NCBI RefSeq assembly: GCF_900086705.1
Contig: NZ_LT575483.1
Span: 1,569,534-1,633,533, forward strand
Origin: Massilibacillus massiliensis
GTDB taxonomy: Bacteria; Bacillota; Negativicutes; FLKF01
Direction of reading: 5' to 3'
Length of the DNA stretch: 64,000 nucleotides
A model generated the notes under the pieces. It had not been told where the DNA came from. It ran no database searches and saw only the letters and a program-made list of their open reading frames with translations. Below are positions 1 through 64,000 of the stretch, piece by piece; within the stretch, counting starts at the first letter, position 1; each line of letters opens with the position of its first letter. The position numbers were made by a program, and so were the translations under genes.

Positions 1-945
1 CTTATTACTAACTCCCCAACTCCGGCTTGTTAGTGTTTTCATTTTCTTCTTGAACTTTTCTACCGATTTTGTATGGGGCTTTGCTTTGTATTGTTTAGCA
101 TATATATCGAAGTAAAAGCCAAATCCCAAATATTTTATTCCTTTTGGTTTGTCTGTCTTGCTTTTTGTCATATTGACTTTTAGTCCGAGCTTTTCTTCTA
201 TAAATGCTGTGAGATTTCTCATCACTCGTCTTGCCGCCATTTCGCTTCCAACCATAATAATACAGTCATCTGCGTATCTCACAAAATTCAATCCTCGCTT
301 TTCCATTTCCTTGTCCAATTCATTGAGCACGATATTTGCTAGCAGGGGAGAGATATTTCCCCCCTGTGGTGTTCCGATTACCGATTTCTTATATTCATCA
401 TCAATCATGATTCCGCTGGCTAAAAACTTTCTTACAATAGAGCTTACCTCCCCATCTTTAATCGTTCTTCCTATTATCGTCATCAGCTTGTCATGATTTA
501 CTGTGTCAAAGAACTTTTCAAGATCTATATCCACAATCCAGTCATTTCCTTCATTCATCATTTCTAATGCCTTTACAATTGCCTGTTGTGCACATCGATT
601 TGGTCGGAATCCATAGCTGTGTTCATGAAACTGTTTCTCAAATATCGGTGTTAGCACCTGCGCCACTGCCTGTTGTACAAATCGGTCTGTGACTGTTGGT
701 ACTCCAAGATTTCTTATTCCTCCGTCTGCTTTTGGTATTTCAACCCTTTTTACTGGTTGCGGTTTGTAAGCTCTTGTTCGCAGTTGTTCTTGGATGATTT
801 CGCCATTCTTTTCAAGGTGTTTTCCAAGTTCGGTGTACTTCATTCCATCCATTCCTTCTGCACCTTTATTTTGTATGACTTGCAGATATGCCTGATTGAG
901 ATTATCTTTGCTTAATATTTGTTCCATTAGGCTATTTGTGTTCAT
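1..945 (-). CDS. ltrA: Group II intron reverse transcriptase/maturase (3' part beyond left edge)
   Basis: Open from an ATG at 945 through the window edge: 315 codons without a stop or frameshift. The start follows GGAAAGGAAACAACGC, a good ribosome site. The translation carries reverse transcriptase hallmarks in order: KRVEIPKADGGIRNLGVPTV (fingers), YGFRPNRCAQQA, the catalytic aspartate region VDIDLEKFFDTVNHDKL, GTPQGGNISPLLANI, and the active-site box YADDCIIM, then KYLGFGF. The maturase (X) domain would lie past the edge. It acts on its own intron RNA: splicing and retrohoming into DNA. It sits in domain IV of the intron RNA annotated separately. Nothing visible suggests the enzyme is dead. 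Confidence 0.95.
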   Translation of the reverse strand, partial: MNTNSLMEQILSKDNLNQAYLQVIQNKGAEGMDGMKYTELGKHLEKNGEIIQEQLRTRAYKPQPVKRVEIPKADGGIRNLGVPTVTDRFVQQAVAQVLTPIFEKQFHEHSYGFRPNRCAQQAIVKALEMMNEGNDWIVDIDLEKFFDTVNHDKLMTIIGRTIKDGEVSSIVRKFLASGIMIDDEYKKSVIGTPQGGNISPLLANIVLNELDKEMEKRGLNFVRYADDCIIMVGSEMAARRVMRNLTAFIEEKLGLKVNMTKSKTDKPKGIKYLGFGFYFDIYAKQYKAKPHTKSVEKFKKKMKTLTSRSWGVSNK

Positions 946-1434
946 GCGTTGTTTCCTTTCCGTCCCGTTAGTTTTGACCATCCTTATCCCGATTGGTTAC
1001 GGCAGATGTTGTCTCATTTACAGTGGGGACTCTACTTCAACTGATTGATTGTTCAGCCCTTTGCTCCATTTCCATTACAGAAATTTCTTCACTACTACGG
1101 CTTATGCTGACTTCTCACAGTTTGTTGTTACTCGGTTAATGGAACCGCTGTGAGATCTCCCCGATTAAGGTGCGAACTCTTTCCCTTCATATATCCGCCG
1201 CATTTACTTCGTTCCTACAAATGTGATAGTAATTAGACTTCGCTTTGTCTTGCAAGCTTATCTCTCGGAACCCAGCCTTCTATGCGATTTCTGTCCGTCG
1301 GACCAAAGGTTTGCCTACAGCTTCCTTCAGATTCAACCTCACGATTGTCACCCTTGCTGTTCAGCTATACACTTCCCACTATCCGGGCGTATTAGGGACT
1401 TTCACCCTCAAGAGTTCGCCCATGTCGGGCGAAC
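1..1434 (-). mobile_element. Group IIC intron, 5' portion
   Basis: On the minus strand the intron begins GTTCGCCCGACATGGGCGAA at 1434 and continues with GGGTGAAAGTCCCTAATACG, GAATCTGAAGGAAGC, GGCAAACCTTTGGTC and ATGAAGGGAAAGAGT, the domain I landmarks of bacterial class C introns (Oceanobacillus O.i.I1 type). It lies directly behind a terminator hairpin plus six T, the preferred target of class C introns. The first five bases are GTTCG rather than the usual GTGYG. The change is matched in the opposite arm, so the first stem is a perfect 8-bp helix. Domains V/VI and the 3' end lie outside the window. Confidence 0.9.
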
Positions 1435-1464
1435 AAAAAAGACAGGATGCTTTTTCATCCTGTC
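1435..1464 (-). terminator. Intrinsic terminator of the ABC-2 export operon, intron target
   Basis: The stem GACAGGATG/CATCCTGTC with a six-base loop is followed on the minus strand by TTTTTT. It lies 38 nt after the stop of the last permease gene. The intron starts at the base after the T run, so the hairpin is probably both terminator and insertion site. Confidence 0.88.
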
Positions 1465-1502
1465 TAGATTATGAATTTTCACCAAAAATCTTATGATCCG
1501 GC

Positions 1503-2648
1503 CTACGATTTAACCAACCGTACAAAACGCATTTTTTTATAACGATATATCGCTAAACACAGCATTACAATTCCATAAAGAAAAAGAATTGTAATATCTT
1601 TATACAAATTCACTGCATACCCTGCAAGCATTAAACTGCGTAAATTCGTAACCAGATAAGTCAATGGCAATACCCCAGCAATACCTTGGGCAAGTAAAGG
1701 CATCGCATGCAATGGCCAAGTAAACCCCGAAAGAATAAAAATCGGCACTGAACTTGCAAGCGCCAACTGATAAAATACAAGCAGTTTTCCAAAAAAAGAA
1801 ATTAAAAAACTGCCCAAGCCTACCATTGCAAAAACAAATCCACAACCCAATACTATGACTTCAAAAAAATTACCGCGTGCCGGCAAGTTGAAAGTCTGAA
1901 CTGCGATTGTCAAGAGTATTCCATACGCTAAGGTACCCGTCAACCAAAAAGGCAGTATTTTTCCTAGCACCACCTGCCATGGTTTACATTTGATATATTG
2001 ACCGCTTTTATACTCAATCATCATTGAAATTGCATTCGGAATAAAAAGAGACATCTGGAAAGAAGTTGCTAATAAACCGAACAAGAAAAATAATTGATAA
2101 TCCAGCATGGGATTATGCAAAATTCTTGTTTGTAAGTTAACTGGGAAGATTTTATGAATTGCTGCTGTCTGCAAATATCCTTCTTGATTTTCCAGCCGTG
2201 TTACTGCTACCTGCTTTGAAAAATCTTCTAATATTTCTTCTGCCGCCGTAATAACGACATTGACCAACATTAAATTTATTCCACTTACTTCAATTAAAAC
2301 CTCACTTGCCTGCCCTATTTTTATATTTTGGTTAAAATCTGCAGGTATCCCAATACCAATAGCTGCTTCTTTTTTATTCAGACATTCTGCCAGTTTTTCT
2401 TCTGAATCTACAAACGCAATCAAAGAAAACCGATCAGAATCCTCAAATTTTTGTACAAGCTGCCGACTAAAATACGTCTGGCTTTCATCACAAACCACCA
2501 ATGGAATATTGCCAATTGAATTTTGACTGAATAAATTACCAAATAAGAACAAATACAGTAACGGAATTACAAACATACTTAATAACAATTTAGGACGATT
2601 TTTAAGTATACCTTTAAATTCACGCATTGCGATTTCTACACATGTCAT
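1503..2648 (-). CDS. ABC-2 type transporter permease (second of pair)
   Basis: A protein of 381 aa, the normal length for the ABC2_membrane_3 (YhhJ/YbhR) family. One N-terminal membrane segment (about 22-42) is followed by a large extracytoplasmic domain with the family-typical FEDSDRFSLIAFVDSEEKL stretch, then five or six membrane helices from about residue 180 to the end. It should form the membrane channel of a drug or metabolite exporter with the preceding permease. Its start overlaps the upstream permease stop by 4 nt, indicating translational coupling. It is the last gene before the terminator at 1441-1464. The substrate is unknown. No ATP-binding subunit is encoded in the operon. Confidence 0.88.
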   Translation of the reverse strand: MTCVEIAMREFKGILKNRPKLLLSMFVIPLLYLFLFGNLFSQNSIGNIPLVVCDESQTYFSRQLVQKFEDSDRFSLIAFVDSEEKLAECLNKKEAAIGIGIPADFNQNIKIGQASEVLIEVSGINLMLVNVVITAAEEILEDFSKQVAVTRLENQEGYLQTAAIHKIFPVNLQTRILHNPMLDYQLFFLFGLLATSFQMSLFIPNAISMMIEYKSGQYIKCKPWQVVLGKILPFWLTGTLAYGILLTIAVQTFNLPARGNFFEVIVLGCGFVFAMVGLGSFLISFFGKLLVFYQLALASSVPIFILSGFTWPLHAMPLLAQGIAGVLPLTYLVTNLRSLMLAGYAVNLYKDITILFLYGIVMLCLAIYRYKKMRFVRLVKS

Positions 2649-3811
2649 CCCTTAGCCTCCATTGCGTTAGCTGCGTTCATTTTTGCGACTCTATATCTGC
2701 ACACACCGACTGTAGCAATGAAAACACTCACTCCGCCAGTTCCTAAAATTACGACGTTTTGCCATAAATCCGCTGAATAGCCAATAAGCAAAAGATCTCG
2801 AATCGTATCCACAGCATAATTCATCGGTAAAATATAGGAGTACAAATAAGTAAAACTATTTTTTGCAATATGCGGCCACGAGTAACCACTATATAAAAAA
2901 GCTGGCATAAAATAAAGAAATTCGATTGGATGAAATGGTATGATTTCACTGGTGGCAGCCGCAGAAAACAACAGACCTAAGCTCGTAACTGCAAATGTAA
3001 ACGCACCATAAATTAACAATAAACCGCCCCACTCTCCATGAAACGGCACTGCATAAAAATAAATATACATACCGCATGCTAAAACAGCGGCAAAAACAGT
3101 GCAAACCCAGTAAGCTGCAAGCTTTCCTGCAACGATACATAATGTCGAATACTTCTGCCACAATACTTGCTGTTTATACTCCCTAACAATTGCTAAACAA
3201 ATAGATAAAATAATACCGATTTGCAAACCATTGGTTGCTAGTCCTGGCAGCATAAAAGGGTTATAAGAATCCGTTGGATTATAAAGAATACGCATTCTCG
3301 TTGCAATTGGTTGTACGGTATATATGGCTTGATTTGGTACTTGCCCGATTGCTTCCACTAATTTTTTTCCTAAACCAATATTATAGGTCGTAAGAATTTC
3401 TCTGGCAAAATTTATCGCTGAATTTGGATACATTAGATTTTCCGCATTCACGCTCAGTAGAACCTCCGTACCCAATCCTTTCTTAATATTTGCCGCAAAA
3501 TCTACTGGAACACCAATCGCAACAAGTGCCTGTTCATTCTGCAAATATTTTTCCATATCTTCTTCTGTATCAACCACTCCAACAATCTCAAAACGTTCCG
3601 AGTCAGCGAATGCCATGAGGAGTGATCGACTAGCCGAACTTTGATCTTGATCATAAAACACGGTTGGAATCGCCTTTAAAGTATTCTGACTATACACAAA
3701 ACCACATAATAATGTAAACACAAACGGAAGTCCAAATAAAAAACATGCGGCTTTACTCTTGCGGAAAATAAAGTTTAATTCTTGCATGAAAATAAAATAA
3801 CTATCTCTCAT
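2645..3811 (-). CDS. ABC-2 type transporter permease (first of pair)
   Basis: A protein of 388 aa, homologous in layout to the downstream permease: N-terminal helix (about 20-42), extracytoplasmic domain with FADSERFEIVGVVDTEEDME, and a C-terminal block of helices from about residue 190. Such pairs (YbhS/YbhR, YhhJ families) normally work with an HlyD-type adaptor and an ATPase in envelope-spanning efflux. Here the adaptor gene lies only 9 nt upstream and no ATPase gene lies between. It is co-transcribed with its neighbours on the minus strand. Family assignment is firm; substrate is not assignable. Confidence 0.88.
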   Translation of the reverse strand: MRDSYFIFMQELNFIFRKSKAACFLFGLPFVFTLLCGFVYSQNTLKAIPTVFYDQDQSSASRSLLMAFADSERFEIVGVVDTEEDMEKYLQNEQALVAIGVPVDFAANIKKGLGTEVLLSVNAENLMYPNSAINFAREILTTYNIGLGKKLVEAIGQVPNQAIYTVQPIATRMRILYNPTDSYNPFMLPGLATNGLQIGIILSICLAIVREYKQQVLWQKYSTLCIVAGKLAAYWVCTVFAAVLACGMYIYFYAVPFHGEWGGLLLIYGAFTFAVTSLGLLFSAAATSEIIPFHPIEFLYFMPAFLYSGYSWPHIAKNSFTYLYSYILPMNYAVDTIRDLLLIGYSADLWQNVVILGTGGVSVFIATVGVCRYRVAKMNAANAMEAKG

Positions 3812-3820
3812 TTGTCAGCA

Positions 3821-4831
3821 TCATCCAATCAACCGAAATCGCATGCCCGGACGAAGTTTCTCTGAATTCACTTGGATCTTGACGTTGAAGGTAATAATAT
3901 CTTGTTTATCACGTTCATTCGTTGCCCGATATGTTGCATACTCCGCTTTTTTACTGATATCAATGATATCGCCCTCTACTTTTAATTGTTTATCTCTTCC
4001 TTCTAAAGCAACATGCTGCCCAATTTGATAGTTTGATAGCTCCGTCTCCGCTACTTTTATATTTATCCAATTATCTTGCGGATCCTGAATACTTACAATT
4101 GGAATCCCTGTGGAAATCATTGCCCCAATTTCAACATATTTTGCTGTGATAATCCCATCAAAAGGGGCTCTAATCTCTGTCTCATCTAAACTGACTTGTG
4201 TTTGCTCTAACTGTGCCGCAGACTGCGCGATTTTACTACGCAGCACTGTTTCATTTTCACGGTTCGATTCCATTTGCAGAAGATTTGCTTCCGCTGAATC
4301 CACCGAAGCTTTCGCTTCTTCACACGCGGCCATTGCCACCTGATATTTAGATTTATAACTTTCAAACGTTTGCTGAGAAACAGCTCCTGAATCTACTAAC
4401 TTTGAAAATCTAGCAAAATCCGACTTTGCTAATTCTAGATCGGCTTGCGCCTTTACCAAATTGGCTTGCGCTACAGCAAGTGCCGCTTGGACAGTCTGAT
4501 CTTGCTGCTTTGTCGTTGTGGCCGCCTGATTTAACTGCGCGATAAGCGATTGTTCTCCTGCCTTCGCTTGATTTACTTCAGCAATGATAGAACGATTATC
4601 TATACGCGCTAATACTTGTCCTTTTTTTACGACATCACCTTCTTTAACCAACAGCTCAACAACTCGTCCTGCAATTTTAGAATTGATATCAACTTCTTTT
4701 GCCTCGGTTCTCCCCCATACTTCAGTTTGTGATTGCTTGAAACTACAACCATCTAATACTATACCAATTAGTATAATGACCAATGCCACTATCCCCTGCA
4801 AACATCGATATTTCTGATACTGAACAAACAC
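3821..4831 (-). CDS. HlyD-family periplasmic adaptor, predicted lipoprotein
   Basis: A protein of 336 aa from a GTG start behind AGGGGGAAAGTTT. The N-terminal hydrophobic stretch ends in the lipobox-like VLDGC (Cys about 29), so it is probably a lipid-anchored adaptor. It then shows a barrel-sandwich/lipoyl half (GRVVELLVKEGDVVKKGQVL, about 55-75), a long alpha-hairpin coiled coil rich in Ala/Gln (about 80-215), the second lipoyl half (TEIRAPFDGIITAKYVEIGA) and a beta-barrel domain. It would bridge the two permeases to an outer-membrane TolC-like duct, consistent with a diderm cell. First gene of the export operon, divergent from the LysR gene. Confidence 0.88.
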   Translation of the reverse strand: MFVQYQKYRCLQGIVALVIILIGIVLDGCSFKQSQTEVWGRTEAKEVDINSKIAGRVVELLVKEGDVVKKGQVLARIDNRSIIAEVNQAKAGEQSLIAQLNQAATTTKQQDQTVQAALAVAQANLVKAQADLELAKSDFARFSKLVDSGAVSQQTFESYKSKYQVAMAACEEAKASVDSAEANLLQMESNRENETVLRSKIAQSAAQLEQTQVSLDETEIRAPFDGIITAKYVEIGAMISTGIPIVSIQDPQDNWINIKVAETELSNYQIGQHVALEGRDKQLKVEGDIIDISKKAEYATYRATNERDKQDIITFNVKIQVNSEKLRPGMRFRLIG

Positions 4832-4972
4832 AAACTTTCCCCCTAGTGAATACTTTTCTTGTTTTTAAACCATTGCAATATTATAATAAAAAATAATTCA
4901 TATGTATAATACATAAAAAAATAATGATTAATACAAAAAATGTATAGATTGAATTCTTGTGGAGGGTTTCAA
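4832..4972. promoter_or_regulatory. Divergent promoter region, LysR gene versus export operon
   Basis: A 141-nt strongly AT-rich gap between two divergently read genes. It contains several near-palindromic A/T stretches such as ATTCATATGTATAATACAT around 4898-4916 that could hold LysR binding sites (T-N11-A type). No single promoter can be chosen with confidence. Confidence 0.45.
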
Positions 4973-5845
4973 TTGATCAACTTAAAAAAATTACAATATT
5001 TTCTCACTGTAGCTGAAGAAGGACAAATTACCCGCGCCGCTAAAAAATTATGCATTGCGCAACCCCCATTAACGCATCAATTAAAAACTTTAGAAGCGGA
5101 GCTCGGTGTACAATTAATCAAAAAAGTCGGCCGTAATATACAATTGACCTCTGCCGGCTACGCATTGCGTGACCGCGGCGAACAAATACTGGAGTTAGTG
5201 AATAAAGCACAAAAAGAACTGAAAGATATCGACCAAGGTGAAACCGGCACTTTATCCATTGGTTCAGTAACTACTTGGGGCGCCACCGTCTTACCTGATC
5301 AAATTTATAATTACAGCTTGCAATACCCCAAAATACGCTTTCGTATTTATGAGGGCGATAATCACAAGATCACAAATCTTCTAAGCAATGGAGTTATCGA
5401 AGTGGGTGTCATATTTTTCCCCATCGATACCTCACTCTATGAATCCATCCGCCTGCCGAATGAACCTATGTTTGCCGCAATGCATCCAAAATGGGATGAT
5501 CATCCGGAAAAAAGCTCGATTGGTCTTAAAGAGTTGAGCAGTAAGCCGCTGATTTTACACCGATTGCACGAACGCATTAAAGCCTATTACCAGGAAGAAA
5601 ATATAACCCCTAATATTATCTGCATTCATACAGATATTCGCTCCATGCTTGCCTTAGCAAGTACAGGGCTTGGCGTAACGATTGTATCGAAATCAAGCGC
5701 TTCGCTAAGACAGGACAGCACCTTAATCTATAAGGAAATTACAGAACCACAATTACCTTTATCTGCTATGATCATTTGGAAACGTAATCATTATCTATCA
5801 ACAATCGCCCGTAACTTTCTAGAAATGTTTAACACAACTTTATAA
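4973..5845 (+). CDS. LysR-family transcriptional regulator
   Basis: An upstream in-frame ATG at 4940 has no ribosome site. TTG at 4973 follows GGAGGG with a 6-nt spacer, giving 290 aa that begin INLKKLQYFLTVAEEGQITR, the canonical LysR start. The winged helix-turn-helix occupies about residues 1-60 (AKKLCIAQPPLTHQLKTLEA). The substrate-binding domain follows (about 88-290), with GTLSIGSVTTWGATVLPDQI at its beginning. It is divergent from the HlyD/ABC-2 operon across a 141-nt AT-rich gap, so it most likely controls that operon and itself. The effector is unknown. Confidence 0.92.
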   Translation: MINLKKLQYFLTVAEEGQITRAAKKLCIAQPPLTHQLKTLEAELGVQLIKKVGRNIQLTSAGYALRDRGEQILELVNKAQKELKDIDQGETGTLSIGSVTTWGATVLPDQIYNYSLQYPKIRFRIYEGDNHKITNLLSNGVIEVGVIFFPIDTSLYESIRLPNEPMFAAMHPKWDDHPEKSSIGLKELSSKPLILHRLHERIKAYYQEENITPNIICIHTDIRSMLALASTGLGVTIVSKSSASLRQDSTLIYKEITEPQLPLSAMIIWKRNHYLSTIARNFLEMFNTTL

Positions 5846-5881
5846 ATTAATTTACAAAATACTTTTATCTTTCAATAAAAA

Positions 5882-5929
5882 AAAACTGATATAAATTGAA
5901 CTATAACTTGTTCAATTTATATCAGTTTT
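5882..5929. terminator. Bidirectional terminator between LysR gene and sucD
   Basis: A perfect 20-bp stem (AAAACTGATATAAATTGAAC and its complement) with an 8-nt loop. A runs precede it and T runs follow it, so it can end transcription from both converging genes. Confidence 0.85.
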
Positions 5930-5953
5930 ATATTCTTACCCTATGAAATTATC

Positions 5954-6856
5954 TCAATGTGTATGGCAAGCATCGTACAAGCCTTTTTCTTTCAGTACTT
6001 TAATCAGCACGTCTCCCATACCCGCAGGCGTTTCTGCCACTTCAATACCGCAGGCATTCATGGTCCGAATTTTTTCTGCCGCCGTACCTTTACCGCCAGA
6101 GATAATCGCTCCGGCGTGTCCCATACGTTTCCCGGGAGGTGCCATACGCCCGCTGATGAAGCCGACTACAGGCTTCTTCATATGTTCTTTTACCCAAACA
6201 GCAGCTTCTTCTTCAGCCGTACCGCCGATTTCACCGATCATAATGACTGCATAAGTATCCTCATCTTCATTAAATGCTTTTAATACATCAATAAAATCCA
6301 TCCCTTTAATTGGATCACCACCAATACCGACAGCAGAACTTTGTCCTATGCCTGCTTGTGATAATTGATACACTGCTTCATACGTCAAAGTTCCGGAACG
6401 CGACACAACGCCAACATGTCCCTTTTCATGAATGTATCCTGGCATCAAACCAATTTTACATTCTTTTGCTGTCGTAATCCCCGGACAATTTGGACCAATC
6501 AAGCGAGTTTTCTTACCTTCCATATAACGTTTCACTTTAACCATGTCCATTACAGGAATATGCTCTGAAATACAAATTACCAATTCCAGTTCTGCATCGA
6601 CCGCTTCTAAAATCGCATCCGCGGCAAACTTCGCCGGTACATAAATAACCGAAACTGTAGCACCAGTTGTTTCAATAGCTTCACTCAACGTATTAAATAC
6701 CGGAACACCTTCAACTTCCGTTCCACCCTTACCAGGAGTAACACCGCCAACTATTTTTGTTCCATATTCGATCATTTGCTTCGTATGAAATTTTGCTGTC
6801 GATCCTGTAATACCCTGCACAACAACTTTAGTATCTTTATTCACTAAAATACTCAT
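5954..6856 (-). CDS. sucD: Succinyl-CoA synthetase (ADP-forming), alpha subunit
   Basis: The start is placed at the ATG of [15 protein letters not shown], 6 codons inside the open frame, because GGGGAGGAAGAAAA precedes it; this gives 300 aa, typical for SucD. CoA-binding Rossmann half: [18 protein letters not shown]. Ligase half: [14 protein letters not shown] and the phospho-histidine loop [19 protein letters not shown]. With SucC it interconverts succinyl-CoA and succinate with nucleotide phosphorylation in the cytoplasm. The gene follows sucC with an 18-nt gap and ends at the bidirectional terminator at 5882-5929. In propionate/succinate-forming Negativicutes this enzyme belongs to the succinate branch. 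Confidence 0.96.
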
Positions 6857-6874
6857 TTTTCTTCCTCCCCACAA

Positions 6875-8035
6875 TTAACCTACTAAAGAAACAATTTGTT
6901 TAGCACCAGTGTCTAATGAATCCGCCACTACGATATTAATCCCTGATTCCTTTAGAATAGCCTTGCCTTCTTCTACATTCGTGCCCTCTAACCGAACCAC
7001 AAGGGGTACGTGAATCCCCACTTGCTGTGCCGCACCGACGATTCCTTTGGCAATCACATCACATTTATTAATTCCGCCAAAAATATTGACGAAGATACCT
7101 TTTACCTTTTTGTCTGAAAGAATAATATCAAATGCACCTTTCACCGTTTCAACCGTACTGCTGCCACCAACATCCAAGAAGTTTGCTGGCTCACCACCAT
7201 AGTGCTTAATAATATCCACTGTCGCCATCGCAAGTCCTGCCCCGTTTACCATACAAGCAATGTCCCCGTCTAAAGTCACGTAATTCAAGCCATATTTTGC
7301 CCCTTCAAGCTCATTGGCATCTTCCTCATCCACATCACGATATGCTAAAAGGTCTGGATGACGATAAAGCCCACTCGAATCGAAATTGAGTTTTGCATCT
7401 AATGCCATAACTTTCCCATCGCCAGTTACAACTAGCGGATTAATTTCTGCAATTGAACAGTCATTTTCGATAAAGACTCGATAAAGACCGATCATAAAAC
7501 TCACAGCTTTACCAATCAGTTCAGCAGGTATCTGAAGTTTAAACGCAATCCGTCTCGCTTGATAAGGCGAAAGTCCAACAACAGGATCAATATACTCTTT
7601 AAAAATCTTCTCCGGTGTATTTGCAGCTACCGTTTCAATCTCCGTTCCACCTTCCGCGGATGCCATCAAAACAACCTTAGACGTGCTTCGATCAATTACG
7701 AAACCAACATAATATTCTTTCTTTATATCGCAACCTTCTTCAATAAGTAAACGCTTTACAACTTTTCCTTGCGGCCCCGTTTGGTGTGTAACTAAAGTCT
7801 TTCCTAAGATTTCACTGGCATATTGACGAACCTCATCGAGACTTTTAGCAACTTTCACTCCACCGGCCTTGCCACGACCGCCAGCATGGATTTGCGCCTT
7901 AACAACATAAACACTTGTCGATAATTCTTGCGCTGCTTTTACTGCTTCCTCCACTGAAAAAGCTGGCTTGCCATTCGGCACCTCTACACCATATTTTCTG
8001 AGGATTTCTTTGCCTTGATATTCATGGATATTCAT
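6875..8035 (-). CDS. sucC: Succinyl-CoA synthetase (ADP-forming), beta subunit
   Basis: The start is at [17 protein letters not shown], behind AGGGGGTTTAACT, giving 386 aa, the normal SucC length. The ATP-grasp domain covers about residues 1-235 ([39 protein letters not shown] with the Mg-binding N/D). The C-terminal ligase/CoA domain has [20 protein letters not shown] and [18 protein letters not shown]. It is translated just ahead of sucD as a two-gene operon. No other TCA-cycle genes lie beside it in this window. Confidence 0.96.
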
Positions 8036-8679
8036 AGTTAAACCCCCTATCAAAATTGTATCTTTTGAGTTCAATTGACAAAATTTTTAAAATATTTCTT
8101 AAATAAAACCTATGCAACGTAACACATTTCTCTTATATTGTACAATGCAAGCAAAATATTTGTCTAGCAATTCACCCAATAAAACCTAAAATAAAATACA
8201 GCCAAATTGATAAGAAAAACAGTTCTTCGTTGCCGCTTTGACAAACACAATTTTACAATTAAATTGTTGCCTTCTAAAAAGTTTTTTATGCGCTTCGTAA
8301 TTTGGTCAAAACTCTTCCGCCTCCGTTTCTTCATTATCATTTATGATTAAAGCTCCATATATTAATATAATATATGCAAATAGATAAAAATAAAAGTGAA
8401 ATTTGTACTTATTTTGAGTTTTATCAAATTTTTTTAATTGGGCATTCAGTAACACATTGATCCATAAATCATATGCTATATCGTCATTTCTTTTTTGGGC
8501 ATTAATTTGGGTATTAATATGAATAAATTAGGCATACCCAATGTCCATTGCTAATAGACTATTCTAGTCAGGTATGAATACCGCGGCAATTTTGCATATC
8601 AAAATTAGGAACGTATCAGGGTTCCTACCTTATATGCTTTAACCGACAACCGCAAAATTTTAAATCTGGAGTGTGATTT
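8036..8679. other. Intergenic region between divergent sucC and GT9 gene
   Basis: A region of 644 nt, AT-rich, without a supportable gene. It should hold the sucCD promoter (minus) and the GT9 promoter (plus). Visible oddities are three related words, TTGGGCATT near 8438 and 8492 and TTGGGTATT near 8507, with an inverted GCATACCCAATG near 8532. A short hairpin AGGAAC/GGTTCCT lies near 8608-8627, about 50 nt before the GT9 start. It was compared with common riboswitches and no match was recognised. Confidence 0.4.
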
Positions 8680-9729
8680 ATGAATACCCCCGTTGAAAAT
8701 ATCCATAAAATATTAATTGTTGTGATTGCCCATATGGGAGATGTAATCTTAGCGACCCCCTTGACAAGAGCACTGAAACGGCGTTTTCCCGGAGCTGAAA
8801 TTGATTTATTAATCAGTCCGATTGCCAAAGAAGCCGCCATGCATAATCCATATGTCGATCATCAAATTATCTACGATCTGGATAACTTACAAAGCTCCGC
8901 ATTACGACCACTCATTCAAGAATTGCAGAATAAAACTTACGATCTTGCGTTATCCCTAAATGATGATCTGATTGGAGCAATGTTAACTGGCCTAAGTTGT
9001 GCCCGTTATCGTCTCGGGTTTGAAAATAAATTACAACCCAACCTCTTCACCCACACTGTAAAACCACCAACAAAGCTTTTACACCAATCGGAAAAATATT
9101 TAGAAATTCTAAAACCACTTGGACGAATTGAACAAGATTCCAGTATTGAATTTAAAGTTTTTGAAAGTGAAAGGGTGCATCTATATCACAAACTAGATTT
9201 ATCTTCAACAAAGCCGCTTATTGTCCTTTGTCCTTTCAGCAGCCATAAGCATAAAAACTGGACATCAGAAAATTGGATTGCCATCATAAACTACTTGTCA
9301 AAAAAGGCACAATGCATCTTGATTGGCAGCGAAAAAGAACTACCGGAAATAGAGAAAATTCATGCTGCGACTGGCAATGCCGGAATCATTGCCGCAGGCA
9401 AGTTAACCTTAGGTGAATCTGCAGCCTTAATCAAAGCTGCAAACCTGTTCATTACAGTAGACACTGGGCCTATGCATATCGCACAAGCTTTTGACACACC
9501 CGTTATTGTTTTAATGGGGCCCACGCATTCAAGAGTTTGGGGACCTCGTAATCGCTATGACATCGTCCTTCGTTCTCTTAGATGCCCATGCGCACCATGT
9601 TGGCAACTCTACAAAAACTACTGCAATTTCGAGTGCAAAGACCATAGTTGCATGACACAAATTACAGCTGATGAAGTGATAAAAGCAGCAAACTATGTAT
9701 TGAACATGCAAAGAAAAATCTGGGCATAA
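8680..9729 (+). CDS. Glycosyltransferase family 9 (ADP-heptose:LPS heptosyltransferase-like)
   Basis: A protein of 349 aa behind GGAGTGTGATTT. GT9 landmarks: N-terminal KILIVVIAHMGDVILATPLT, the second Rossmann half beginning LIVLCPFSSHKHKNWTSENW, and the nucleotide-sugar site FITVDTGPMHIAQAFDTPVI. The C-terminal Cys-rich segment CPCAPC...C...C is common in Firmicute and other diderm GT9 enzymes. It probably adds a heptose (or similar sugar) to the LPS core at the inner face of the cytoplasmic membrane. This is one of the main signs that the cell has an outer membrane. It stands alone and is followed by a terminator and by copy A of the 3'-end repeat. Confidence 0.9.
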   Translation: MNTPVENIHKILIVVIAHMGDVILATPLTRALKRRFPGAEIDLLISPIAKEAAMHNPYVDHQIIYDLDNLQSSALRPLIQELQNKTYDLALSLNDDLIGAMLTGLSCARYRLGFENKLQPNLFTHTVKPPTKLLHQSEKYLEILKPLGRIEQDSSIEFKVFESERVHLYHKLDLSSTKPLIVLCPFSSHKHKNWTSENWIAIINYLSKKAQCILIGSEKELPEIEKIHAATGNAGIIAAGKLTLGESAALIKAANLFITVDTGPMHIAQAFDTPVIVLMGPTHSRVWGPRNRYDIVLRSLRCPCAPCWQLYKNYCNFECKDHSCMTQITADEVIKAANYVLNMQRKIWA

Positions 9730-9744
9730 AATTAAATCTCTCAA

Positions 9745-9784
9745 GGATGATTTTCCGTTGCTGACAAAAGCAACGAAATCATCC
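9745..9784 (+). terminator. Hairpin after GT9 gene
   Basis: The stem GGATGATTT..CGTTGCT/AGCAACG.AAATCATCC with a 6-nt loop lies 16 nt after the stop. No long T run follows, so it is a weak terminator or an mRNA 3' stabiliser ahead of repeat copy A. Confidence 0.6.
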
Positions 9785-9867
9785 ACTCAATATATTAAGT
9801 AACTACATATAGAACCTTTATAGACAACCTATAGACAAAAGACCGTAGGCTAACAGTAAGCACGCAA

Positions 9868-9995
9868 ATACGTTCCGAAGGATGAAGAAAAACCGACTTA
9901 CGTAAAAAATCCATTTGTTTGAGCGAAGCAAGCTGAGGATTTTAGTAAGTCGGTCTTTTTTCAAATATTTTGGAGTAATGCCAAAAGTCCATCCA
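9868..9995 (+). repeat. 3'-end composite repeat, copy A (short, diverged)
   Basis: It shares with the other copies the block ACGTTCCGAAGGATGA, then the long hairpin with outer stem ACCGACTTAC (9892-9901) and GTAAGTCGGT (9945-9954), apical GAGCGAAGCAAG, the trailing T run, TCAAATATTTTGGAG and a truncated GCCAAAAGTCC. The palindrome and the proximal hairpins of the full copies are absent. It lies downstream of the GT9 gene and reads in the same direction. Confidence 0.8.
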
Positions 9996-10031
9996 CATAT
10001 TTATCAATAAATTAAGATTTTACAAATGCAA

Positions 10032-11105
10032 TCAATGATTATACTCTTCCAAAGCCACAACTGCATCATGCAGCATTTGCTTCGTCACTTTATATGGAGT
10101 CCTAACAAGTTCCGGACTTTGTTCTGTCTTAGCAAGAACAGCATCCATTTCATCCAAACTAACGTCAAGATCAGCTAACTTCGTAGGCAGACCAACACTC
10201 TTAAAGAAATCAAAAATTCTTTTAAGCTCTTCCTTCTGTTTATCACACATTAAAAGAACCAACACACCATAAGCAACAACCTCACCATGCAAGTGTTTTT
10301 CTTCAATCTGCGGCAACATTGTAATCGCTGCAAACAACGCATGTGCAATGTGCCCATTATAATCCTGCACAACAAAATTCGAAACCATGCCAGTGCTGAC
10401 AACAATAGCAAGCATAACTTGTTCCAATTCATAACTTACATGTTTTGCTTCATTATCTTTTAAAGCTTTTTCCCCATATTTTACAATTGGGTCAGCACAC
10501 ATTTGACTCAGTACAACACCAATTGCATTGGAGTGATCTAATTCTACATTTCTCGCAGAAATACCAGCCTCATAAAACTTCGCAACCGTATCCCCCATAC
10601 CAGCCCATAAAAACTGTTTAGGTGCCTCCGCAGCGATTTTTGTGCAAATAAATGCATGTACTGGCGGAATTTTTGAAAACGATAACTCTCTATATGTACC
10701 ATTTGGATGATATACGACACCAAGGCTGGTCAGACAAGCACAGTTACTGGAAATCGTAGGAAAAGTAAAAAATGGTTTTCCCAATGCATGCGCCAAAATT
10801 TTACAAGTATCAATCGCTTTTCCGCCACCAATCGCGAAAATCATATCTGCATCTTGTACACTTGTATGCGCTTTTAATTTCTCAACATTTTCGTAAGAAG
10901 CTTCGCCACCAAACCAAAGAAACTCGCTAATATCAAGTGAAGTTCCTTCAATTGCCTGCAGTATCAAATTCTTCACCTTCGAAATTGCTGTTTTACCACC
11001 AATTGCAACGACTTTTGTACCATACCGCGGGCATACATCTTTCACCTTATCATAAGCCTCTTCGCCAATTGTATAACTAGGAAAAATCACGCTATATTCA
11101 CTCAT
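10032..11105 (-). CDS. Iron-containing (group III) alcohol dehydrogenase, GldA/HcxA-like
   Basis: A protein of 357 aa. The NAD(P)-binding half contains FAIGGGKAIDTCKILAHALG, the GGGKxxD signature of the glycerol dehydrogenase-like fold, then FPTISSNCACLTSLGVVYHP, typical of the YbdH/HcxA subgroup. Candidate metal ligands are Asp in WAGMGDTVAKFYEA and His in HLHGEVVAYGVLVL. Likely an NAD(P)H-dependent reductase of an aldehyde, ketone or 2-oxoacid in the cytoplasm. The exact substrate cannot be read. Monocistronic: the gap upstream holds repeat copy B, and the downstream convergent GT9 region holds copy A. Confidence 0.85.
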   Translation of the reverse strand: MSEYSVIFPSYTIGEEAYDKVKDVCPRYGTKVVAIGGKTAISKVKNLILQAIEGTSLDISEFLWFGGEASYENVEKLKAHTSVQDADMIFAIGGGKAIDTCKILAHALGKPFFTFPTISSNCACLTSLGVVYHPNGTYRELSFSKIPPVHAFICTKIAAEAPKQFLWAGMGDTVAKFYEAGISARNVELDHSNAIGVVLSQMCADPIVKYGEKALKDNEAKHVSYELEQVMLAIVVSTGMVSNFVVQDYNGHIAHALFAAITMLPQIEEKHLHGEVVAYGVLVLLMCDKQKEELKRIFDFFKSVGLPTKLADLDVSLDEMDAVLAKTEQSPELVRTPYKVTKQMLHDAVVALEEYNH

Positions 11106-11280
11106 TTAAAAGCTCCCACCTATTTCAACTTTATTTTACTGAATTATCTTTTAAGTTTACCATTGACGAAAACGAATAGCAAGGTTTTAACTTTACAAGT
11201 TTACAATGTGTTTGGAAAAGCAACTATCGCATTAAGATTTTACTTATAAAATTCTTAATACAGCATGAAACACATAGATG

Positions 11281-11716
11281 TCCTTTTGTCATCGACACAA
11301 AAGGACCAAAAAGTCTAGGCCTGCGTCCTCCAAAATACTTGAAAAAATAGTGGCTTGCTAAAATCCTCAACTCGCTTCGCTCAGACAAACGGATTTCTTC
11401 ACGCAAACCACTATTTTTTCATCCTTCGGAACGTATTTTTCCGGAAAAGGCCAGAGAACGAAAAAAACTGCCGCATTAAAATGCGACAGTCAAGCTATAA
11501 AAAAAGCAACTCGTATTCGCATAGGTGAATACGAGTTGCTGAAATACGTTCCACTTATTAACTAGTACGAAGATAGGTTGCCGGTTGGCGAGAAGTGCCT
11601 AGATGCTAGGCGCGGCAAGGGGATGTGAAGGAGTCGTACTCGTGTACGTCGACGAGCAGCCCCTTGCTGCAACGACGCAGATGGGCGCTTATCGCCAGCC
11701 CGCGGCCTATCTGTCC
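11281..11716 (-). repeat. 3'-end composite repeat, copy B (full length)
   Basis: Read on the minus strand it starts 11 nt after the stop of the epimerase gene at 11728. First comes the 156-bp imperfect palindrome (11716-11561). Next is the hairpin AGCAACTCGTATTC/GAATACGAGTTGCT with a T7 run, then CTGTCGCAT/ATGCGGCAG with a T7 run, then GGCCTTTTCCGGAAAAATAC. The long hairpin follows with stem TAGTGGTTTGC/GCAAGCCACTA and T6, and last the hairpin GTCCTTTTGT/ACAAAAGGAC. Small open frames inside it are not genes. Confidence 0.85.
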
Positions 11717-11727
11717 CTAGTTTGTCC

Positions 11728-12411
11728 TCACACAGTAGCCGCCGCAAGTAGCTTTTTCAGATTTTCTTGTACACTTTGCTCTTTTAAAAAGAGCCCGGAA
11801 GTTCCGCCCGTAAAAATCGTTGCACCTGCGTCTTTCAACATTTTTACGGTTTGGCAATTCACATTGCCGTCAGCCTGAATCCGCACCGAGCTGTTTTTCT
11901 TTTGCAGCATCGCATGCATTTGACGAATATGTTCTACAGCTGCCGGTTGAATTTTCTGTCCGGCAAAGCCCGGATTTACCGTGAGCTTTAATACCCATGC
12001 ACAGGCTTCAGCCAATTCTACAAAATCTTCACCCGGTGCTGTTTCTGCCCGATAAGCCAATACCGGAACTGATCCTTTTGCTTTAATCTGTTCAAAAACC
12101 TTCCAAGGATCTTTAAGTGACTCATAATGTACGGCAATATAATCTGCACCATAAGCTGCAAATACATCAATATAAGGTTCCGGTTCCACAACCCCCAGAT
12201 GAACCTCCACCGGCAGATTGCTGTGTTTTTTTATATATTGAAACATTGCATCTCCCAGTATATAACAGTGATTGAATTTTCCATCCACTACATCGTAATG
12301 AAAAAAAGCTGTTTCTGATGCCTCCACTCTTTCTATGTCATGTTTCATAAACCCTAGATCCATACAAGAAACTGATGCAGATACCGCTAAAGGCGGAAAG
12401 TCAATACGCAT
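11728..12411 (-). CDS. Rpe/AlsE-family ketose-phosphate 3-epimerase, paralogue 1
   Basis: A protein of 227 aa with a TIM-barrel of the ribulose-phosphate/allulose-6-phosphate 3-epimerase family. The two catalytic acids are visible in FFHYDVVDGKFNHC and RIQADGNVNCQ, with EVHLGVVEPEPYID and LKLTVNPGFAGQKIQ between them. The start PPLAVSASVSCMD departs from the usual LxPSIL, so the substrate may differ from ribulose-5-phosphate. It is the last gene of the PTS operon, 9 nt after rpiB, and is followed by repeat copy B. AlsE-like activity on a hexulose phosphate is an inference from context. Confidence 0.82.
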   Translation of the reverse strand: MRIDFPPLAVSASVSCMDLGFMKHDIERVEASETAFFHYDVVDGKFNHCYILGDAMFQYIKKHSNLPVEVHLGVVEPEPYIDVFAAYGADYIAVHYESLKDPWKVFEQIKAKGSVPVLAYRAETAPGEDFVELAEACAWVLKLTVNPGFAGQKIQPAAVEHIRQMHAMLQKKNSSVRIQADGNVNCQTVKMLKDAGATIFTGGTSGLFLKEQSVQENLKKLLAAATV

Positions 12412-12420
12412 AATACCCTC

Positions 12421-12882
12421 CTATGTTTCATCCTTTTTGATTTCATACTCCATCATATATTGCACACGTTTCGCGTATTTTCCTCCTAGAGGTGCAGTGG
12501 TAAGCCATATTTTTGCAATTTCCCATGCCATATACTCTGAAATAATACGTGCTCCTAAGCAAAGAACGTTTGCGTCATTATGCGCCCGTGTCATCTTTGC
12601 AGAAAAAAGATCTGCTACAAGTGATGCCCGAATTCCTTTAATTTTATTCGCCATCATAGACATGCCGATGCCTGTCCCGCAAATCAAAATTCCCTTCTTT
12701 TCTTCAGCATGCGCTGCCACTTCTTCGCTGACAGCCACGGCATAACTGCCTGAATCAACAGCCTCACCACTAAAGGGTCCCTTATCTTCTATAAGGTAAC
12801 CTTCTTCCTCCAAATTTTTTATGAGGAACTGTTTCATTGCATATCCAGCGTGATCAGATCCAATAACAATAATTGGTTTCAA
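12421..12882 (-). CDS. rpiB: RpiB/LacAB-family sugar-phosphate isomerase
   Basis: A protein of 153 aa, the RpiB length. It starts IIVIGSDHAGYAMKQFL (Asp/His of the phosphate-binding and ring-opening site), has ILICGTGIGMSMMANKIKG with the catalytic Cys, and TRAHNDANVLCLGAR. It would convert an aldose phosphate to a ketose phosphate (ribose-5-P/ribulose-5-P, or allose-6-P/allulose-6-P, or a galactose-6-P-type reaction). It sits between two epimerase paralogues, which suits feeding of a ketose-phosphate pool rather than housekeeping. Preceded by a good ribosome site (GAGAGGGGGGATTTAC). Confidence 0.88.
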   Translation of the reverse strand: MKPIIVIGSDHAGYAMKQFLIKNLEEEGYLIEDKGPFSGEAVDSGSYAVAVSEEVAAHAEEKKGILICGTGIGMSMMANKIKGIRASLVADLFSAKMTRAHNDANVLCLGARIISEYMAWEIAKIWLTTAPLGGKYAKRVQYMMEYEIKKDET

Positions 12883-12899
12883 TGTAAATCCCCCCTCTC

Positions 12900-13550
12900 T
12901 TATATTATACGTAGTTTGGCAACAATGTCTTTATACGATTCCGGTTGATGAAACAATGCTGACGTACCCAAAATAAAACCATCGACTCCGTGGCTGCTCA
13001 AGCACTTTATACGCTCCGGCGAACATGCACCATCCACAAGCAATTGATAATGATATTTTTCTTTTTTCGCGGCAAATTGTATGATTTTTTCATCAATAAA
13101 AGGCAAGTAAGCTTGTCCGGCAAATCCCGGATTCACTGTCATAATCATCATATAGTCAACCAACGAGAAAAACGGTTTTACAAACTCTATCGGAATTTGA
13201 GGGCTCACAGCAATGCCAGGCTTTACGCCCAATTCACGTATACGTTGCAACGTCCGCACTGGCTGCTTATCCGATTCCGGATGGATATACAAAATCGATA
13301 CACCAAGTTGTGCAAATTGATCAATATAGCGGGCAGGTTCTTGAATCATCAAATGCACATCCACAGGTTTCGTTGCCAATTCACATATTAATTTTGTATC
13401 CTGCAGGCCCATACCGAAATTGGGGACAAAATTTCCATCCATAATATCAATATGAAAAATATCGATACCTGCCGCTTCTAATTCACGTACTTCATCTGCC
13501 AGATTTTCATACTTAGCACACATCATCGATGGACATAGCAGTCGCTTCAC
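12900..13550 (-). CDS. Rpe-family ketose-phosphate 3-epimerase, paralogue 2
   Basis: The start is the GTG at 13550, because GGAGGG lies 6 nt before it; this gives 216 aa. It has the fuller Rpe set: LLCPSMMCAKYENLADEV, HIDIMDGNFVPNFGMG, VDVHLMIQEPARYID, MIMTVNPGFAGQAYLPF and LLVDGACSPERIKCLS. Both catalytic Asp positions are present. Of the three paralogues this one is among the closest to D-ribulose-5-phosphate 3-epimerase motifs, yet SMMC replaces the usual SIL/SIF. Operon member, 30 nt after the GatD-like dehydrogenase. Confidence 0.85.
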   Translation of the reverse strand: MKRLLCPSMMCAKYENLADEVRELEAAGIDIFHIDIMDGNFVPNFGMGLQDTKLICELATKPVDVHLMIQEPARYIDQFAQLGVSILYIHPESDKQPVRTLQRIRELGVKPGIAVSPQIPIEFVKPFFSLVDYMMIMTVNPGFAGQAYLPFIDEKIIQFAAKKEKYHYQLLVDGACSPERIKCLSSHGVDGFILGTSALFHQPESYKDIVAKLRII

Positions 13551-13580
13551 AACAATCCCTCCAACAGATTTCATTTCATC

Positions 13581-14630
13581 CTATTCCTCGGGATGAAACA
13601 TAATTTTACCAAAATGTTCTTTTCGATTGGCGACCATTTCAAAGGCCTCCGTACCTTGGCGAAGTGGATATCGATGCGTAATAAACGGTTCAATTTTCAA
13701 TTGACCATTTTCTATAAAATGTACACTGGTCTCCCATTCCTTTCCCGGGAACGGTGCAGATATTGCATTCCAAGAACCAAATATTTTTAATTCATTACGA
13801 ACAATTTTTTCAAAATAAAGGCGTTTTACCATGACATCACCATAAGGGATTCCTACAAATAACACCTTGCCGCCTTTCCCTGTTAGTGAAAATGCCTGTG
13901 CCGAAGTAATCGGTGTCCCAGCGGATTCGACTGAGATATCTACGCCTTTATTCCCGGTAACTTTATAAACTTCTTCTGAAGGCTCTTTTCCCATAGAATT
14001 GATAACGATATCAGCACCAACATCTTTCGCCATACCAAGTTTTGCATCATCAATATCAATGGCAATTACCGATTTTGCACCGAAAATCTTAGCCCACTGA
14101 ATCGCTAAGAGCCCAATCGTCCCGCAGCCGATAACCGCTACCGTATCCCCCGCCTGAATTCCGGTTTTATAATACCCATGCACCACTACACAAGATGGTT
14201 CAACCACAGCGGCATGATCATAACTTACCGAATCCGGTACCGGAACAATGTTTTCTTCCGGCATTACGATATATTCTGCAAATGCACCATATCGATGCGC
14301 ACCAATCACATCCAGTTCCTCGCATTGTGCGAATTTTGCCTTTTTACAAGAATCACACACGCCACAGTAAAGTGCTGGACAGGCAGTTACTTTTTGTCCC
14401 AATTTTACTTTTGTTACCTCACTGCCGATCTCCACAACTTCGCCAGAAAACTCATGCCCCCATACCATTCCCGGAACATACGGTCCCAGTTTTGCATAAC
14501 GCGAAATATCAGATCCACAGATTCCCACCGCTTTTACCTTAATTTTCACCTCTTTGGGATTCTGAATCACAGGATCTTCTGCCGTTTCAAACCGAATATC
14601 TCTTATTCCATAAAGCTTTAATGCTTTCAT
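13581..14630 (-). CDS. Zinc-dependent polyol(-phosphate) dehydrogenase, GatD-like
   Basis: The start is at MKALKLYGIRDIRFETAE behind GGGGATGGAGAAA, giving 349 aa. Catalytic zinc site: GICGSDISRY and VWGHEFSGEVVEIG. Structural zinc site: four Cys in CGVCDSCKKAKFAQC. Rossmann motif: AVIGCGTIGLLAIQWAK. It resembles galactitol-1-phosphate 5-dehydrogenase and sorbitol dehydrogenases. Next to a galactitol-type PTS it probably oxidises an imported polyol phosphate to a ketose phosphate with NAD. The exact polyol is open. Confidence 0.87.
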   Translation of the reverse strand: MKALKLYGIRDIRFETAEDPVIQNPKEVKIKVKAVGICGSDISRYAKLGPYVPGMVWGHEFSGEVVEIGSEVTKVKLGQKVTACPALYCGVCDSCKKAKFAQCEELDVIGAHRYGAFAEYIVMPEENIVPVPDSVSYDHAAVVEPSCVVVHGYYKTGIQAGDTVAVIGCGTIGLLAIQWAKIFGAKSVIAIDIDDAKLGMAKDVGADIVINSMGKEPSEEVYKVTGNKGVDISVESAGTPITSAQAFSLTGKGGKVLFVGIPYGDVMVKRLYFEKIVRNELKIFGSWNAISAPFPGKEWETSVHFIENGQLKIEPFITHRYPLRQGTEAFEMVANRKEHFGKIMFHPEE

Positions 14631-14653
14631 TTTCTCCATCCCCTTGTTCTTCA

Positions 14654-15196
14654 TTACTCAATACTGGCATGTCGCTTTGCCATGCCAGCACTTCCCGCAT
14701 AATTTTGCTCACTGATATACAAACTGATTCCATCCAACAATAACAACAGCATTTGCTCAAACAAACTTCCAAGTGGCTGTAGACTTGCATCAGATGTAGA
14801 AAATTTTGTAGCCGATGCAATGACAACCCATGGGCTTTGAAGGTTTGCCAGCCTGGATTTCGGCTCCGCCGTCAATGTAACTACACTGGCTCCACTTTTT
14901 TGAGCCGCCTCCACTGCACTGCAAACACTTTCTGTCTCTCCAGATGCCGATGCCACAATCAATAAATCGCCTTCACCCACGGAGGGCGTGATTGTTTCAC
15001 CGATCACATATACTTCGTAACCAAGCTGCATAAGCCGCATTGCAAAGGCTTTTAGCATCAAACCACTTCGCCCGGTTCCATAAACAAAAATTCTTTTGGC
15101 CGTTTTCATATTTAAAACAAGATCCGCTGCTTTCACTGCTTCAAGTTTTTTTGTCGCTTGGTGTAATTCCTCAAAAATGCAATTTAGCTCTTTCAC
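14654..15196 (-). CDS. SIS-domain phosphosugar isomerase (HxlB-like)
   Basis: A protein of 180 aa, a single SIS domain of the length of 6-phospho-3-hexuloisomerase. Motifs: IFVYGTGRSGLMLKAFAMRL (phosphate loop) and DLLIVASASGETESV. The family moves the carbonyl in hexulose phosphates (3-hexulose-6-P to fructose-6-P) or isomerises related phosphosugars. Its start overlaps the preceding epimerase stop by 4 nt. No hexulose-phosphate synthase (HxlA) lies beside it, since the neighbouring TIM-barrels are Rpe-type. A formaldehyde-fixation role is therefore not supported; isomerisation within the PTS sugar pathway is more likely. Confidence 0.85.
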   Translation of the reverse strand: MKELNCIFEELHQATKKLEAVKAADLVLNMKTAKRIFVYGTGRSGLMLKAFAMRLMQLGYEVYVIGETITPSVGEGDLLIVASASGETESVCSAVEAAQKSGASVVTLTAEPKSRLANLQSPWVVIASATKFSTSDASLQPLGSLFEQMLLLLLDGISLYISEQNYAGSAGMAKRHASIE

Positions 15197-15864
15197 AATA
15201 AATCGCCTCGCTGCACACCTAAAACTTGCTGTAATCTTTGAATTCGTTTTTCTATCTCATCACCAAATATATACCCACCTGATACAAAAATATTTGCGCC
15301 TGCCTGTTGGCAAAGCATTGCCGTATGATCATCAATGCTGCCGTCAACTTCAATATCAATACACTTGCCCTCGGTCATATCTTTCACAGCATGGATTTTC
15401 GGCAGCATATCTTTTAAAAAACATTGCTTTCCCTCTCCCGGATTTACTGTCATCACGAGAACCATATCCACTATATCCATTACATACTGAATCGTCGTAG
15501 GAGAAGTTGCCGGGCTCAAGACAACACCGGCTTTCTTCCCCCTTCTTTTGATCAGTTCCAAACAATGATACAACATCGTTGTAGATTCTTGATGTACAGT
15601 AACAATATCTGCTCCCGCATCAATTACGGATTCAATATAACGTTCCGGGCGAACTACCATCAAATGCACATCTAATGGAATTTGCGTACTCTGCTTCAGC
15701 ATACGAATGTGATCTGCGCCAAAAGCGATACGATTTACAAACATGCCATCCATCACATCTACATGCAAAAGCTCAACATCATTTCTTTCTAATATAGCAA
15801 GCTGCTGTTTTAAATTCACAATATCCGCTGCAAAAATCGACGGTGACAATTTTACTTCTTTCAT
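15193..15864 (-). CDS. Rpe-family ketose-phosphate 3-epimerase, paralogue 3
   Basis: The start is at MKEVKLSPSIFAADI behind GAAGGGAGAATAATTACT, giving 223 aa. Rpe motifs: LSPSIF, HVDVMDGMFVNRIAFGADH, LDVHLMVVRPERYIE, LVMTVNPGEGKQCF (the usual GFxGQ loop is altered to GEGKQ) and DIEVDGSIDDHTA. The changed phosphate loop and the two other paralogues in the same operon suggest a distinct ketose phosphate. It lies between the PTS EIIA gene and the SIS isomerase, which it overlaps by 4 nt. Confidence 0.85.
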   Translation of the reverse strand: MKEVKLSPSIFAADIVNLKQQLAILERNDVELLHVDVMDGMFVNRIAFGADHIRMLKQSTQIPLDVHLMVVRPERYIESVIDAGADIVTVHQESTTMLYHCLELIKRRGKKAGVVLSPATSPTTIQYVMDIVDMVLVMTVNPGEGKQCFLKDMLPKIHAVKDMTEGKCIDIEVDGSIDDHTAMLCQQAGANIFVSGGYIFGDEIEKRIQRLQQVLGVQRGDLL

Positions 15865-15942
15865 AGTAATTATTCTCCCTTCAACCGTGACACTGACCCC
15901 AAACTGCATGCTTCTGCAGCCAGCATAACCGATCTTATCTTT

Positions 15943-16392
15943 TTAAATGATCACAGATGCCAAATACGACGGGATATCCTTCACTGACAACTCTGTGCAT
16001 TTCTTTAACTGCTTTTCATCCATCACAAAACCAATCAGTTTCTGCAAGAAATCTAAATGCGCATCTCGCCCTTGAATTGCTAAATTAAAAACGAGTTTTA
16101 CTTCAACGGCTTCTTCTGCTGCATCCATACGATAAAACTTTACAGGCTTATCTAATTTCAGTACGCAGACCGCTGTCTTATAGACCTCTTCAGACGCCGC
16201 ATGTGGTATTGCTACCGGAATAGCAGTCGGCAGACCGGTGGGAAACTTTTTTTCTCTTTCCACACATGCTTTTGCAAAATCACCGCCTATACAAGCGTTT
16301 TTCATCAACTCCGCGCTGCAAAGCCGAAGGGCTTCTTCCCAATCCTCAGCATGACCTTCAATGGCAATATAAGCCCGCTCTTTTTCACTCAT
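15943..16392 (-). CDS. PTS EIIA component, galactitol/fructose type
   Basis: A protein of 149 aa, a PTS EIIA type 2 domain. The phosphorylatable His is residue 64 in AIPVAIPHAASEEV. The later KLVFNLAIQGRDAHLDFLQKL is typical of the fold. It receives phosphate from HPr and passes it to the EIIB encoded two genes upstream. Separate A, C and B polypeptides match the galactitol (Gat) family layout. 36 nt after the EIIC gene. Confidence 0.88.
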   Translation of the reverse strand: MSEKERAYIAIEGHAEDWEEALRLCSAELMKNACIGGDFAKACVEREKKFPTGLPTAIPVAIPHAASEEVYKTAVCVLKLDKPVKFYRMDAAEEAVEVKLVFNLAIQGRDAHLDFLQKLIGFVMDEKQLKKCTELSVKDIPSYLASVII

Positions 16393-16428
16393 AATAAAAA
16401 CCCCTTGAACAATTTTTTCATTGCAACG

Positions 16429-17685
16429 TTATCCCATCACTCTTGATAATAAGCTGATAATAATCGCTGGCAGATTAAATCCGAAATAACCATCTGTAAC
16501 AAGACCATTTACCTGCATCTGTGTTGAATTAACAAGCGCCGTCGCTTCTACAGCAAATAAATTCGCGCCCCAAGTAATCAACACCATACTTACCATACAG
16601 CAGATCAGAGATCTTACCAATTTTCCTTCACTTGCCATGACACACATAACCGTAATATAGCAAACAGATGTGAGCAATCCTATCGGGAAGTAAGACATAC
16701 CAGGAATCACAAATGCCAACAGTATTGTGAACGGAATACAAAGCGCCGTACAAACAATACATGCTGGATGACCTAAACCAAGACAAACATCCATTCCGAT
16801 GTATATATTTGTATCCTCACCCACTTGTTTTTTCATAAAATCATTTGCCGCATTGCCAATCGGCGTCAAACCTTCCATCATAATGGCAACCATACGAGGA
16901 ATTAATAATAGTACGCTGGCAAGCCCCATACCGATCATTGTAACAACCGTAAACGGCTGTTGGGTAATCAAACCTAATAATACACCAACCACGAGACCAA
17001 TGAAGGCCGGATTGCCAAAGAAACCAACTTTTGCTTGCAAATTGCCTAAGTCTACTTCCATCTTGTTCAGCCCGGGAATATAATCAATAATCTTATTGAC
17101 GATAATTGCCAATGGCCACATATAGCTGATAAAAGACAGACACGTACACGTGGTACCTTCTAGCCCATATGTTTTTTCCCAGTAAGGTGCTACTTTTTCC
17201 GAAATAAACAACGCGACAATCGAAAGACCAACCGTAACGACAATACCAAGCACTACGCTATCAAAAAGTACATAAGCAAGTGCACCCGGAATCAGAAAAT
17301 GGATAAAATTCCACATATCCACATTCATTACTTTTGTCCAGCCCAGTTTAATCAAAATAACGTTCGCTAAAATAATCAAAGGAACTGCAATTGGAGCAAA
17401 CGGAACCGTCCAGGAGGCAGCTCCCAAAGCTGCCCAGCCAATATCTACTGTAGTAAAACCACTGCCCATTCCTTGATAATATGCAACAACTGGCTGAATC
17501 GCAGACATCAAAAGACCAATTACCAAAAGTAGACCTTGGAAACCAATACCGATCATCAGACCGGCCTGCAAGGATGCACCAACTTTCATTCTGAAAATCA
17601 ATCCCAAAATAAAAATCATAATAGGCAGAATAACAACCGCGCCCATACCTAAAACCGTTTGTACGATATTTAACAGCATATCCAT
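16429..17685 (-). CDS. PTS EIIC component, galactitol family (GatC-like)
   Basis: A protein of 418 aa, a polytopic membrane protein of about ten or more hydrophobic segments. It begins MDMLLNIVQTVLGMGAVVIL and has GASLQAGLMIGIGFQGLLLV and GHPACIVCTALCIPFTILLA, recognisable EIIC-Gat traits. It forms the membrane channel that imports and phosphorylates a polyol or sugar with EIIB/EIIA. Six nt after the EIIB gene. The two dehydrogenase genes in the operon favour a polyol substrate. That is inference. Confidence 0.9.
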   Translation of the reverse strand: MDMLLNIVQTVLGMGAVVILPIMIFILGLIFRMKVGASLQAGLMIGIGFQGLLLVIGLLMSAIQPVVAYYQGMGSGFTTVDIGWAALGAASWTVPFAPIAVPLIILANVILIKLGWTKVMNVDMWNFIHFLIPGALAYVLFDSVVLGIVVTVGLSIVALFISEKVAPYWEKTYGLEGTTCTCLSFISYMWPLAIIVNKIIDYIPGLNKMEVDLGNLQAKVGFFGNPAFIGLVVGVLLGLITQQPFTVVTMIGMGLASVLLLIPRMVAIMMEGLTPIGNAANDFMKKQVGEDTNIYIGMDVCLGLGHPACIVCTALCIPFTILLAFVIPGMSYFPIGLLTSVCYITVMCVMASEGKLVRSLICCMVSMVLITWGANLFAVEATALVNSTQMQVNGLVTDGYFGFNLPAIIISLLSRVMG

Positions 17686-17691
17686 AAGTTA

Positions 17692-17994
17692 TCACTCCTC
17701 TACTTTTTGATTTTCAATGCTTCTGCAAGTCTCAATAATTTCTTTTTTTATGCCTTCCTTATTTATCCCTGAAATCAAACCAAATACTTTAATAATCGGC
17801 TTTTTCGTCGGTTCATTGTAGTTTGAAGTAACAAAAATAATATCTACGCCATCTTGTTTCACCGGAATTTCTGTAAGGTTTCCTTTGGTAATCGTCGCCT
17901 GAATATTTGCCTCTGCCAGAATTTTTTTAACCGCCTCTTGCGCCACGGTTGACGTAGCAATCCCACTCCCACATGCAACTAATCCTTTAATCAT
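17692..17994 (-). CDS. PTS EIIB component, galactitol family (GatB-like)
   Basis: A protein of 100 aa, a single EIIB domain. The active-site Cys is residue 8 in GLVACGSGIATSTVAQ, the lactose/galactitol-type P-loop. Later DGVDIIFVTSNYNEPTKKP is typical of GatB. It carries phosphate from EIIA to the sugar in EIIC. It has a strong ribosome site (GGGAGGGTTTATAA). A 120-nt gap with a palindrome precedes it, so a second promoter may lie there. Confidence 0.9.
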   Translation of the reverse strand: MIKGLVACGSGIATSTVAQEAVKKILAEANIQATITKGNLTEIPVKQDGVDIIFVTSNYNEPTKKPIIKVFGLISGINKEGIKKEIIETCRSIENQKVEE

Positions 17995-18090
17995 TTTATA
18001 AACCCTCCCAAAATTTAATGTTCAGCTCTATACTTCTATTGTCTAGATAAATATATAGAATATTTTTAATATTCAGTTTTGTATTGTAAT

Positions 18091-18106
18091 ATCTAATGCA
18101 TTAGAT
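18091..18106. promoter_or_regulatory. Perfect 16-bp palindrome, candidate operator
   Basis: ATCTAATGCATTAGAT lies in the 120-nt gap between the zinc dehydrogenase and EIIB genes. It could be an operator for an internal promoter of the PTS part of the operon, or an mRNA hairpin. No sharp promoter is visible beside it. Confidence 0.4.
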
Positions 18107-18114
18107 TGATTTTT

Positions 18115-19152
18115 TTATAAATTGGGCTGTAACACAACTTTAATCGCTGTTCCATTACGAGATAGATCAATCCCTTGTTGAATCTCCTTAAGTGGAAGTA
18201 TATGTGTAATAAACTTTTTCGCTGGAAACTTTTCTGAGATTGCGAGTTCAAAGGCCTTTTGCACTTGCAAACTATTTGCACCAAAATGTCCATAAATCCA
18301 AAGATTGTTATAGTGGATATAATTCGTATCCAATTCACATAAACTCCCTTTTGGAACACCACCGAAGAAAACAATAATACCTCCCTGTCTTGCCATATAA
18401 ATACTTTGTGCCTGCGCCTTTACCGATGGATTTGCGGAAATTACTTTATCTGCCCCTTTACCTTTGGTAATTTCTTTTATGCGCTGAATTGGATCTTCCT
18501 TTATACTATTGATAATAAAATCAGCACCAAACTGTTTTGTCATCTCCAGACGGTTGTCATTAATTTCAACCATGATCACCTGCTGGGCCCCCCGCAATTT
18601 TGCCAGTTGTGCATGAAAACAGCCAATCGGACCTGCACCAATAATAACGACTGTATCACCTAATGTAATCCCGATATTTTCTTGACAAGCGAATACGGAA
18701 GACAATGGCTCACTTAAGGTTGCACTTTCAAAGCTTACATCAGCCGGAAGCTTGAATACAGCATCCCTTTCCAACTGCGCCTTGCTCACCGACACATAAT
18801 CGGCAAACCCTCCTTGTCTTGTGATATAATCGCCGGGATGCAGACAATTTTCACTATGCCCGCCGCGACAAGGTTCACATTTTAAGCAATGATCCTCTGG
18901 ATAAATATAAAGCCGATCACCAAGTGCGTAAATTTCAACGTCTGCATCCACCTCATCAACTACACCGACAATTTCATGTCCAAAAATATGCGGATACTGT
19001 CCCATACGAGAATCCGTCCCCATATTGCGGATATCTGAACCACACAAACCGACTGCCATAACCTTTAAAATCAGACCGCCTGAGGGACAAGTTGGTTTTG
19101 GTATCTCTTCAACTCTAATGTCATCGGGTCCATACATAATTGCTGCTTGCAT
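18115..19152 (-). CDS. Zinc-dependent medium-chain dehydrogenase, second copy
   Basis: The start is at MQAAIMYGPDDIRVEEIP behind GGGGTGAAAAA, giving 345 aa. Catalytic zinc region: GLCGSDIRNMG and IFGHEIVGVVDEV. Structural zinc: CLKCEPCRGGHSENC. NAD site: VVIIGAGPIGCFHAQLAKLR. It is only distantly like the GatD-type enzyme in the same operon, so the two probably act at different carbons or on different intermediates. It lies between the aldolase and PTS genes. The substrate is unknown. Confidence 0.86.
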   Translation of the reverse strand: MQAAIMYGPDDIRVEEIPKPTCPSGGLILKVMAVGLCGSDIRNMGTDSRMGQYPHIFGHEIVGVVDEVDADVEIYALGDRLYIYPEDHCLKCEPCRGGHSENCLHPGDYITRQGGFADYVSVSKAQLERDAVFKLPADVSFESATLSEPLSSVFACQENIGITLGDTVVIIGAGPIGCFHAQLAKLRGAQQVIMVEINDNRLEMTKQFGADFIINSIKEDPIQRIKEITKGKGADKVISANPSVKAQAQSIYMARQGGIIVFFGGVPKGSLCELDTNYIHYNNLWIYGHFGANSLQVQKAFELAISEKFPAKKFITHILPLKEIQQGIDLSRNGTAIKVVLQPNL

Positions 19153-19201
19153 TTTTTCACCCCATCTATATTTTTTTCCTTTGGAATAGTCCATCTATTA
19201 C

Positions 19202-19222
19202 CCCGCCCTCTTTTAGGGCGGG
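19202..19222 (-). other. GC-rich intercistronic hairpin
   Basis: The stem CCCGCCCT/AGGGCGGG has a 5-nt loop. It lies in the 90-nt gap between the aldolase stop and the dehydrogenase start and lacks a T run. It is far richer in G+C than its surroundings. It may stabilise or cleave the operon mRNA between the two cistrons. Confidence 0.6.
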
Positions 19223-19242
19223 CGTAACAAACAGCAAAGTTC

Positions 19243-19899
19243 TTATTTATAACGATTTCTTTTACTTCCTGCATGTGTATTACACATTTTTTCCCATTCC
19301 TCTTCTGGAATATCATGAATCTCACCGATAGATTTAGCAATCGTATAAATCTTCATCACTTCTTCGCCTGCTTCCAAAAAGGCAACCGCTTTTTCTAACT
19401 CACTGCCAACACATACACAGCCATGATTTCCCAATAAAACCATATCATGATCTTTCATCGCATCTTCCAGCCCATTGGCAATATCTTTTGTTGACGGCTG
19501 GCCAAATGGCAAGCATGGAATATCTTCAAATAATAATCCGAAGGTTGCAGAACAGCGAAGCTGAATCGGTTTATTACAATAAGCAAACGCCGTTAAATGC
19601 GGTGCATGTGTATGAACAACGGCATTACAATCTGGCCGTGAACGAAGTGCAGCCTCATGCAGCAGGTACTCACTAGAGCGCTTCTTTGTTCCATCGATCT
19701 GCTCTCCATCCTTCATAACCGCAATCATGTCCGGTGTCAGCAATGATTTTCTCATCCCAGAAGGCGTAATATATAATTTGCCTGATTCTCTATCGAAAAT
19801 AGAAATATTTCCTTCCAAGGGATTCACCAATCCCTTTTCATCCAACAGCTTTGCATAAAACACAATCTCTTTCTTAAATTCCAAATCTTTATCCATCAT
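19243..19899 (-). CDS. Class II aldolase/epimerase (FucA/AraD family)
   Basis: A protein of 218 aa, the FucA length. Zinc ligands are in VVHTHAPHLTAFAYCNKP (two His) and VLLGNHGCVCVGSELEKA (third His). The N-terminal GNISIFDRESGKLYITPSGM binds the phosphate. It would cleave a ketose-1-phosphate (fuculose/ribulose/xylulose-1-P type) to dihydroxyacetone phosphate and an aldehyde, or act as a 4-epimerase. It is the first catabolic gene after the regulator (21-nt gap). An aldolase beside epimerases and isomerases suggests a branched or multi-step pathway. Confidence 0.88.
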   Translation of the reverse strand: MMDKDLEFKKEIVFYAKLLDEKGLVNPLEGNISIFDRESGKLYITPSGMRKSLLTPDMIAVMKDGEQIDGTKKRSSEYLLHEAALRSRPDCNAVVHTHAPHLTAFAYCNKPIQLRCSATFGLLFEDIPCLPFGQPSTKDIANGLEDAMKDHDMVLLGNHGCVCVGSELEKAVAFLEAGEEVMKIYTIAKSIGEIHDIPEEEWEKMCNTHAGSKRNRYK

Positions 19900-19920
19900 G
19901 GCCTCCTATGACTGTTATAT

Positions 19921-21843
19921 TTAAAAGGTTTTTAAAAATTCATTTAAAAACTTTTCATACGATTTTTTCTGGAGCAGCGACTGAATTCCATTCTGCTCTT
20001 TTATATAATGATATAATTTCAAAAAAACAGTTTCCCAAAGCGAGCCTTTTTCTTTTTCTATATTTAAAAGAAAAACCACCTGCACCATACTTGTTTCATC
20101 CCATTTCACTGGACGATCCAAAATTAATATCGAAATAGAGGATACAGCAATATCATTATAAATCGGATGGGGAATCGCCGTCCATTCTCCGATTGCGGTA
20201 GCAGAAAGCTTCTCCCTTTCAAAAACAGATTTTTTGGTTTCTTCACTCATTAACCCTTTTTGTATCGCTGCATCGGTTAAAAAATTCAAACATATTTCTT
20301 TTGTATCAAAGGATTTTCCGGTGTAAAAGTTACTGGCATCAAAAAATTGTTTAATATCATCGACTTGAATTGTCGGCTTTCTAAATACAACCTCTTCGAT
20401 TCTCGAAATGTCATTTTGTTTAAGCATATGATTGATGCGTATGATCTTTAAAGAATTCATATTTTCCAAAGGAACCGTCGTAAAAACAAAATCTACTTCA
20501 TTAAGCAAAGTCTGTGTCACTTCATATTTAGGAATGATCTTCATCACCTGAATTCTTTCATGAAAATATTCCTCAATCTTCGCCTTTAACAAAACAGCAA
20601 CGCCAAGACCCGCTGAACAAACAATCACCACATTTTTCGGTTGTATTCCCTCTTTGATTCCACTGCGGCTAATGGCGGCTCCAAAGTGAAGCGCAATATA
20701 TCCTATCTCACTTTCATTAAATTCAATATGATCTATTTCTCTTACCACTTTTCCTGCCAAAATCCCCATCTGAAAAGCCAACGGATAGTCTTTCTTTATT
20801 GTGTTTAGAAGTTCATTTCTTATATTCATATGAAATTCGACACGCGCCATCGCAATACTTAAATGCAAAGACAGTCCATCAATTAAATATTTATCCTCTG
20901 TAAAATCTAAAGACATCTTATCTTTTACTTCCTGTAATATCTTTTTGACCAGATCTCGCACATGCGCTTTGTTTACAAAATTCCCTTCATTGGCAATTCG
21001 TTTACTGGTCAACAAACATTGGGCAATGTAATAGACTTCACTAAAGGATACATCTACTCCTGTTTGATGGAAAATTTCTTCTATCATATCTTTGGCAATA
21101 CTATATTCAAAATTACTCTCTAAATTTTTTGCCGCGCTTACCGAATACGATACAATCTTATTTAACTTAGAACGCTGCAGTGCAAGCGCTGCATGTATGC
21201 ACAAATTCGTCTTAGCTGAATCTGTCAATTGAAGGTTTCTCATATTTAAAACACGCTGCAGCATCCGATCCATATCGTCCATACTTACATCAGAAAAAAC
21301 TTTTCGATATAAAATCCCCTCTTGATTTTTTGCCAAAAATTCAGAAATACAATATCGTAAATTTCCTTCTGTCCCTTGTAAACAAATTCCCTCTGTTTTG
21401 TACTGGACAATATGTAAACCATACCTTTTTAATTGTTCCCTCACATCATTCAACTGTATTTTAAACGTAGAAAGTCCCAAAAACATTTCTTCTGCCAAAT
21501 CCATCTGCGTAATCGTTTCATCAGAAAACGTACATGCAAGTAAACGGCAAATGATAAATTCAGTTCTTCCTCCGCTGTCATCCAAACTACTGCCGCTTTC
21601 ATCAAATAATACTGATAAAAGATCCTCTCCTTCTTCTGCAGAGCAAAGTTTATATCCCTTATTGGGTGCAGAGATAATTTTGCTTTTTCTTTCTGAAAGT
21701 ACACTTTGCATTTTTTTCATATCGGAACGAATCGTTCGGGAAGATACCTGTAACAATTGTGCAAGCTCTTCGCCCGTAATGCCCTGCGGATATCGTATCA
21801 ACATTTCAAATATTTTTCTACATCGTTGATTTAACCTGCACAT
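19921..21843 (-). CDS. PTS-regulated PRD transcriptional activator (MtlR/LicR type)
   Basis: The start is at MCRLNQRCRKIFEMLIRY because AAAGGAG precedes it; an upstream ATG at 21879 has no ribosome site. This gives 640 aa. Order: DeoR/HTH_11 domain (about 5-70, GEELAQLLQVSSRTIRSDMK), a second HTH (about 85-150), PRD1 and PRD2 (about 180-400), a GatB-like EIIB domain (NVVIVCSAGLGVAVLLKAKI) and a C-terminal EIIA domain (TAIGEWTAIPHPIYNDI). It activates PTS operons in response to phosphorylation by HPr and the cognate EIIs. Here it leads the operon it presumably controls. Confidence 0.92.
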   Translation of the reverse strand: MCRLNQRCRKIFEMLIRYPQGITGEELAQLLQVSSRTIRSDMKKMQSVLSERKSKIISAPNKGYKLCSAEEGEDLLSVLFDESGSSLDDSGGRTEFIICRLLACTFSDETITQMDLAEEMFLGLSTFKIQLNDVREQLKRYGLHIVQYKTEGICLQGTEGNLRYCISEFLAKNQEGILYRKVFSDVSMDDMDRMLQRVLNMRNLQLTDSAKTNLCIHAALALQRSKLNKIVSYSVSAAKNLESNFEYSIAKDMIEEIFHQTGVDVSFSEVYYIAQCLLTSKRIANEGNFVNKAHVRDLVKKILQEVKDKMSLDFTEDKYLIDGLSLHLSIAMARVEFHMNIRNELLNTIKKDYPLAFQMGILAGKVVREIDHIEFNESEIGYIALHFGAAISRSGIKEGIQPKNVVIVCSAGLGVAVLLKAKIEEYFHERIQVMKIIPKYEVTQTLLNEVDFVFTTVPLENMNSLKIIRINHMLKQNDISRIEEVVFRKPTIQVDDIKQFFDASNFYTGKSFDTKEICLNFLTDAAIQKGLMSEETKKSVFEREKLSATAIGEWTAIPHPIYNDIAVSSISILILDRPVKWDETSMVQVVFLLNIEKEKGSLWETVFLKLYHYIKEQNGIQSLLQKKSYEKFLNEFLKTF

Positions 21844-22130
21844 TAAATCCAGCTCCTTTTCCCTCGCTGTGCATTCCATTTCTTAAATTGATATCATTGT
21901 AACAGACTTTTTTTCATGCGCATAGACAATATAGTTTCCTGAATTGAGGAAATCTTCCGATAATTATTTAAAACTATTTTCCGCATATAACTTCACATTG
22001 GAAAATTATATCTTAAATACTTCTTATCTTCCACGCATTTTATTTTTAAAACAGCCTCTATTTTATGCAGACCAACTTTGTTTTCAGAACGGAATTTTAC
22101 GAACTTTTAACATAACATGCTTCTTTTTCC
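21844..22130. other. Divergent intergenic region, PRD regulator versus TadG-like gene
   Basis: AT-rich region without a convincing gene. A 71-codon open frame at 21944-22159 lacks a ribosome site and has shadow-like composition. It should contain the PTS operon promoter on the minus strand. A short inverted repeat TTTCCTGAATTGAGGAAA lies near 21937-21954 and may be an operator. Confidence 0.4.
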
Positions 22131-22160
22131 TTGAAAGAAAATTACCATTTATTATATAAT
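22131..22160 (+). promoter_or_regulatory. Sigma-A promoter of the TadG-like gene
   Basis: TTGAAA, 18-nt spacer, TATAAT, ending 37 nt before the ATG at 22198. GATAAGGAGACACTATA provides the ribosome site. Confidence 0.7.
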
Positions 22161-22197
22161 AATAGTAAAGGATTTTACCCGATAAGGAGACACTATA

Positions 22198-23322
22198 ATG
22201 CGTAAAACCAACCTGTTCCAACGTGGTTCAATACTCGTATTCACAGCCGTTCTATTACCAATTTTTCTTGCCTTTACTGGACTCGCCGTAGATATCGGCT
22301 ATGTCTATGTACAGCACGCCCATATGCAAAACGTAGCCGACGCAGCGGCCCTGGCAGGTGCTTCCAAACTTGGAACAAGTAATGTCGCTGCACAGAATTT
22401 TGCCAATACCTATATTGATAAAAATAAAGATGACACTGATATAAATCAAACGGTGACTTATTCTTTTCCTACAGAGGATTCCTTAAAAAAACTTCGCGTT
22501 GATATCTCTAAAGATATTCCATTGTTCTTTTTTAAGTATTTTGATTTTAATACTGTGAATCTTGCAGTACATGCAACGGCATCATATCAGGGAGGCGGAA
22601 AAAACATCTTCGATTACACAATTATTTCTGGCTCTGATAATGGTATTTTAAACTTAGGACCCGGTGGTGGAAATATATATAATGGTTTGATTCACTCCAA
22701 CTACAAAATTAGTCAAGGCGGTGGAAACAATACTGCCACAGGCACAATCACTGCTGTAAACAAAGATATCTGGTCCAGTACCTCCCAAAATTCATTTCAT
22801 CTAAACGGAACCGCTACAGGAAGTGCTGCCGCAATTGATATTTCTGTTGCTAACTCCGGCTTATCTTCGCGCATTAATGAAATAAAAAGTAAAAATACTT
22901 ACAACAAGAAGGACTACACAGACGGTTTAGATTTATCTTCATTCGGTCAAGGAATCTATGTAACCGGCGATTTCAAACCAGGCTATGTAAAATGGGATGG
23001 AAGTTTAGATACAACAACAATCGTAATCGCCGAAGGCGATATTGTCTTTCCAGGCAATAACGGTAAAACCATGAGTTCTAATAACCATATTATCTTTTGC
23101 TCGCTTAACGGTGATATCAACTTTACCTTCAACGGATCATTCTATGGAATCCTATATGCGCCAAACGGTAAAATCAATTTAAATATGGGCGGAAGTACCT
23201 TTAACGGAAGTATCGTTGGTAAAACCTTAGATTTAGGCTATGGAAATACTACGATAAATGGTAAATCGTTCGATATTGGCACTGGTAGTGGCGGCACAAC
23301 CAAAGTCAGTCTTACCGAATAA
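22198..23322 (+). CDS. TadE/G-like pilus-associated secreted protein
   Basis: A protein of 374 aa. Residues 1-60 are a TadE/TadG-like N-terminus: RGSILVFTAVLLPIFLAFTG is the membrane segment, then LAVDIGYVYVQHAHMQNVADAAALAGASKL. The rest is Gly/Asn-rich and predicted beta-rich, with repeated short NG/GN turns (e.g. FPGNNGKTMSSNNH, NLNMGGSTFNGSIVG), resembling a beta-helix. There is no von Willebrand domain as in long TadG proteins. Probably an envelope or pilus-linked protein of the adjacent Tad system. It is transcribed alone, convergent with the tad operon, and followed by repeat copy C. Confidence 0.8.
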   Translation: MRKTNLFQRGSILVFTAVLLPIFLAFTGLAVDIGYVYVQHAHMQNVADAAALAGASKLGTSNVAAQNFANTYIDKNKDDTDINQTVTYSFPTEDSLKKLRVDISKDIPLFFFKYFDFNTVNLAVHATASYQGGGKNIFDYTIISGSDNGILNLGPGGGNIYNGLIHSNYKISQGGGNNTATGTITAVNKDIWSSTSQNSFHLNGTATGSAAAIDISVANSGLSSRINEIKSKNTYNKKDYTDGLDLSSFGQGIYVTGDFKPGYVKWDGSLDTTTIVIAEGDIVFPGNNGKTMSSNNHIIFCSLNGDINFTFNGSFYGILYAPNGKINLNMGGSTFNGSIVGKTLDLGYGNTTINGKSFDIGTGSGGTTKVSLTE

Positions 23323-23335
23323 AATAGACATAAAC

Positions 23336-23606
23336 AATAGTGGTATCGCATTAAAATGCGACACCACTATTATTTTCGTTCCTGGCCTTTTCCGGAAAAA
23401 CACGTTCCGCAGTATGAAAAAATGCCAACTTGCGTTAAAAAATCTGTTTGTTTGAACGAAGTGAGTTTACAGATTTTAGCAAGTTGGCATTTTTTCAAGT
23501 GTTTTGGAGGTTCTAGGCCTAGCCTTTTCGTTCTTTTGGGCAATGCTAAAAGGACATCTACGTGCTTAGTAATACATCAAGATTTTCACAAACAAAATTT
23601 TAATGC
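23336..23606 (+). repeat. 3'-end composite repeat, copy C (no palindrome)
   Basis: It starts 13 nt after the TadG-like stop. Proximal hairpin AATAGTGG.../...CCACTATT around ATCGCAT/ATGCGAC (23336-23370), then GGCCTTTTCCGGAAAAACAC. The long hairpin has stem TGCCAACTTGC/GCAAGTTGGCA and apical GAACGAAGTGAG, ending TTTTTTC. Then CAAGTGTTTTGGAGG and the hairpin TTCTTTTGGGCAATGCTAAA. An AT-rich tail ends in TTAATGC. It reads in the direction of the upstream gene. Confidence 0.83.
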
Positions 23607-23616
23607 ACTGGTCTCT

Positions 23617-23967
23617 TTATCTATGAAAATTTAATTGTTCTCCCACTTTCCAATTAAACTGTTTCACCATTCCACTCTTTATCTCCAACGTATCCTTGGC
23701 TTTCCAGCACCAGCTCACTTGCCAAGGCCGTAAATTTTCAATAATTTTTAGAATCCTTCCATCTCTGTCTAAATACACAATATCCAAGGCATACCGCATA
23801 CCTATCATATGTACACTATTGCAATTGCAAAGCAATAGCCCTTCAATATTCTCCAAAGCCGAGGTTCCCAATAAGCCTATGAAACGGGTCCAAAAAGTAT
23901 CAGCGATCGTGATTTTTAGCTCAACGGGTCTACGTTCCAATTCCACAGCAAGACAATGCATTTTCAT
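23617..23967 (-). CDS. DUF192 family protein
   Basis: A protein of 116 aa with the DUF192 signature: FWTRFIGLLG (family RxxGLmg), LEGLLLCNCNSVHMIGMRY-type centre and DIVYLDRDGRILKIIENLRP. Small beta-rich domain; function unknown. DUF192 genes often sit at the end of tad operons, as here, where the start overlaps the tadC stop by 4 nt. No signal peptide, so probably cytoplasmic in this case. Confidence 0.85.
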   Translation of the reverse strand: MKMHCLAVELERRPVELKITIADTFWTRFIGLLGTSALENIEGLLLCNCNSVHMIGMRYALDIVYLDRDGRILKIIENLRPWQVSWCWKAKDTLEIKSGMVKQFNWKVGEQLNFHR

Positions 23968-24911
23968 TTACCCAATACGCCTCCTAAATTACGTGCCAAG
24001 CTGAGAATTACGGGAACGAGTACGACGATAAATAAGGCTGGGAAAATAAATAAAACCAAGGGAAACAGCATTTTTACCGGTGCTTTCAAGGCTTCTTCCT
24101 TAATCGACTGGCGACGACGTTCGCGCATATTTTCAGACTGCACCAACAAGGTCTTTCCCATACTCACACCAAGCCGATCTGATTGGATCACTGCTGCGGT
24201 AAACAAATGCATTTCCTGTAACCGGCAACGCTCTGCCATATTCGTAAGCGCAATCCGTCTTGTCATCCCCATGCGAATATCACGCAACATTTTACTGCAC
24301 TCATCAATCAGCGGTCCTTTCATTTTATCGGTAACTTTTGACATCGCACCATCAAAAGATAACCCAGCCTGTACACTCACACAGAGCAAATCCAATACCT
24401 CCGGCAGTTGCCGCAGAATGAGCTTGCGTCGTTTAGCTATCAATGAATCCAAAAATACAAGAGGCAGTGCCGCACCAATCACAATAGCCGCAACTGTAAT
24501 CGCAAACCCCTGAATAAAAATCATATGTTTCACATAAAAAGCAAAAAATACCGCGATGATCATACAAGCAATAGAGGACAACATCCAGAAGCAGACAAAT
24601 GCATTCACGCTCCAGATATGCTGTTTTCCAGCACGTAGGATACGAGCTGCCAACATTTCAGAAATACGGCTTGGCGCCAAGCGAATCAGCTTTTCCTCTA
24701 TACCATGAAAAAACGGCAGGACAATGCGTTCTGTAAAAGGTTTATCCAATTTATCACTTTCAAACCGTACTTGTTCATCTAATGAAGCCGCCCGTTGCAT
24801 ACGTTGTACACGCTCTTTCACTTGCGTTCTCGGTGCAATCTTGGTAATGATAAATAGATAGAAAAATAAAAATATGAAAAATCCGCAGGCAAGCGCAATC
24901 CATAATGCCAT
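23964..24911 (-). CDS. tadC: Tad pilus inner-membrane platform protein TadC
   Basis: The start is at MALWIALACGFFIFLF behind GGGGGCGTTAAT, 1 nt after the tadA stop, giving 315 aa. N-terminal membrane segment, then the type II secretion F domain with LPEVLDLLCVSVQAGLSFDG, the hallmark of TadC, and two C-terminal helices ending near VLVPVILSLARNLGG. With TadB it forms the platform driven by the TadA ATPase. Confidence 0.92.
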   Translation of the reverse strand: MALWIALACGFFIFLFFYLFIITKIAPRTQVKERVQRMQRAASLDEQVRFESDKLDKPFTERIVLPFFHGIEEKLIRLAPSRISEMLAARILRAGKQHIWSVNAFVCFWMLSSIACMIIAVFFAFYVKHMIFIQGFAITVAAIVIGAALPLVFLDSLIAKRRKLILRQLPEVLDLLCVSVQAGLSFDGAMSKVTDKMKGPLIDECSKMLRDIRMGMTRRIALTNMAERCRLQEMHLFTAAVIQSDRLGVSMGKTLLVQSENMRERRRQSIKEEALKAPVKMLFPLVLFIFPALFIVVLVPVILSLARNLGGVLGK

Positions 24912-24912
24912 A

Positions 24913-26307
24913 TTAACGCCCCCATTCATCATTTAACATAGCTTCGCCGCCAAGTTCAAACAATTGAATCGGAATATGAATTCCATTCGTTTGAAATTTT
25001 TCGATAAACTTTGGCTGTATACCGGACGCCTTAAACTGTCCGATGATTTTACCCTTTTCATCGACACCACTTTGGACGAACTGGAAAATATCCTGCAAAA
25101 TAATCACATCACCTTCCATATTCTGTACCTCAGTGATATGTGTAATTTTTCGACTGCCATCCCGCAGTCTAGCCTGTTGAATAATCAAATCCACCGCCGA
25201 AGAGATCTGTTCTCGAATTGCTCTGACCGGCAGATCCATACCAGCCATCAATACCATCGTCTCCAAACGACTTAAAGCATCCCGCGGCGTATTGGCATGT
25301 GCCGTTGTCAACGATCCGTCATGTCCGGTATTCATTGCCTGCAGCATATCCAGTGCTTCACCTGAACGCACTTCTCCGACTAAAATTCGATCCGGCCGCA
25401 TCCGAAGCGCATTGCGTACCAAATCACGAATTGTAATCCTTCCTGTACCTTCAATGTTCGCCGGACGACTTTCTAAAGTAACCACATGGTCCTGCATCAG
25501 TCTAAGCTCTGCCGCATCCTCAATCGTAACAATTCGCTCATCAGTTGGAATAAAGGAAGATAAAACATTCAAAGTTGTTGTTTTCCCTGAACCCGTCCCA
25601 CCGGATACAAGTATATTGACACGTGCTGCCACACAAGCTCGTAAAAAAGTCGCCATATCTTCACTGAGTGAGCCAAATCCAATCAAATTTTCTACCGTAA
25701 GCGGTTCTCGTGTAAATTTGCGAATCGTTACACAAGGCCCCACCAAGGAAAGGGGGGGGATGATGATATTTACACGCGATCCATCCTCTAAACGTGCATC
25801 CACCAATGGAGAACTCTCATCAATCCGCCTGCCCATCGGTGCAATAATGCGCTCAATGATATTCATCAAATGTCCGTCATCATGAAATTGTACTTTGCTA
25901 AGATGCAATTTCCCCATGCGTTCAACAAATACATGTTTAGGGCCATTCACCATAATTTCTGTAATTGTTTCATCTTTCAACAGTGGTTCAATCGGTCCCA
26001 AACCGAGCATTTCATCCAGCACATCCGCGACGATCGCACTTCTCTCACCGCGCGGCACTGCAAACGGATTTTCATCTAGCACTCGGTTACAGTATTCCGT
26101 GATGATCAATTCCACTTCTCGGCGATCTTGCTGTCCATTCGTTAAAATTTGCTGTTGCTCCAGATTCATCTCATCCACAATGCGACGGTGAATATCCAGC
26201 TTCAATTCCTGATACTGATCCTCTGTCGCCTTATTTTTTCTCCCGGCAAAAATCGGTTTTTGCTCCTCAATGGCTTCTTTTCTTCCCAATCGTTCCAATA
26301 ATGACAT
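24913..26307 (-). CDS. tadA: Tad pilus assembly ATPase TadA/CpaF
   Basis: A protein of 464 aa. An N-terminal domain precedes the RecA-like secretion ATPase core. Walker A NILVSGGTGSGKTTTLNVLS (about 228-247), Asp box VTIEDAAELRL, Walker B RPDRILVGEVRSGEALDMLQ and His box TGHDGSLTTAHANTPRDALS are all intact. It powers Flp pilin polymerisation from the cytoplasm. It follows tadE with a 4-nt gap. Confidence 0.96.
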   Translation of the reverse strand: MSLLERLGRKEAIEEQKPIFAGRKNKATEDQYQELKLDIHRRIVDEMNLEQQQILTNGQQDRREVELIITEYCNRVLDENPFAVPRGERSAIVADVLDEMLGLGPIEPLLKDETITEIMVNGPKHVFVERMGKLHLSKVQFHDDGHLMNIIERIIAPMGRRIDESSPLVDARLEDGSRVNIIIPPLSLVGPCVTIRKFTREPLTVENLIGFGSLSEDMATFLRACVAARVNILVSGGTGSGKTTTLNVLSSFIPTDERIVTIEDAAELRLMQDHVVTLESRPANIEGTGRITIRDLVRNALRMRPDRILVGEVRSGEALDMLQAMNTGHDGSLTTAHANTPRDALSRLETMVLMAGMDLPVRAIREQISSAVDLIIQQARLRDGSRKITHITEVQNMEGDVIILQDIFQFVQSGVDEKGKIIGQFKASGIQPKFIEKFQTNGIHIPIQLFELGGEAMLNDEWGR

Positions 26308-26311
26308 CGTA

Positions 26312-26734
26312 TCACTCCTTATGCATCGTCAGCGAAGATTGAATTGTTGGTGGCAACGAAAAATCCATTCCCATAAGGCTGATACCAGCCCAAGTACAAC
26401 GCGCTGTCAATGTCACTGTAACCCGCCTTCCGGCAGCAGTATTATTTACCACTTCATCTTGTGTTTCAAAAACAAAGTCATCTGTTTGCGAAGATGGATT
26501 CCAAGTATAAACACTTGTTAAAAAATTCTGTGAGGCATATCTGTTACGAATGGTATCTTCCGCCACACCGACTGCCGCCGCTCTAGCACTATCACGAGCA
26601 ATCGACGTCAACGTAAGATAATCGTGACAAAGTAAAGCCGTGTAAGTAAAACCAAAAAACATAAACATAAAAAAAGGAAATACAATGGCAAACTCTAGAA
26701 TTGATTGTCCTGCTTGATCTTTATATTTACACAT
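26312..26734 (-). CDS. tadE: TadE-like minor pseudopilin
   Basis: A protein of 140 aa. The N-terminal DQAGQSILEFAIVFPFFMFM is the TadE prepilin-like region with the Glu at the expected place, one membrane helix (about 13-35), then a soluble domain. Start behind GAGGTGTAGTGC. Minor pilin of the Tad machine, probably processed by the TadV peptidase encoded at 32781. It lies between the flp attenuator hairpin and tadA. Confidence 0.85.
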   Translation of the reverse strand: MCKYKDQAGQSILEFAIVFPFFMFMFFGFTYTALLCHDYLTLTSIARDSARAAAVGVAEDTIRNRYASQNFLTSVYTWNPSSQTDDFVFETQDEVVNNTAAGRRVTVTLTARCTWAGISLMGMDFSLPPTIQSSLTMHKE

Positions 26735-26776
26735 GCACTACACCTCATCACGCCTTTTATTTTTCAGAGAGAAAAC

Positions 26777-26800
26777 AGCCCCTTGAAAATTCAAGAGGCT
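26777..26800 (-). terminator. Attenuating hairpin after flp
   Basis: The stem AGCCTCTTGAA/TTCAAGGGGCT on the minus strand is perfect only with a G.U pair and is followed by GTTTTC. It lies between flp and tadE. A partial terminator here would make pilin mRNA more abundant than the assembly genes downstream. Confidence 0.65.
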
Positions 26801-26829
26801 CAAAATTATACCATAATATTATATGTTTC

Positions 26830-27009
26830 TTAAGGTAAGACCGCCGTAACTGCCGTAATCGCTCGACCTATCGCAGCAGACAGCGCTCCACCATTAGTAA
26901 AAGATACTGCAACAATTGCGACAAATGCAAGAATAACCGCATACTCCACCATACCCTGTCCTTTTTCTCCTAAATAGCTATCCTTAAAAATTTTCCAATA
27001 CATTAACAT
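26830..27009 (-). CDS. flp: Flp-type major pilin
   Basis: A protein of 59 aa. The start follows GAGGAGG by 7 nt. The class IVb prepilin motif is clear: ...YLGEKG/QGMVEYAVILAFVA, with cleavage after Gly17 and Glu/Tyr at positions +5 and +6 of the mature pilin, then a hydrophobic helix. Mature length about 42 residues. It is the structural subunit of the Tad pilus, placed between tadB and tadE and followed by an attenuator. Confidence 0.93.
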   Translation of the reverse strand: MLMYWKIFKDSYLGEKGQGMVEYAVILAFVAIVAVSFTNGGALSAAIGRAITAVTAVLP

Positions 27010-27052
27010 AATAATTCCTCCTCATTAAAATATATGTAAAAACCTTATGGTT

Positions 27053-28015
27053 TTAAACATCTAATGTAACAATCCTTCGAATGATCAAAAACCCGATTAC
27101 CTCAGAAACCAAAGCGCCAACTATCATCATCTGCCCCATTGGCTCATCAAATAGCGGCTTTAAATATCCAGGATTAATAATTGACAATATTACACCAACA
27201 CCAATTGGCAAAGCGCCCAATACCCAACTAGAAAGACGCCCCTGTGCCGTGAGTGTCTTAATCTCTCGCTTCATTTTAATTCTCTCATTGATCGTCTGAG
27301 AAATCGTATCAAGAATCTGTGCTAAATTGCCGCCGACTTGTCGTTGAATCAGTACAGCAGTCACGACTAAATCTAGATCTGAACTTTGGACACGCTTGCC
27401 CATATTGAGCAGTGCTGTTTCCACGTCCGCGCCGAGGCGAATCTCGGCAAGTACCTTAAAAAATTCTAAAGAAATCGGCGGCTTCATCTCTTTACCAATC
27501 AGATCCATCGCCTGTAAAAAGCTGAATCCCGATCGCATCGCATTTGACATCATCGTCAGGGCATCGCCAAGCTGATTATTAAATTCTATTTGTCGCCGCG
27601 CAATTCGTATGCGCAAATATAAAAATCCGCCGAAGAAAACTACTAAACCAACAATGCCCGCTTGCAAAGCTTTCAATGTAATCATCAATACCATAAGCGC
27701 TGCCAGCAAACCTGCCCCTATAACCAAGACCAAAAATTCCGAAGCCAAGAGCGGCAGTCCGGCTTGCTGCATTTTAATTTCAAGCGATTTTGTCTGCGGA
27801 ATTCCACGAATTTTCAATCCCAAATATCGAATGAACTTCATAAAATTCTCTAGCGAATCAGATTTGCCATCGTTATAAGATTTGGTTTGCATCGGTTCAG
27901 CATAAAGCCGTACCTTACGGCTAAGCTTTTTTCTACTGCGTGTAAAATACTCAATTAACAGTAAGAACACGATAAATACCAGCATTCCACTGAATAAAGC
28001 TACTAGTAACAGCAT
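27053..28015 (-). CDS. tadB: Tad pilus inner-membrane platform protein TadB
   Basis: A protein of 320 aa. N-terminal helix (MLLLVALFSGMLVFIVFLLL), two central helices and a T2SSF domain with NQLGDALTMMSNAMRSGFSF and IQRQVGGNLAQILDTISQTI. C-terminal helices end near GFLIIRRIVTLDV. It partners TadC. Here tadB precedes flp, tadE and tadA, while tadC follows tadA; many tad loci instead read tadA-tadB-tadC without interruption. Confidence 0.92.
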   Translation of the reverse strand: MLLLVALFSGMLVFIVFLLLIEYFTRSRKKLSRKVRLYAEPMQTKSYNDGKSDSLENFMKFIRYLGLKIRGIPQTKSLEIKMQQAGLPLLASEFLVLVIGAGLLAALMVLMITLKALQAGIVGLVVFFGGFLYLRIRIARRQIEFNNQLGDALTMMSNAMRSGFSFLQAMDLIGKEMKPPISLEFFKVLAEIRLGADVETALLNMGKRVQSSDLDLVVTAVLIQRQVGGNLAQILDTISQTINERIKMKREIKTLTAQGRLSSWVLGALPIGVGVILSIINPGYLKPLFDEPMGQMMIVGALVSEVIGFLIIRRIVTLDV

Positions 28016-28017
28016 AA

Positions 28018-29139
28018 CTATCCCACCTTATAGTGGCGATTGCTAATTTGCTCGGCGAGCAGCTCAATGCTCTGCACCAAAGGAGACTCCGGATGGATAT
28101 CTACCGCCATTCGTCCATTATTTGCTGCGGCAGAAACCAGCAGATATGCATTGGGAACAATTGTACAAATCGGATATTGTAATCGAAGCTCCAGGCATTT
28201 TTTTGCTTCTTGATTGCACGGCTCTACCCGCGTAAAAACCGTCTGTACTCTTTGCTGATAATCTGGCCAGGTTTGAAAAACATCCAATGCGCGTTTCATA
28301 TGCTGCACCTCAAAGCCTTCTCCCACCATCGAAACGAGATAAACCGTATTTGCCGCCTCCGCTGCCGCAATTGAAATAGGATTAAACGCCGGTGGTACAT
28401 CGATCAAAACATAACGAAACAAGCTCTTTGCCATTTCTAACAGTTCGGTAAACGCTTTAGGGCTAACGTTTTCAGCAAGTTCGGGGCGCTTTGTACCGCA
28501 AAGCACTCGAACATTATCCGCAATCGGCATAAAATAAGAATTCAACGTAATTGGTGATAGAAAATTAATATCTCTGACTGCTTCTACGATCGTACTTTGC
28601 GGCTCCAGATTGAAAAAGACTGCCATATCACCAAATTGTAAATCGGCATCAATGATCGCAACCGTTTGTTCCGTCTTGCGTGCTAACGCCATCGCCAAAT
28701 TCGCAATCAACGTTGTTTTTCCGCTTTTTCCTTTTGGACTAAAAAATGTCAACACATCGCTCAGCATTCCCATACCACTTTTGCCAAAAGTATTCACCGC
28801 TGCCAGCAATTCCTCACTCGTGAATGGCTTGATCAGATACCCCTTCGCACCTGTTTTCACCACTGCACTCGCTGCCTCTGCATTCCAGCGGTTGCTGATG
28901 CATAAAATGCCGGCTTGGGGAAATGCCCGAACAAAATCCCGAACCAGTTGGATATTTTCTGCTACATCAATGTCCAGCAGTACTAAATTCGGTACAAATA
29001 CGCCGCCCTGCCCCAAAGCCTCACGTGGATCCTGATGCCGAAAAACCAGTTGAAAGCCTTTTGTATTCCGTACTACACTAGACAAGCGTTCCATCATAAT
29101 ACGATTTTGTTCAATCAATAAAACGCGATATTCCTGCAT
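28018..29139 (-). CDS. tadZ: TadZ/CpaE-like ATPase with receiver domain
   Basis: A protein of 373 aa. Residues 1-120 form an atypical receiver domain: the phospho-acceptor-like Asp is in NLVLLDIDVAENI and the conserved Lys in KGYLIKPFTSEEL. Residues about 130-373 are a ParA/MinD ATPase with the deviant Walker A FFSPKGKSGKTTLIANLA and IIDADLQFGDMAVFF. TadZ-type proteins localise the Tad machine to a site in the cell. It is 2 nt from tadB. A second ATPase of this family is encoded immediately upstream. Confidence 0.88.
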   Translation of the reverse strand: MQEYRVLLIEQNRIMMERLSSVVRNTKGFQLVFRHQDPREALGQGGVFVPNLVLLDIDVAENIQLVRDFVRAFPQAGILCISNRWNAEAASAVVKTGAKGYLIKPFTSEELLAAVNTFGKSGMGMLSDVLTFFSPKGKSGKTTLIANLAMALARKTEQTVAIIDADLQFGDMAVFFNLEPQSTIVEAVRDINFLSPITLNSYFMPIADNVRVLCGTKRPELAENVSPKAFTELLEMAKSLFRYVLIDVPPAFNPISIAAAEAANTVYLVSMVGEGFEVQHMKRALDVFQTWPDYQQRVQTVFTRVEPCNQEAKKCLELRLQYPICTIVPNAYLLVSAAANNGRMAVDIHPESPLVQSIELLAEQISNRHYKVG

Positions 29140-29159
29140 CTTGCTTTGCTCCTTTCCCG

Positions 29160-29978
29160 TTATGATTTAAATAAGCACTTCATCCACGAGGATACAGAAT
29201 CATTCTTTGCCCCTTCTTCTGTTGCTCGATTGGTATATTTAGCAATCAGCTCCTGCATGCTCCGCCCAAGTTCGCTGCGCGCATCATCCAAAACAATCGG
29301 TATCCCTTTATGGATAGACTCAATTGCTGTCGAAAAATTATTAGGTAACACATGATAAAACCGTTCTTCTAATAACTGCTCAACATCTTGCAATTCAATA
29401 TGTGTTTTTGAATTGCTGCGATTTAGAATAAAACGAATCTTATTTTTTTCATAACCGATACTGCGCATCGTGTCATAGCCGACCTTCATATTCTTAATCG
29501 TCGGAATAAAATCAACAATACCGACAAAGGTAATCACCGTGCTAAGATCCATCATTGCCAAATTCAGATCACTGAAGGCAGCCGTTGTATCTAAAACAAT
29601 ATAATCATATGCACTGCGTAAGTTCGCAATTACGGCAGCTACGGCCTGTGTAGAGAAATTATACGCCTGTTCTAAATAGAGCGGTGCCGCCATAACAGAA
29701 AAGGTTACATCTTGATACTGATACGATATCGTATAACGCTCTGCCGAAAAATTTTCTTGGCTGCTTTGCACAGCAGCCTGTGCATCATAAATCGTTTTAT
29801 CCGGCGTTAACTGCAAATAGTTGCAGACATCACCAAACTGCATATCCAAGTCTACAACACAAACTTTGTAGCCATCTTTCGCCAATTCAGTTGCCATATT
29901 GACACTCAATAAAGTTTTCCCCACAGCAGAAGCCGTACTGAATACCATAAGAATAATTCCATTTTTCATTTCTTCCAT
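29160..29978 (-). CDS. Second ParA/TadZ-like ATPase without receiver domain
   Basis: A protein of about 272 aa of the MinD/ParA family, close in layout to the ATPase half of the neighbouring TadZ: VVDLDMQFGDVCNYLQLTPD matches IIDADLQFGDMAVFF there. Its P-loop is FSTASAVGKTLLSVNMA. This keeps GKT but lacks the signature Lys of the KGGxGKT form, so ATP hydrolysis or dimerisation may differ. Probably a partner of TadZ in placing the pilus. The start is uncertain between 29981 (GTG) and 29978 (ATG). Confidence 0.83.
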   Translation of the reverse strand: MEEMKNGIILMVFSTASAVGKTLLSVNMATELAKDGYKVCVVDLDMQFGDVCNYLQLTPDKTIYDAQAAVQSSQENFSAERYTISYQYQDVTFSVMAAPLYLEQAYNFSTQAVAAVIANLRSAYDYIVLDTTAAFSDLNLAMMDLSTVITFVGIVDFIPTIKNMKVGYDTMRSIGYEKNKIRFILNRSNSKTHIELQDVEQLLEERFYHVLPNNFSTAIESIHKGIPIVLDDARSELGRSMQELIAKYTNRATEEGAKNDSVSSWMKCLFKS

Positions 29979-30002
29979 CACGTCTTATCTCACCACGCTT
30001 TA

Positions 30003-31289
30003 TTACTTCTTCTCCGAGTCTGCCTTCGCTGGCTCATCTTTTGCGCCTTCCAGCATTTTTTTCATTTCATCCGACATCTTAACGGGTGTTGTTTCGTCTA
30101 CTAGTGTCGGTGTAACCAAAATGATAATTTCTTTTCGCTCTTTTGAAGTCGTCGTCGAGCGAAAGAAACGTCCTATAATCGGCAAATCTCCTAAGAACGG
30201 AAATTTCATGACTTGTTTGCCGTCTTCGGAACTAATCAACCCACCAATCGCCATCATGCTTCCAGAGGATAAATGTATGACAGTTTCCGCTTTACGAGAT
30301 TTTAACGCCGGAATAGATAACCCACTACTTAAATTGATCGCCGCTGACGATGCACTATCAAGCGTACTGACCTCGGCGGTCACCTTACTCGTAATCTTGC
30401 TCTGTTCATCAACAGTTGGCTCAATATTAAGCTTAATTCCATACTCACGCCATTCCACTGTTAATTGACCATCAGAATTACTGATCGGAATCGGCATTTC
30501 ACCACCGATTAAAATATTTGCCTTCTCTCCGCTCATCGTAACCATGCTCGGCTGTGAAAGAATTCTAGCATCACCGTTGGTAATGAGTGCCTGCAACGTT
30601 GCATTGATATCAGCATAGCCGCCCATTTTAGAACTGGAACCATCCCGCGAGTTTGAAAAGGTCTGACCAAAACCAAAAATACCTGTCGTACCGATTGTAA
30701 CAATCCCTGATTCTGAATCAATATCCGATGCATTGGCATATTGAATGCCTAATTTTTTTACCTTATCCGTCGATATCTCTAATATTTTAGCCTCGATTCG
30801 GATCTGCGACGGCGTTGTCATCTCCAGCAAATTCACCACTTTACTGCCATACAGCTCGGCAATCTTCTCCGCACGATTTTTTTCTAACTGATTTTCAACA
30901 AAACCACGTAAAAGAATCTTATCGCCGATTTTTTCGACAACTACGTCTTGATAACCAATCATCTGCTTAATATAAGTCGCAGTTTTCGTATCATATTCTT
31001 GCACGCTGAGCAGATATTCCTGTCGCATACCATTGTTGGTCCATATGTATAAGGTCGTCGTCCCTGGCTTTTTGGCAACAAGCAGCATTTCTGTTGTTGA
31101 AATTACCGTAACATCAGCAATTTCTGGATTCGCAACCGCCACTTGCGTAATCGCATCCCCGGCATTCAGATAAGAAGACTGATTTACCTCCATAAAAAGA
31201 TTCGCCTGTGCCATCACTGCACTCATCATATAAAACATACAACATAAAGAAATGAAAACAATTTTGTATATGCTAATTCTTAAATTCAT
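30003..31289 (-). CDS. cpaC: Outer-membrane secretin RcpA/CpaC
   Basis: A protein of 428 aa with a signal peptide (about 1-28, ending SAVMAQA). N-terminal pilus/secretin domain (LNAGDAITQVAVANPEIADV, about 40-110), a BON-like domain (IGDKILLRGFVENQLEK) and the secretin core (about 170-400: SQPSMVTMSGEKANILIGGE, GGLISSEDGKQVMKFPFLGD). It forms the outer-membrane pore for the Tad pilus, and so is direct evidence for an outer membrane. Second gene of the operon, 12 nt after cpaB. Confidence 0.94.
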   Translation of the reverse strand: MNLRISIYKIVFISLCCMFYMMSAVMAQANLFMEVNQSSYLNAGDAITQVAVANPEIADVTVISTTEMLLVAKKPGTTTLYIWTNNGMRQEYLLSVQEYDTKTATYIKQMIGYQDVVVEKIGDKILLRGFVENQLEKNRAEKIAELYGSKVVNLLEMTTPSQIRIEAKILEISTDKVKKLGIQYANASDIDSESGIVTIGTTGIFGFGQTFSNSRDGSSSKMGGYADINATLQALITNGDARILSQPSMVTMSGEKANILIGGEMPIPISNSDGQLTVEWREYGIKLNIEPTVDEQSKITSKVTAEVSTLDSASSAAINLSSGLSIPALKSRKAETVIHLSSGSMMAIGGLISSEDGKQVMKFPFLGDLPIIGRFFRSTTTSKERKEIIILVTPTLVDETTPVKMSDEMKKMLEGAKDEPAKADSEKK

Positions 31290-31301
31290 ATGCGTTTCCC
31301 C

Positions 31302-32249
31302 TTATTTTACTTGTACTGTATCCGCCGCATTTCCACGAATCACAGTGATTTGATGAGAACTTTTAACAGCATCTCCACGTGGCGGTTCTATCGCCAGAGG
31401 TGCTGCTTGCGCTTGCATTCGATCCGGATAAGCAGACCGTGGCACATTTTCAGTAACACTGCTTGCCGTTTTTTCCGGCTTATCTTCATCTCGTGCAAGC
31501 TGTCGATAAAATTGTCTGTTCATCAAAATAAACGTATTTTTCGGCTTAAAGGGTCTTAATGCCAAATAAATTGTTCCTTGAGACTGCGCTGCCGCAATTT
31601 TCACGACATCTTCAGGAGAGACTGCAATGGTTGCTGTCGTTAACTGCTCTTTTGCATTTTCTTTCTTCCCCTCCGCTACTTCATGCTCTTTATTAATTGC
31701 CAGCAACAAAATATTTTGCAGGAGGATTTCTCCAGATATTGTATTCTTACTCAATTTATCACTAATCAGCATGATATCCACATAATCGCCCGGTTTTGCA
31801 AAGCCTGAAACACCGGTAATATCTGTAACCGGAATGGAAATCGCTCGTTTATCATCAGGAATGGCACCGATAAAGCCCTCCATTTTACGATTAGAAAATA
31901 ATTTTTGTTCTGTCAGAACATCCCCCTGTAAGATTCTAAATTTCGCTACTTTGCCAATTACAGAGCTAAGATCGATGATTGCATCTGCCTGCATCACATC
32001 TGCTGGCAGATGTACGACCTTCAGCATATCTTCTCGTATTATGGTTCGTTCCGGAATATCCACAGTCGCTACAATCACGGTTCTCAAGGTTTGGGATTTT
32101 TGTACAGGTTCTGCCTCCTTGCCTGCTAGATATAAATAAATTACGATAGTTACAATGATACTTGTGACAAAAGCCAACAGGAGTAACTGCTTTGATGTCA
32201 TCTTTTCTAGTTTTTCCGTGAAATTTCTCGGTAGTTCAGGTAAATTCAA
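31302..32249 (-). CDS. cpaB: Tad pilus assembly protein CpaB/RcpC
   Basis: A protein of 315 aa. N-terminal membrane anchor (SKQLLLLAFVTSIIVTIVIY, about 19-40). SAF domain (TVDIPERTIIREDMLKVVHL, about 68-125) and the RcpC domain (DKRAISIPVTDITGVSGFAK, GDYVDIMLISDK). It is a periplasmic partner of the secretin. First gene of the tad operon, downstream of the c-di-GMP riboswitch. Confidence 0.92.
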   Translation of the reverse strand: MNLPELPRNFTEKLEKMTSKQLLLLAFVTSIIVTIVIYLYLAGKEAEPVQKSQTLRTVIVATVDIPERTIIREDMLKVVHLPADVMQADAIIDLSSVIGKVAKFRILQGDVLTEQKLFSNRKMEGFIGAIPDDKRAISIPVTDITGVSGFAKPGDYVDIMLISDKLSKNTISGEILLQNILLLAINKEHEVAEGKKENAKEQLTTATIAVSPEDVVKIAAAQSQGTIYLALRPFKPKNTFILMNRQFYRQLARDEDKPEKTASSVTENVPRSAYPDRMQAQAAPLAIEPPRGDAVKSSHQITVIRGNAADTVQVK

Positions 32250-32382
32250 CGTACATCCTCCCGTTCAAAATACACATAAATTTATAATAAATTCCGTCCT
32301 CGCCCTAAATAAAATTACATATTTTTACAATATGTGCAAGTAAAAAAACCTGATTACATAAAAAGATACAAAAACTTGTACA

Positions 32383-32470
32383 CATCGTATTATGCAACCA
32401 GGCAGTCATAGAATAGATCTTTAGACCCACGGCTTTGCGTCCCCACCTTTCGATAAGTTTGCTAACTGTT
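32383..32470 (-). promoter_or_regulatory. Cyclic-di-GMP-I (GEMM-I) riboswitch
   Basis: On the minus strand: GCAAACTTATCGAAAGGTGG, then GGACGCAAAGCCGTGGGTCT and AAAG, an intervening variable arm, then ATGACTGCCTGGTTGCAT. These are the class I landmarks: GNRA-capped P2 (CGAAAG), GGGACGCAAAGCC core, and the CCTGG tetraloop receptor followed by TTGC. It lies in the leader of cpaB, about 130 nt before its start. A short GTACAA/TTGTAT hairpin with a T run (about 32366-32382) follows and may be the expression platform. Confidence 0.93.
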
Positions 32471-32760
32471 TTATCAATATGAAAATTTCCAAATTTTATT
32501 AGATAAATTGTTTGTTAATAAAATAATACATCATTGCCTATAAACAAACAAGTACTTAAAAGTTAAAAAAATGTTAAAAAATTCATTTATTTACAAGCTC
32601 ATAAATAGTAAAATATCCCAATATGCTTGAAAACGTTAGAACTAACTTTGTTTAAGTTACAATTTTAAATTTAAATTTTTATTTCAAAATGAATCTTTAG
32701 TCCTAATTTTATTGCAGTATTATTTTAGATTATAATATAGTAAAAAGGAGCTTTACTTTT
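32471..32760. other. Divergent intergenic region upstream of tad operon and tadV
   Basis: Very AT-rich, no gene. It must carry the promoter of the riboswitch-led tad operon (minus) and that of tadV (plus), for which TTTTAGATTATAATATAG at about 32723-32740 offers a TATAAT-like -10. Confidence 0.45.
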
Positions 32761-32780
32761 ATGCAAAGGCGGCGTTATAA

Positions 32781-33428
32781 ATGATAGAAATTATCTCTTT
32801 CTTACTCATGTTCCTTACTTTTTTTAGCTTCGTTTATTTGATAAGTCATATATCCTCTGTAGCTATGCAGCAATATTTAAACAGTGCGTCAGCCATTTTG
32901 AACGCTCCAGCAAAATTAGTCCATACACCAAATATTCGAACCTATTATTTTTTATTTTGTTTACTTCCGCTCTATGGATTCGCCGTTTATCGAGCACTGA
33001 CTCCAATAGAACTGATCGGTAATTGGATTTTTATTACCTTCATGATATTTATCAGTATTATGGACTTTGAGCAACAAGTCATTTTAGACAAAGTTCTCGT
33101 TCTAATATGTTTGTTTGCTTTTCTTTTCACGCCTTTTTTAGAAGCAAGTCTTTTAAATCGATTGCTTGCAGCAGTTTTGGGCAGTGGAGTTCTGCTATTC
33201 CTTGCTATCTTAACTAAAGGCGCAATTGGTGGTGGCGATATCAAGCTGTTATTTATCTTAGGCCTATGGCTCGGCATAGATAAATTGCTGCTAACTTTGT
33301 TGTACGGATTCATTGCCGGCGGGATTGTAAGTGGGATTCTGCTGCTGCTTAAAATGAAAATGCGGCATGATAAGATTGCTTATGGGCCATATTTTGCTTT
33401 AAGTGCAATTTATTTGTTTTTATCTTAG
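32781..33428 (+). CDS. tadV: Prepilin peptidase TadV (A24 family)
   Basis: A protein of 215 aa and highly hydrophobic, with about six membrane helices. The two aspartates of A24 peptidases are in FISIMDFEQQVILDK and KGAIGGGDIKLLFILGLWLG (GxGD-type motif). It processes Flp and TadE prepilins at the inner membrane. Reads divergently from the main tad operon. A tiny upstream frame, ATG at 32761, seven codons (MQRRRYK) with its own AAGGAG, ends in TGA overlapping this ATG, so translation may be coupled. Confidence 0.88.
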   Translation: MIEIISFLLMFLTFFSFVYLISHISSVAMQQYLNSASAILNAPAKLVHTPNIRTYYFLFCLLPLYGFAVYRALTPIELIGNWIFITFMIFISIMDFEQQVILDKVLVLICLFAFLFTPFLEASLLNRLLAAVLGSGVLLFLAILTKGAIGGGDIKLLFILGLWLGIDKLLLTLLYGFIAGGIVSGILLLLKMKMRHDKIAYGPYFALSAIYLFLS

Positions 33429-33485
33429 AAAGTCAATTGCTAGTAAGTAAATTTTCCCAGAAAATGTCGAGGACGCAAAGAAAAA

Positions 33486-33508
33486 CTGCCACACGTTTAG
33501 TGTGGCAG
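33486..33508 (-). terminator. Terminator between convergent tadV and AraC-type gene
   Basis: The 9-bp stem CTGCCACAC/GTGTGGCAG is followed on the minus strand by TTTTTC. It resembles the CTGCCGCAT hairpin of the composite repeats but stands alone here. Confidence 0.7.
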
Positions 33509-33711
33509 CCCATCATAATCTCAATGATTATATTGATCTCAAAGTATCACTGCGTCATACAACATTTATTTCGTTACTCCTCTACAAGGTATCCAATCGA
33601 GTTTCAAACTTTGTTCGTCCTTGTCAAATACAGCCTTCATCTCATTCAACGTAACAGCCCGATTAGCTAATTGGGTTGACAGCTCCACACTTCTAAAAAA
33701 TTTAGAACACC
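33509..33711. other. Gap between tadV and the AraC-type gene
   Basis: On the minus strand a frame from about 33667 to 33548 (GTG start, ELSTQLANRAVTLNEMK...) is open for some 40 codons. It lacks a ribosome site and a recognised family, and could be a gene remnant. Nothing else is seen. Confidence 0.3.
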
Positions 33712-34566
33712 TTACTTTTTGATAGGAATCCAAATTTCGCACCTATACTCCGGTGAATCTATGTCGCCTGGTGGATAGACTTCAATCTCAGGTGCACAAT
33801 CATGTTCATATCCAGTCGCAGGCAGCCACTCTGTAAATATCCTTCGAGTAAGCGATTGTATTGCATCCGGTAATACACCGACCGATTCAAAAACAGCCCA
33901 AGTTGCCGATGGTATGGTTTCCGAAAGATATCCATCTGGAAGAGGCTCTTTTAGATTTTCCACTGCAATCATATACATAAATTCATTTTTATTTATATGA
34001 AAATCTTTACATATACCTAAAACACCCCATTTTCCAGCTTTAGAGGCAAGCCATTCACACGTTCCATCTTCCATACATTCGTGCCAAAATTCAGGTATCT
34101 GTTTAAAGTTCTCTCCATTTAGCATAGATATTTTTCTTTGTTTACCAACTACCGTGAAACTTTCTTTCTCACCAATTTTATAATTCATATTTTTATCCCC
34201 TTTTATCGAAATATGAAAAGAGAGTTTTGGATATGCTTTGAGGTATACCCCCGGCTTTCGTGCTGCCGTGGGACTCATTCCATACATTTTTCCGAAAGCT
34301 TTGGCAAATGCTTCTGGTGTTTCATATCCGTATTTATAAGCCACATTGATCACCTTCTCACCAAATATAAGGTCTTGTGCCGCAAGCGTCAATCTTCTTC
34401 GACGTATGTATTCAGCTACCGTAATACCAGTTATCATATGGTACATACGTTGAAAGTGAAACGGAGACGATAAAGCAATTTCTGCAACCTTCTCAATATC
34501 AAGTTTCTCCGTAATATTTTCCTCAAGATACTCTATTGCCGCATTCATTCCATCAAGCCAATCCAT
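33712..34566 (-). CDS. AraC-family regulator with GyrI-like effector domain
   Basis: A protein of 284 aa. Two AraC helix-turn-helix motifs in residues 1-105 (LDIEKVAEIALSSPFHFQRM; VAYKYGYETPEAFAKAFGKM) are followed by a GyrI/SOUL-like ligand-binding domain (about 125-284, ending YRCEIWIPIKK). This architecture matches Rob/BltR-like regulators that sense small hydrophobic compounds. Ribosome site GGGAGGAGAGAACTT. It stands alone, so the target is unknown. Confidence 0.9.
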   Translation of the reverse strand: MDWLDGMNAAIEYLEENITEKLDIEKVAEIALSSPFHFQRMYHMITGITVAEYIRRRRLTLAAQDLIFGEKVINVAYKYGYETPEAFAKAFGKMYGMSPTAARKPGVYLKAYPKLSFHISIKGDKNMNYKIGEKESFTVVGKQRKISMLNGENFKQIPEFWHECMEDGTCEWLASKAGKWGVLGICKDFHINKNEFMYMIAVENLKEPLPDGYLSETIPSATWAVFESVGVLPDAIQSLTRRIFTEWLPATGYEHDCAPEIEVYPPGDIDSPEYRCEIWIPIKK

Positions 34567-34833
34567 AAGTTCTCTCCTCCCTTTATATTGTAAATAAAAA
34601 ATATAAATTCATCCTGTTTTTAAATGCTCTTTGATGACAGAATTAAACTTCTTTAACAGCAAACACCGGTTTGATCTTGCAGGTATTCTTCTTATTATTG
34701 AAGCCACTACTCTTAAAATCAAAAGTGCTTTCATAATCTATCATCGATAAAAATAAATAGTAAATTTTACTTTAAGAAGATTATAACATTAAAAATTCAT
34801 CTCATTAAATTTAATACGCCCAATAAAAAAACC
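34567..34833. other. Intergenic region upstream of the AraC-type gene
   Basis: AT-rich, no gene seen. Presumably holds the promoter of the AraC-type regulator. It ends where repeat copy D begins. Confidence 0.4.
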
Positions 34834-35280
34834 GGTCCTTTTGGCATTGCCCAAAAGAACGAAAAGGCTAGGCCTCAAGCCTTCAAAATACTTGAAAAAT
34901 GATCGGCTTACTAAAATTCGCAAACTCACTTCGTTCAGACAAGCGAATTTCTTAACGTAAGCCGATCATTTTTCATCCTTCGGAACGTATTTTTCCGGAA
35001 AAGGCCGGGAGAACGAAAACAAAGCAAAAACTGCCACATTAACGTGCGACAGTCAGATGGCACAACAAAGCAACTCATATTCACAAAAGTGAATATGAGT
35101 TGCTAAAATCGGTTCCACTTATAAACTAGTACGAAGATAGGTTGCCGGTTGGCGAGAAGTATTCAGATGCTAGGCGCAACATGGGGATACGAAGGAGTCG
35201 TACTCATGTACGTCGACGAGTAGCACCTTGTTGCAACGACGCAGATGAGTGCTTATCGCCGACCCGCGGCCTATCTGTCC
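34834..35280 (-). repeat. 3'-end composite repeat, copy D (full length)
   Basis: In minus-strand order: 156-bp palindrome (35280-35125), 19 nt after the stop of the ABC binding-protein gene. Then the hairpin AGCAACTCATATTC/GAATATGAGTTGCT, the hairpin CTGTCGCAC/GTGGCAG, and GGCCTTTTCCGGAAAAATAC. The long hairpin follows with stem TGATCGGCTTAC/GTAAGCCGATCA, inner ATTCGC/GCGAAT and apical GAACGAAGTGAG. Last is TTCTTTTGG/CCAAAAGGA. Several stem positions differ from copy E, with the partner base changed to match. Confidence 0.86.
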
Positions 35281-35299
35281 ATATGTCTGTCTATACTAT

Positions 35300-36148
35300 T
35301 TATTTTATCACGCCGCCCTCAACCACAACATCATCTGGGTTTACAGAGTCACCATAAATCGGTTTTAATGTTTCCTCAAAGTTTTTGTGGAAAAACTTTT
35401 CTTCGCCGAGTTTCGTTAATTCTGTATTAATCCAATCACGTAATTCAGTATTCCCTTTCTTTACAGCTGGCGCGATCGCATCAAGTTCACCTAATTTCGT
35501 AATTCCAGTTACAAAGCCTTTATTCTCTCTTGCCCATGCAAATACCAATGTATTATCATGTGCAAGTGCTGCACCGCGTCCATCTTTCAACGCTTGGAAA
35601 GCTTCTGTATTTTGATCATATTTTAATAATTCAATATCTGGATAATTCTTTGCAAAATAGGTTTCTGCTGTTGTTCCTTTATTAACAATCAATTTTTTCC
35701 CTTTTAATTGATCTACACTCGTAATTGCTTCGCCCTCTGGTGAAACTACACCAAGTGCAACTTTCATATATGGATTGGCAAAATCAACTTTCTCTTTTCT
35801 TTCTGGTGTTACAGTGAAATTCGCTAAAGTAATATCCACTTTATCCGCTTCAAGTACTTCTACACGACTCGCTGCTTCCACCAAAACGAATTCGACTTTG
35901 TTTTCATCGCCAAGCAAATCTTTTGCTAAACGTTTTGCAAGATACACGTCATACCCTTGATTTTTACCGTTTGCATCAACAAAGCCAAATGGAGGTTTAT
36001 CACTAAATACTGCAACACGAAGTTTTCCTCTTTCCTTAATTTGCTCGATTGAAGATTTTTTTGCAGTCTCTGATCCACATCCAGCCAAAACTCCTAAGGA
36101 AAATACAAGTGCTAAAACAAAAGATACCGTTTTCATAAATTTTTTCAT
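35300..36148 (-). CDS. Amino-acid ABC transporter substrate-binding lipoprotein
   Basis: The start is the ATG at 36148 that overlaps the ATPase stop (ATGA), giving 282 aa. Signal peptide with lipobox SLGVLAGC (lipid-anchored). SBP_bac_3 fold: [40 protein letters not shown] and [17 protein letters not shown]. Family members (PEB1, cysteine and glutamate/aspartate binding proteins) bind polar amino acids. The operator shared with cysK and cymR upstream of this operon favours cyst(e)ine or another sulfur compound. Last gene of the operon, followed by repeat copy D. Confidence 0.9.
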
Positions 36149-36918
36149 CTTGCCCACTCACTTTCTTCGTTAAAATTAAATATATTTAAAAAGCGCTTTG
36201 CACGCTCAGTTGTTGGCTGGCTAAAGAATTCTTTAGGGGTTGCCATCTCAGCGATCCGGCCTTCGTCCATAAAAATAATTCGATCAGCTACAGCCTTGGC
36301 AAATGCCATCTCATGCGTGACAATCACCATCGTCATCCCTTGCTTTGACAATTCCAGCATAACATCCAGCACTTCTCTTACCATCTCGGGGTCCAGCGAT
36401 GCTGTAACTTCATCAAAAAGCATAATTTCAGGATTCATACACAATGCACGCACAATTGCTACTCTTTGTTTCTGTCCCCCTGACAACTGTCTGGGATACG
36501 CATCTCTTTTATCTAGCAATCCGATGCGTCCCAGCAATTTTTCCGCTTGCCCAATAACTTCTTCTTTACTTCGCCCTTGCGCCTTCATCGGTCCCAATAA
36601 AATATTTTCCATAATACTCATATGTGGAAATAAATCATAACTCTGAAATACCATCCCGATCTTTTGACGAATCACATGCCATTTTGTTTTATCGTCATTG
36701 ATCAGTGCGCCTTTCAGTTTGATCTGTCCAGATTGAATTTCTTCCAAACCGTTTAAACATCTAAGCAACGTACTTTTTCCACAGCCGGATGGTCCAAGAA
36801 TTACAACGACTTCACCTTTATGCACATCAAAACTTATATCTTTTAATGTTTCTACATCATCATATCGCTTATGCAAATGACTAATTTCCAATAACTTTTC
36901 CTGTGTCTTCTCGCTCAA
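36145..36918 (-). CDS. Polar amino-acid ABC transporter ATP-binding protein (GlnQ family)
   Basis: A protein of 257 aa. Walker [22 protein letters not shown]-loop [20 protein letters not shown], signature [16 protein letters not shown], Walker [16 protein letters not shown] and H-loop [18 protein letters not shown] are all intact. It energises uptake with the two permeases encoded upstream. The C-terminal [17 protein letters not shown] is typical of GlnQ/ArtP proteins. It overlaps the binding-protein start by 4 nt. Confidence 0.94.
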
Positions 36919-36939
36919 TTTAGTTCCTCCTTACCTAGA

Positions 36940-37620
36940 TTATTCTTCCTGCCACTTCATCTCCAACTTCTTTGACCAAAGAGATATCGGATAGCAGACG
37001 ATAAAATATAAACAAAAAATAGCTGCATAAATCCAAAAAGATGCTGTTGGTGTTTTTAAAATAGAGACCTCTATAATTTGCTGTCCCACCTTCAAAACTT
37101 CTACTACACCAATTAAAACAACCAATGAAGTCGTCTTGATCATCCGTGTAGCTAAGTTTATTGCTGCCGGGATCAGCCTGCGTACAGCCTGCGGAATGAT
37201 AATATAGCGATAAATCTGTAAATCTGTCAAACCTAAGGCTCTGCCGCTAGCTCTCTGATGCGTTGGCAACGAAGTCACTGCACCACGAACGATATCTCCC
37301 ATTTCAGCAGTTCCCCATAGAGAAAAGACAATAATAGAAACCACTTCAGGACCTAAATGAATACGCAAAACTTTCGTAACACCGAAATAAAAAATAAATA
37401 ACCACACCAGAATAGGAATAATGCGAACCGCTTCCAGATAAAATCTGGCGATCCATTGAATCCATTTATTTTTCATCGTCATCACGATGCCAAAACCAAT
37501 CCCCAATACGGCGGAAATTACAATCGCCAATAAGGCAATTCGAACTGTTATCCACAAACCACCAAGTAAACGCAGCAAATTACTGCCTTCAAAAATCACA
37601 TTAATTCCCAAATCCTGCAT
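36940..37620 (-). CDS. Amino-acid ABC transporter permease (second)
   Basis: The start is at MQDLGINVIFEGSNLLR, overlapping the end of the first permease gene by 20 nt, giving 226 aa. HisM/GltK-type permease with about five helices and the EAA loop region (QRASGRALGLTDLQIYRYII). It pairs with the other permease to form the membrane channel of the uptake system. Confidence 0.9.
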   Translation of the reverse strand: MQDLGINVIFEGSNLLRLLGGLWITVRIALLAIVISAVLGIGFGIVMTMKNKWIQWIARFYLEAVRIIPILVWLFIFYFGVTKVLRIHLGPEVVSIIVFSLWGTAEMGDIVRGAVTSLPTHQRASGRALGLTDLQIYRYIIIPQAVRRLIPAAINLATRMIKTTSLVVLIGVVEVLKVGQQIIEVSILKTPTASFWIYAAIFCLYFIVCYPISLWSKKLEMKWQEE

Positions 37621-38260
37621 GGCGCACTTTCCTTTCAATAAACGACAAGAATAGTGATAATGGTAACAATAAAATTAAATATGCTCCTACTAATAAGATC
37701 AACGCCTCTGTCGTTTTGTAATACATACCGATTAAGTCTTTTGCGACAAACATTAAATCAGCCAATGCAATTGCACTTACAATGGATGTCTCCTTAATAA
37801 GAAATATCGCATTTGCACCAATTGCCGGAACTGCAACTGCAAAAGCCTGCGGCAAAATCACGTAACGCATAAGTTGCCAGCGACTCAGCCCAATGCACAA
37901 TCCAGATTCAATTTGAACTTTGCTTACTGCTTCCAATCCACTTCGAAAAGCCTCCGCCATATAACTGCCGCCAAGGAAAGCCAACCCAAAAACAGCACAG
38001 CTATAGGCTTCAAATTTCATACCAATCTTTGCAAAACCATAATACAGAAAAAACAATTGAATCAAAAGTGGCGTGTTCCTCGATAGCTCAATATATAACT
38101 GCACCAAGGGCTTAAGAACCCTTACTTTATAGTAGACGATTAAGCTGCAGATCAGGCCGATCACCAAAGATAATATAATTCCAAAAAAAGAAAGCTGCAA
38201 AGTAAATTGTGCCGCTTTGGCATACATCGGAATACTTTTTACAATAAAATCAAAATCCAT
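37601..38260 (-). CDS. Amino-acid ABC transporter permease (first)
   Basis: The start is at MDFDFIVKSIPMYAKAAQ behind AGGAATGATCAAG, giving 219 aa. HisM-family permease: LIVYYKVRVLKPLVQLYIEL, SRNTPLLIQLFFLYYG (typical N-terminal turn) and the EAA loop ESGLCIGLSRWQLMRYVILP. First gene of a four-gene operon (permease, permease, ATPase, binding protein) behind a strong promoter with a CymR-like operator. Confidence 0.9.
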   Translation of the reverse strand: MDFDFIVKSIPMYAKAAQFTLQLSFFGIILSLVIGLICSLIVYYKVRVLKPLVQLYIELSRNTPLLIQLFFLYYGFAKIGMKFEAYSCAVFGLAFLGGSYMAEAFRSGLEAVSKVQIESGLCIGLSRWQLMRYVILPQAFAVAVPAIGANAIFLIKETSIVSAIALADLMFVAKDLIGMYYKTTEALILLVGAYLILLLPLSLFLSFIERKVRHAGFGN

Positions 38261-38293
38261 CTTGATCATTCCTAACGATTATTTATCACCTAT

Positions 38294-38360
38294 AAAACAT
38301 ATTATATAGATATGTTTTTGTTGCTTTATTTATTGTATTCTTTATTTTTTATTTTGTCAA
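38294..38360 (-). promoter_or_regulatory. Promoter and CymR-like operator of the amino-acid ABC operon
   Basis: On the minus strand: TTGACA (38360-38355), 17-nt spacer, TACAAT (38337-38332). Starting about 12 nt further lies the inverted repeat AAAACATAT-N-ATATGTTTT (38319-38294), over and just after the start site. A second related word, AAAACATATTAAACATATAT, lies upstream of the -35 (about 38371-38391). The operator resembles those at 43316 and 43451. Confidence 0.72.
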
Positions 38361-38440
38361 TACTTTTCATATATGTTTAATATGTTTTATATGGTAAAAA
38401 AGAGATTGTTGCAATAAGAATTTGTTTGCAACAGGGGGGG

Positions 38441-38870
38441 TCCTTTTGGCATTGCCCAAAAGAACGAAAAGGCTAGGCCTCAAGCCTCCAAACTACTTGA
38501 AAAAATGCCGACTTACTAAAATCCTTAACTCGCTTCGCTCAGACAAACGGATTTCTTAACGTAAGTCGGCATTTTTTCATCCTTCGGAACGTATTTTTCC
38601 GGAAAAGGCCGGGAACGAAAAGAAGCCGCCGCACTTTTAGCGCGACAGCCAGTAAACATAATAAATTTTTATATTGATAGATTATAAAATAGCTGAAACC
38701 CGTTCCACTTATAAACTAGTACGAAGATAGGTTGCCGGTTGGCGAGAAGTATTCAGATGCTAGGCGCAACATGGGGATACGAAGGAGTCGTACTCATGTA
38801 CGTCGACGAGTAGCACCTTGTTGCAACGACGCAGATGAGTGCTTATCGCCGACCCGCGGCCTATCTGTCC
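38441..38870 (-). repeat. 3'-end composite repeat, copy E
   Basis: On the minus strand the 156-bp palindrome (38870-38715) begins 11 nt after the pyridoxal kinase stop. The second hairpin of the other copies is replaced by an AT-rich stretch (about 38650-38695). Then CTGTCGCGC/GTGCGGCGG, GGCCTTTTCCGGAAAAATAC, the long hairpin TGCCGACTTAC/GTAAGTCGGCA with apical GAGCGAAGCGAG, T6, and TTCTTTTGG/CCAAAAGGA. Confidence 0.86.
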
Positions 38871-38881
38871 ACAGCTTGCCA

Positions 38882-39733
38882 CTATTTCAATTTTAATGAA
38901 TCCATCAAACTTGGCAAATTAACTTCAAAATTCACACCAAAGCGTACATCGGTGCCTGCCGCTTTTGTCCAAGCAATACTTTTGACCGTAAAATCTACAG
39001 CGATTTGTGTTGCATGGTCTAAACTTATCCCATTGAGTAACGCTCCAAGCAATGCACTGCCGAATACATCCCCTGTTCCATGATAATATCCTTCAATACG
39101 ATCAGCAAGCGCATAGCCCACAATACCTGTTTCTTTATCATACGTAGCTGCCCCAAGCTTCTTATCATCGAAATGTACACCGGTCAGGACAACTTGTTTA
39201 GGACCTAAATCCGCCAATTTCTTCATCAAGCCTTCAATATATGCCTCTGTATAAGGGCCTTCCTTATATTCTTCCTCAAGCATCAATACGGCTTCTGTAA
39301 TATTCGGAACAATCACATCCGCTTTTTTGCATAAATTTTTCATACCTTCAGGAAAACTTTGCGGAAACGATTGATAGAGTTTGCCATTATCAGCCATAAC
39401 CGGATCTACGAAAACCAAACGATCTTCATTCTTAAAATCATCAAAAAATTTCGAAACAATATTCAATTGCTCAAAAGAACCCAAGTACCCTGTATAAATT
39501 GCATCAAATTTCAGATCCAAGGTCTTCCAATGCGAAGCAATCGGCTGAATATCAGCAGTCAAATCATGATAGGTAAATCCTTCGAAACCGCCAGTATGCG
39601 TGGACAATACAGCTGTCGGAATTACACAACATTCAATCCCAGTCGCCGAAATAATCGGTGAAGCCACCGTCAATGAACATTTACCAAAGCATGATATATC
39701 GTGAATCGCTGCCACTCTTTTTTGTTTTAACAT
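38882..39733 (-). CDS. pdxK: Pyridoxal/pyridoxamine kinase
   Basis: The long frame opens at 39847, but GGAGG lies 7 nt before the ATG at 39733, giving 283 aa beginning MLKQKRVAAIHDISCFGKCS. The PfkB/ribokinase-like vitamin kinase motifs are clear: GIECCVIPTAVLSTHTGGFE, VFVDPVMADNGKLY, VPNITEAVLMLEEEY and GYYHGTGDVFGSALLGALLN with the catalytic Asp. It phosphorylates vitamin B6 vitamers, giving PLP, the cofactor of CysK, MetB-type and PatB enzymes encoded nearby. Monocistronic. Confidence 0.9.
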   Translation of the reverse strand: MLKQKRVAAIHDISCFGKCSLTVASPIISATGIECCVIPTAVLSTHTGGFEGFTYHDLTADIQPIASHWKTLDLKFDAIYTGYLGSFEQLNIVSKFFDDFKNEDRLVFVDPVMADNGKLYQSFPQSFPEGMKNLCKKADVIVPNITEAVLMLEEEYKEGPYTEAYIEGLMKKLADLGPKQVVLTGVHFDDKKLGAATYDKETGIVGYALADRIEGYYHGTGDVFGSALLGALLNGISLDHATQIAVDFTVKSIAWTKAAGTDVRFGVNFEVNLPSLMDSLKLK

Positions 39734-39803
39734 TACAGAACCTCCTAGAGCATTATAAAAATTTTTGCGGAAAATACGTAGATTGAGAAGATTTATGCAT
39801 TCT

Positions 39804-39861
39804 ATTTTATTGTTCCGCCTCTTGTCTGTCAATGTCAAAACAGGCATTGTATCGATACAAT
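39804..39861 (-). promoter_or_regulatory. pdxK promoter with upstream palindrome
   Basis: Minus strand: TTGACA (39832-39827), 17-nt spacer, TAAAAT (39809-39804). A perfect 16-bp palindrome ATTGTATCGATACAAT (39861-39846) lies just upstream of the -35, the position expected for an activator such as a MocR/PdxR-type regulator. The regulator is not encoded in the window. Confidence 0.6.
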
Positions 39862-39891
39862 TCAGACAATATTTTTAAACCTAAAATGAAA

Positions 39892-41241
39892 TCATTTTTT
39901 TATTACTTTTCCTGCTCGCACCCCCGTAAATACACCTTGATCTACCACAAGCTGCCCATTGACCAATACATATTCTATACCAATCGGTTTTTCATCCGGT
40001 TTTCCCTGATCCGGAAACTTCGCCATATCAGCCAATTTCTCAAAATTGAAGATTGTCAGATCAGCATCATGACCTACTTTAATTACGCCTTTATCTTTAA
40101 ATCCAAAAGTTTGTGCCGGCAATAAGGTCGCTTTTCGCACAGCTTCTATCAAACTTAATTCTCCGCGTTCTCTTACCATTTCCTTAAAGTATTTCGGAAA
40201 CGATCCTGCAATTTGCGGATGTCCTTCTCCTTTTCTATAAGTTCCTATATCCGTTGACGGCATCGCATAATTTTTCTTTAATGCTGCATAGATCTCCGAT
40301 TTATTGCCGGTAAAGCAAATTACCGAATCATAAGGGGATTCTCTGCGCAGTTTAAGATATAAATCCCGATCCAAACGAGTCCCCGTATATTTGCCTGTCG
40401 CAACTACCATATCACTAAACCGCATTTCATTATCCGCAATCGTTTGCTCATCGAAAGTCGCCGTACCGATAAAAGTTGTCCAATCTGTATACATTCCACT
40501 ATCTATTTTTACGCGAATTCCATTTTGAATTGCTTGGTCAACGATTTGGAGTGCCTCTTGCATAATCCCCGTTCCATATTGATAGACAAAATGAGAAAAT
40601 AACAGCTTTACCCCTGTGCGTTTTGCTACAGTTATAACTTCAAATAGAGAATACAAATCATTTTGCGTAAATAACCGCGTATGAATTGGCATAACACGAT
40701 CAAATTCGGCACAAATTTTTGCCAAAGCCGTAATTTCACGAAAGGATGCACCCGGCGCATAATCCAAGCCAAATGATACACCACACGCGCCTTCTTTCAG
40801 TGCATCGCGCACTAAATTTTTCATTTCTGTCAATTCATCTAGTGTCGCTTTGCGATAAGGATTTTGTATGCCGGCGGCCTTGCGCAGTGTAAATGAATGT
40901 CCGATCAGCTCGGCTTGATTAATCACAAACCCCTCTTGCATCTGACGATTGAAAAAGGCTTCGATACTTACAGGACTAAGACCGCAATTCCCGCCAACAG
41001 TTGTCGTAATCCCTTGACAGGCTGACAGTTCTCCACTATATGCATATCCATCCACATGACCATGCACATCAATAAATCCAGGACTTACAATCAAATGCTC
41101 TGCATCTATTGTTTTCGCTGCAACTAAAGCATCCGTCGTCATCCTTACAATTTTATCTGCTTTTATCCCAATATTGAGTTTTCTTGTTACTTCATTTTCT
41201 GTATCAATTATGGTTGCATGATGAATCGCAACATCTAACAT
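39892..41241 (-). CDS. N-acyl-D-amino-acid deacylase-type amidohydrolase
   Basis: A protein of 449 aa of the D-aminoacylase branch of the amidohydrolase superfamily. Metal and active-site segments: SPGFIDVHGHVDGYA, VGGNCGLSPVS (the family's metal-bridging Cys), MPIHTRLFTQND, LLFSHFVYQYG, and the late KATLLPAQTFGFKDKGVIKV with the C-terminal sheet GHDADLTIFNF. It should hydrolyse an N-acyl-D-amino acid, dipeptide or cyclic amide. Genuine family members are usually 480-500 aa, so this one is short. It follows the NifH-like gene by 18 nt and is probably co-transcribed. Confidence 0.85.
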   Translation of the reverse strand: MLDVAIHHATIIDTENEVTRKLNIGIKADKIVRMTTDALVAAKTIDAEHLIVSPGFIDVHGHVDGYAYSGELSACQGITTTVGGNCGLSPVSIEAFFNRQMQEGFVINQAELIGHSFTLRKAAGIQNPYRKATLDELTEMKNLVRDALKEGACGVSFGLDYAPGASFREITALAKICAEFDRVMPIHTRLFTQNDLYSLFEVITVAKRTGVKLLFSHFVYQYGTGIMQEALQIVDQAIQNGIRVKIDSGMYTDWTTFIGTATFDEQTIADNEMRFSDMVVATGKYTGTRLDRDLYLKLRRESPYDSVICFTGNKSEIYAALKKNYAMPSTDIGTYRKGEGHPQIAGSFPKYFKEMVRERGELSLIEAVRKATLLPAQTFGFKDKGVIKVGHDADLTIFNFEKLADMAKFPDQGKPDEKPIGIEYVLVNGQLVVDQGVFTGVRAGKVIKK

Positions 41242-41259
41242 ACAAATTCATCCTATCTA

Positions 41260-42132
41260 CTAAATATTACTCGAATCTTCAATACCAATAATACCACTTT
41301 TTTGTGCGAAAGACCGCTTTTTCCAATGACGAAGCCATCGCAAAAGTTCTTGTCTTTCTAACGGTTTCGGCGTACTTTCAGGCTTGATTTCAATGATTTC
41401 CCCTGCAAGTTTCGTCAAAGCCTTCGCTGCCGCGCTATCTGGATACGCTGCAAGCACAGTTTTTCCCGCAAGCTCACTCAACTCGATTTTTTGATCATAG
41501 TCTAAAAAAACAAGTTCTTTTAGATCAATTGCCTTTGCATATTCCGTTAATTGTGCTTTTGCCGGATAAGCATCTGCATAGTTTACTATGATAGAAATTG
41601 GTAAAATCTTATCTTTGCTTGCCCGCACGATACCGGCAAGTATACTATTGGCTGTCACAAATGCCGGAAAGCTCCGATCCGTCACTACAACACATTTTTG
41701 CATAACACCATCGCGCATGGGTAAAATATAACCCGTGCATGGAATATCTCCGGAAATGTCATATAAAATATAATCCAGTTCCAACTTCTCAATCAGGCCT
41801 TGATTTTCTAGCATTTCATCAATAATATGAACACCGCGCGCCATACAGCCAACACCTGGTTCTAAGCTCCCCAGCTCTAAACAATAGACACCTGATGGGG
41901 ATTCTACAACATACGATTCAATTTCAATTACATATTTCTTACGATATTCTTCTAACACAGGCGTAATTTCAAAATCACCGCGCAATAGTAAAGTCGAACT
42001 CAAACTGATATCATTACCGATCTGCATGACTTTATATCCCTGCTTAACTAGCGCAGCACTCAAATTTGCCGTAATGACAGATTTTCCGATGCCGCCCTTA
42101 CCCAAAAAGCAAATTCGTTTCGCTTCCTTCAT
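41260..42132 (-). CDS. NifH-like P-loop iron-sulfur ATPase, orphan
   Basis: The start is the ATG at 42132 behind GAGGTGGAGCAA, giving 290 aa. The layout is that of nitrogenase iron protein: P-loop ICFLGKGGIGKSVITANLSA, switch I-like QIGNDISLSSTLLLRGD, Cys96 in EPGVGCMARGVHIIDEML and Cys132 in YDISGDIPCTGYILPMRDG. The spacing and contexts match the two Cys that hold the shared 4Fe-4S cluster in NifH/ChlL dimers. It should be an ATP-driven one-electron donor to some partner. No NifD/NifK/ChlN/ChlB-like partner is in the window. The neighbour is an amidohydrolase. Confidence 0.85.
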   Translation of the reverse strand: MKEAKRICFLGKGGIGKSVITANLSAALVKQGYKVMQIGNDISLSSTLLLRGDFEITPVLEEYRKKYVIEIESYVVESPSGVYCLELGSLEPGVGCMARGVHIIDEMLENQGLIEKLELDYILYDISGDIPCTGYILPMRDGVMQKCVVVTDRSFPAFVTANSILAGIVRASKDKILPISIIVNYADAYPAKAQLTEYAKAIDLKELVFLDYDQKIELSELAGKTVLAAYPDSAAAKALTKLAGEIIEIKPESTPKPLERQELLRWLRHWKKRSFAQKSGIIGIEDSSNI

Positions 42133-42229
42133 TTGCTCCACCTCTTTAAACTAACATTTCTCGTCAAAATCTAAAAATCCTTTTCTTCATAGACTATGCG
42201 CACGCTCAAATTAAAGCCCCAAAAATAAA

Positions 42230-42275
42230 AAAACGGAGTTGTCACAAAGATTTACTCTGTGCCAACTCCGTTTTT
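42230..42275 (-). terminator. Terminator after cysK
   Basis: The stem AAAACGGAGTTG/CAACTCCGTTTT has an internal CACA...TGTG helix and lies 28 nt after the cysK stop. A run on one side and T run on the other. Confidence 0.85.
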
Positions 42276-42302
42276 ATATGAGGGAAATACGAGCAAGCGA
42301 TA

Positions 42303-43235
42303 TTATTCAGCAAATAAAGCTGTAGAAAGATATCTTTCACCTGTATCTGGTAACAATACAACAATTGTTTTGCCGCTATTTTCAGGACGTTTTGCAACTT
42401 CTACCGCAGCAGCGATTGCAGCACCGGAAGAAATTCCTACAAGCACACCTTCTGCTTGTGAAACAGCTTTACCATATTTAAATGCGGATTCATTTTCCAC
42501 TGTAATAATTTCATCATAAACACTTGTATTTAATGTATCAGGTACAAACCCTGCACCAATCCCTTGAATTTTATGAGGACCTGGTGTCCCTTTGGATAAT
42601 ACAGGGGATGTCGCTGGTTCTACAGCAATCACTTTTACCTGTTCATTTTTGGATTTCAAGTATTCACCCACGCCAGTTAAAGTACCGCCTGTACCAACAC
42701 CTGCGATGAAGATATCTACTTTACCTTCGGTATCAGACCAGATTTCCGGACCGGTCGTTGCTTTATGTGCCGTTGGATTTGCTTGGTTGGTAAATTGAGA
42801 AGGAATGAAAGCATGAGGCGTTTCAGCTGCCAATTCTTCTGCTTTTGCAATTGCACCTTTCATACCTTTGACTCCATCGGTAAGAACAACCTCTGCACCA
42901 TATGCTTTTAATAAGTTTCTTCTTTCCACACTCATTGTTTCCGGCATTGTAAGAATAATTTTATAACCACGTGCAGCCGCTACACTTGCAAGCCCAATTC
43001 CAGTATTACCACTTGTAGGTTCAATAATAACAGAATCTTTTTTAAGTAAACCTTTCTTTTCTGCATCATCAATCATTGCTTTCGCAATTCTATCTTTTAC
43101 ACTGCCTGCAGGATTAAAATACTCTAGTTTTGCTAAGATTGTTGCCTGTAAATCATTTTCCTTTGCAAACTTATTTAATTGTAATAAAGGAGTCCCACCA
43201 ATTAAGTCTGTAATACTTTGATAAATTTTTGCCAT
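42303..43235 (-). CDS. cysK: Cysteine synthase (O-acetylserine sulfhydrylase)
   Basis: The start is at [20 protein letters not shown] behind GGAGGTTTTTAAAA, giving 310 aa, normal for CysK. PLP Lys in [16 protein letters not shown]; phosphate loop [38 protein letters not shown]-terminal [18 protein letters not shown]. It makes cysteine from O-acetylserine and sulfide. Divergent from cymR, under a promoter with the shared operator. Confidence 0.96.
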
Positions 43236-43315
43236 TTTTAAAAACCTCCACATGTAATTTATTGAAATAAAATAATAAACTTACCTTACCAGATTTAAAC
43301 CTCATAATCATTTAG

Positions 43316-43371
43316 AAAACATATATGATTAGTATGGTTTGAATTATATACCTCATTTTTTAATCTGTCAA
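43316..43371 (-). promoter_or_regulatory. cysK promoter with operator 1
   Basis: Minus strand: TTGACA (43371-43366), 17-nt spacer, TATAAT (43348-43343), a consensus promoter. The operator AAAACATATATGATTAGTAT (plus-strand reading, 43316-43337) covers the predicted start site and the first transcribed bases, suiting repression. Confidence 0.78.
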
Positions 43372-43393
43372 TAGTTTTAAGAAATAAAATTTA

Positions 43394-43412
43394 ATACCTA
43401 TCTTATAGGTAT
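43394..43412. promoter_or_regulatory. Perfect inverted repeat between the divergent cysteine promoters
   Basis: ATACCTAT-CTT-ATAGGTAT lies 4 nt before the -35 of the cymR promoter and about 23 nt before that of cysK. A second regulator or a higher-affinity site could act here. Confidence 0.55.
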
Positions 43413-43416
43413 GTTA

Positions 43417-43472
43417 TTGACAAGCAACTCCAATTCAAGTATGATAAAATAAAACATATATTATTAGTATGA
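43417..43472 (+). promoter_or_regulatory. cymR promoter with operator 2
   Basis: TTGACA (43417-43422), 17-nt spacer, TATGAT (43440-43445). AAAACATATATTATTAGTAT at 43451-43472 overlaps the start site and differs from operator 1 by one base in twenty. Autoregulation is predicted. Confidence 0.78.
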
Positions 43473-43486
43473 AATGAGTGGTTTAT

Positions 43487-43933
43487 ATGAAAATTTCTGC
43501 AAAAGGACGCTATGGCTTAGCAGCTATGACACATATCGCCCAAAACAATCAAACCGGGGATCCCATAACAATCATCAGCATTGCCGAAAAACTTGGTATT
43601 TCTAAAATTTATTTAGAACAAGTTTTTTCTTTATTAAAAAGAGCTGGGCTTGTCCTTTCCATAAAGGGCGCACAGGGTGGTTATCAGCTCGCAGTTCCAC
43701 CGCAGGAAATTACGGTCTTTGCCGTATTATCAGCAATTGAACTCGCTTTGTTTGAACAAACAGAATCGACTGTAAAAGAAAAAGCACCCGTTATTGATGA
43801 GGTCATGCAAATCACTGTTTTTAACACAATTGATCAAACCCTTGAACAAACCTTAAAGAAAATTACATTAACTGATTTAGTAAATGAAGTAGAAAAACAT
43901 AAAGATAAGGATAATCTCATGTATTTCATATAG
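43487..43933 (+). CDS. cymR: Rrf2-family cysteine metabolism repressor (CymR-like)
   Basis: Start ATG at 43487 (a GTG at 43478 is possible), 148 aa. Begins MKISAKGRYGLAAMTHIAQN, the Rrf2 signature, with winged helix SIAEKLGISKIYLEQVFSLL and wing SIKGAQGGYQLAVPP. It has no Cys triad for an iron-sulfur cluster, which fits CymR rather than IscR. In Bacillus and Staphylococcus, CymR represses cysteine genes together with CysK. Its genomic position beside cysK and the paired operators support the same role here. Confidence 0.9.
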   Translation: MKISAKGRYGLAAMTHIAQNNQTGDPITIISIAEKLGISKIYLEQVFSLLKRAGLVLSIKGAQGGYQLAVPPQEITVFAVLSAIELALFEQTESTVKEKAPVIDEVMQITVFNTIDQTLEQTLKKITLTDLVNEVEKHKDKDNLMYFI

Positions 43934-44004
43934 ATCTAGTATATCTATAAATTAGGTTATCTATAGCAGGAAAAGCAAATTATGATCATTAAAGGAGAAT
44001 AAAA

Positions 44005-45138
44005 ATGAAGATAGACACACTTTGTATCCATGCAAATAAAATAGAACACAATCCAACTGGTGCTGTCAGCGTACCAATTTATCAATCTGCAACCTTTGCC
44101 CATCCCGGCGTAGGACAAAGTACAGGATATGATTATGCTCGTTTGCAAAATCCAACACGCGAGCATCTTGAAAAAGTCGTAGCCAAATTGGAAAATGGTT
44201 CTGATGCACTTGCATTTTCAAGCGGTATGGCAGCAGTTACCTGCTTAATGGAGATTTTCTCTCCCGGTGATCACATCATCAGCTCTGATGACCTATATGG
44301 TGGTGCGCATCGTTTGTTTGATCATATATCAACCAAAAATGGTTTATCCTTCGATGCAGTCGACACTTCCGATATTCATTTAATCGAAAAGCATATCAAG
44401 CCAAATACCAAAGCAATTTATATCGAAACGCCGACAAACCCAATGATGCATGTAACGGATATTGAAGCAGTAACCAAGCTCGCGAAAAAGCATCACTTAC
44501 TTGTTATCGTTGATAATACATTCCTTACCCCGTATTTCCAAAAACCACTGGATTTAGGAGCCGACATCGTCATTCATAGCGGCACAAAATATCTTGGTGG
44601 ACACAATGATACTTTATCTGGTTTTCTTGTGGCAAAATCTGCCGAAGTATCAGAAAAACTTCGCTTCATTTATAAAACAACCGGTGCTTGTCTCGGTCCG
44701 CTTGACTGTTGGCTGCTCATACGGGGCATTAAAACATTGGCCATCCGCATGGATAAACAAGCCAGCAATGCAATCAAAGTTGCGTACTGGCTAAAAACAC
44801 AGCCAAAAATTAAAAAGGTCTACTACGTTGGTTTACCAGAACATCCCGACTATGAAGTTTCAGCTAAACAAGCAACCGGATTTGGTGCAATGATTTCTTT
44901 TGACGTAGACAGTGAAGAAACCGCACGTAATTTACTTGAAAAAGTAAATCTTATTCAATATGCAGAAAGTCTTGGCGGCGTTGAGAGCTTAATGACCTAT
45001 CCAATGCTGCAGACCCATGCTGATATACCAAAAGAAGACCGTGAAGCAAAAGGTATTAATGAAACTTTACTGCGCTTATCTGTCGGCATTGAAAATGTAG
45101 ATGACATTATCGAAGATTTAGCGCAAGCTTTAGCATAG
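44005..45138 (+). CDS. Cystathionine gamma-lyase/synthase family PLP enzyme
   Basis: A protein of 377 aa, Cys/Met metabolism PLP family. YDYARLQNPTREHLEKVVAK, SSGMAAVTCLMEIFSPGDHI, IETPTNPMMHVTDIEAV, VIVDNTFLTPYFQKPLDLGA and the PLP Lys in DIVIHSGTKYLGGHNDTLSG. It may act as MccB/MetC-type lyase (cystathionine or homocysteine to cysteine/H2S) or as MetB synthase; motifs alone do not settle which. It follows cymR by 71 nt and precedes patB by 10 nt, so it is likely in the CymR regulon. Confidence 0.9.
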   Translation: MKIDTLCIHANKIEHNPTGAVSVPIYQSATFAHPGVGQSTGYDYARLQNPTREHLEKVVAKLENGSDALAFSSGMAAVTCLMEIFSPGDHIISSDDLYGGAHRLFDHISTKNGLSFDAVDTSDIHLIEKHIKPNTKAIYIETPTNPMMHVTDIEAVTKLAKKHHLLVIVDNTFLTPYFQKPLDLGADIVIHSGTKYLGGHNDTLSGFLVAKSAEVSEKLRFIYKTTGACLGPLDCWLLIRGIKTLAIRMDKQASNAIKVAYWLKTQPKIKKVYYVGLPEHPDYEVSAKQATGFGAMISFDVDSEETARNLLEKVNLIQYAESLGGVESLMTYPMLQTHADIPKEDREAKGINETLLRLSVGIENVDDIIEDLAQALA

Positions 45139-45148
45139 GAGACGAGCA

Positions 45149-46324
45149 ATGAAATATAATTTTGATGAAATGATCGATAGAAAAAACACCAACTCTCTAA
45201 AATATGATTTTGCAGTCGAGCGAAATAAACCTGCCGATGTACTTCCCCTTTGGGTTGCGGATATGGATCTAAAAACCCCGCTTGAAGTGCGCGAAGCACT
45301 AAAAAAATCTGCCGAACACGGAATTTTTGGTTATTCCGATGTGAAACTCGAATATTTCCACACACTGCATACATGGTTTAAGACGAACTTCGCTTGGGAT
45401 ACCAAGCCGGAATGGCTTGTAAAAACCCCCGGTGTAGTATTTGCAATCTGCACAGCAATTCGTGCCCTCACGGAAAAAGGTGACGCCGTACTGATTCAAC
45501 GCCCCGTCTACTATCCTTTTTCTTTTTCCATCAAAGACAATGAACGCAAACTAGTAAATAATCCGCTTGTTTATAAGAACGGTCAATACGAGATTGACTT
45601 TGCGGACTTCGAACAAAAAATCATCGATAATCAAGTGAAGTTGTTTATCCTCTGCAGTCCGCATAATCCTGTTGGCAGAGTATGGACAAAAGAAGAACTC
45701 CTTAAAGTTGGCGATATTTGCTTAAAACACAATGTCATCGTTGTTGCAGATGAAATTCACGAAGAATTTATTTATGAAGGATTTCAACATCATGTGTTTG
45801 CAAATTTGAAACCCGAATTTAACGATATTACCATTACTTGCACAGCACCAAGTAAAACTTTTAATCTTGCTGGTTTACAAGTTTCTAACATTTTTATCGC
45901 CAATGCAAGCATTCGTCACCAGTTCAAAAAAGCCATGGATAGAACCGGTTATTGTGAATCCAATGCGATGGGACTTGTAGCTTGTCAGGCTGCTTATACT
46001 TATGGACGAGATTGGCTAGATCAATTAAAAACCTATTTAGCTGAAAATCTAGCTTTTACAAGAACTTTTTTAGCTGAAAAAATTCCACAAATAAAACTCG
46101 TTGAACCGCAGGGAACTTACCTCATCTGGCTGGATTGTTCTGGGCTTCATTTAACTGATAAAGCTCTCGAGGATCTTATCATCAACAAAGCCAAACTTTG
46201 GCTTGATGCCGGTACGATGTTCGGCCCTGAAGGCTCCGGTTTTGAACGCATCAATATTACCTGTCCAAGAGCAACACTCGAAAGAGCTTTACACCAATTA
46301 GAAAAAGCAGTCAACGAATTATAA
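45149..46324 (+). CDS. patB: Cystathionine beta-lyase-type aminotransferase (PatB/MalY)
   Basis: A protein of 391 aa, class I/II aminotransferase fold of the MalY/PatB group. VLPLWVADMDLKTPLEVREA (group-specific WVADMDF-like), KTPGVVFAICTAIRALTEKG, ILCSPHNPVGRVWTKEELLK, VVADEIHEEFIYEGFQH and the PLP Lys in TCTAPSKTFNLAGLQVSNIF. It cleaves C-S bonds of cystathionine or cysteine conjugates. Last gene of the cymR operon. Confidence 0.92.
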   Translation: MKYNFDEMIDRKNTNSLKYDFAVERNKPADVLPLWVADMDLKTPLEVREALKKSAEHGIFGYSDVKLEYFHTLHTWFKTNFAWDTKPEWLVKTPGVVFAICTAIRALTEKGDAVLIQRPVYYPFSFSIKDNERKLVNNPLVYKNGQYEIDFADFEQKIIDNQVKLFILCSPHNPVGRVWTKEELLKVGDICLKHNVIVVADEIHEEFIYEGFQHHVFANLKPEFNDITITCTAPSKTFNLAGLQVSNIFIANASIRHQFKKAMDRTGYCESNAMGLVACQAAYTYGRDWLDQLKTYLAENLAFTRTFLAEKIPQIKLVEPQGTYLIWLDCSGLHLTDKALEDLIINKAKLWLDAGTMFGPEGSGFERINITCPRATLERALHQLEKAVNEL

Positions 46325-46395
46325 GCGCATCATAGTAGCCCGAGCAAATTTTCCAATTATTAGGTCTGTAAAATTTGCATATTGTAATGATTTTA

Positions 46396-46424
46396 TTTAC
46401 TTTACGTATAAAATCTACTATAAT
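46396..46424 (+). promoter_or_regulatory. Promoter reading across the small-peptide locus (antisense)
   Basis: TTTACT (46396-46401), 17-nt spacer, TATAAT (46419-46424). It has no open frame of its own downstream, so it probably makes a short RNA antisense to the peptide mRNA, ending at the terminator 46603-46628. Confidence 0.7.
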
Positions 46425-46446
46425 GAACATATACTAAATAAACCAA

Positions 46447-46472
46447 AAACGCCCTGTGCTTGCAGGACGTTT
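46447..46472 (-). terminator. Terminator of the small-peptide mRNA
   Basis: On the minus strand AAACGTCCTG/CAGGGCGTTT with loop CAAGCA, then TTTGG. The single mismatch is a G.U pair only on the minus strand, so the hairpin is adapted to that direction. Confidence 0.75.
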
Positions 46473-46490
46473 CGGTTGAGTAAGTGGGGT

Positions 46491-46577
46491 TTACCTGCAG
46501 AATTCAAATAGCGCGGCTAACGCTAAAATGAACTTGCTGGAAATTGCTAGCTTGAGTTTACCAAATTCCAGTTGCAA
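46491..46577 (-). CDS. 28-residue hydrophobic peptide, candidate type I toxin
   Basis: TTG start 8 nt after GGAGG within AAGGAGGTGATT, a full-length match to the 16S anti-SD. The peptide is QLEFGKLKLAISSKFILALAALFEFCR after the initiator, cut here into two parts: amphipathic QLEFGKLKLAISSKF, then hydrophobic ILALAALFEFCR. Stop TAA at 46491-46493. It has its own promoter (TTGTAA-18-TATAAT, 46663-46634) and terminator (46472-46447). A second promoter reads the opposite strand across the whole unit. Family not recognised. A structural or regulatory leader is the alternative. Confidence 0.55.
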   Translation of the reverse strand: MQLEFGKLKLAISSKFILALAALFEFCR

Positions 46578-46602
46578 GGAAATCACCTCCTTATTCAGTT
46601 TT

Positions 46603-46628
46603 AAGGACGTAGCGTCAACTACGTCCTT
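46603..46628 (+). terminator. Terminator of the antisense transcript (and of the cymR operon)
   Basis: A perfect 10-bp stem AAGGACGTAG/CTACGTCCTT followed by ATTTTATTATAG. On the other strand it forms a hairpin in the 5' leader of the peptide mRNA, which may sequester or expose its ribosome site. Confidence 0.8.
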
Positions 46629-46633
46629 ATTTT

Positions 46634-46663
46634 ATTATAGATGATTTCAGCCAAATTTTACAA
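46634..46663 (-). promoter_or_regulatory. Promoter of the small-peptide mRNA
   Basis: Minus strand TTGTAA (46663-46658), 18-nt spacer, TATAAT (46639-46634). Predicted start near 46627, about 35 nt before the ribosome site. Confidence 0.65.
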
Positions 46664-46684
46664 GTCAACTTATCTTACGATACA

Positions 46685-46721
46685 AAAACAGCTTTCCTCC
46701 ATACTGGAAGAAAGCTGTTTT
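46685..46721 (-). terminator. Terminator after the 138-aa membrane protein gene
   Basis: The stem AAAACAGCTTT/AAAGCTGTTTT has a further paired region in the loop and a T run on the minus strand. Confidence 0.8.
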
Positions 46722-46795
46722 CATTTTCACTCGTGGGATTCAAACGCACAACGTTATTTTGTTTATATCCTTACTTTAATCTACTGATATCATTC

Positions 46796-47212
46796 TTACT
46801 TTTTCATGTACCGCCATTCCTTACGAGCTTCATCATAGCTCCATTCACCGCTTGCAACGCGTTCTTTAACTTCTGCCTTCTTTACAGGCTCTTGCTTAGG
46901 AACTGCTTGCTCCACTTGCTTTACCACTGGCTTCGCTGCCTCTTTTACAACTGCAGTTCGTTCAGGGGGTTTTTGCTGAAAAAGTTTTGCATCCATTTGC
47001 AGCTTTATATGCTGCTGCGTGCTTTGAGAAACTGGTTCGTAAGTTGTTTCACCTAAAACTACATGTAATAAAATAATTGCAGAACACACAATACTCAAGC
47101 ACGCAACCACCAGATAAACGCGCCATTCTTCCTCAACTTTCAAGCCTCGCACATTAGCAATAACCTCACGAACAAACGCAACGGGATTGCGATAACCGAT
47201 CATTTTTATCAC
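46796..47212 (-). CDS. Small single-pass membrane protein of unknown function
   Basis: A protein of 138 aa. A basic N-terminal segment (about 1-30), one membrane helix (YLVVACLSIVCSAIILLHVV, about 33-52), then an extracytoplasmic tail rich in Lys, Glu, Pro and Val (KEAAKPVVKQVEQAVPKQEP) that looks disordered, ending SYDEARKEWRYMKK. No family recognised. It follows spoIID in the slot where Bacillus carries spoIIQ, but has no LytM peptidase domain. Its link to spore formation is only positional. Confidence 0.7.
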   Translation of the reverse strand: MIKMIGYRNPVAFVREVIANVRGLKVEEEWRVYLVVACLSIVCSAIILLHVVLGETTYEPVSQSTQQHIKLQMDAKLFQQKPPERTAVVKEAAKPVVKQVEQAVPKQEPVKKAEVKERVASGEWSYDEARKEWRYMKK

Positions 47213-47357
47213 CTCATTATCAGCATGCCCGTTTTCAGTAAAAATTATCCAAAAACAAGTAAATAATTGCTACAAGAACAATATATGTAGTGACTCTGAC
47301 AAAGATACACCAAATGAAAAATTTTACAATCTCTTAGATGCAGCATCCAGCCTTTCT

Positions 47358-48350
47358 TTATTCGCCATAAATATTCTTAAAACTCACACTCGTATAAAAA
47401 TGCAGCAAAATATCCTTGTAACTTTTTCCAAGTTTAGCCATCCCATTTGCCCCATATTGGCATAAACCTACCCCATGCCCATAGCCTAATGTTTTAAAAA
47501 CCAATTTATCTCCCTGTAAAGCTACCGTAAAATTCTCTGAACGCAAGCCTAATAAATTTCTGACCTCTTGCCCCTTAAAAGTCTTACTGCCAATCCGAAT
47601 CTCTTTTACCCGCCCAGATTCAGTTAAACTCAGCACTTTCGTAATACTTTGATCACCACTCTGCACTGCCGCCACTACACCAGCATCTGCCCCCAAAATG
47701 GTTTCGATCTCGGACAGAGCAATCGACTTGGTATCACTATAACGCGGTGATTTTTCGTCCCATTTACACTCTACACTTTGCAGATAAGGGTAATCATAGC
47801 CCCACACTTCTTTGGCACTGGCAGTACGCCCAGCGCTAGTAGAATGAAACAATGCGTGAATAGGTTTGTCCTCATAAACCAGAATTTGTCCCTGTGTCGC
47901 TTCTACCGCTTTGCTGATTTTTTTCCAATACGCCTCGTATTTTCTGCCCCAACGCTCTTTCAGCGCACTTTGACTCAGCCATGCTTGATTCTTCGTATAA
48001 TCGGTACTTACATCCGCATCTGGATGATCACTGACGCCGCCACCACCAAATTTACGCATATTCTTAACTGCATAAGTCCTAGCAGCAACAGCTTGTGCCT
48101 CCAATGCAGCTTCCTCGAATTCAGCAGGCATCTCAGCCCCCAGTACACCTTTCACATACTCCTCGAGCGACATCGTTTCCACTGTATCTTTTTCATGTAA
48201 ATAAACATGAATCATCATACTTTCTAATTTTCCACTCCCTTGCCCCTCGGTATCGCTTTTTTGAACCCCCATAATAAGCATCATTACACTTGGTATTCCG
48301 ATCACCAATAAAGCTACTAGTCCCATTGCCATGCCCAGTAGCTTTTTCAC
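47358..48350 (-). CDS. spoIID: Stage II sporulation protein D (peptidoglycan lytic transglycosylase)
   Basis: A protein of 330 aa. N-terminal membrane anchor (about 5-28). SpoIID domain with SLEEYVKGVLGAEMPAEFEE (catalytic Glu), EAQAVAARTYAVKNM, IHALFHSTSAGRTASAKEVW and the closing LGYGHGVGLCQYGANGMAKL. It cuts peptidoglycan during engulfment in spore formers. Related proteins occur in some non-spore-formers. The order atpC-ywmB-murA-...-spoIID copies the Bacillus order with insertions. Confidence 0.92.
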   Translation of the reverse strand: MKKLLGMAMGLVALLVIGIPSVMMLIMGVQKSDTEGQGSGKLESMMIHVYLHEKDTVETMSLEEYVKGVLGAEMPAEFEEAALEAQAVAARTYAVKNMRKFGGGGVSDHPDADVSTDYTKNQAWLSQSALKERWGRKYEAYWKKISKAVEATQGQILVYEDKPIHALFHSTSAGRTASAKEVWGYDYPYLQSVECKWDEKSPRYSDTKSIALSEIETILGADAGVVAAVQSGDQSITKVLSLTESGRVKEIRIGSKTFKGQEVRNLLGLRSENFTVALQGDKLVFKTLGYGHGVGLCQYGANGMAKLGKSYKDILLHFYTSVSFKNIYGE

Positions 48351-48511
48351 AAAACCGCCTCCTCCAATTTTATCTTATGAATTAAGAATATGCGAAAAAT
48401 CATTTTATATGACAGGCTATAAAATAAAAATAATATGAAATTCCTATCGAAATACAATCTTTTCTACTTGCTCTAAACCTAAGTTTTTCAATATAATAAA
48501 GAATATATAAA

Positions 48512-50404
48512 ATGATAAGGAATCAGGCTGATACTATGGGAAAAAGCACAACAAAATTATTTGATTTGGAGACTTATCGTACACTTTTAGAATACAACGG
48601 AGATATCCTATTCGAATGGGATTTAGAAACCGATCGTTTTTTTGTTACGGCGAATTGGTTTGATATTTTTGGCTATATGCCATCAAGCTATAACTTCAGC
48701 CGAGAAATCGAAAACTCCACAAATATACATCCAGATGATCTTCATAAATTTAAAGACTATATTAAAACGATTTACTATAATCAGCATGATTTAGCAAATA
48801 AAAAATTCTTCTCTAAATTAGAATTACGCTTTCGCAATAGTTATGATGCGTATGTCTGGTGTAAAGTTAGTTTAGCAACCGATTTTTCCAGTCGTAATCT
48901 CCCCTATAAAATATCCGGTATAATTACAGATATTGATTTTGATAAAAAACAATGCGAGACTTTATTAAATCAAGCACAAAAAGATCTATTAACCGGTCTT
49001 TATAATAAAGTAACGACGCAGCAATTCATTGAAGAATGTCTTCAACAGCATACGTCTTCTAAACATGCACTTCTCATCATTGACATCGACGGTTTTAAAG
49101 CCATCAATGATACCTTCGGGCATCTATTCGGTGATGCCGTTATCTCCGATTTAGCTACGACGATCAAAAGTAATTTTCTTGATTCCGATATCGTTGGGCG
49201 CATCGGCGGCGATGAATTTATGGTTCTTATGAAAAATTTTGACCAAGCGAAAAGTTTACAGCAAAAATCACAAAATTTAATTGATGCATTACGTCGTTCC
49301 TATATTACAGATCGGAAAGAATATCGGTTATCCGGCAGCATTGGCATTGCCATCTATCCAATACATAGCAAAACATTCAGTGAACTATTCAGTGCCGCCG
49401 ATCAGGCGCTATATTATGCAAAAGGAAACGGAAAAAATAGATATATCATATACGCTAAACAATTGCCCAAAGTCGATTATCAAAATCCTCGTATCAATCA
49501 CGATGCGAATCTATCCCAGGGTAAGAAATCATTTCACGACAATTTACCAGAATATATTTTTAAACTTTTATATAGCTCCGTAGACAGCACGGCTACAGCT
49601 AAAATGCTTTTAGAATTGCTTGGTAAACATTTTAATGTCAGCCGCACTTTCATTTACGAACGTAGTAAAAATGGAAATCACTATACAATAACTTTTCAAT
49701 GGTGCAATCAAAATATTACCCCAATCAAACAGGCGCTAAAAATTTTACCAGCAGATAAAGTAGAAACTTTTTATACCGAACAACAACAGCAAAACTTGCT
49801 CAATTGCAGTGATATTACTTTATTACCTGAAAAACAACGCAAGCACTTTGCTAAAGAAAATATCAAAGCCTGTCTGCACAGCAGAATCATCGAGAACGGC
49901 ATTCCCAAAGGCTGTATTGGCTTCGATGAATGCACTCTAGCACGTAAATGGACAACTGAAGAAATCGATATTCTGACAATTACCGCTGAAATGTTGGCAA
50001 CTTTTCTACTCAAAAAAAATTCGCTAAAAGGCCTAAAGAAAACTAAATCCTACTTATTAGATATCTTACATCATGTAAATGCTTGGCTCTGTGTAGTCGA
50101 TCGCTATACGCATGATATTTTATTCATCAACAGGAAATTAAATGCAGATCTTTGTCAGCACAAGCATGGTAATACATGTCACCAAATTTTTCACAATCGC
50201 GAAACCCCCTGTATAGATTGCCCTATGAAACGACTGTCTTTAACCGATCGACATACAACAAAAGAAGTATATAATCAAACCACTCGCACATGGCAAAAAG
50301 TAACCATCTCTAAAATTAATTGGGATGATTATCCAGATGCATGTCTGATACAGATTGATGATATTTCCGCACAAAAAGAACTTGAATTTTTGCCAATGAA
50401 TTAA
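48512..50404 (+). CDS. PAS-GGDEF-GAF diguanylate cyclase
   Basis: A protein of 630 aa, no membrane segment. PAS domain with PAC (about 20-150: FEWDLETDRFFVTANWFDIF). GGDEF domain (about 165-320: DLLTGLYNKVTTQQFIEECL; active site RIGGDEFMVLM at about 230-235). GAF-like domain (about 345-515). C-terminal PAS-like domain with clustered Cys (NTCHQIFHNRETPCIDCP, about 545-570). The position of the RxxD inhibitory site holds LDSD, so product inhibition is not expected. It should make c-di-GMP, the ligand of the riboswitch at 32383. Monocistronic, followed by repeat copy F on the other strand. Confidence 0.92.
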   Translation: MIRNQADTMGKSTTKLFDLETYRTLLEYNGDILFEWDLETDRFFVTANWFDIFGYMPSSYNFSREIENSTNIHPDDLHKFKDYIKTIYYNQHDLANKKFFSKLELRFRNSYDAYVWCKVSLATDFSSRNLPYKISGIITDIDFDKKQCETLLNQAQKDLLTGLYNKVTTQQFIEECLQQHTSSKHALLIIDIDGFKAINDTFGHLFGDAVISDLATTIKSNFLDSDIVGRIGGDEFMVLMKNFDQAKSLQQKSQNLIDALRRSYITDRKEYRLSGSIGIAIYPIHSKTFSELFSAADQALYYAKGNGKNRYIIYAKQLPKVDYQNPRINHDANLSQGKKSFHDNLPEYIFKLLYSSVDSTATAKMLLELLGKHFNVSRTFIYERSKNGNHYTITFQWCNQNITPIKQALKILPADKVETFYTEQQQQNLLNCSDITLLPEKQRKHFAKENIKACLHSRIIENGIPKGCIGFDECTLARKWTTEEIDILTITAEMLATFLLKKNSLKGLKKTKSYLLDILHHVNAWLCVVDRYTHDILFINRKLNADLCQHKHGNTCHQIFHNRETPCIDCPMKRLSLTDRHTTKEVYNQTTRTWQKVTISKINWDDYPDACLIQIDDISAQKELEFLPMN

Positions 50405-50469
50405 AGAGCAGGGCTGTTGCATTAAATAGTATTTATACACCCTTTAGTCACTCTATAAATACATAGGTA

Positions 50470-50908
50470 TCCTTTTGGCATTGCCCAAAAGAACGAAAAG
50501 GCTAGGCCTCACACCTCCAAAATACTTGAAACAATACCGACTTACTAAAATCCTTAACTCGCTTCGCTCAGACAAACGGATTTTTTAACGTAAGTCGGTA
50601 TTGTTTCATCCTTCGGAACGTATTTTTCCGGAAAAGGCCCCGGGAATGAAAAAACTGCCGCATTAAAATGCGGCAGTCAGCCCGTAAGCAAAGCGGCTCG
50701 TATTCACATAAGTGAATACGAGCTGCTAAACCGTCCGTCCCACGACTTATAAACTAGTACGAAGATAGGTAGCCGGTTGGCGAGAAGTATTCAGATGCTA
50801 GGCGCAGCAAGGGGTTGTGAAGGAGTCGTACTCGCGTACGTCGACGAGCAGCCCCTTGCTGCAACGACGCAGATGAGTGCTTATCGCCAACCCGCGGCCT
50901 ATCTGTCC
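50470..50908 (-). repeat. 3'-end composite repeat, copy F (full length)
   Basis: Minus strand: 156-bp palindrome (50908-50753), 13 nt after the antiterminator stop. Then AGCAGCTCGTATTC/GAATACGAGCCGCT, CTGCCGCAT/ATGCGGCAG with T6, and GGCCTTTTCCGGAAAAATAC. The long hairpin has stem ATACCGACTTAC/GTAAGTCGGTAT and apical GAGCGAAGCGAG; then TTCTTTTGG/CCAAAAGGA. Confidence 0.86.
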
Positions 50909-50921
50909 CTATGTTCCGAGC

Positions 50922-51752
50922 TCATCTGATTACCTTTTCGATATGAATAATCAAATACATCTGTTCTTCTTTGGTTAATTCGTATTCATATTCTTCTGAA
51001 ATCATTGCCTTAATTTTCTTTACACACTCATATGTATCAACATATTTTTCGCTCATCGTATCAAACATTTCATCATCTTTATCCGGATAAATTTTACCGC
51101 TGAATAGACGTTGTGCTAAAAATTTTAAATGTGTAATAAAACGGCTGTAATTGATAGATTCATCATCATATTCAATTTTGAAATGATTTTTTACTGTAGC
51201 CAAAATCCCCTGAATCACTTTCGTGACATCGACGATGTTATCTAAATCCCCATTTAACTCTGCATTTACAAAGTGAAGTGCAATAAAAGCTGCTTCATCT
51301 TCCTTTAATTCAATATTACATTGTCTTTCGATGATCGCTAACGCCTTTTTCCCAATCATAAATTCTTCTTTATAAATATGCCGGATTTCCCAACGCATCG
51401 CATTTTTCAATTGAAAACCATAGCTTTCTCGACCAATGACACGATAAATGTGCTCCGTTAACGTTACGTAAATACGATCATCTAATTTTTTTGCATAGGT
51501 TTCTTTTGCATAGTCAATGATTTTTGCACTTAAAAGAATATACTCTAAAGCAATTTCTTTCGCAACTTGTTTAAAACGTGCAACTGCATCCGTATTGGAA
51601 AAAGTAAAAATTTTCTGTACTTTATTTGCATCAGGCAGCGAATCCCCGTTTTTCAAACGAAAAGCAATTCCTCTCCCTACAACAACATACTCTTGCAACT
51701 TTTCATTTAAACAAACAACGGCATTATTATTTAAAACTTCCTCAATCTTCAT
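50922..51752 (-). CDS. licT: BglG/LicT-family transcriptional antiterminator
   Basis: A protein of 276 aa. N-terminal RNA-binding CAT domain (KIEEVLNNNAVVCLNEKLQE, VVGRGIAFRLKNGD) then PRD1 (about 65-165) and PRD2 (about 170-276) with the phosphorylatable His positions in TLTEHIYRVI and IALHFVNAEL. It binds an RNA hairpin to prevent termination when its PTS is active. No PTS or glycosidase gene follows it here. Its own leader contains a RAT-like hairpin and a terminator, so it probably regulates itself and acts elsewhere. Confidence 0.9.
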   Translation of the reverse strand: MKIEEVLNNNAVVCLNEKLQEYVVVGRGIAFRLKNGDSLPDANKVQKIFTFSNTDAVARFKQVAKEIALEYILLSAKIIDYAKETYAKKLDDRIYVTLTEHIYRVIGRESYGFQLKNAMRWEIRHIYKEEFMIGKKALAIIERQCNIELKEDEAAFIALHFVNAELNGDLDNIVDVTKVIQGILATVKNHFKIEYDDESINYSRFITHLKFLAQRLFSGKIYPDKDDEMFDTMSEKYVDTYECVKKIKAMISEEYEYELTKEEQMYLIIHIEKVIR

Positions 51753-51789
51753 CTAAACACCTCTTCAACAATATAATCTAAATCTACGG

Positions 51790-51854
51790 CACAAATAAAA
51801 ATAAGCACCATAACTTTTTTCGTTATGGTGTTGCCAGCATTACAAGCAACACCA
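51790..51854 (-). promoter_or_regulatory. RAT antiterminator plus overlapping terminator in the licT leader
   Basis: Minus strand: hairpin GGTGTTGC...GCAACACC (51854-51828) with GTTGCT and GCTGGCAACACC, close to the ribonucleic antiterminator consensus. It overlaps the stem CACCATAAC/GTTATGGTG (51831-51807), which is followed by CTTATTTTTATTT. The two helices share bases and are mutually exclusive. Confidence 0.8.
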
Positions 51855-51934
51855 ATATGATATCAACCCATAACTTTTTTCTTTTTTATAACCTACACGA
51901 TTTGCGTGACTTTTTCATGTAATGTTATTATACT

Positions 51935-52987
51935 TTATTTTCTTTTTAATACGCAACGTATTCCCTTTTTTATTTTCGGTAAAACAAAGCACTTTGAGCA
52001 ATTTAAGCATTTCGATTTTTCCTGTCCGTGCAAGAGACGCTGTACAATATCCGGTTCACAAATAAACGGACGACTCATTGCAACCATATCAATTCCACTT
52101 TCCAAGACTTGCTCTATATCTGGCAAAGAACGCACGCCGCCCACTAAAATAATCGGAAGTCCAGGCACAGCTTTCTTCAAACGCGCAATTCTATTGATAT
52201 AATAATTTGTCGCCGTGCGCGGTTGAGAAATAAAATCGACACCGCTGAGTTCAACTGCTTCAATTCCTAAAGTTTCAAATTCCTTTAACATGTAAAGAAG
52301 GTCCGCCTCATATGCATCGTCTTCCGTTCTTGTGTCATTATTGACTTTTACAAACAGCGGAAAATCTTCACCACATCTCGCTCTTACGTCCAAGAGGATC
52401 TCACGAACAATCCGAAACCGATTTTCTAAGCTCCCGCCATAAGCATCTGTACGATGGTTAAACGTTTTATCAATGAACTGTGACAATAGATAACTATGTG
52501 CAACATGAAACTGCACCCCATCTAAACCACTTTGCTTTATACGATAAGCAGCCTCGACAAACTGTTTTTTAATCATACCAATTTCTGCAAGCGTCAATTC
52601 TCTGGCAACCTTGCCTTTTTTAAGCTCAGCTGCGGATACCCCTGCCAAATCCTCGTGATTTACCGCACGCGGTCCAGCATGATTAATCTGTGCAATAATT
52701 CTTGCCTGATAAGGTCTAACGAGCTGATGTAATTTCTCAAATTGCGGAATAAATGTATCATCATAAATTGCAGTTTGGTCTTCATTTGCCATACCTGTTG
52801 ATGAGACACTGCAATGCCCAGTAATGATGAGTCCAATATCATTTTTTGCGAGTTCTTCATACATCTCGTACTCTGCATCGGTCATTGTACCATCTGCATT
52901 TCCAAGAAAACAATGTGTTGCTGAACGCACAATTCTATTCTTTATTTTCATATGTTTTAATTGAATTTCTTCTAATAGCTTTGCCAT
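51935..52987 (-). CDS. NADH:flavin oxidoreductase, old yellow enzyme family
   Basis: A protein of 350 aa, the FMN TIM-barrel only. KNRIVRSATHCFLGNADGTM, AQINHAGPRA, GVQFHVAHSYLLSQFIDKTF with NHRTDAYGGSLENRFRIVRE (family signature), and PIILVGGVRSLPDIEQVLES. The C-terminal Cys set CLNCSKC-x11-C resembles the 4Fe-4S site of the 2,4-dienoyl-CoA reductase/BaiC group, but the second NADPH domain is absent. It probably reduces an activated C=C bond. Monocistronic between licT and murA. Confidence 0.9.
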   Translation of the reverse strand: MAKLLEEIQLKHMKIKNRIVRSATHCFLGNADGTMTDAEYEMYEELAKNDIGLIITGHCSVSSTGMANEDQTAIYDDTFIPQFEKLHQLVRPYQARIIAQINHAGPRAVNHEDLAGVSAAELKKGKVARELTLAEIGMIKKQFVEAAYRIKQSGLDGVQFHVAHSYLLSQFIDKTFNHRTDAYGGSLENRFRIVREILLDVRARCGEDFPLFVKVNNDTRTEDDAYEADLLYMLKEFETLGIEAVELSGVDFISQPRTATNYYINRIARLKKAVPGLPIILVGGVRSLPDIEQVLESGIDMVAMSRPFICEPDIVQRLLHGQEKSKCLNCSKCFVLPKIKKGIRCVLKRK

Positions 52988-53104
52988 AAATTAAGTGGCC
53001 CCCCAAACTACATCATCTCTTGGTATTATAACATAAGATGACGACTACCCAGTCATATTTTTTTATTATCCCTATTATAACATAAACCTTCATCATTGGA
53101 TAAA

Positions 53105-53140
53105 AAAGGAGCCGTTGCAAAGAATTACAATAGCTCCTTT
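53105..53140 (-). terminator. Terminator after murA
   Basis: The stem AAAGGAGC..TTG/CAA..GCTCCTTT, then TTTATCC on the minus strand. It overlaps the end of the murA region. Confidence 0.8.
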
Positions 53141-53143
53141 CTC

Positions 53144-54403
53144 TTATTTTCCTGTACGTTTTATATCAGCGCCTAATCCGCAAAGTTTATCTACCAGTTT
53201 ATCATATCCGCGATCAATGTGATGCAGATAACCAATTTGTGTCTCTCCATCTGCCACAAGTCCTGCAAGTACCATCGCAGCACCAGCACGAAGATCCGTC
53301 GCTTTGACCTGGCAACCCGTTAACTTTCTCACGCCTTCAACAACAGCACTGCGGCCTTCAATTTTGATGTTGGCTCCCATACGTTTCAGTTCATCTACGT
53401 GCATAAAACGGTTCTCGAATACAGTCTCCGTTACCACACTCGTTCCTTCCGATACTGCTTGCATTGCCATAAACTGCGCTTGCATATCGGTCGGAAATCC
53501 CGGGTACGGTAGTGTCTTTATATCAACAGCTTTCGTTGGTCCATCGCAGCGTACGCGAATGCCGCTAATTTCCTCTTCAATTGTAACACCAGCTTCTTTT
53601 AACTTTGCAATCACTGGTTTTAAATGTTCGCTAATCGCATTCTCAATATATACATTTCCTCTTGTCATTGCCGCTGCCACCATATATGTACCAGCTTCAA
53701 TACGATCAGGAATAATCGTATAGTTTTTTCCCTCTAAGCGTTTAACACCTTCAATTTTAATTACATTGGTACCGGCCCCGCGAATATTTGCTCCCATGAC
53801 ATTTAAATAATTTACTAAATCAATAATTTCAGGTTCATGGGCTGGATTTTCTAGAATTGTTTGACCCTCCGCCATACACGCTGCCATAATAATATTTTCT
53901 GTTGCGCCAACACTTGGAAAATCGAGATAAATTCTTGCGCCGGTCAATCCTTTCGGTGCTCTTGCTTCAATATAGCCATGACCGATTTTAATTTGTGCAC
54001 CAAGTGCCTCAAACCCCTTTAAATGTAAATCGATCGGTCTCGTACCAATCGCACATCCTCCCGGCAAAGAAATTTTTGCATGGCCACAACGTGCAAGTAA
54101 TGGTCCCATGATTAAAAACGATGCACGCATTTTTCTAACGAGTTCATAAGGCGCTTCACAAGATACAATATTTGTACTATCTACCTGCAGGGTATTATCG
54201 CCGTTGTTGACGACTTTAACACCAAGCTGACAAAGTACTTCAGAAATCGTACGCACATCCTCTAAATCTGGAACCTCTTCTAATAGACTTGGAGTTTGTC
54301 CTAATAAAGTTGCCGCAATAATCGGCAGCACTGCATTCTTTGCTCCACTAATCTTAACTGAGCCTTCCAGCGCTCTGCCACCATTTATGATTAACTTTTC
54401 CAT
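53144..54403 (-). CDS. murA: UDP-N-acetylglucosamine 1-carboxyvinyltransferase
   Basis: A protein of 419 aa. Starts [20 protein letters not shown] and carries [32 protein letters not shown] and the catalytic Cys117 in [18 protein letters not shown], the fosfomycin-targeted form. [20 protein letters not shown] and [18 protein letters not shown] are also intact. First committed step of peptidoglycan synthesis. It follows ywmB by 70 nt, as in Bacillus (atpC-ywmB-murAA). Confidence 0.96.
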
Positions 54404-54473
54404 TCATATCCTCCCGAAATCCACATACTCCTAAAATAACAAATCATTCATAGCTGACAAATTTCAGCAAATG

Positions 54474-55226
54474 CTAATACTCAATTGAAATTAACGGAGA
54501 ACCCACAATTACATGGGTACGCCTATCATATTCATTATACCGCATAATCATATGAAGATTCACGATATCTTTCCCAGCAATCACCCGTTCTTCAATCGTC
54601 GGTGCAAACCCAGTATAACTAAAATAAGTTTTTGCATCCGTCTTTTTTATAGGGGTTGCTCCGATTGCATCAAAAGCATCCTGCAAGTATAATGACCACT
54701 CATCATTCCTTAGTTTACCATCAAGATGGCCTTGTAAGCAAGTGGTAATCGTCGGAGTTGCATGGAAATTTTGCACAATATTTTTAAATTTCGACTTTGC
54801 TTCAAGAATTGTCGATTCCTGCGGTGATTTTTCCTTATAATTGATTGTCAAATACGTTACACTACTTGTACTTTCTGGTGATATTATTTTACAAATGGTG
54901 ATTTGCATTCTCTTATCTTCAAGATCAACGTTTGCCTTTACATCAATTTTTTCCGGACTTTCAGAAACTTCTATCGTATATACATCTTCCGAGAAACCCA
55001 ATGCCTTCATAATTTCCTTCTCAATGCGCATAAAAATCGCAACATGTTCATACTCATTTGGCAGTTTTGCCCATACATTAAGATAAAACATATCCGCCTC
55101 AGCACCTGTTGCCTGCATAGCAGCACTTAAAGGTTCGTTTAGCATTACCGGAACATTTTGTGCTTTCCCCACAAAAATAAAATTTACACACAAGCTCAAA
55201 AGAATAATAGCTATACACTTTTTCAT
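54474..55226 (-). CDS. ywmB: YwmB-family exported protein
   Basis: A protein of 250 aa with an N-terminal signal peptide (MKKCIAIILLSLCVNFIFVG, cleavage probably after GKAQ). The body matches the YwmB (DUF1779) family in length and in LNVWAKLPNEYEHVAIFMRI and ATPTITTCLQGHLDGKL. Function unknown. Its place between atpC and murA is conserved in Bacillus, which strongly supports the assignment. A terminator at 55292-55327 separates it from atpC. Confidence 0.82.
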   Translation of the reverse strand: MKKCIAIILLSLCVNFIFVGKAQNVPVMLNEPLSAAMQATGAEADMFYLNVWAKLPNEYEHVAIFMRIEKEIMKALGFSEDVYTIEVSESPEKIDVKANVDLEDKRMQITICKIISPESTSSVTYLTINYKEKSPQESTILEAKSKFKNIVQNFHATPTITTCLQGHLDGKLRNDEWSLYLQDAFDAIGATPIKKTDAKTYFSYTGFAPTIEERVIAGKDIVNLHMIMRYNEYDRRTHVIVGSPLISIEY

Positions 55227-55291
55227 TTGCTAACCTCCGCTAAATTTAGTTTACTTTCTATTTTTACCATTATTTAGCTTCGGTATACAAA

Positions 55292-55327
55292 AAGGTGTGA
55301 TCAAAAACGAACTTTTGATCACACCTT
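55292..55327 (-). terminator. Terminator of the atp operon
   Basis: The 15-bp stem AAGGTGTGATCAAAA and complement, 6-nt loop, then TTTTTG on the minus strand, 40 nt after the atpC stop. Confidence 0.9.
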
Positions 55328-55366
55328 GCAAATTATAAATAAACCCGTACCTATATCAAGTCTTAT

Positions 55367-55780
55367 TTATTTCTGATGAAAACTTTTTGTTGCCACTAGA
55401 CGTGCTTTCGCACGATCTAATGCAGCATGTGCCCGTGCAGTATCAACTGAATCACTCTTCGTCTGTAACCGTTCAAAAGCCCTATCATATGCTTTCTGTG
55501 CACGATCCACATCAATTGCATCAGGCAATTCTGCGTTTGTCGCAAGAATTGTGATTTTCTTCGGCTGTACCTCGATAAAGCCACCACTGACTGCGATTAA
55601 TTTTTCACCATCATCTGTTAACGCCCGAATTGGCGCTGGTACAAGCGCTGCAATTAAAGGTGCATGATTTGGTAAAATACCAAGTTCGCCATCTGTACTT
55701 CTGACAATCAGCATATTCACATCAGTAGCATACACGATTTTTTCTGGAGAAACAATTTCTAGCTTAATTGTATTAGCCAT
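55367..55780 (-). CDS. atpC: F1Fo ATP synthase epsilon subunit
   Basis: A protein of 137 aa. N-terminal beta-sandwich: KLEIVSPEKIVYATDVNMLI, GELGILPNHAPLIAAL and GGFIEVQPKKITILATNAEL. Then the C-terminal helical hairpin rich in Ala/Arg (ARAHAALDRAKARLVATK). Part of the central stalk, with an inhibitory role in many bacteria. Last gene of the operon, 3 nt after atpD. Confidence 0.96.
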   Translation of the reverse strand: MANTIKLEIVSPEKIVYATDVNMLIVRSTDGELGILPNHAPLIAALVPAPIRALTDDGEKLIAVSGGFIEVQPKKITILATNAELPDAIDVDRAQKAYDRAFERLQTKSDSVDTARAHAALDRAKARLVATKSFHQK

Positions 55781-55783
55781 TGA

Positions 55784-57208
<1,425 letters not shown>

Positions 57209-58057
57209 TTAATTCAAGGCTTCTGCACCACTCACGATTTCATTAATCTCCGTAGTAATACCAGCCTGACGAATTTTATTATAAGTTAAGACTAATTTAT
57301 GAATCAAAGTTTCTGCATTATCTGTTGCATTGCTCATTGCCGTCATACGTGAACCAAGCTCACTCGCAGATGCTTGTAATAACGCTGCATAAATCATAGT
57401 TTCTAGATATTGTGGTAATAGATGACCAAGAACTTCACCGGCAGACGGTTCATAAATGTATTCGCTGCCCTCTGCTTCTTGCCCTTCAATACCTGTAAAC
57501 GGCAGCAATTTTACCGTTGTTGGAACGACGTTAATGGTCGTGATAAAATTGGTATACACCATATAAATTTCATCACATTCACCTTTTGTAAACATATCAA
57601 TGATTTTAGATGCAATCACTCTTGCATCTTCAAACGTCGGTCTTTCACTAAAACCTGTGTACTCAGCAGTAACAGAATAACCGCGATTTTTAAAGTATTC
57701 GCAAGATTTTCTGCCTACAGTGACGAGATCCGCCTCGCTTTTATTTGAAATATTAGCTACAACTTCTTTAAAAACATTGCTGGCATAAGCTCCAGCAAGT
57801 CCTTTATCGGAAGCCAAAACAACATATACTTTCTTTTCAACTTGTCTTACTTCAAGTAATGGATGACTGATTTCGCCAGCACTTGCGGCTACATCATTTA
57901 ATACTTGACGCATTTTATCTGCATATGGCTTGTTTGCTAAAGCACTTTCCTGAGCGCGGCGCAGACGAGCTGCAGCAACCATTTTCATGGCTTTAGTGAT
58001 TTGCTGAATGTTTTTTACACTCTTTATCCGACGACGGATATCTTGTAAATTCGCCAA
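57209..58057 (-). CDS. atpG: F1Fo ATP synthase gamma subunit
   Basis: A protein of 282 aa. Typical ends: ANLQDIRRRIKSVKNIQQIT at the N-terminus with KAMKMVAAARLRRAQ, and a C-terminal helix with SRMTAMSNATDNAETLIHKL and NKIRQAGITTEINEIVSGAE. Rotating central shaft. Between atpA and atpD as usual. Confidence 0.97.
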   Translation of the reverse strand: MANLQDIRRRIKSVKNIQQITKAMKMVAAARLRRAQESALANKPYADKMRQVLNDVAASAGEISHPLLEVRQVEKKVYVVLASDKGLAGAYASNVFKEVVANISNKSEADLVTVGRKSCEYFKNRGYSVTAEYTGFSERPTFEDARVIASKIIDMFTKGECDEIYMVYTNFITTINVVPTTVKLLPFTGIEGQEAEGSEYIYEPSAGEVLGHLLPQYLETMIYAALLQASASELGSRMTAMSNATDNAETLIHKLVLTYNKIRQAGITTEINEIVSGAEALN

Positions 58058-58080
58058 TTAAAATCACCTCGCAGCTTTAA

Positions 58081-59610
<1,530 letters not shown>

Positions 59611-59629
59611 TCACCCCAATCTTAACAAT

Positions 59630-60169
59630 TCAGTTTGTCAACAATTGTGCTTTTAACACTTGCATTCTGCGCACTACACTGCCATCAATCAGCTTATCGC
59701 CAATTTTAACAACAACACCGCCTAAAATGCTTTGATCTATCTTCGTTTTGATAACAACCGTTTTACCAGTCGTTTCACTTAATTTTTTCGTTAATTGTGA
59801 TTCTTGTTCCACAGATAATTTACGTGCAACCGTCACTTCCGCTTCCACAATATTTTGTGCAGCATTTGCTAAGGCTGTATACGCATGTAAAATTTGTTTT
59901 AATAAACTTTCGCGACGTTTATCTATTAACAACATAAAAAAATTGTAAACAACTTTCGCTAGCTTACCTTCAAATAATTTGGCAACAACCTCTTTTTTCG
60001 CCTCAGGCTTAATACGAGGATGATTGATAAAGTCAGTTAAATCTGCTTGACCATAAACCACATCTGTTGCATCTGCCAATTGCTGACCAAATTCTTTTAA
60101 TTGATTTTCTTCAAGAGCCACTTCATAAAGTGCTCTTGCATATTTCATCGCTAGCTGTGTGGTTAGCAT
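59630..60169 (-). CDS. atpH: F1Fo ATP synthase delta subunit
   Basis: A protein of 179 aa. N-terminal helical domain (MLTTQLAMKYARALYEVALE; VYNFFMLLIDKRRESLLKQI) and C-terminal part with VVKIGDKLIDGSVVRRMQVL, the OSCP/delta signature. Connects the peripheral stalk to F1. Its start overlaps the atpF stop by 7 nt. Confidence 0.95.
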   Translation of the reverse strand: MLTTQLAMKYARALYEVALEENQLKEFGQQLADATDVVYGQADLTDFINHPRIKPEAKKEVVAKLFEGKLAKVVYNFFMLLIDKRRESLLKQILHAYTALANAAQNIVEAEVTVARKLSVEQESQLTKKLSETTGKTVVIKTKIDQSILGGVVVKIGDKLIDGSVVRRMQVLKAQLLTN

Positions 60170-60666
60170 GGCAGACCACCTATTTTCTCTTTATCTAACT
60201 TATCAATAAATTCACTTACCAATTGTTTATTTACTTTTTCATCTATGTTGCTATTAATCACTTTAGCAGCTGCTGCCATGGATAAAGCAACGACTTCACC
60301 CTTCAATTCAGCTACTGCAAGTTTACGGTCGCGTTCAATATCTGCCAGAGCGGATTTACGCATACGTTCAATCTCAACTCTTGTTTCAGCAAGACTTGCT
60401 TCTCTTTCTTCTGCAGCAAGTTTACTCGCTTTATCAACGATTTCTTGCGCCTCGATACGAGCAGAAGCCAATTGTTTTTGATAATCTTCTAATAATTTTT
60501 TTGATGCAGCCGCATCTTGTTCAGCCGATTGAATATTCTTCGCAATTTTCTCTTGGCGTTCTGCCAATGCTTTCATAAGCGGTTTATAAGCCACTTTTGT
60601 TAAAATTACAACTAATATGAGAAAATTTAAAATTTGAGCAAATAATGTCATATTAAGATCAACCAT
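60163..60666 (-). CDS. atpF: F1Fo ATP synthase b subunit
   Basis: The start is at MVDLNMTLFAQILNFL behind AAGGAGGTTTGAAA, giving 167 aa. One N-terminal membrane helix (LFAQILNFLILVVILTKVAY) then a long charged coiled coil (about 30-150). Peripheral stalk. Between atpE and atpH. Confidence 0.95.
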   Translation of the reverse strand: MVDLNMTLFAQILNFLILVVILTKVAYKPLMKALAERQEKIAKNIQSAEQDAAASKKLLEDYQKQLASARIEAQEIVDKASKLAAEEREASLAETRVEIERMRKSALADIERDRKLAVAELKGEVVALSMAAAAKVINSNIDEKVNKQLVSEFIDKLDKEKIGGLPC

Positions 60667-60748
60667 TTTCAAACCTCCTTATCTAGCACTATAAAGGGAG
60701 GGCGACGGCACATAGGATGCTGTCGCCCCACCACACATCAATCGTTCA

Positions 60749-61000
60749 TTATTTAATTAGCGGATTTGCATATAACATAACGATAGCGATAACTGCTGCG
60801 ATAATAGGCACAGCTTCGATTAAACCTACAGAAATCAAAGTGTTAATGAATAATACATTTTTTGCTTCTGGTTGACGAGTTAATCCTTCGATGAATTTAG
60901 AAGTTACAAGACTGTTCCCAATACTTGCACCAACAGCCGCCAAGCTAATCGTAAAACCTGCTGCGAATAAAGCAGCTACTACCATAATTGAATGTTCCAT
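60749..61000 (-). CDS. atpE: F1Fo ATP synthase c subunit
   Basis: A protein of 83 aa with two membrane helices joined by the polar loop LTRQPEAKN. The ion-carrying Glu is in VGLIEAVPIIAAVIAIV. The Gln and Glu-Ser-Thr set of Na+-type rings is replaced (Asn in ASIGNSL, and Glu-Ala-Val), so proton coupling is the better prediction. Forms the rotor ring. Confidence 0.95.
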   Translation of the reverse strand: MEHSIMVVAALFAAGFTISLAAVGASIGNSLVTSKFIEGLTRQPEAKNVLFINTLISVGLIEAVPIIAAVIAIVMLYANPLIK

Positions 61001-61059
61001 TAATAAAATCCCCCTTAAAAATAAATAGATAATTAATTAAAACTTCTCCGATACAATCC

Positions 61060-61734
61060 TTAGTCGTGGTGATCGTCTTTTACAGCATTCGCCAAGTACG
61101 ACATGGACAACATCGTGAATATAAAGGCTTGAACAACACCAACAAAGATACTGAAAGCAAGCCAAATAACACTAGGTACCGGCATCCAGATTGGCACTAA
61201 CATCAACAAGATAATCAGTAAGATTTCCCCTGCTAAGATATTACCAAACAAACGGAAAGCAAGCGTAACTGGTTTTGCTATTTCTTCGATAATATTGATA
61301 ATGACAAATGGAGCGAATGGTTGAAAGAAATGTTTAATATAATTCATTCCTTTAAAATAAACACCCAAAATATGCAACATCATAACTACCATCAAAGCTA
61401 AACCAAGCGTAGTGTTCACATCATTCGTAGGTGATGTGAGGGTTGGTATTAAGCCCAACCAATTTGAGATAAGGATAAACAAGAACAAGGAGATAATCAG
61501 CGGTGCCAATTTTCTACCATTCGGACCCATAGTTGCATCAATCTGATCCAGCAAAACTGTCATGATCATTTCAATCGCATTCTGCCAGCCGGTTGGAACC
61601 AGCTTTAAATTACGTGTAGCAAGAAAAGCGATGAAAATAATGATTGCCATTGCCAGCCAGGTCATGTACAACGTATCCATGTTAAAGCTGAATCCAGCGA
61701 TCTGTGCTACGTGATGAGCACCGATTTCATGCAT
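61060..61734 (-). CDS. atpB: F1Fo ATP synthase a subunit
   Basis: The start is at MHEIGAHHVAQIAGFS behind TAGGAGTGGTATGT, giving 224 aa. Five or six membrane helices, with the essential Arg in KPVTLAFRLFGNILAGEI and the C-terminal FVGVVQAFIFTMLSMSYLAN. Ion half-channels of Fo. Confidence 0.95.
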   Translation of the reverse strand: MHEIGAHHVAQIAGFSFNMDTLYMTWLAMAIIIFIAFLATRNLKLVPTGWQNAIEMIMTVLLDQIDATMGPNGRKLAPLIISLFLFILISNWLGLIPTLTSPTNDVNTTLGLALMVVMMLHILGVYFKGMNYIKHFFQPFAPFVIINIIEEIAKPVTLAFRLFGNILAGEILLIILLMLVPIWMPVPSVIWLAFSIFVGVVQAFIFTMLSMSYLANAVKDDHHD

Positions 61735-61760
61735 ACATACCACTCCTACAAGTTATGTAA

Positions 61761-62147
61761 TCACTTTGTATTATTAACATTACTATTGTAGGCAAATACA
61801 ATAGCATTTATCATAATGATCACAGAAATCAAAAAGAATCCTAGTACAACCGCCCAAAACATTTCTTCAGATATTCGAATTGCCGCAATAAATGCCGCAA
61901 TCATAAGCATCCAGCGAACAAGCAGACCAATCTGCATATTCTTCTTTGCCTCTGTCACGGTTAACTCTGTACTTCTTGTCATTCTGTAAACAACGATAAA
62001 CCAACAAGCACCACCAACGATACAACCGGCAATTATAGGCATAACAAAATACGCCTTTCCTAATATATAAGCACCAACGCTACATAAAAGTAAGCCAATT
62101 GCAGTTTGCGTTAATATAGACTTTATGCATGTTAATAAATTTTTCAT
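61761..62147 (-). CDS. atpI: ATP synthase subunit I (AtpI-like)
   Basis: The start is at MKNLLTCIKSILTQTAIG behind GTGGGGGAAT, giving 128 aa. Four membrane helices, with the charged loop RMTRSTELTVTEAKKNMQIG between the second and third. Matches the ATP synthase I family (PF03899 type), thought to help assemble the c ring. First gene of the compact atp cluster, 26 nt before atpB. Confidence 0.87.
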   Translation of the reverse strand: MKNLLTCIKSILTQTAIGLLLCSVGAYILGKAYFVMPIIAGCIVGGACWFIVVYRMTRSTELTVTEAKKNMQIGLLVRWMLMIAAFIAAIRISEEMFWAVVLGFFLISVIIMINAIVFAYNSNVNNTK

Positions 62148-62478
62148 ATTCCCCCACAAACAGTTTTTCCAAACCATATAGTAAAGAATATCCTGCCTTT
62201 TAAAATAAATAATACCTATTGCCCTAAAAATTTAGAAAATTCTGAACAGAACTTCATTCAGGCCTTTATTTTTCCTTCGACAAAAGGCCAAGTTTATCCT
62301 GCTAAAATATTCGCTGTTTTTTAGTAAAAACATTAAAATCAGGACTTGATTATGAATTTTATACTTTTTTGCATAAACCCAACAAATCATTTATTATATG
62401 ATAAGTATTACTTATGTTTATGCAGTATTTGTAAAATATAAAACTCATTTATCATAATGACTCTATAATTATACCATA
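62148..62478 (-). other. Gap between atpZ and atpI with candidate promoter
   Basis: About 330 nt without a gene. A possible promoter on the minus strand is TTGTTG (62385-62380), 16-nt spacer, TATAAA (62363-62358). If real, the main atp operon starts here and atpZ is transcribed separately or reads through. Confidence 0.45.
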
Positions 62479-62721
62479 TTATTTATTTTTGCCAAGTAGT
62501 TTTTTATAAGTCGACCAAATCGCTGCGATAAAACCTAAAAAAATGCCGCTAATTGTCGCAATCGGGCTTGAAACGAGTTTTTCATCAATATAAATTCCGC
62601 CATAGAGACACACGCCAATTGTAATAACAAAATTTATTCCCAACCCTGTAGCAAATCCCAATGCCTGCAAAGTAGACTGCGTATCCTTCTTATTATTTCC
62701 TTTTTTATCCACATTATTCAT
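62479..62721 (-). CDS. atpZ: AtpZ (F1Fo ATPase gene 1) small membrane protein
   Basis: The start is at MNNVDKKGNNKKDTQ behind GAAAGGATGAATA, giving 80 aa. Two membrane helices (ALGFATGLGINFVITIGVCL; TISGIFLGFIAAIWSTYKKL) separated by GGIYIDEKLVSS, as in AtpZ proteins. These act with AtpI in ATP synthase assembly or Mg uptake. Separated from atpI by an unusually long 331-nt gap. Confidence 0.85.
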   Translation of the reverse strand: MNNVDKKGNNKKDTQSTLQALGFATGLGINFVITIGVCLYGGIYIDEKLVSSPIATISGIFLGFIAAIWSTYKKLLGKNK

Positions 62722-62790
62722 CCTTTCAAAAAAATATTGCATAAATATTGCATATAAACCATATTGTATCTGGCCTATCTATTTCATAAA

Positions 62791-62827
62791 AAAAGCTGCC
62801 GCAAATTTGATTTTGCCAGCAGCTTTT
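62791..62827 (-). terminator. Terminator after wecB
   Basis: The stem AAAAGCTGC.GGCAAA/TTTGC.GCAGCTTTT followed on the minus strand by TTTTTTTATG, 11 nt after the wecB stop. Confidence 0.88.
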
Positions 62828-62837
62828 ATGTACTATA

Positions 62838-63992
62838 TTATACTTCAAACGAATCAGGTTTATGATCCGTCCAACCATATTTCCAAAGAATCGCTTCCAC
62901 AATACGTCTTGATGCTTGTCCATCGCCATAAGGGTTACAAGCATTTGACATCTTATGATATTCCTTTTCGTCAGTTATTAACAACTTTGCTTCATCATAT
63001 ACACGCTGTTTATCCGTACCGATCAATTTTACTGTGCCGGCACCAATTGCCTCCGGACGTTCAGTTGTATCACGAAGAACAAGCACAGGTTTTCCTAATG
63101 CAGGTGCCTCTTCTTGAATACCACCCGAGTCAGTTAAGACCAAATATGAACGTGCGAGTAAATTTGCAAATGGTTCATAATCGAGCGGGTCAATTAAATG
63201 CACGCGCTCCATTTTCCCTAATTCACTCTCTACAACTTCACGGACTTTAGGGTTCTTGTGCACTGGAAAAACAATTTCGATATCAGAAAATTCGTTTACA
63301 AGTGCACGCAATGCTTGATAAACATGACGCATTGGTTCCCCAAGATTTTCTCTGCGATGTGTTGTTACCAGCACAACTTTCTTATTCTTATAATCAATAC
63401 TTTTCAAAAGTTCATTTTCAAAAACAAAATTTTCATCTACTGTTTTCAAAAGCGCATCAATCACTGTATTCCCTGTGACAAATACTTGCTCGCCTTGGAT
63501 GTTTTCTTGTGCGAGATTCTGGCATGCCGTATCGGTCGGTGCAAAGTGCAGATCCGCTAAAGAACCTGTCAACTTACGATTCATCTCTTCCGGAAACGGT
63601 GAATATTTGTTCTGCGTTCTAAGTCCAGCCTCTACATGTCCAACTGCAGTTTGATGATAAAAAGCAGCCAATGCGCCGGCAAAAGTCGTTGTCGTATCTC
63701 CATGTACCAACACAATATCCGGCTTTTCTTCTGCTAGAACTTGATTCAAGCCTTGCATGGCTTTGCAGGTTATATCAAACAAAGTCTGCCCCTGCGCCAT
63801 GATATCAAGATCATGATCCGGTTTTATTTCAAATAAATTCAGTACTTGATCGAGCATATCACGATGTTGCGCTGTTACAGCAACAACAGGTGTAATTTTA
63901 TCCGGATATTTTGCCAGTTCCAAAACAACCGGTGCCATTTTAATCGCTTCCGGGCGAGTGCCAAATACAGTCATTACTTTAATACGTTTCAT
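62838..63992 (-). CDS. wecB: UDP-N-acetylglucosamine 2-epimerase (non-hydrolysing)
   Basis: A protein of 384 aa, complete (start 9 nt from the right edge). VFGTRPEAIKMAPVVLEL, VHGDTTTTFAGALAAFYHQT, GHVEAGLRTQNKYSPFPEEM and LTDSGGIQEEAPALGKPVLV are the non-hydrolysing epimerase signatures. It converts UDP-GlcNAc to UDP-ManNAc for surface polysaccharide or enterobacterial-antigen-type glycans. It lies upstream of atpZ but ends in its own terminator. Confidence 0.96.
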   Translation of the reverse strand: MKRIKVMTVFGTRPEAIKMAPVVLELAKYPDKITPVVAVTAQHRDMLDQVLNLFEIKPDHDLDIMAQGQTLFDITCKAMQGLNQVLAEEKPDIVLVHGDTTTTFAGALAAFYHQTAVGHVEAGLRTQNKYSPFPEEMNRKLTGSLADLHFAPTDTACQNLAQENIQGEQVFVTGNTVIDALLKTVDENFVFENELLKSIDYKNKKVVLVTTHRRENLGEPMRHVYQALRALVNEFSDIEIVFPVHKNPKVREVVESELGKMERVHLIDPLDYEPFANLLARSYLVLTDSGGIQEEAPALGKPVLVLRDTTERPEAIGAGTVKLIGTDKQRVYDEAKLLITDEKEYHKMSNACNPYGDGQASRRIVEAILWKYGWTDHKPDSFEV

Positions 63993-64000
63993 AAAATTCT

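Follow-up and report, generated by a model that had tools for sequence, protein, structure and literature searches.

Within a 64,000-nucleotide stretch of the genome of Massilibacillus massiliensis (the window), a short frame for a hydrophobic peptide lies between two promoters that point at each other. This raises the question of whether the locus represents an antisense-controlled toxin module, a regulatory gene of another kind, or a fortuitous arrangement of transcription signals.

Layout of the locus

The first-pass annotation had described two complete transcription units facing each other, and the parts of both were recovered: on the minus strand, a TTGTAA-18-TATAAT promoter with a ribosome site, the TTG frame of 28 codons, and its terminator; on the plus strand, a TTTACT-17-TATAAT promoter facing the frame. 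The features of the locus, and two unrelated RNA elements found elsewhere in the window, are as follows.

46634..46663, minus strand: promoter of the peptide mRNA, TTGTAA-18-TATAAT (promoter scan, 10/12)
46602..46629, minus strand: hairpin in the 5' leader of the peptide mRNA, with a stem of 11-12 bp and a loop of about 4-6 nt; on the plus strand, a possible antisense terminator (hairpin search and folding)
46581..46592, minus strand: Shine-Dalgarno (SD) sequence AAGGAGGTGATT, inside the near-invariant leader AACTGAATA..GGAGGTG
46491..46577 (stop counted), minus strand: 28-codon TTG frame for the peptide MQLEFGKLKLAISSKFILALAALFEFCR, subfamily A, GRAVY 0.92
46474..46490, minus strand: 3' UTR segment ACCCCACTTACTCAACC, the expected partner of the leader, weak in the window copy (fold)
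46446..46473, minus strand: terminator of the peptide mRNA, GAAACGTCCTG..CAGGGCGTTTT followed by TGGTTTATTT (hairpin search, model R1)
46396..46424, plus strand: antisense promoter TTTACT-17-TATAAT, pointing into the peptide unit (promoter scan, 10/12)
46431..46639, plus strand: predicted antisense RNA, starting about 7 nt past the -10 box and spanning the entire peptide mRNA, with an uncertain end
1169-1348, minus strand: group II intron D1-D4, RF02001 (Rfam, 136 bits)
32390-32473, minus strand: c-di-GMP-I riboswitch, RF01051 (Rfam, 62.8 bits)

The TTG frame (46577-46491, minus strand) translates to LQLEFGKLKLAISSKFILALAALFEFCR. The locus is flanked on one side by the 3' end of an aminotransferase gene (45149-46324; Aminotran_1_2), which we take to be PatB-like, and on the other by a minus-strand frame of 138 codons, beyond which lies a SpoIID gene. 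Its two promoters are the best-scoring (10/12) among 11 promoter-like sites between 45400 and 47700, where shuffled sequences average 5.7, and its hairpins at 46602-46629 (plus strand) and 46473-46446 (minus strand) are two of seven terminator-like hairpins, compared with 1.7 in shuffles. Promoters and hairpins alone are weak evidence, and the locus stands above chance because it is conserved; a chance arrangement of signals is ruled out by its paralogues and by conservation across the class.

Copies in the genome and relatives in the Negativicutes

A search for paralogues in the genome and in relatives, which the first-pass annotation had proposed as a check, was productive on both counts. 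A nucleotide search with the locus returned 21 matching pieces in the same genome; once these were merged and a covariance model built on the 3' module (R1) was applied, 16 copies were counted (E 1.3e-17 to 2.5e-8). The copies are dispersed on both strands of the chromosome, and 15 of them lack an overlapping open reading frame of at least 80 codons; in the exception (L028), a frame of about 86 codons runs across the copy. The ten scanned proteins that flank the copies belong to ordinary cellular families. Another dispersed repeat, distinct from this family and about 450 bp long, occurs in the window at 34834-35283, 11281-11719, 38439-38873, and 50468-50911 (plus strand) and at 23370-23568 and 9866-9975 (minus strand); it has 47 matching pieces in the genome, about 20 of them near full length, with 77-92% identity.

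The mRNAs of the 16 copies share pairwise identities of 0.42-0.88 (median 0.55), and in the alignments few if any copies lack the -10 box, leader hairpin, ribosome site, frame, terminator, or antisense promoter. The -10 box of the peptide promoter is TATAAT, or TAAAAT/CAAAAT in three copies, and the -35 box is variable and not conserved. The stem of the leader hairpin is altered on both arms among the copies (AAGGACGTAG/CTACGTCCTT, GCAAGCACGG/CCGTGCTTGC, CGGACTAG/CTAGTCCG, and others) and is followed by AACTGAATA..AGGAGGTGA and the frame; then come CCGAAACGTCCTG..CAGGGCGTTTTTGGTTTATTTAGTATATG and, in reverse complement, TTTACA-17-TATAAT. Many copies with a poor -35 box have in common a box like TGGNAATATT, located some 10 nt ahead of the -10 box of the toxin promoter, a possible activator or repressor site. 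In two loci of the family, L012 (417-538; a 7-nt deletion) and L045 (1381-1507; stop codon lost), the peptide frame has decayed and the promoters and hairpins are retained.

Relatives of the locus occur across the class. A sequence model of the leader (R2) matches 36 of 380 class genomes and 20 of 102 genera, and a reading of these loci, which left out G027 and G002, found an intact frame of 28-33 aa in 29 of the 36 genomes; in G001 the stop is lost and the frame extends to 47 aa, and the locus read in each of G011, G058, G292, and G106 has a short or broken frame. The exact leader pattern is present in 21 of the 380 genomes and 12 of the 102 genera, with no match to a reversed control pattern. 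Model R1 matches 24 of 300 class genomes before discards; six of its loci (L060, L061, L062, L063, L066, and L067), with neither leader nor peptide, were dropped as chance matches, and L053, where the 3' part alone matched and no leader was present, was left out afterwards. All 27 class loci fetched from outside the own genome carry a correctly placed frame of 29-33 aa, those of L090 and L099 having been seen as L057 and L054, which are the same loci. In a phylum-wide sample of 398 genomes, the leader pattern was found in the own genome and only twice outside the class; both outside matches are attributed to chance, as neither has a hairpin or a peptide, and matches in Runella were likewise rejected, the terminator hairpin alone having matched.

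The named relative that carries copies is a Massilibacillus MAG, whose genus is now listed by NCBI as Anaerosinus (Negativicutes). One of its copies, at a contig end, adjoins the equivalent PatB-like aminotransferase gene in the same orientation (85.7% identity over 391 residues of the aminotransferase); the site is common to both genomes and therefore shared, most simply by descent. Among viral contigs (IMG/VR), five of 80 pattern-matched stretches were counted as members on the basis of leader hairpin and peptide (L112, L151, L153, L175, and L178), the least certain being L151, which lacks a recognisable antisense promoter; the remaining pattern matches looked like chance when read for the same two features. 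L175 adjoins integrase, repressor-like, and amidase genes, and L178 adjoins antirepressor, HNH, and Mu Gam-like genes.

Peptides, mRNA folding, and the predicted antisense RNA

The peptides comprise at least four types, and their length is held at 28-33 aa while the types differ. The own genome encodes six copies of type A (MQLEFG..ISSKFILALAALFELCR), including the frameshifted L012, and ten of type B (MKFRF..EGTVLVKVVALIAFILKVLFT); other genomes encode relatives of type A (MRFETKWF.L.VSSGFLWMIYQIIRELWK), type C (MWISPRVIVWLIIAITIILLRP..ITFWFK), and type D (MDLETKN.KLHVSSKFVIAVATALCMLAAIRW). GRAVY ranges from 0.2 to 1.9 and net charge from 0 to +5, subfamily A being moderately hydrophobic (0.2-1.0). 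Within the types, differences are most frequent at the third codon position, and dN/dS is about 0.30 for five own A copies, 0.48 for nine own B copies, 0.25 for eight C loci, and 0.24 for eight A loci from other genomes. The first-pass annotation had made its reading depend on conservation of the frame, and the frame is indeed kept and under purifying selection. As expected of type I toxins, the family combines a small hydrophobic peptide with a ribosome site of its own and conservation at the protein level.

Profile searches of the peptides against Pfam, NCBIfam, PADLOC, and PDB sequences gave no match, and the single match in PHROGs (E 0.47) is not credible. No Rfam family reaches its gathering score in the locus, and the weak matches below that score belong to varied families. 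Type B and C peptides have no tblastn match in phages or plasmids, nor have type D peptides in plasmids, and the window DNA has no match in plasmids; on this basis a plasmid or named-phage origin is rejected.

All 51 collected loci fold a leader hairpin, and the sequence of its stem varies widely among them. The set includes near-identical loci (e.g., L112/L064, L153/L047, and L058/L095), does not represent 51 independent events, and owes 35 of its loci partly to a filter demanding a stem. The stems could not be aligned by MAFFT, which resulted in a model without base pairs, and the covariation of the leader stem is read from individual stems and is not a statistical test. RNAalifold gave no consensus pairs for a mixed A alignment (A7), 40 pairs with five double changes and little covariation for type B, and 33 pairs with five double changes for type C. 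The window mRNA folds with -69.2 kcal/mol (z -6.1). When the leader hairpin and the terminator are left aside, the central domain still folds more stably than shuffled sequence in nearly all loci, with a median z of -3.95 and values below -1.5 in 50 of 51 (window, -2.9).

For most other genera, closure of the ribosome site by the 3' UTR of the full-length mRNA is predicted. The stop codon of the A relatives and of the C loci precedes CCTCC.(.)TATTC, which is complementary to GAATA..GGAGG; by eye, a leader TAC is matched by GTA in the 3' UTR of L052, L057, L071, L076, and L092, and a leader TAG by CTA in that of L046, L047, L048, and L050. For the majority of C loci, and likewise of A loci from other genomes, the computed probability of an open SD sequence is 0.00-0.03 at full length and mostly 0.25-0.83 once the 3' UTR is removed; in the 35 loci from the stem filter, the ribosome-site window for this probability and for duplex scoring is off by at least one base (mostly GAGGT, not GGAGG). 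The window copy shows no extra closure (0.26 versus 0.23 with shuffled bodies), and its duplex between leader and 3' UTR is no better than those of shuffles (91/200). Its 3' UTR pairing flanks the ribosome site and does not cover it, and without the 3' part the site is covered by a local hairpin. Judged by the probability of an open SD sequence, closure is about as weak in most of the remaining A and B copies of this genome. Each structural prediction for type I modules that can be tested in sequence finds its counterpart somewhere in the family, not all of them in the window copy.

An opposite-strand promoter scoring at least 10/12 lies 30-140 nt past the stop codon in 37 of the 51 loci, as opposed to 3.6% of shuffled regions, mostly at a distance of 56-73 nt. 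It occupies a fixed place in 14 of the 16 own copies; L022 has lost the stretch that holds it, and L023 has a different sequence at that place. The mRNAs of these two copies are 83% and 88% identical, respectively, to that of L014, which suggests that they may be controlled in trans by the antisense RNA of this paralogue.

The hairpin at 46602-46629 had been assigned a double role, as leader hairpin of the peptide mRNA and as end of the antisense RNA. The first role is borne out, but the second is doubtful: the T-run is not conserved in other genera. On the plus strand of the window, the hairpin abuts the complement of the adjoining -10 box; the T-rich stretch behind it overlaps this complement, and the T-run exists for that reason. 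In other genera, the bases between the -10 box and the hairpin (e.g., TATAATGTAAATGGGACGAG) give no T-run. A search for perfect stems places a separate terminator-like hairpin about 50-85 nt further on in 11 of the 16 own copies and in several other genera, and a stricter search based on folding recovers one in 6 of the 16; in the window, a bidirectional hairpin at about 46692-46722 offers an alternative end. An obligatory end of the antisense RNA at this hairpin is not supported, and because the T-run is not kept and separate hairpins lie downstream, the antisense RNA is expected to run through the toxin -10 box in many copies.

Function and relation to known type I systems

The family is real and conserved; judging from its sequence, it looks like type I toxin-antitoxin modules and probably works like them. 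The paralogues, the selected frame, and the retention of antisense promoter and leader hairpin support the layout proposed by the first-pass annotation as a candidate. We give a probability of about three in four to the reading that the locus is one of 16 copies of a previously undescribed type I toxin-antitoxin-like family in Negativicutes, with an mRNA folded end to end and under antisense control. The course of events that we infer, from transcription and processing to membrane insertion and toxicity, would begin with an mRNA of about 190 nt in which a stable 5' hairpin and a strong ribosome site precede the frame for a hydrophobic peptide of 28-33 aa and a 3' terminator. At full length, this mRNA would fold end to end, and the segment that spans and follows the stop codon would close, or at least enclose, the ribosome site, which would become open once the 3' end is processed or lost. 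The antisense RNA would start just past the mRNA terminator, run back across the entire mRNA, and pair with any translatable form, leading to its block or degradation; if it failed, the peptide would be made and inserted into the membrane, and the cell would be slowed or killed.

The same sequence evidence would also fit a non-toxic small membrane protein under antisense control that modulates a membrane enzyme or transporter, its amount being tuned by the antisense RNA, and many copies do lie in ordinary chromosomal surroundings beside metabolic genes. However, for a regulator of one target it would be odd to occur in sixteen copies, to come in two or more unrelated peptide types within the same genome, and to include a decayed copy (L012), whereas phage-side members and a closed mRNA in many loci are usual for toxins; we therefore consider a non-toxic function unlikely. 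If the locus encoded a structured non-coding RNA and an antisense RNA as its partner, the strong folding would be accounted for, as would a leader hairpin that is retained despite changed stem sequences, but every copy has a near-invariant ribosome site and a start codon, and the excess of third-position changes, the low dN/dS (0.24-0.48), and the constrained length of 28-33 aa across types make an untranslated frame highly improbable.

The 16 dispersed intergenic copies with 42-88% identity might also be taken for a miniature mobile element that keeps transcription signals for its own spreading and carries the peptide incidentally. This is very unlikely, because the conserved unit stops at the two promoters, no terminal inverted repeats are seen by eye in the alignment of own copies, the frame is under purifying selection, and one site is common to another genome. 

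We regard as evenly balanced the wider proposition that one RNA chassis (a covarying 5' hairpin, the AACTGAATA-SD leader, an anti-SD segment, a terminator, and a back-to-front antisense promoter) serves as a class-wide platform fitted with at least four unrelated membrane peptides, giving up to 16 paralogous and possibly mutually insulated modules per chromosome, with L022 and L023 perhaps held by the antisense RNA of L014.

Among known systems, TxpA/BsrG and Hok/Sok likewise consist of an antisense-controlled membrane peptide, and the hok mRNA is inert until processed at its 3' end. Their peptides are longer than those of the Negativicutes family, which have no profile match in Pfam, NCBIfam, or PHROGs. 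In Clostridioides difficile, type I modules (CD2517.1-RCd8 and others) resemble the family in their overlapping, convergent toxin mRNA and antisense RNA and in the presence of several loci per genome; they belong to a different bacterial class, and the comparison is one of descriptions (PMC6563280). The main text of that review of clostridial type I systems does not refer to Negativicutes, and no description of a type I system in this class was found in listings of the open literature.

A close architecture is that described for AapA/IsoA of Helicobacter pylori, which is present at six chromosomal loci (PMC6733600). In AapA3/IsoA3, a 30-aa peptide is encoded by a 225-nt mRNA that is kept inert by long-distance 5'-3' pairing, which traps the SD sequence, and is opened by 3' truncation; the antisense RNA converges from the opposite strand and is module-specific, and the same account names a non-translatable primary transcript as a major hallmark of type I loci (eLife 2019; PMC6733600). 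By contrast, the Negativicutes family has a universal, separate, stable 5' hairpin, its predicted antisense RNA spans the mRNA from end to end, it numbers 16 copies in this genome, and a single leader serves at least four peptide types. The likeness concerns the described architecture, not a comparison of peptides or IsoA RNAs, and membership in the AapA family is not claimed.

The family would add to the Negativicutes a type I system in which numerous natural paralogues and four peptide types share a single RNA scaffold. It would provide a ready set for studying how antisense modules avoid cross-talk, how the loss of an antisense RNA is tolerated, and why one chromosome carries sixteen of them.
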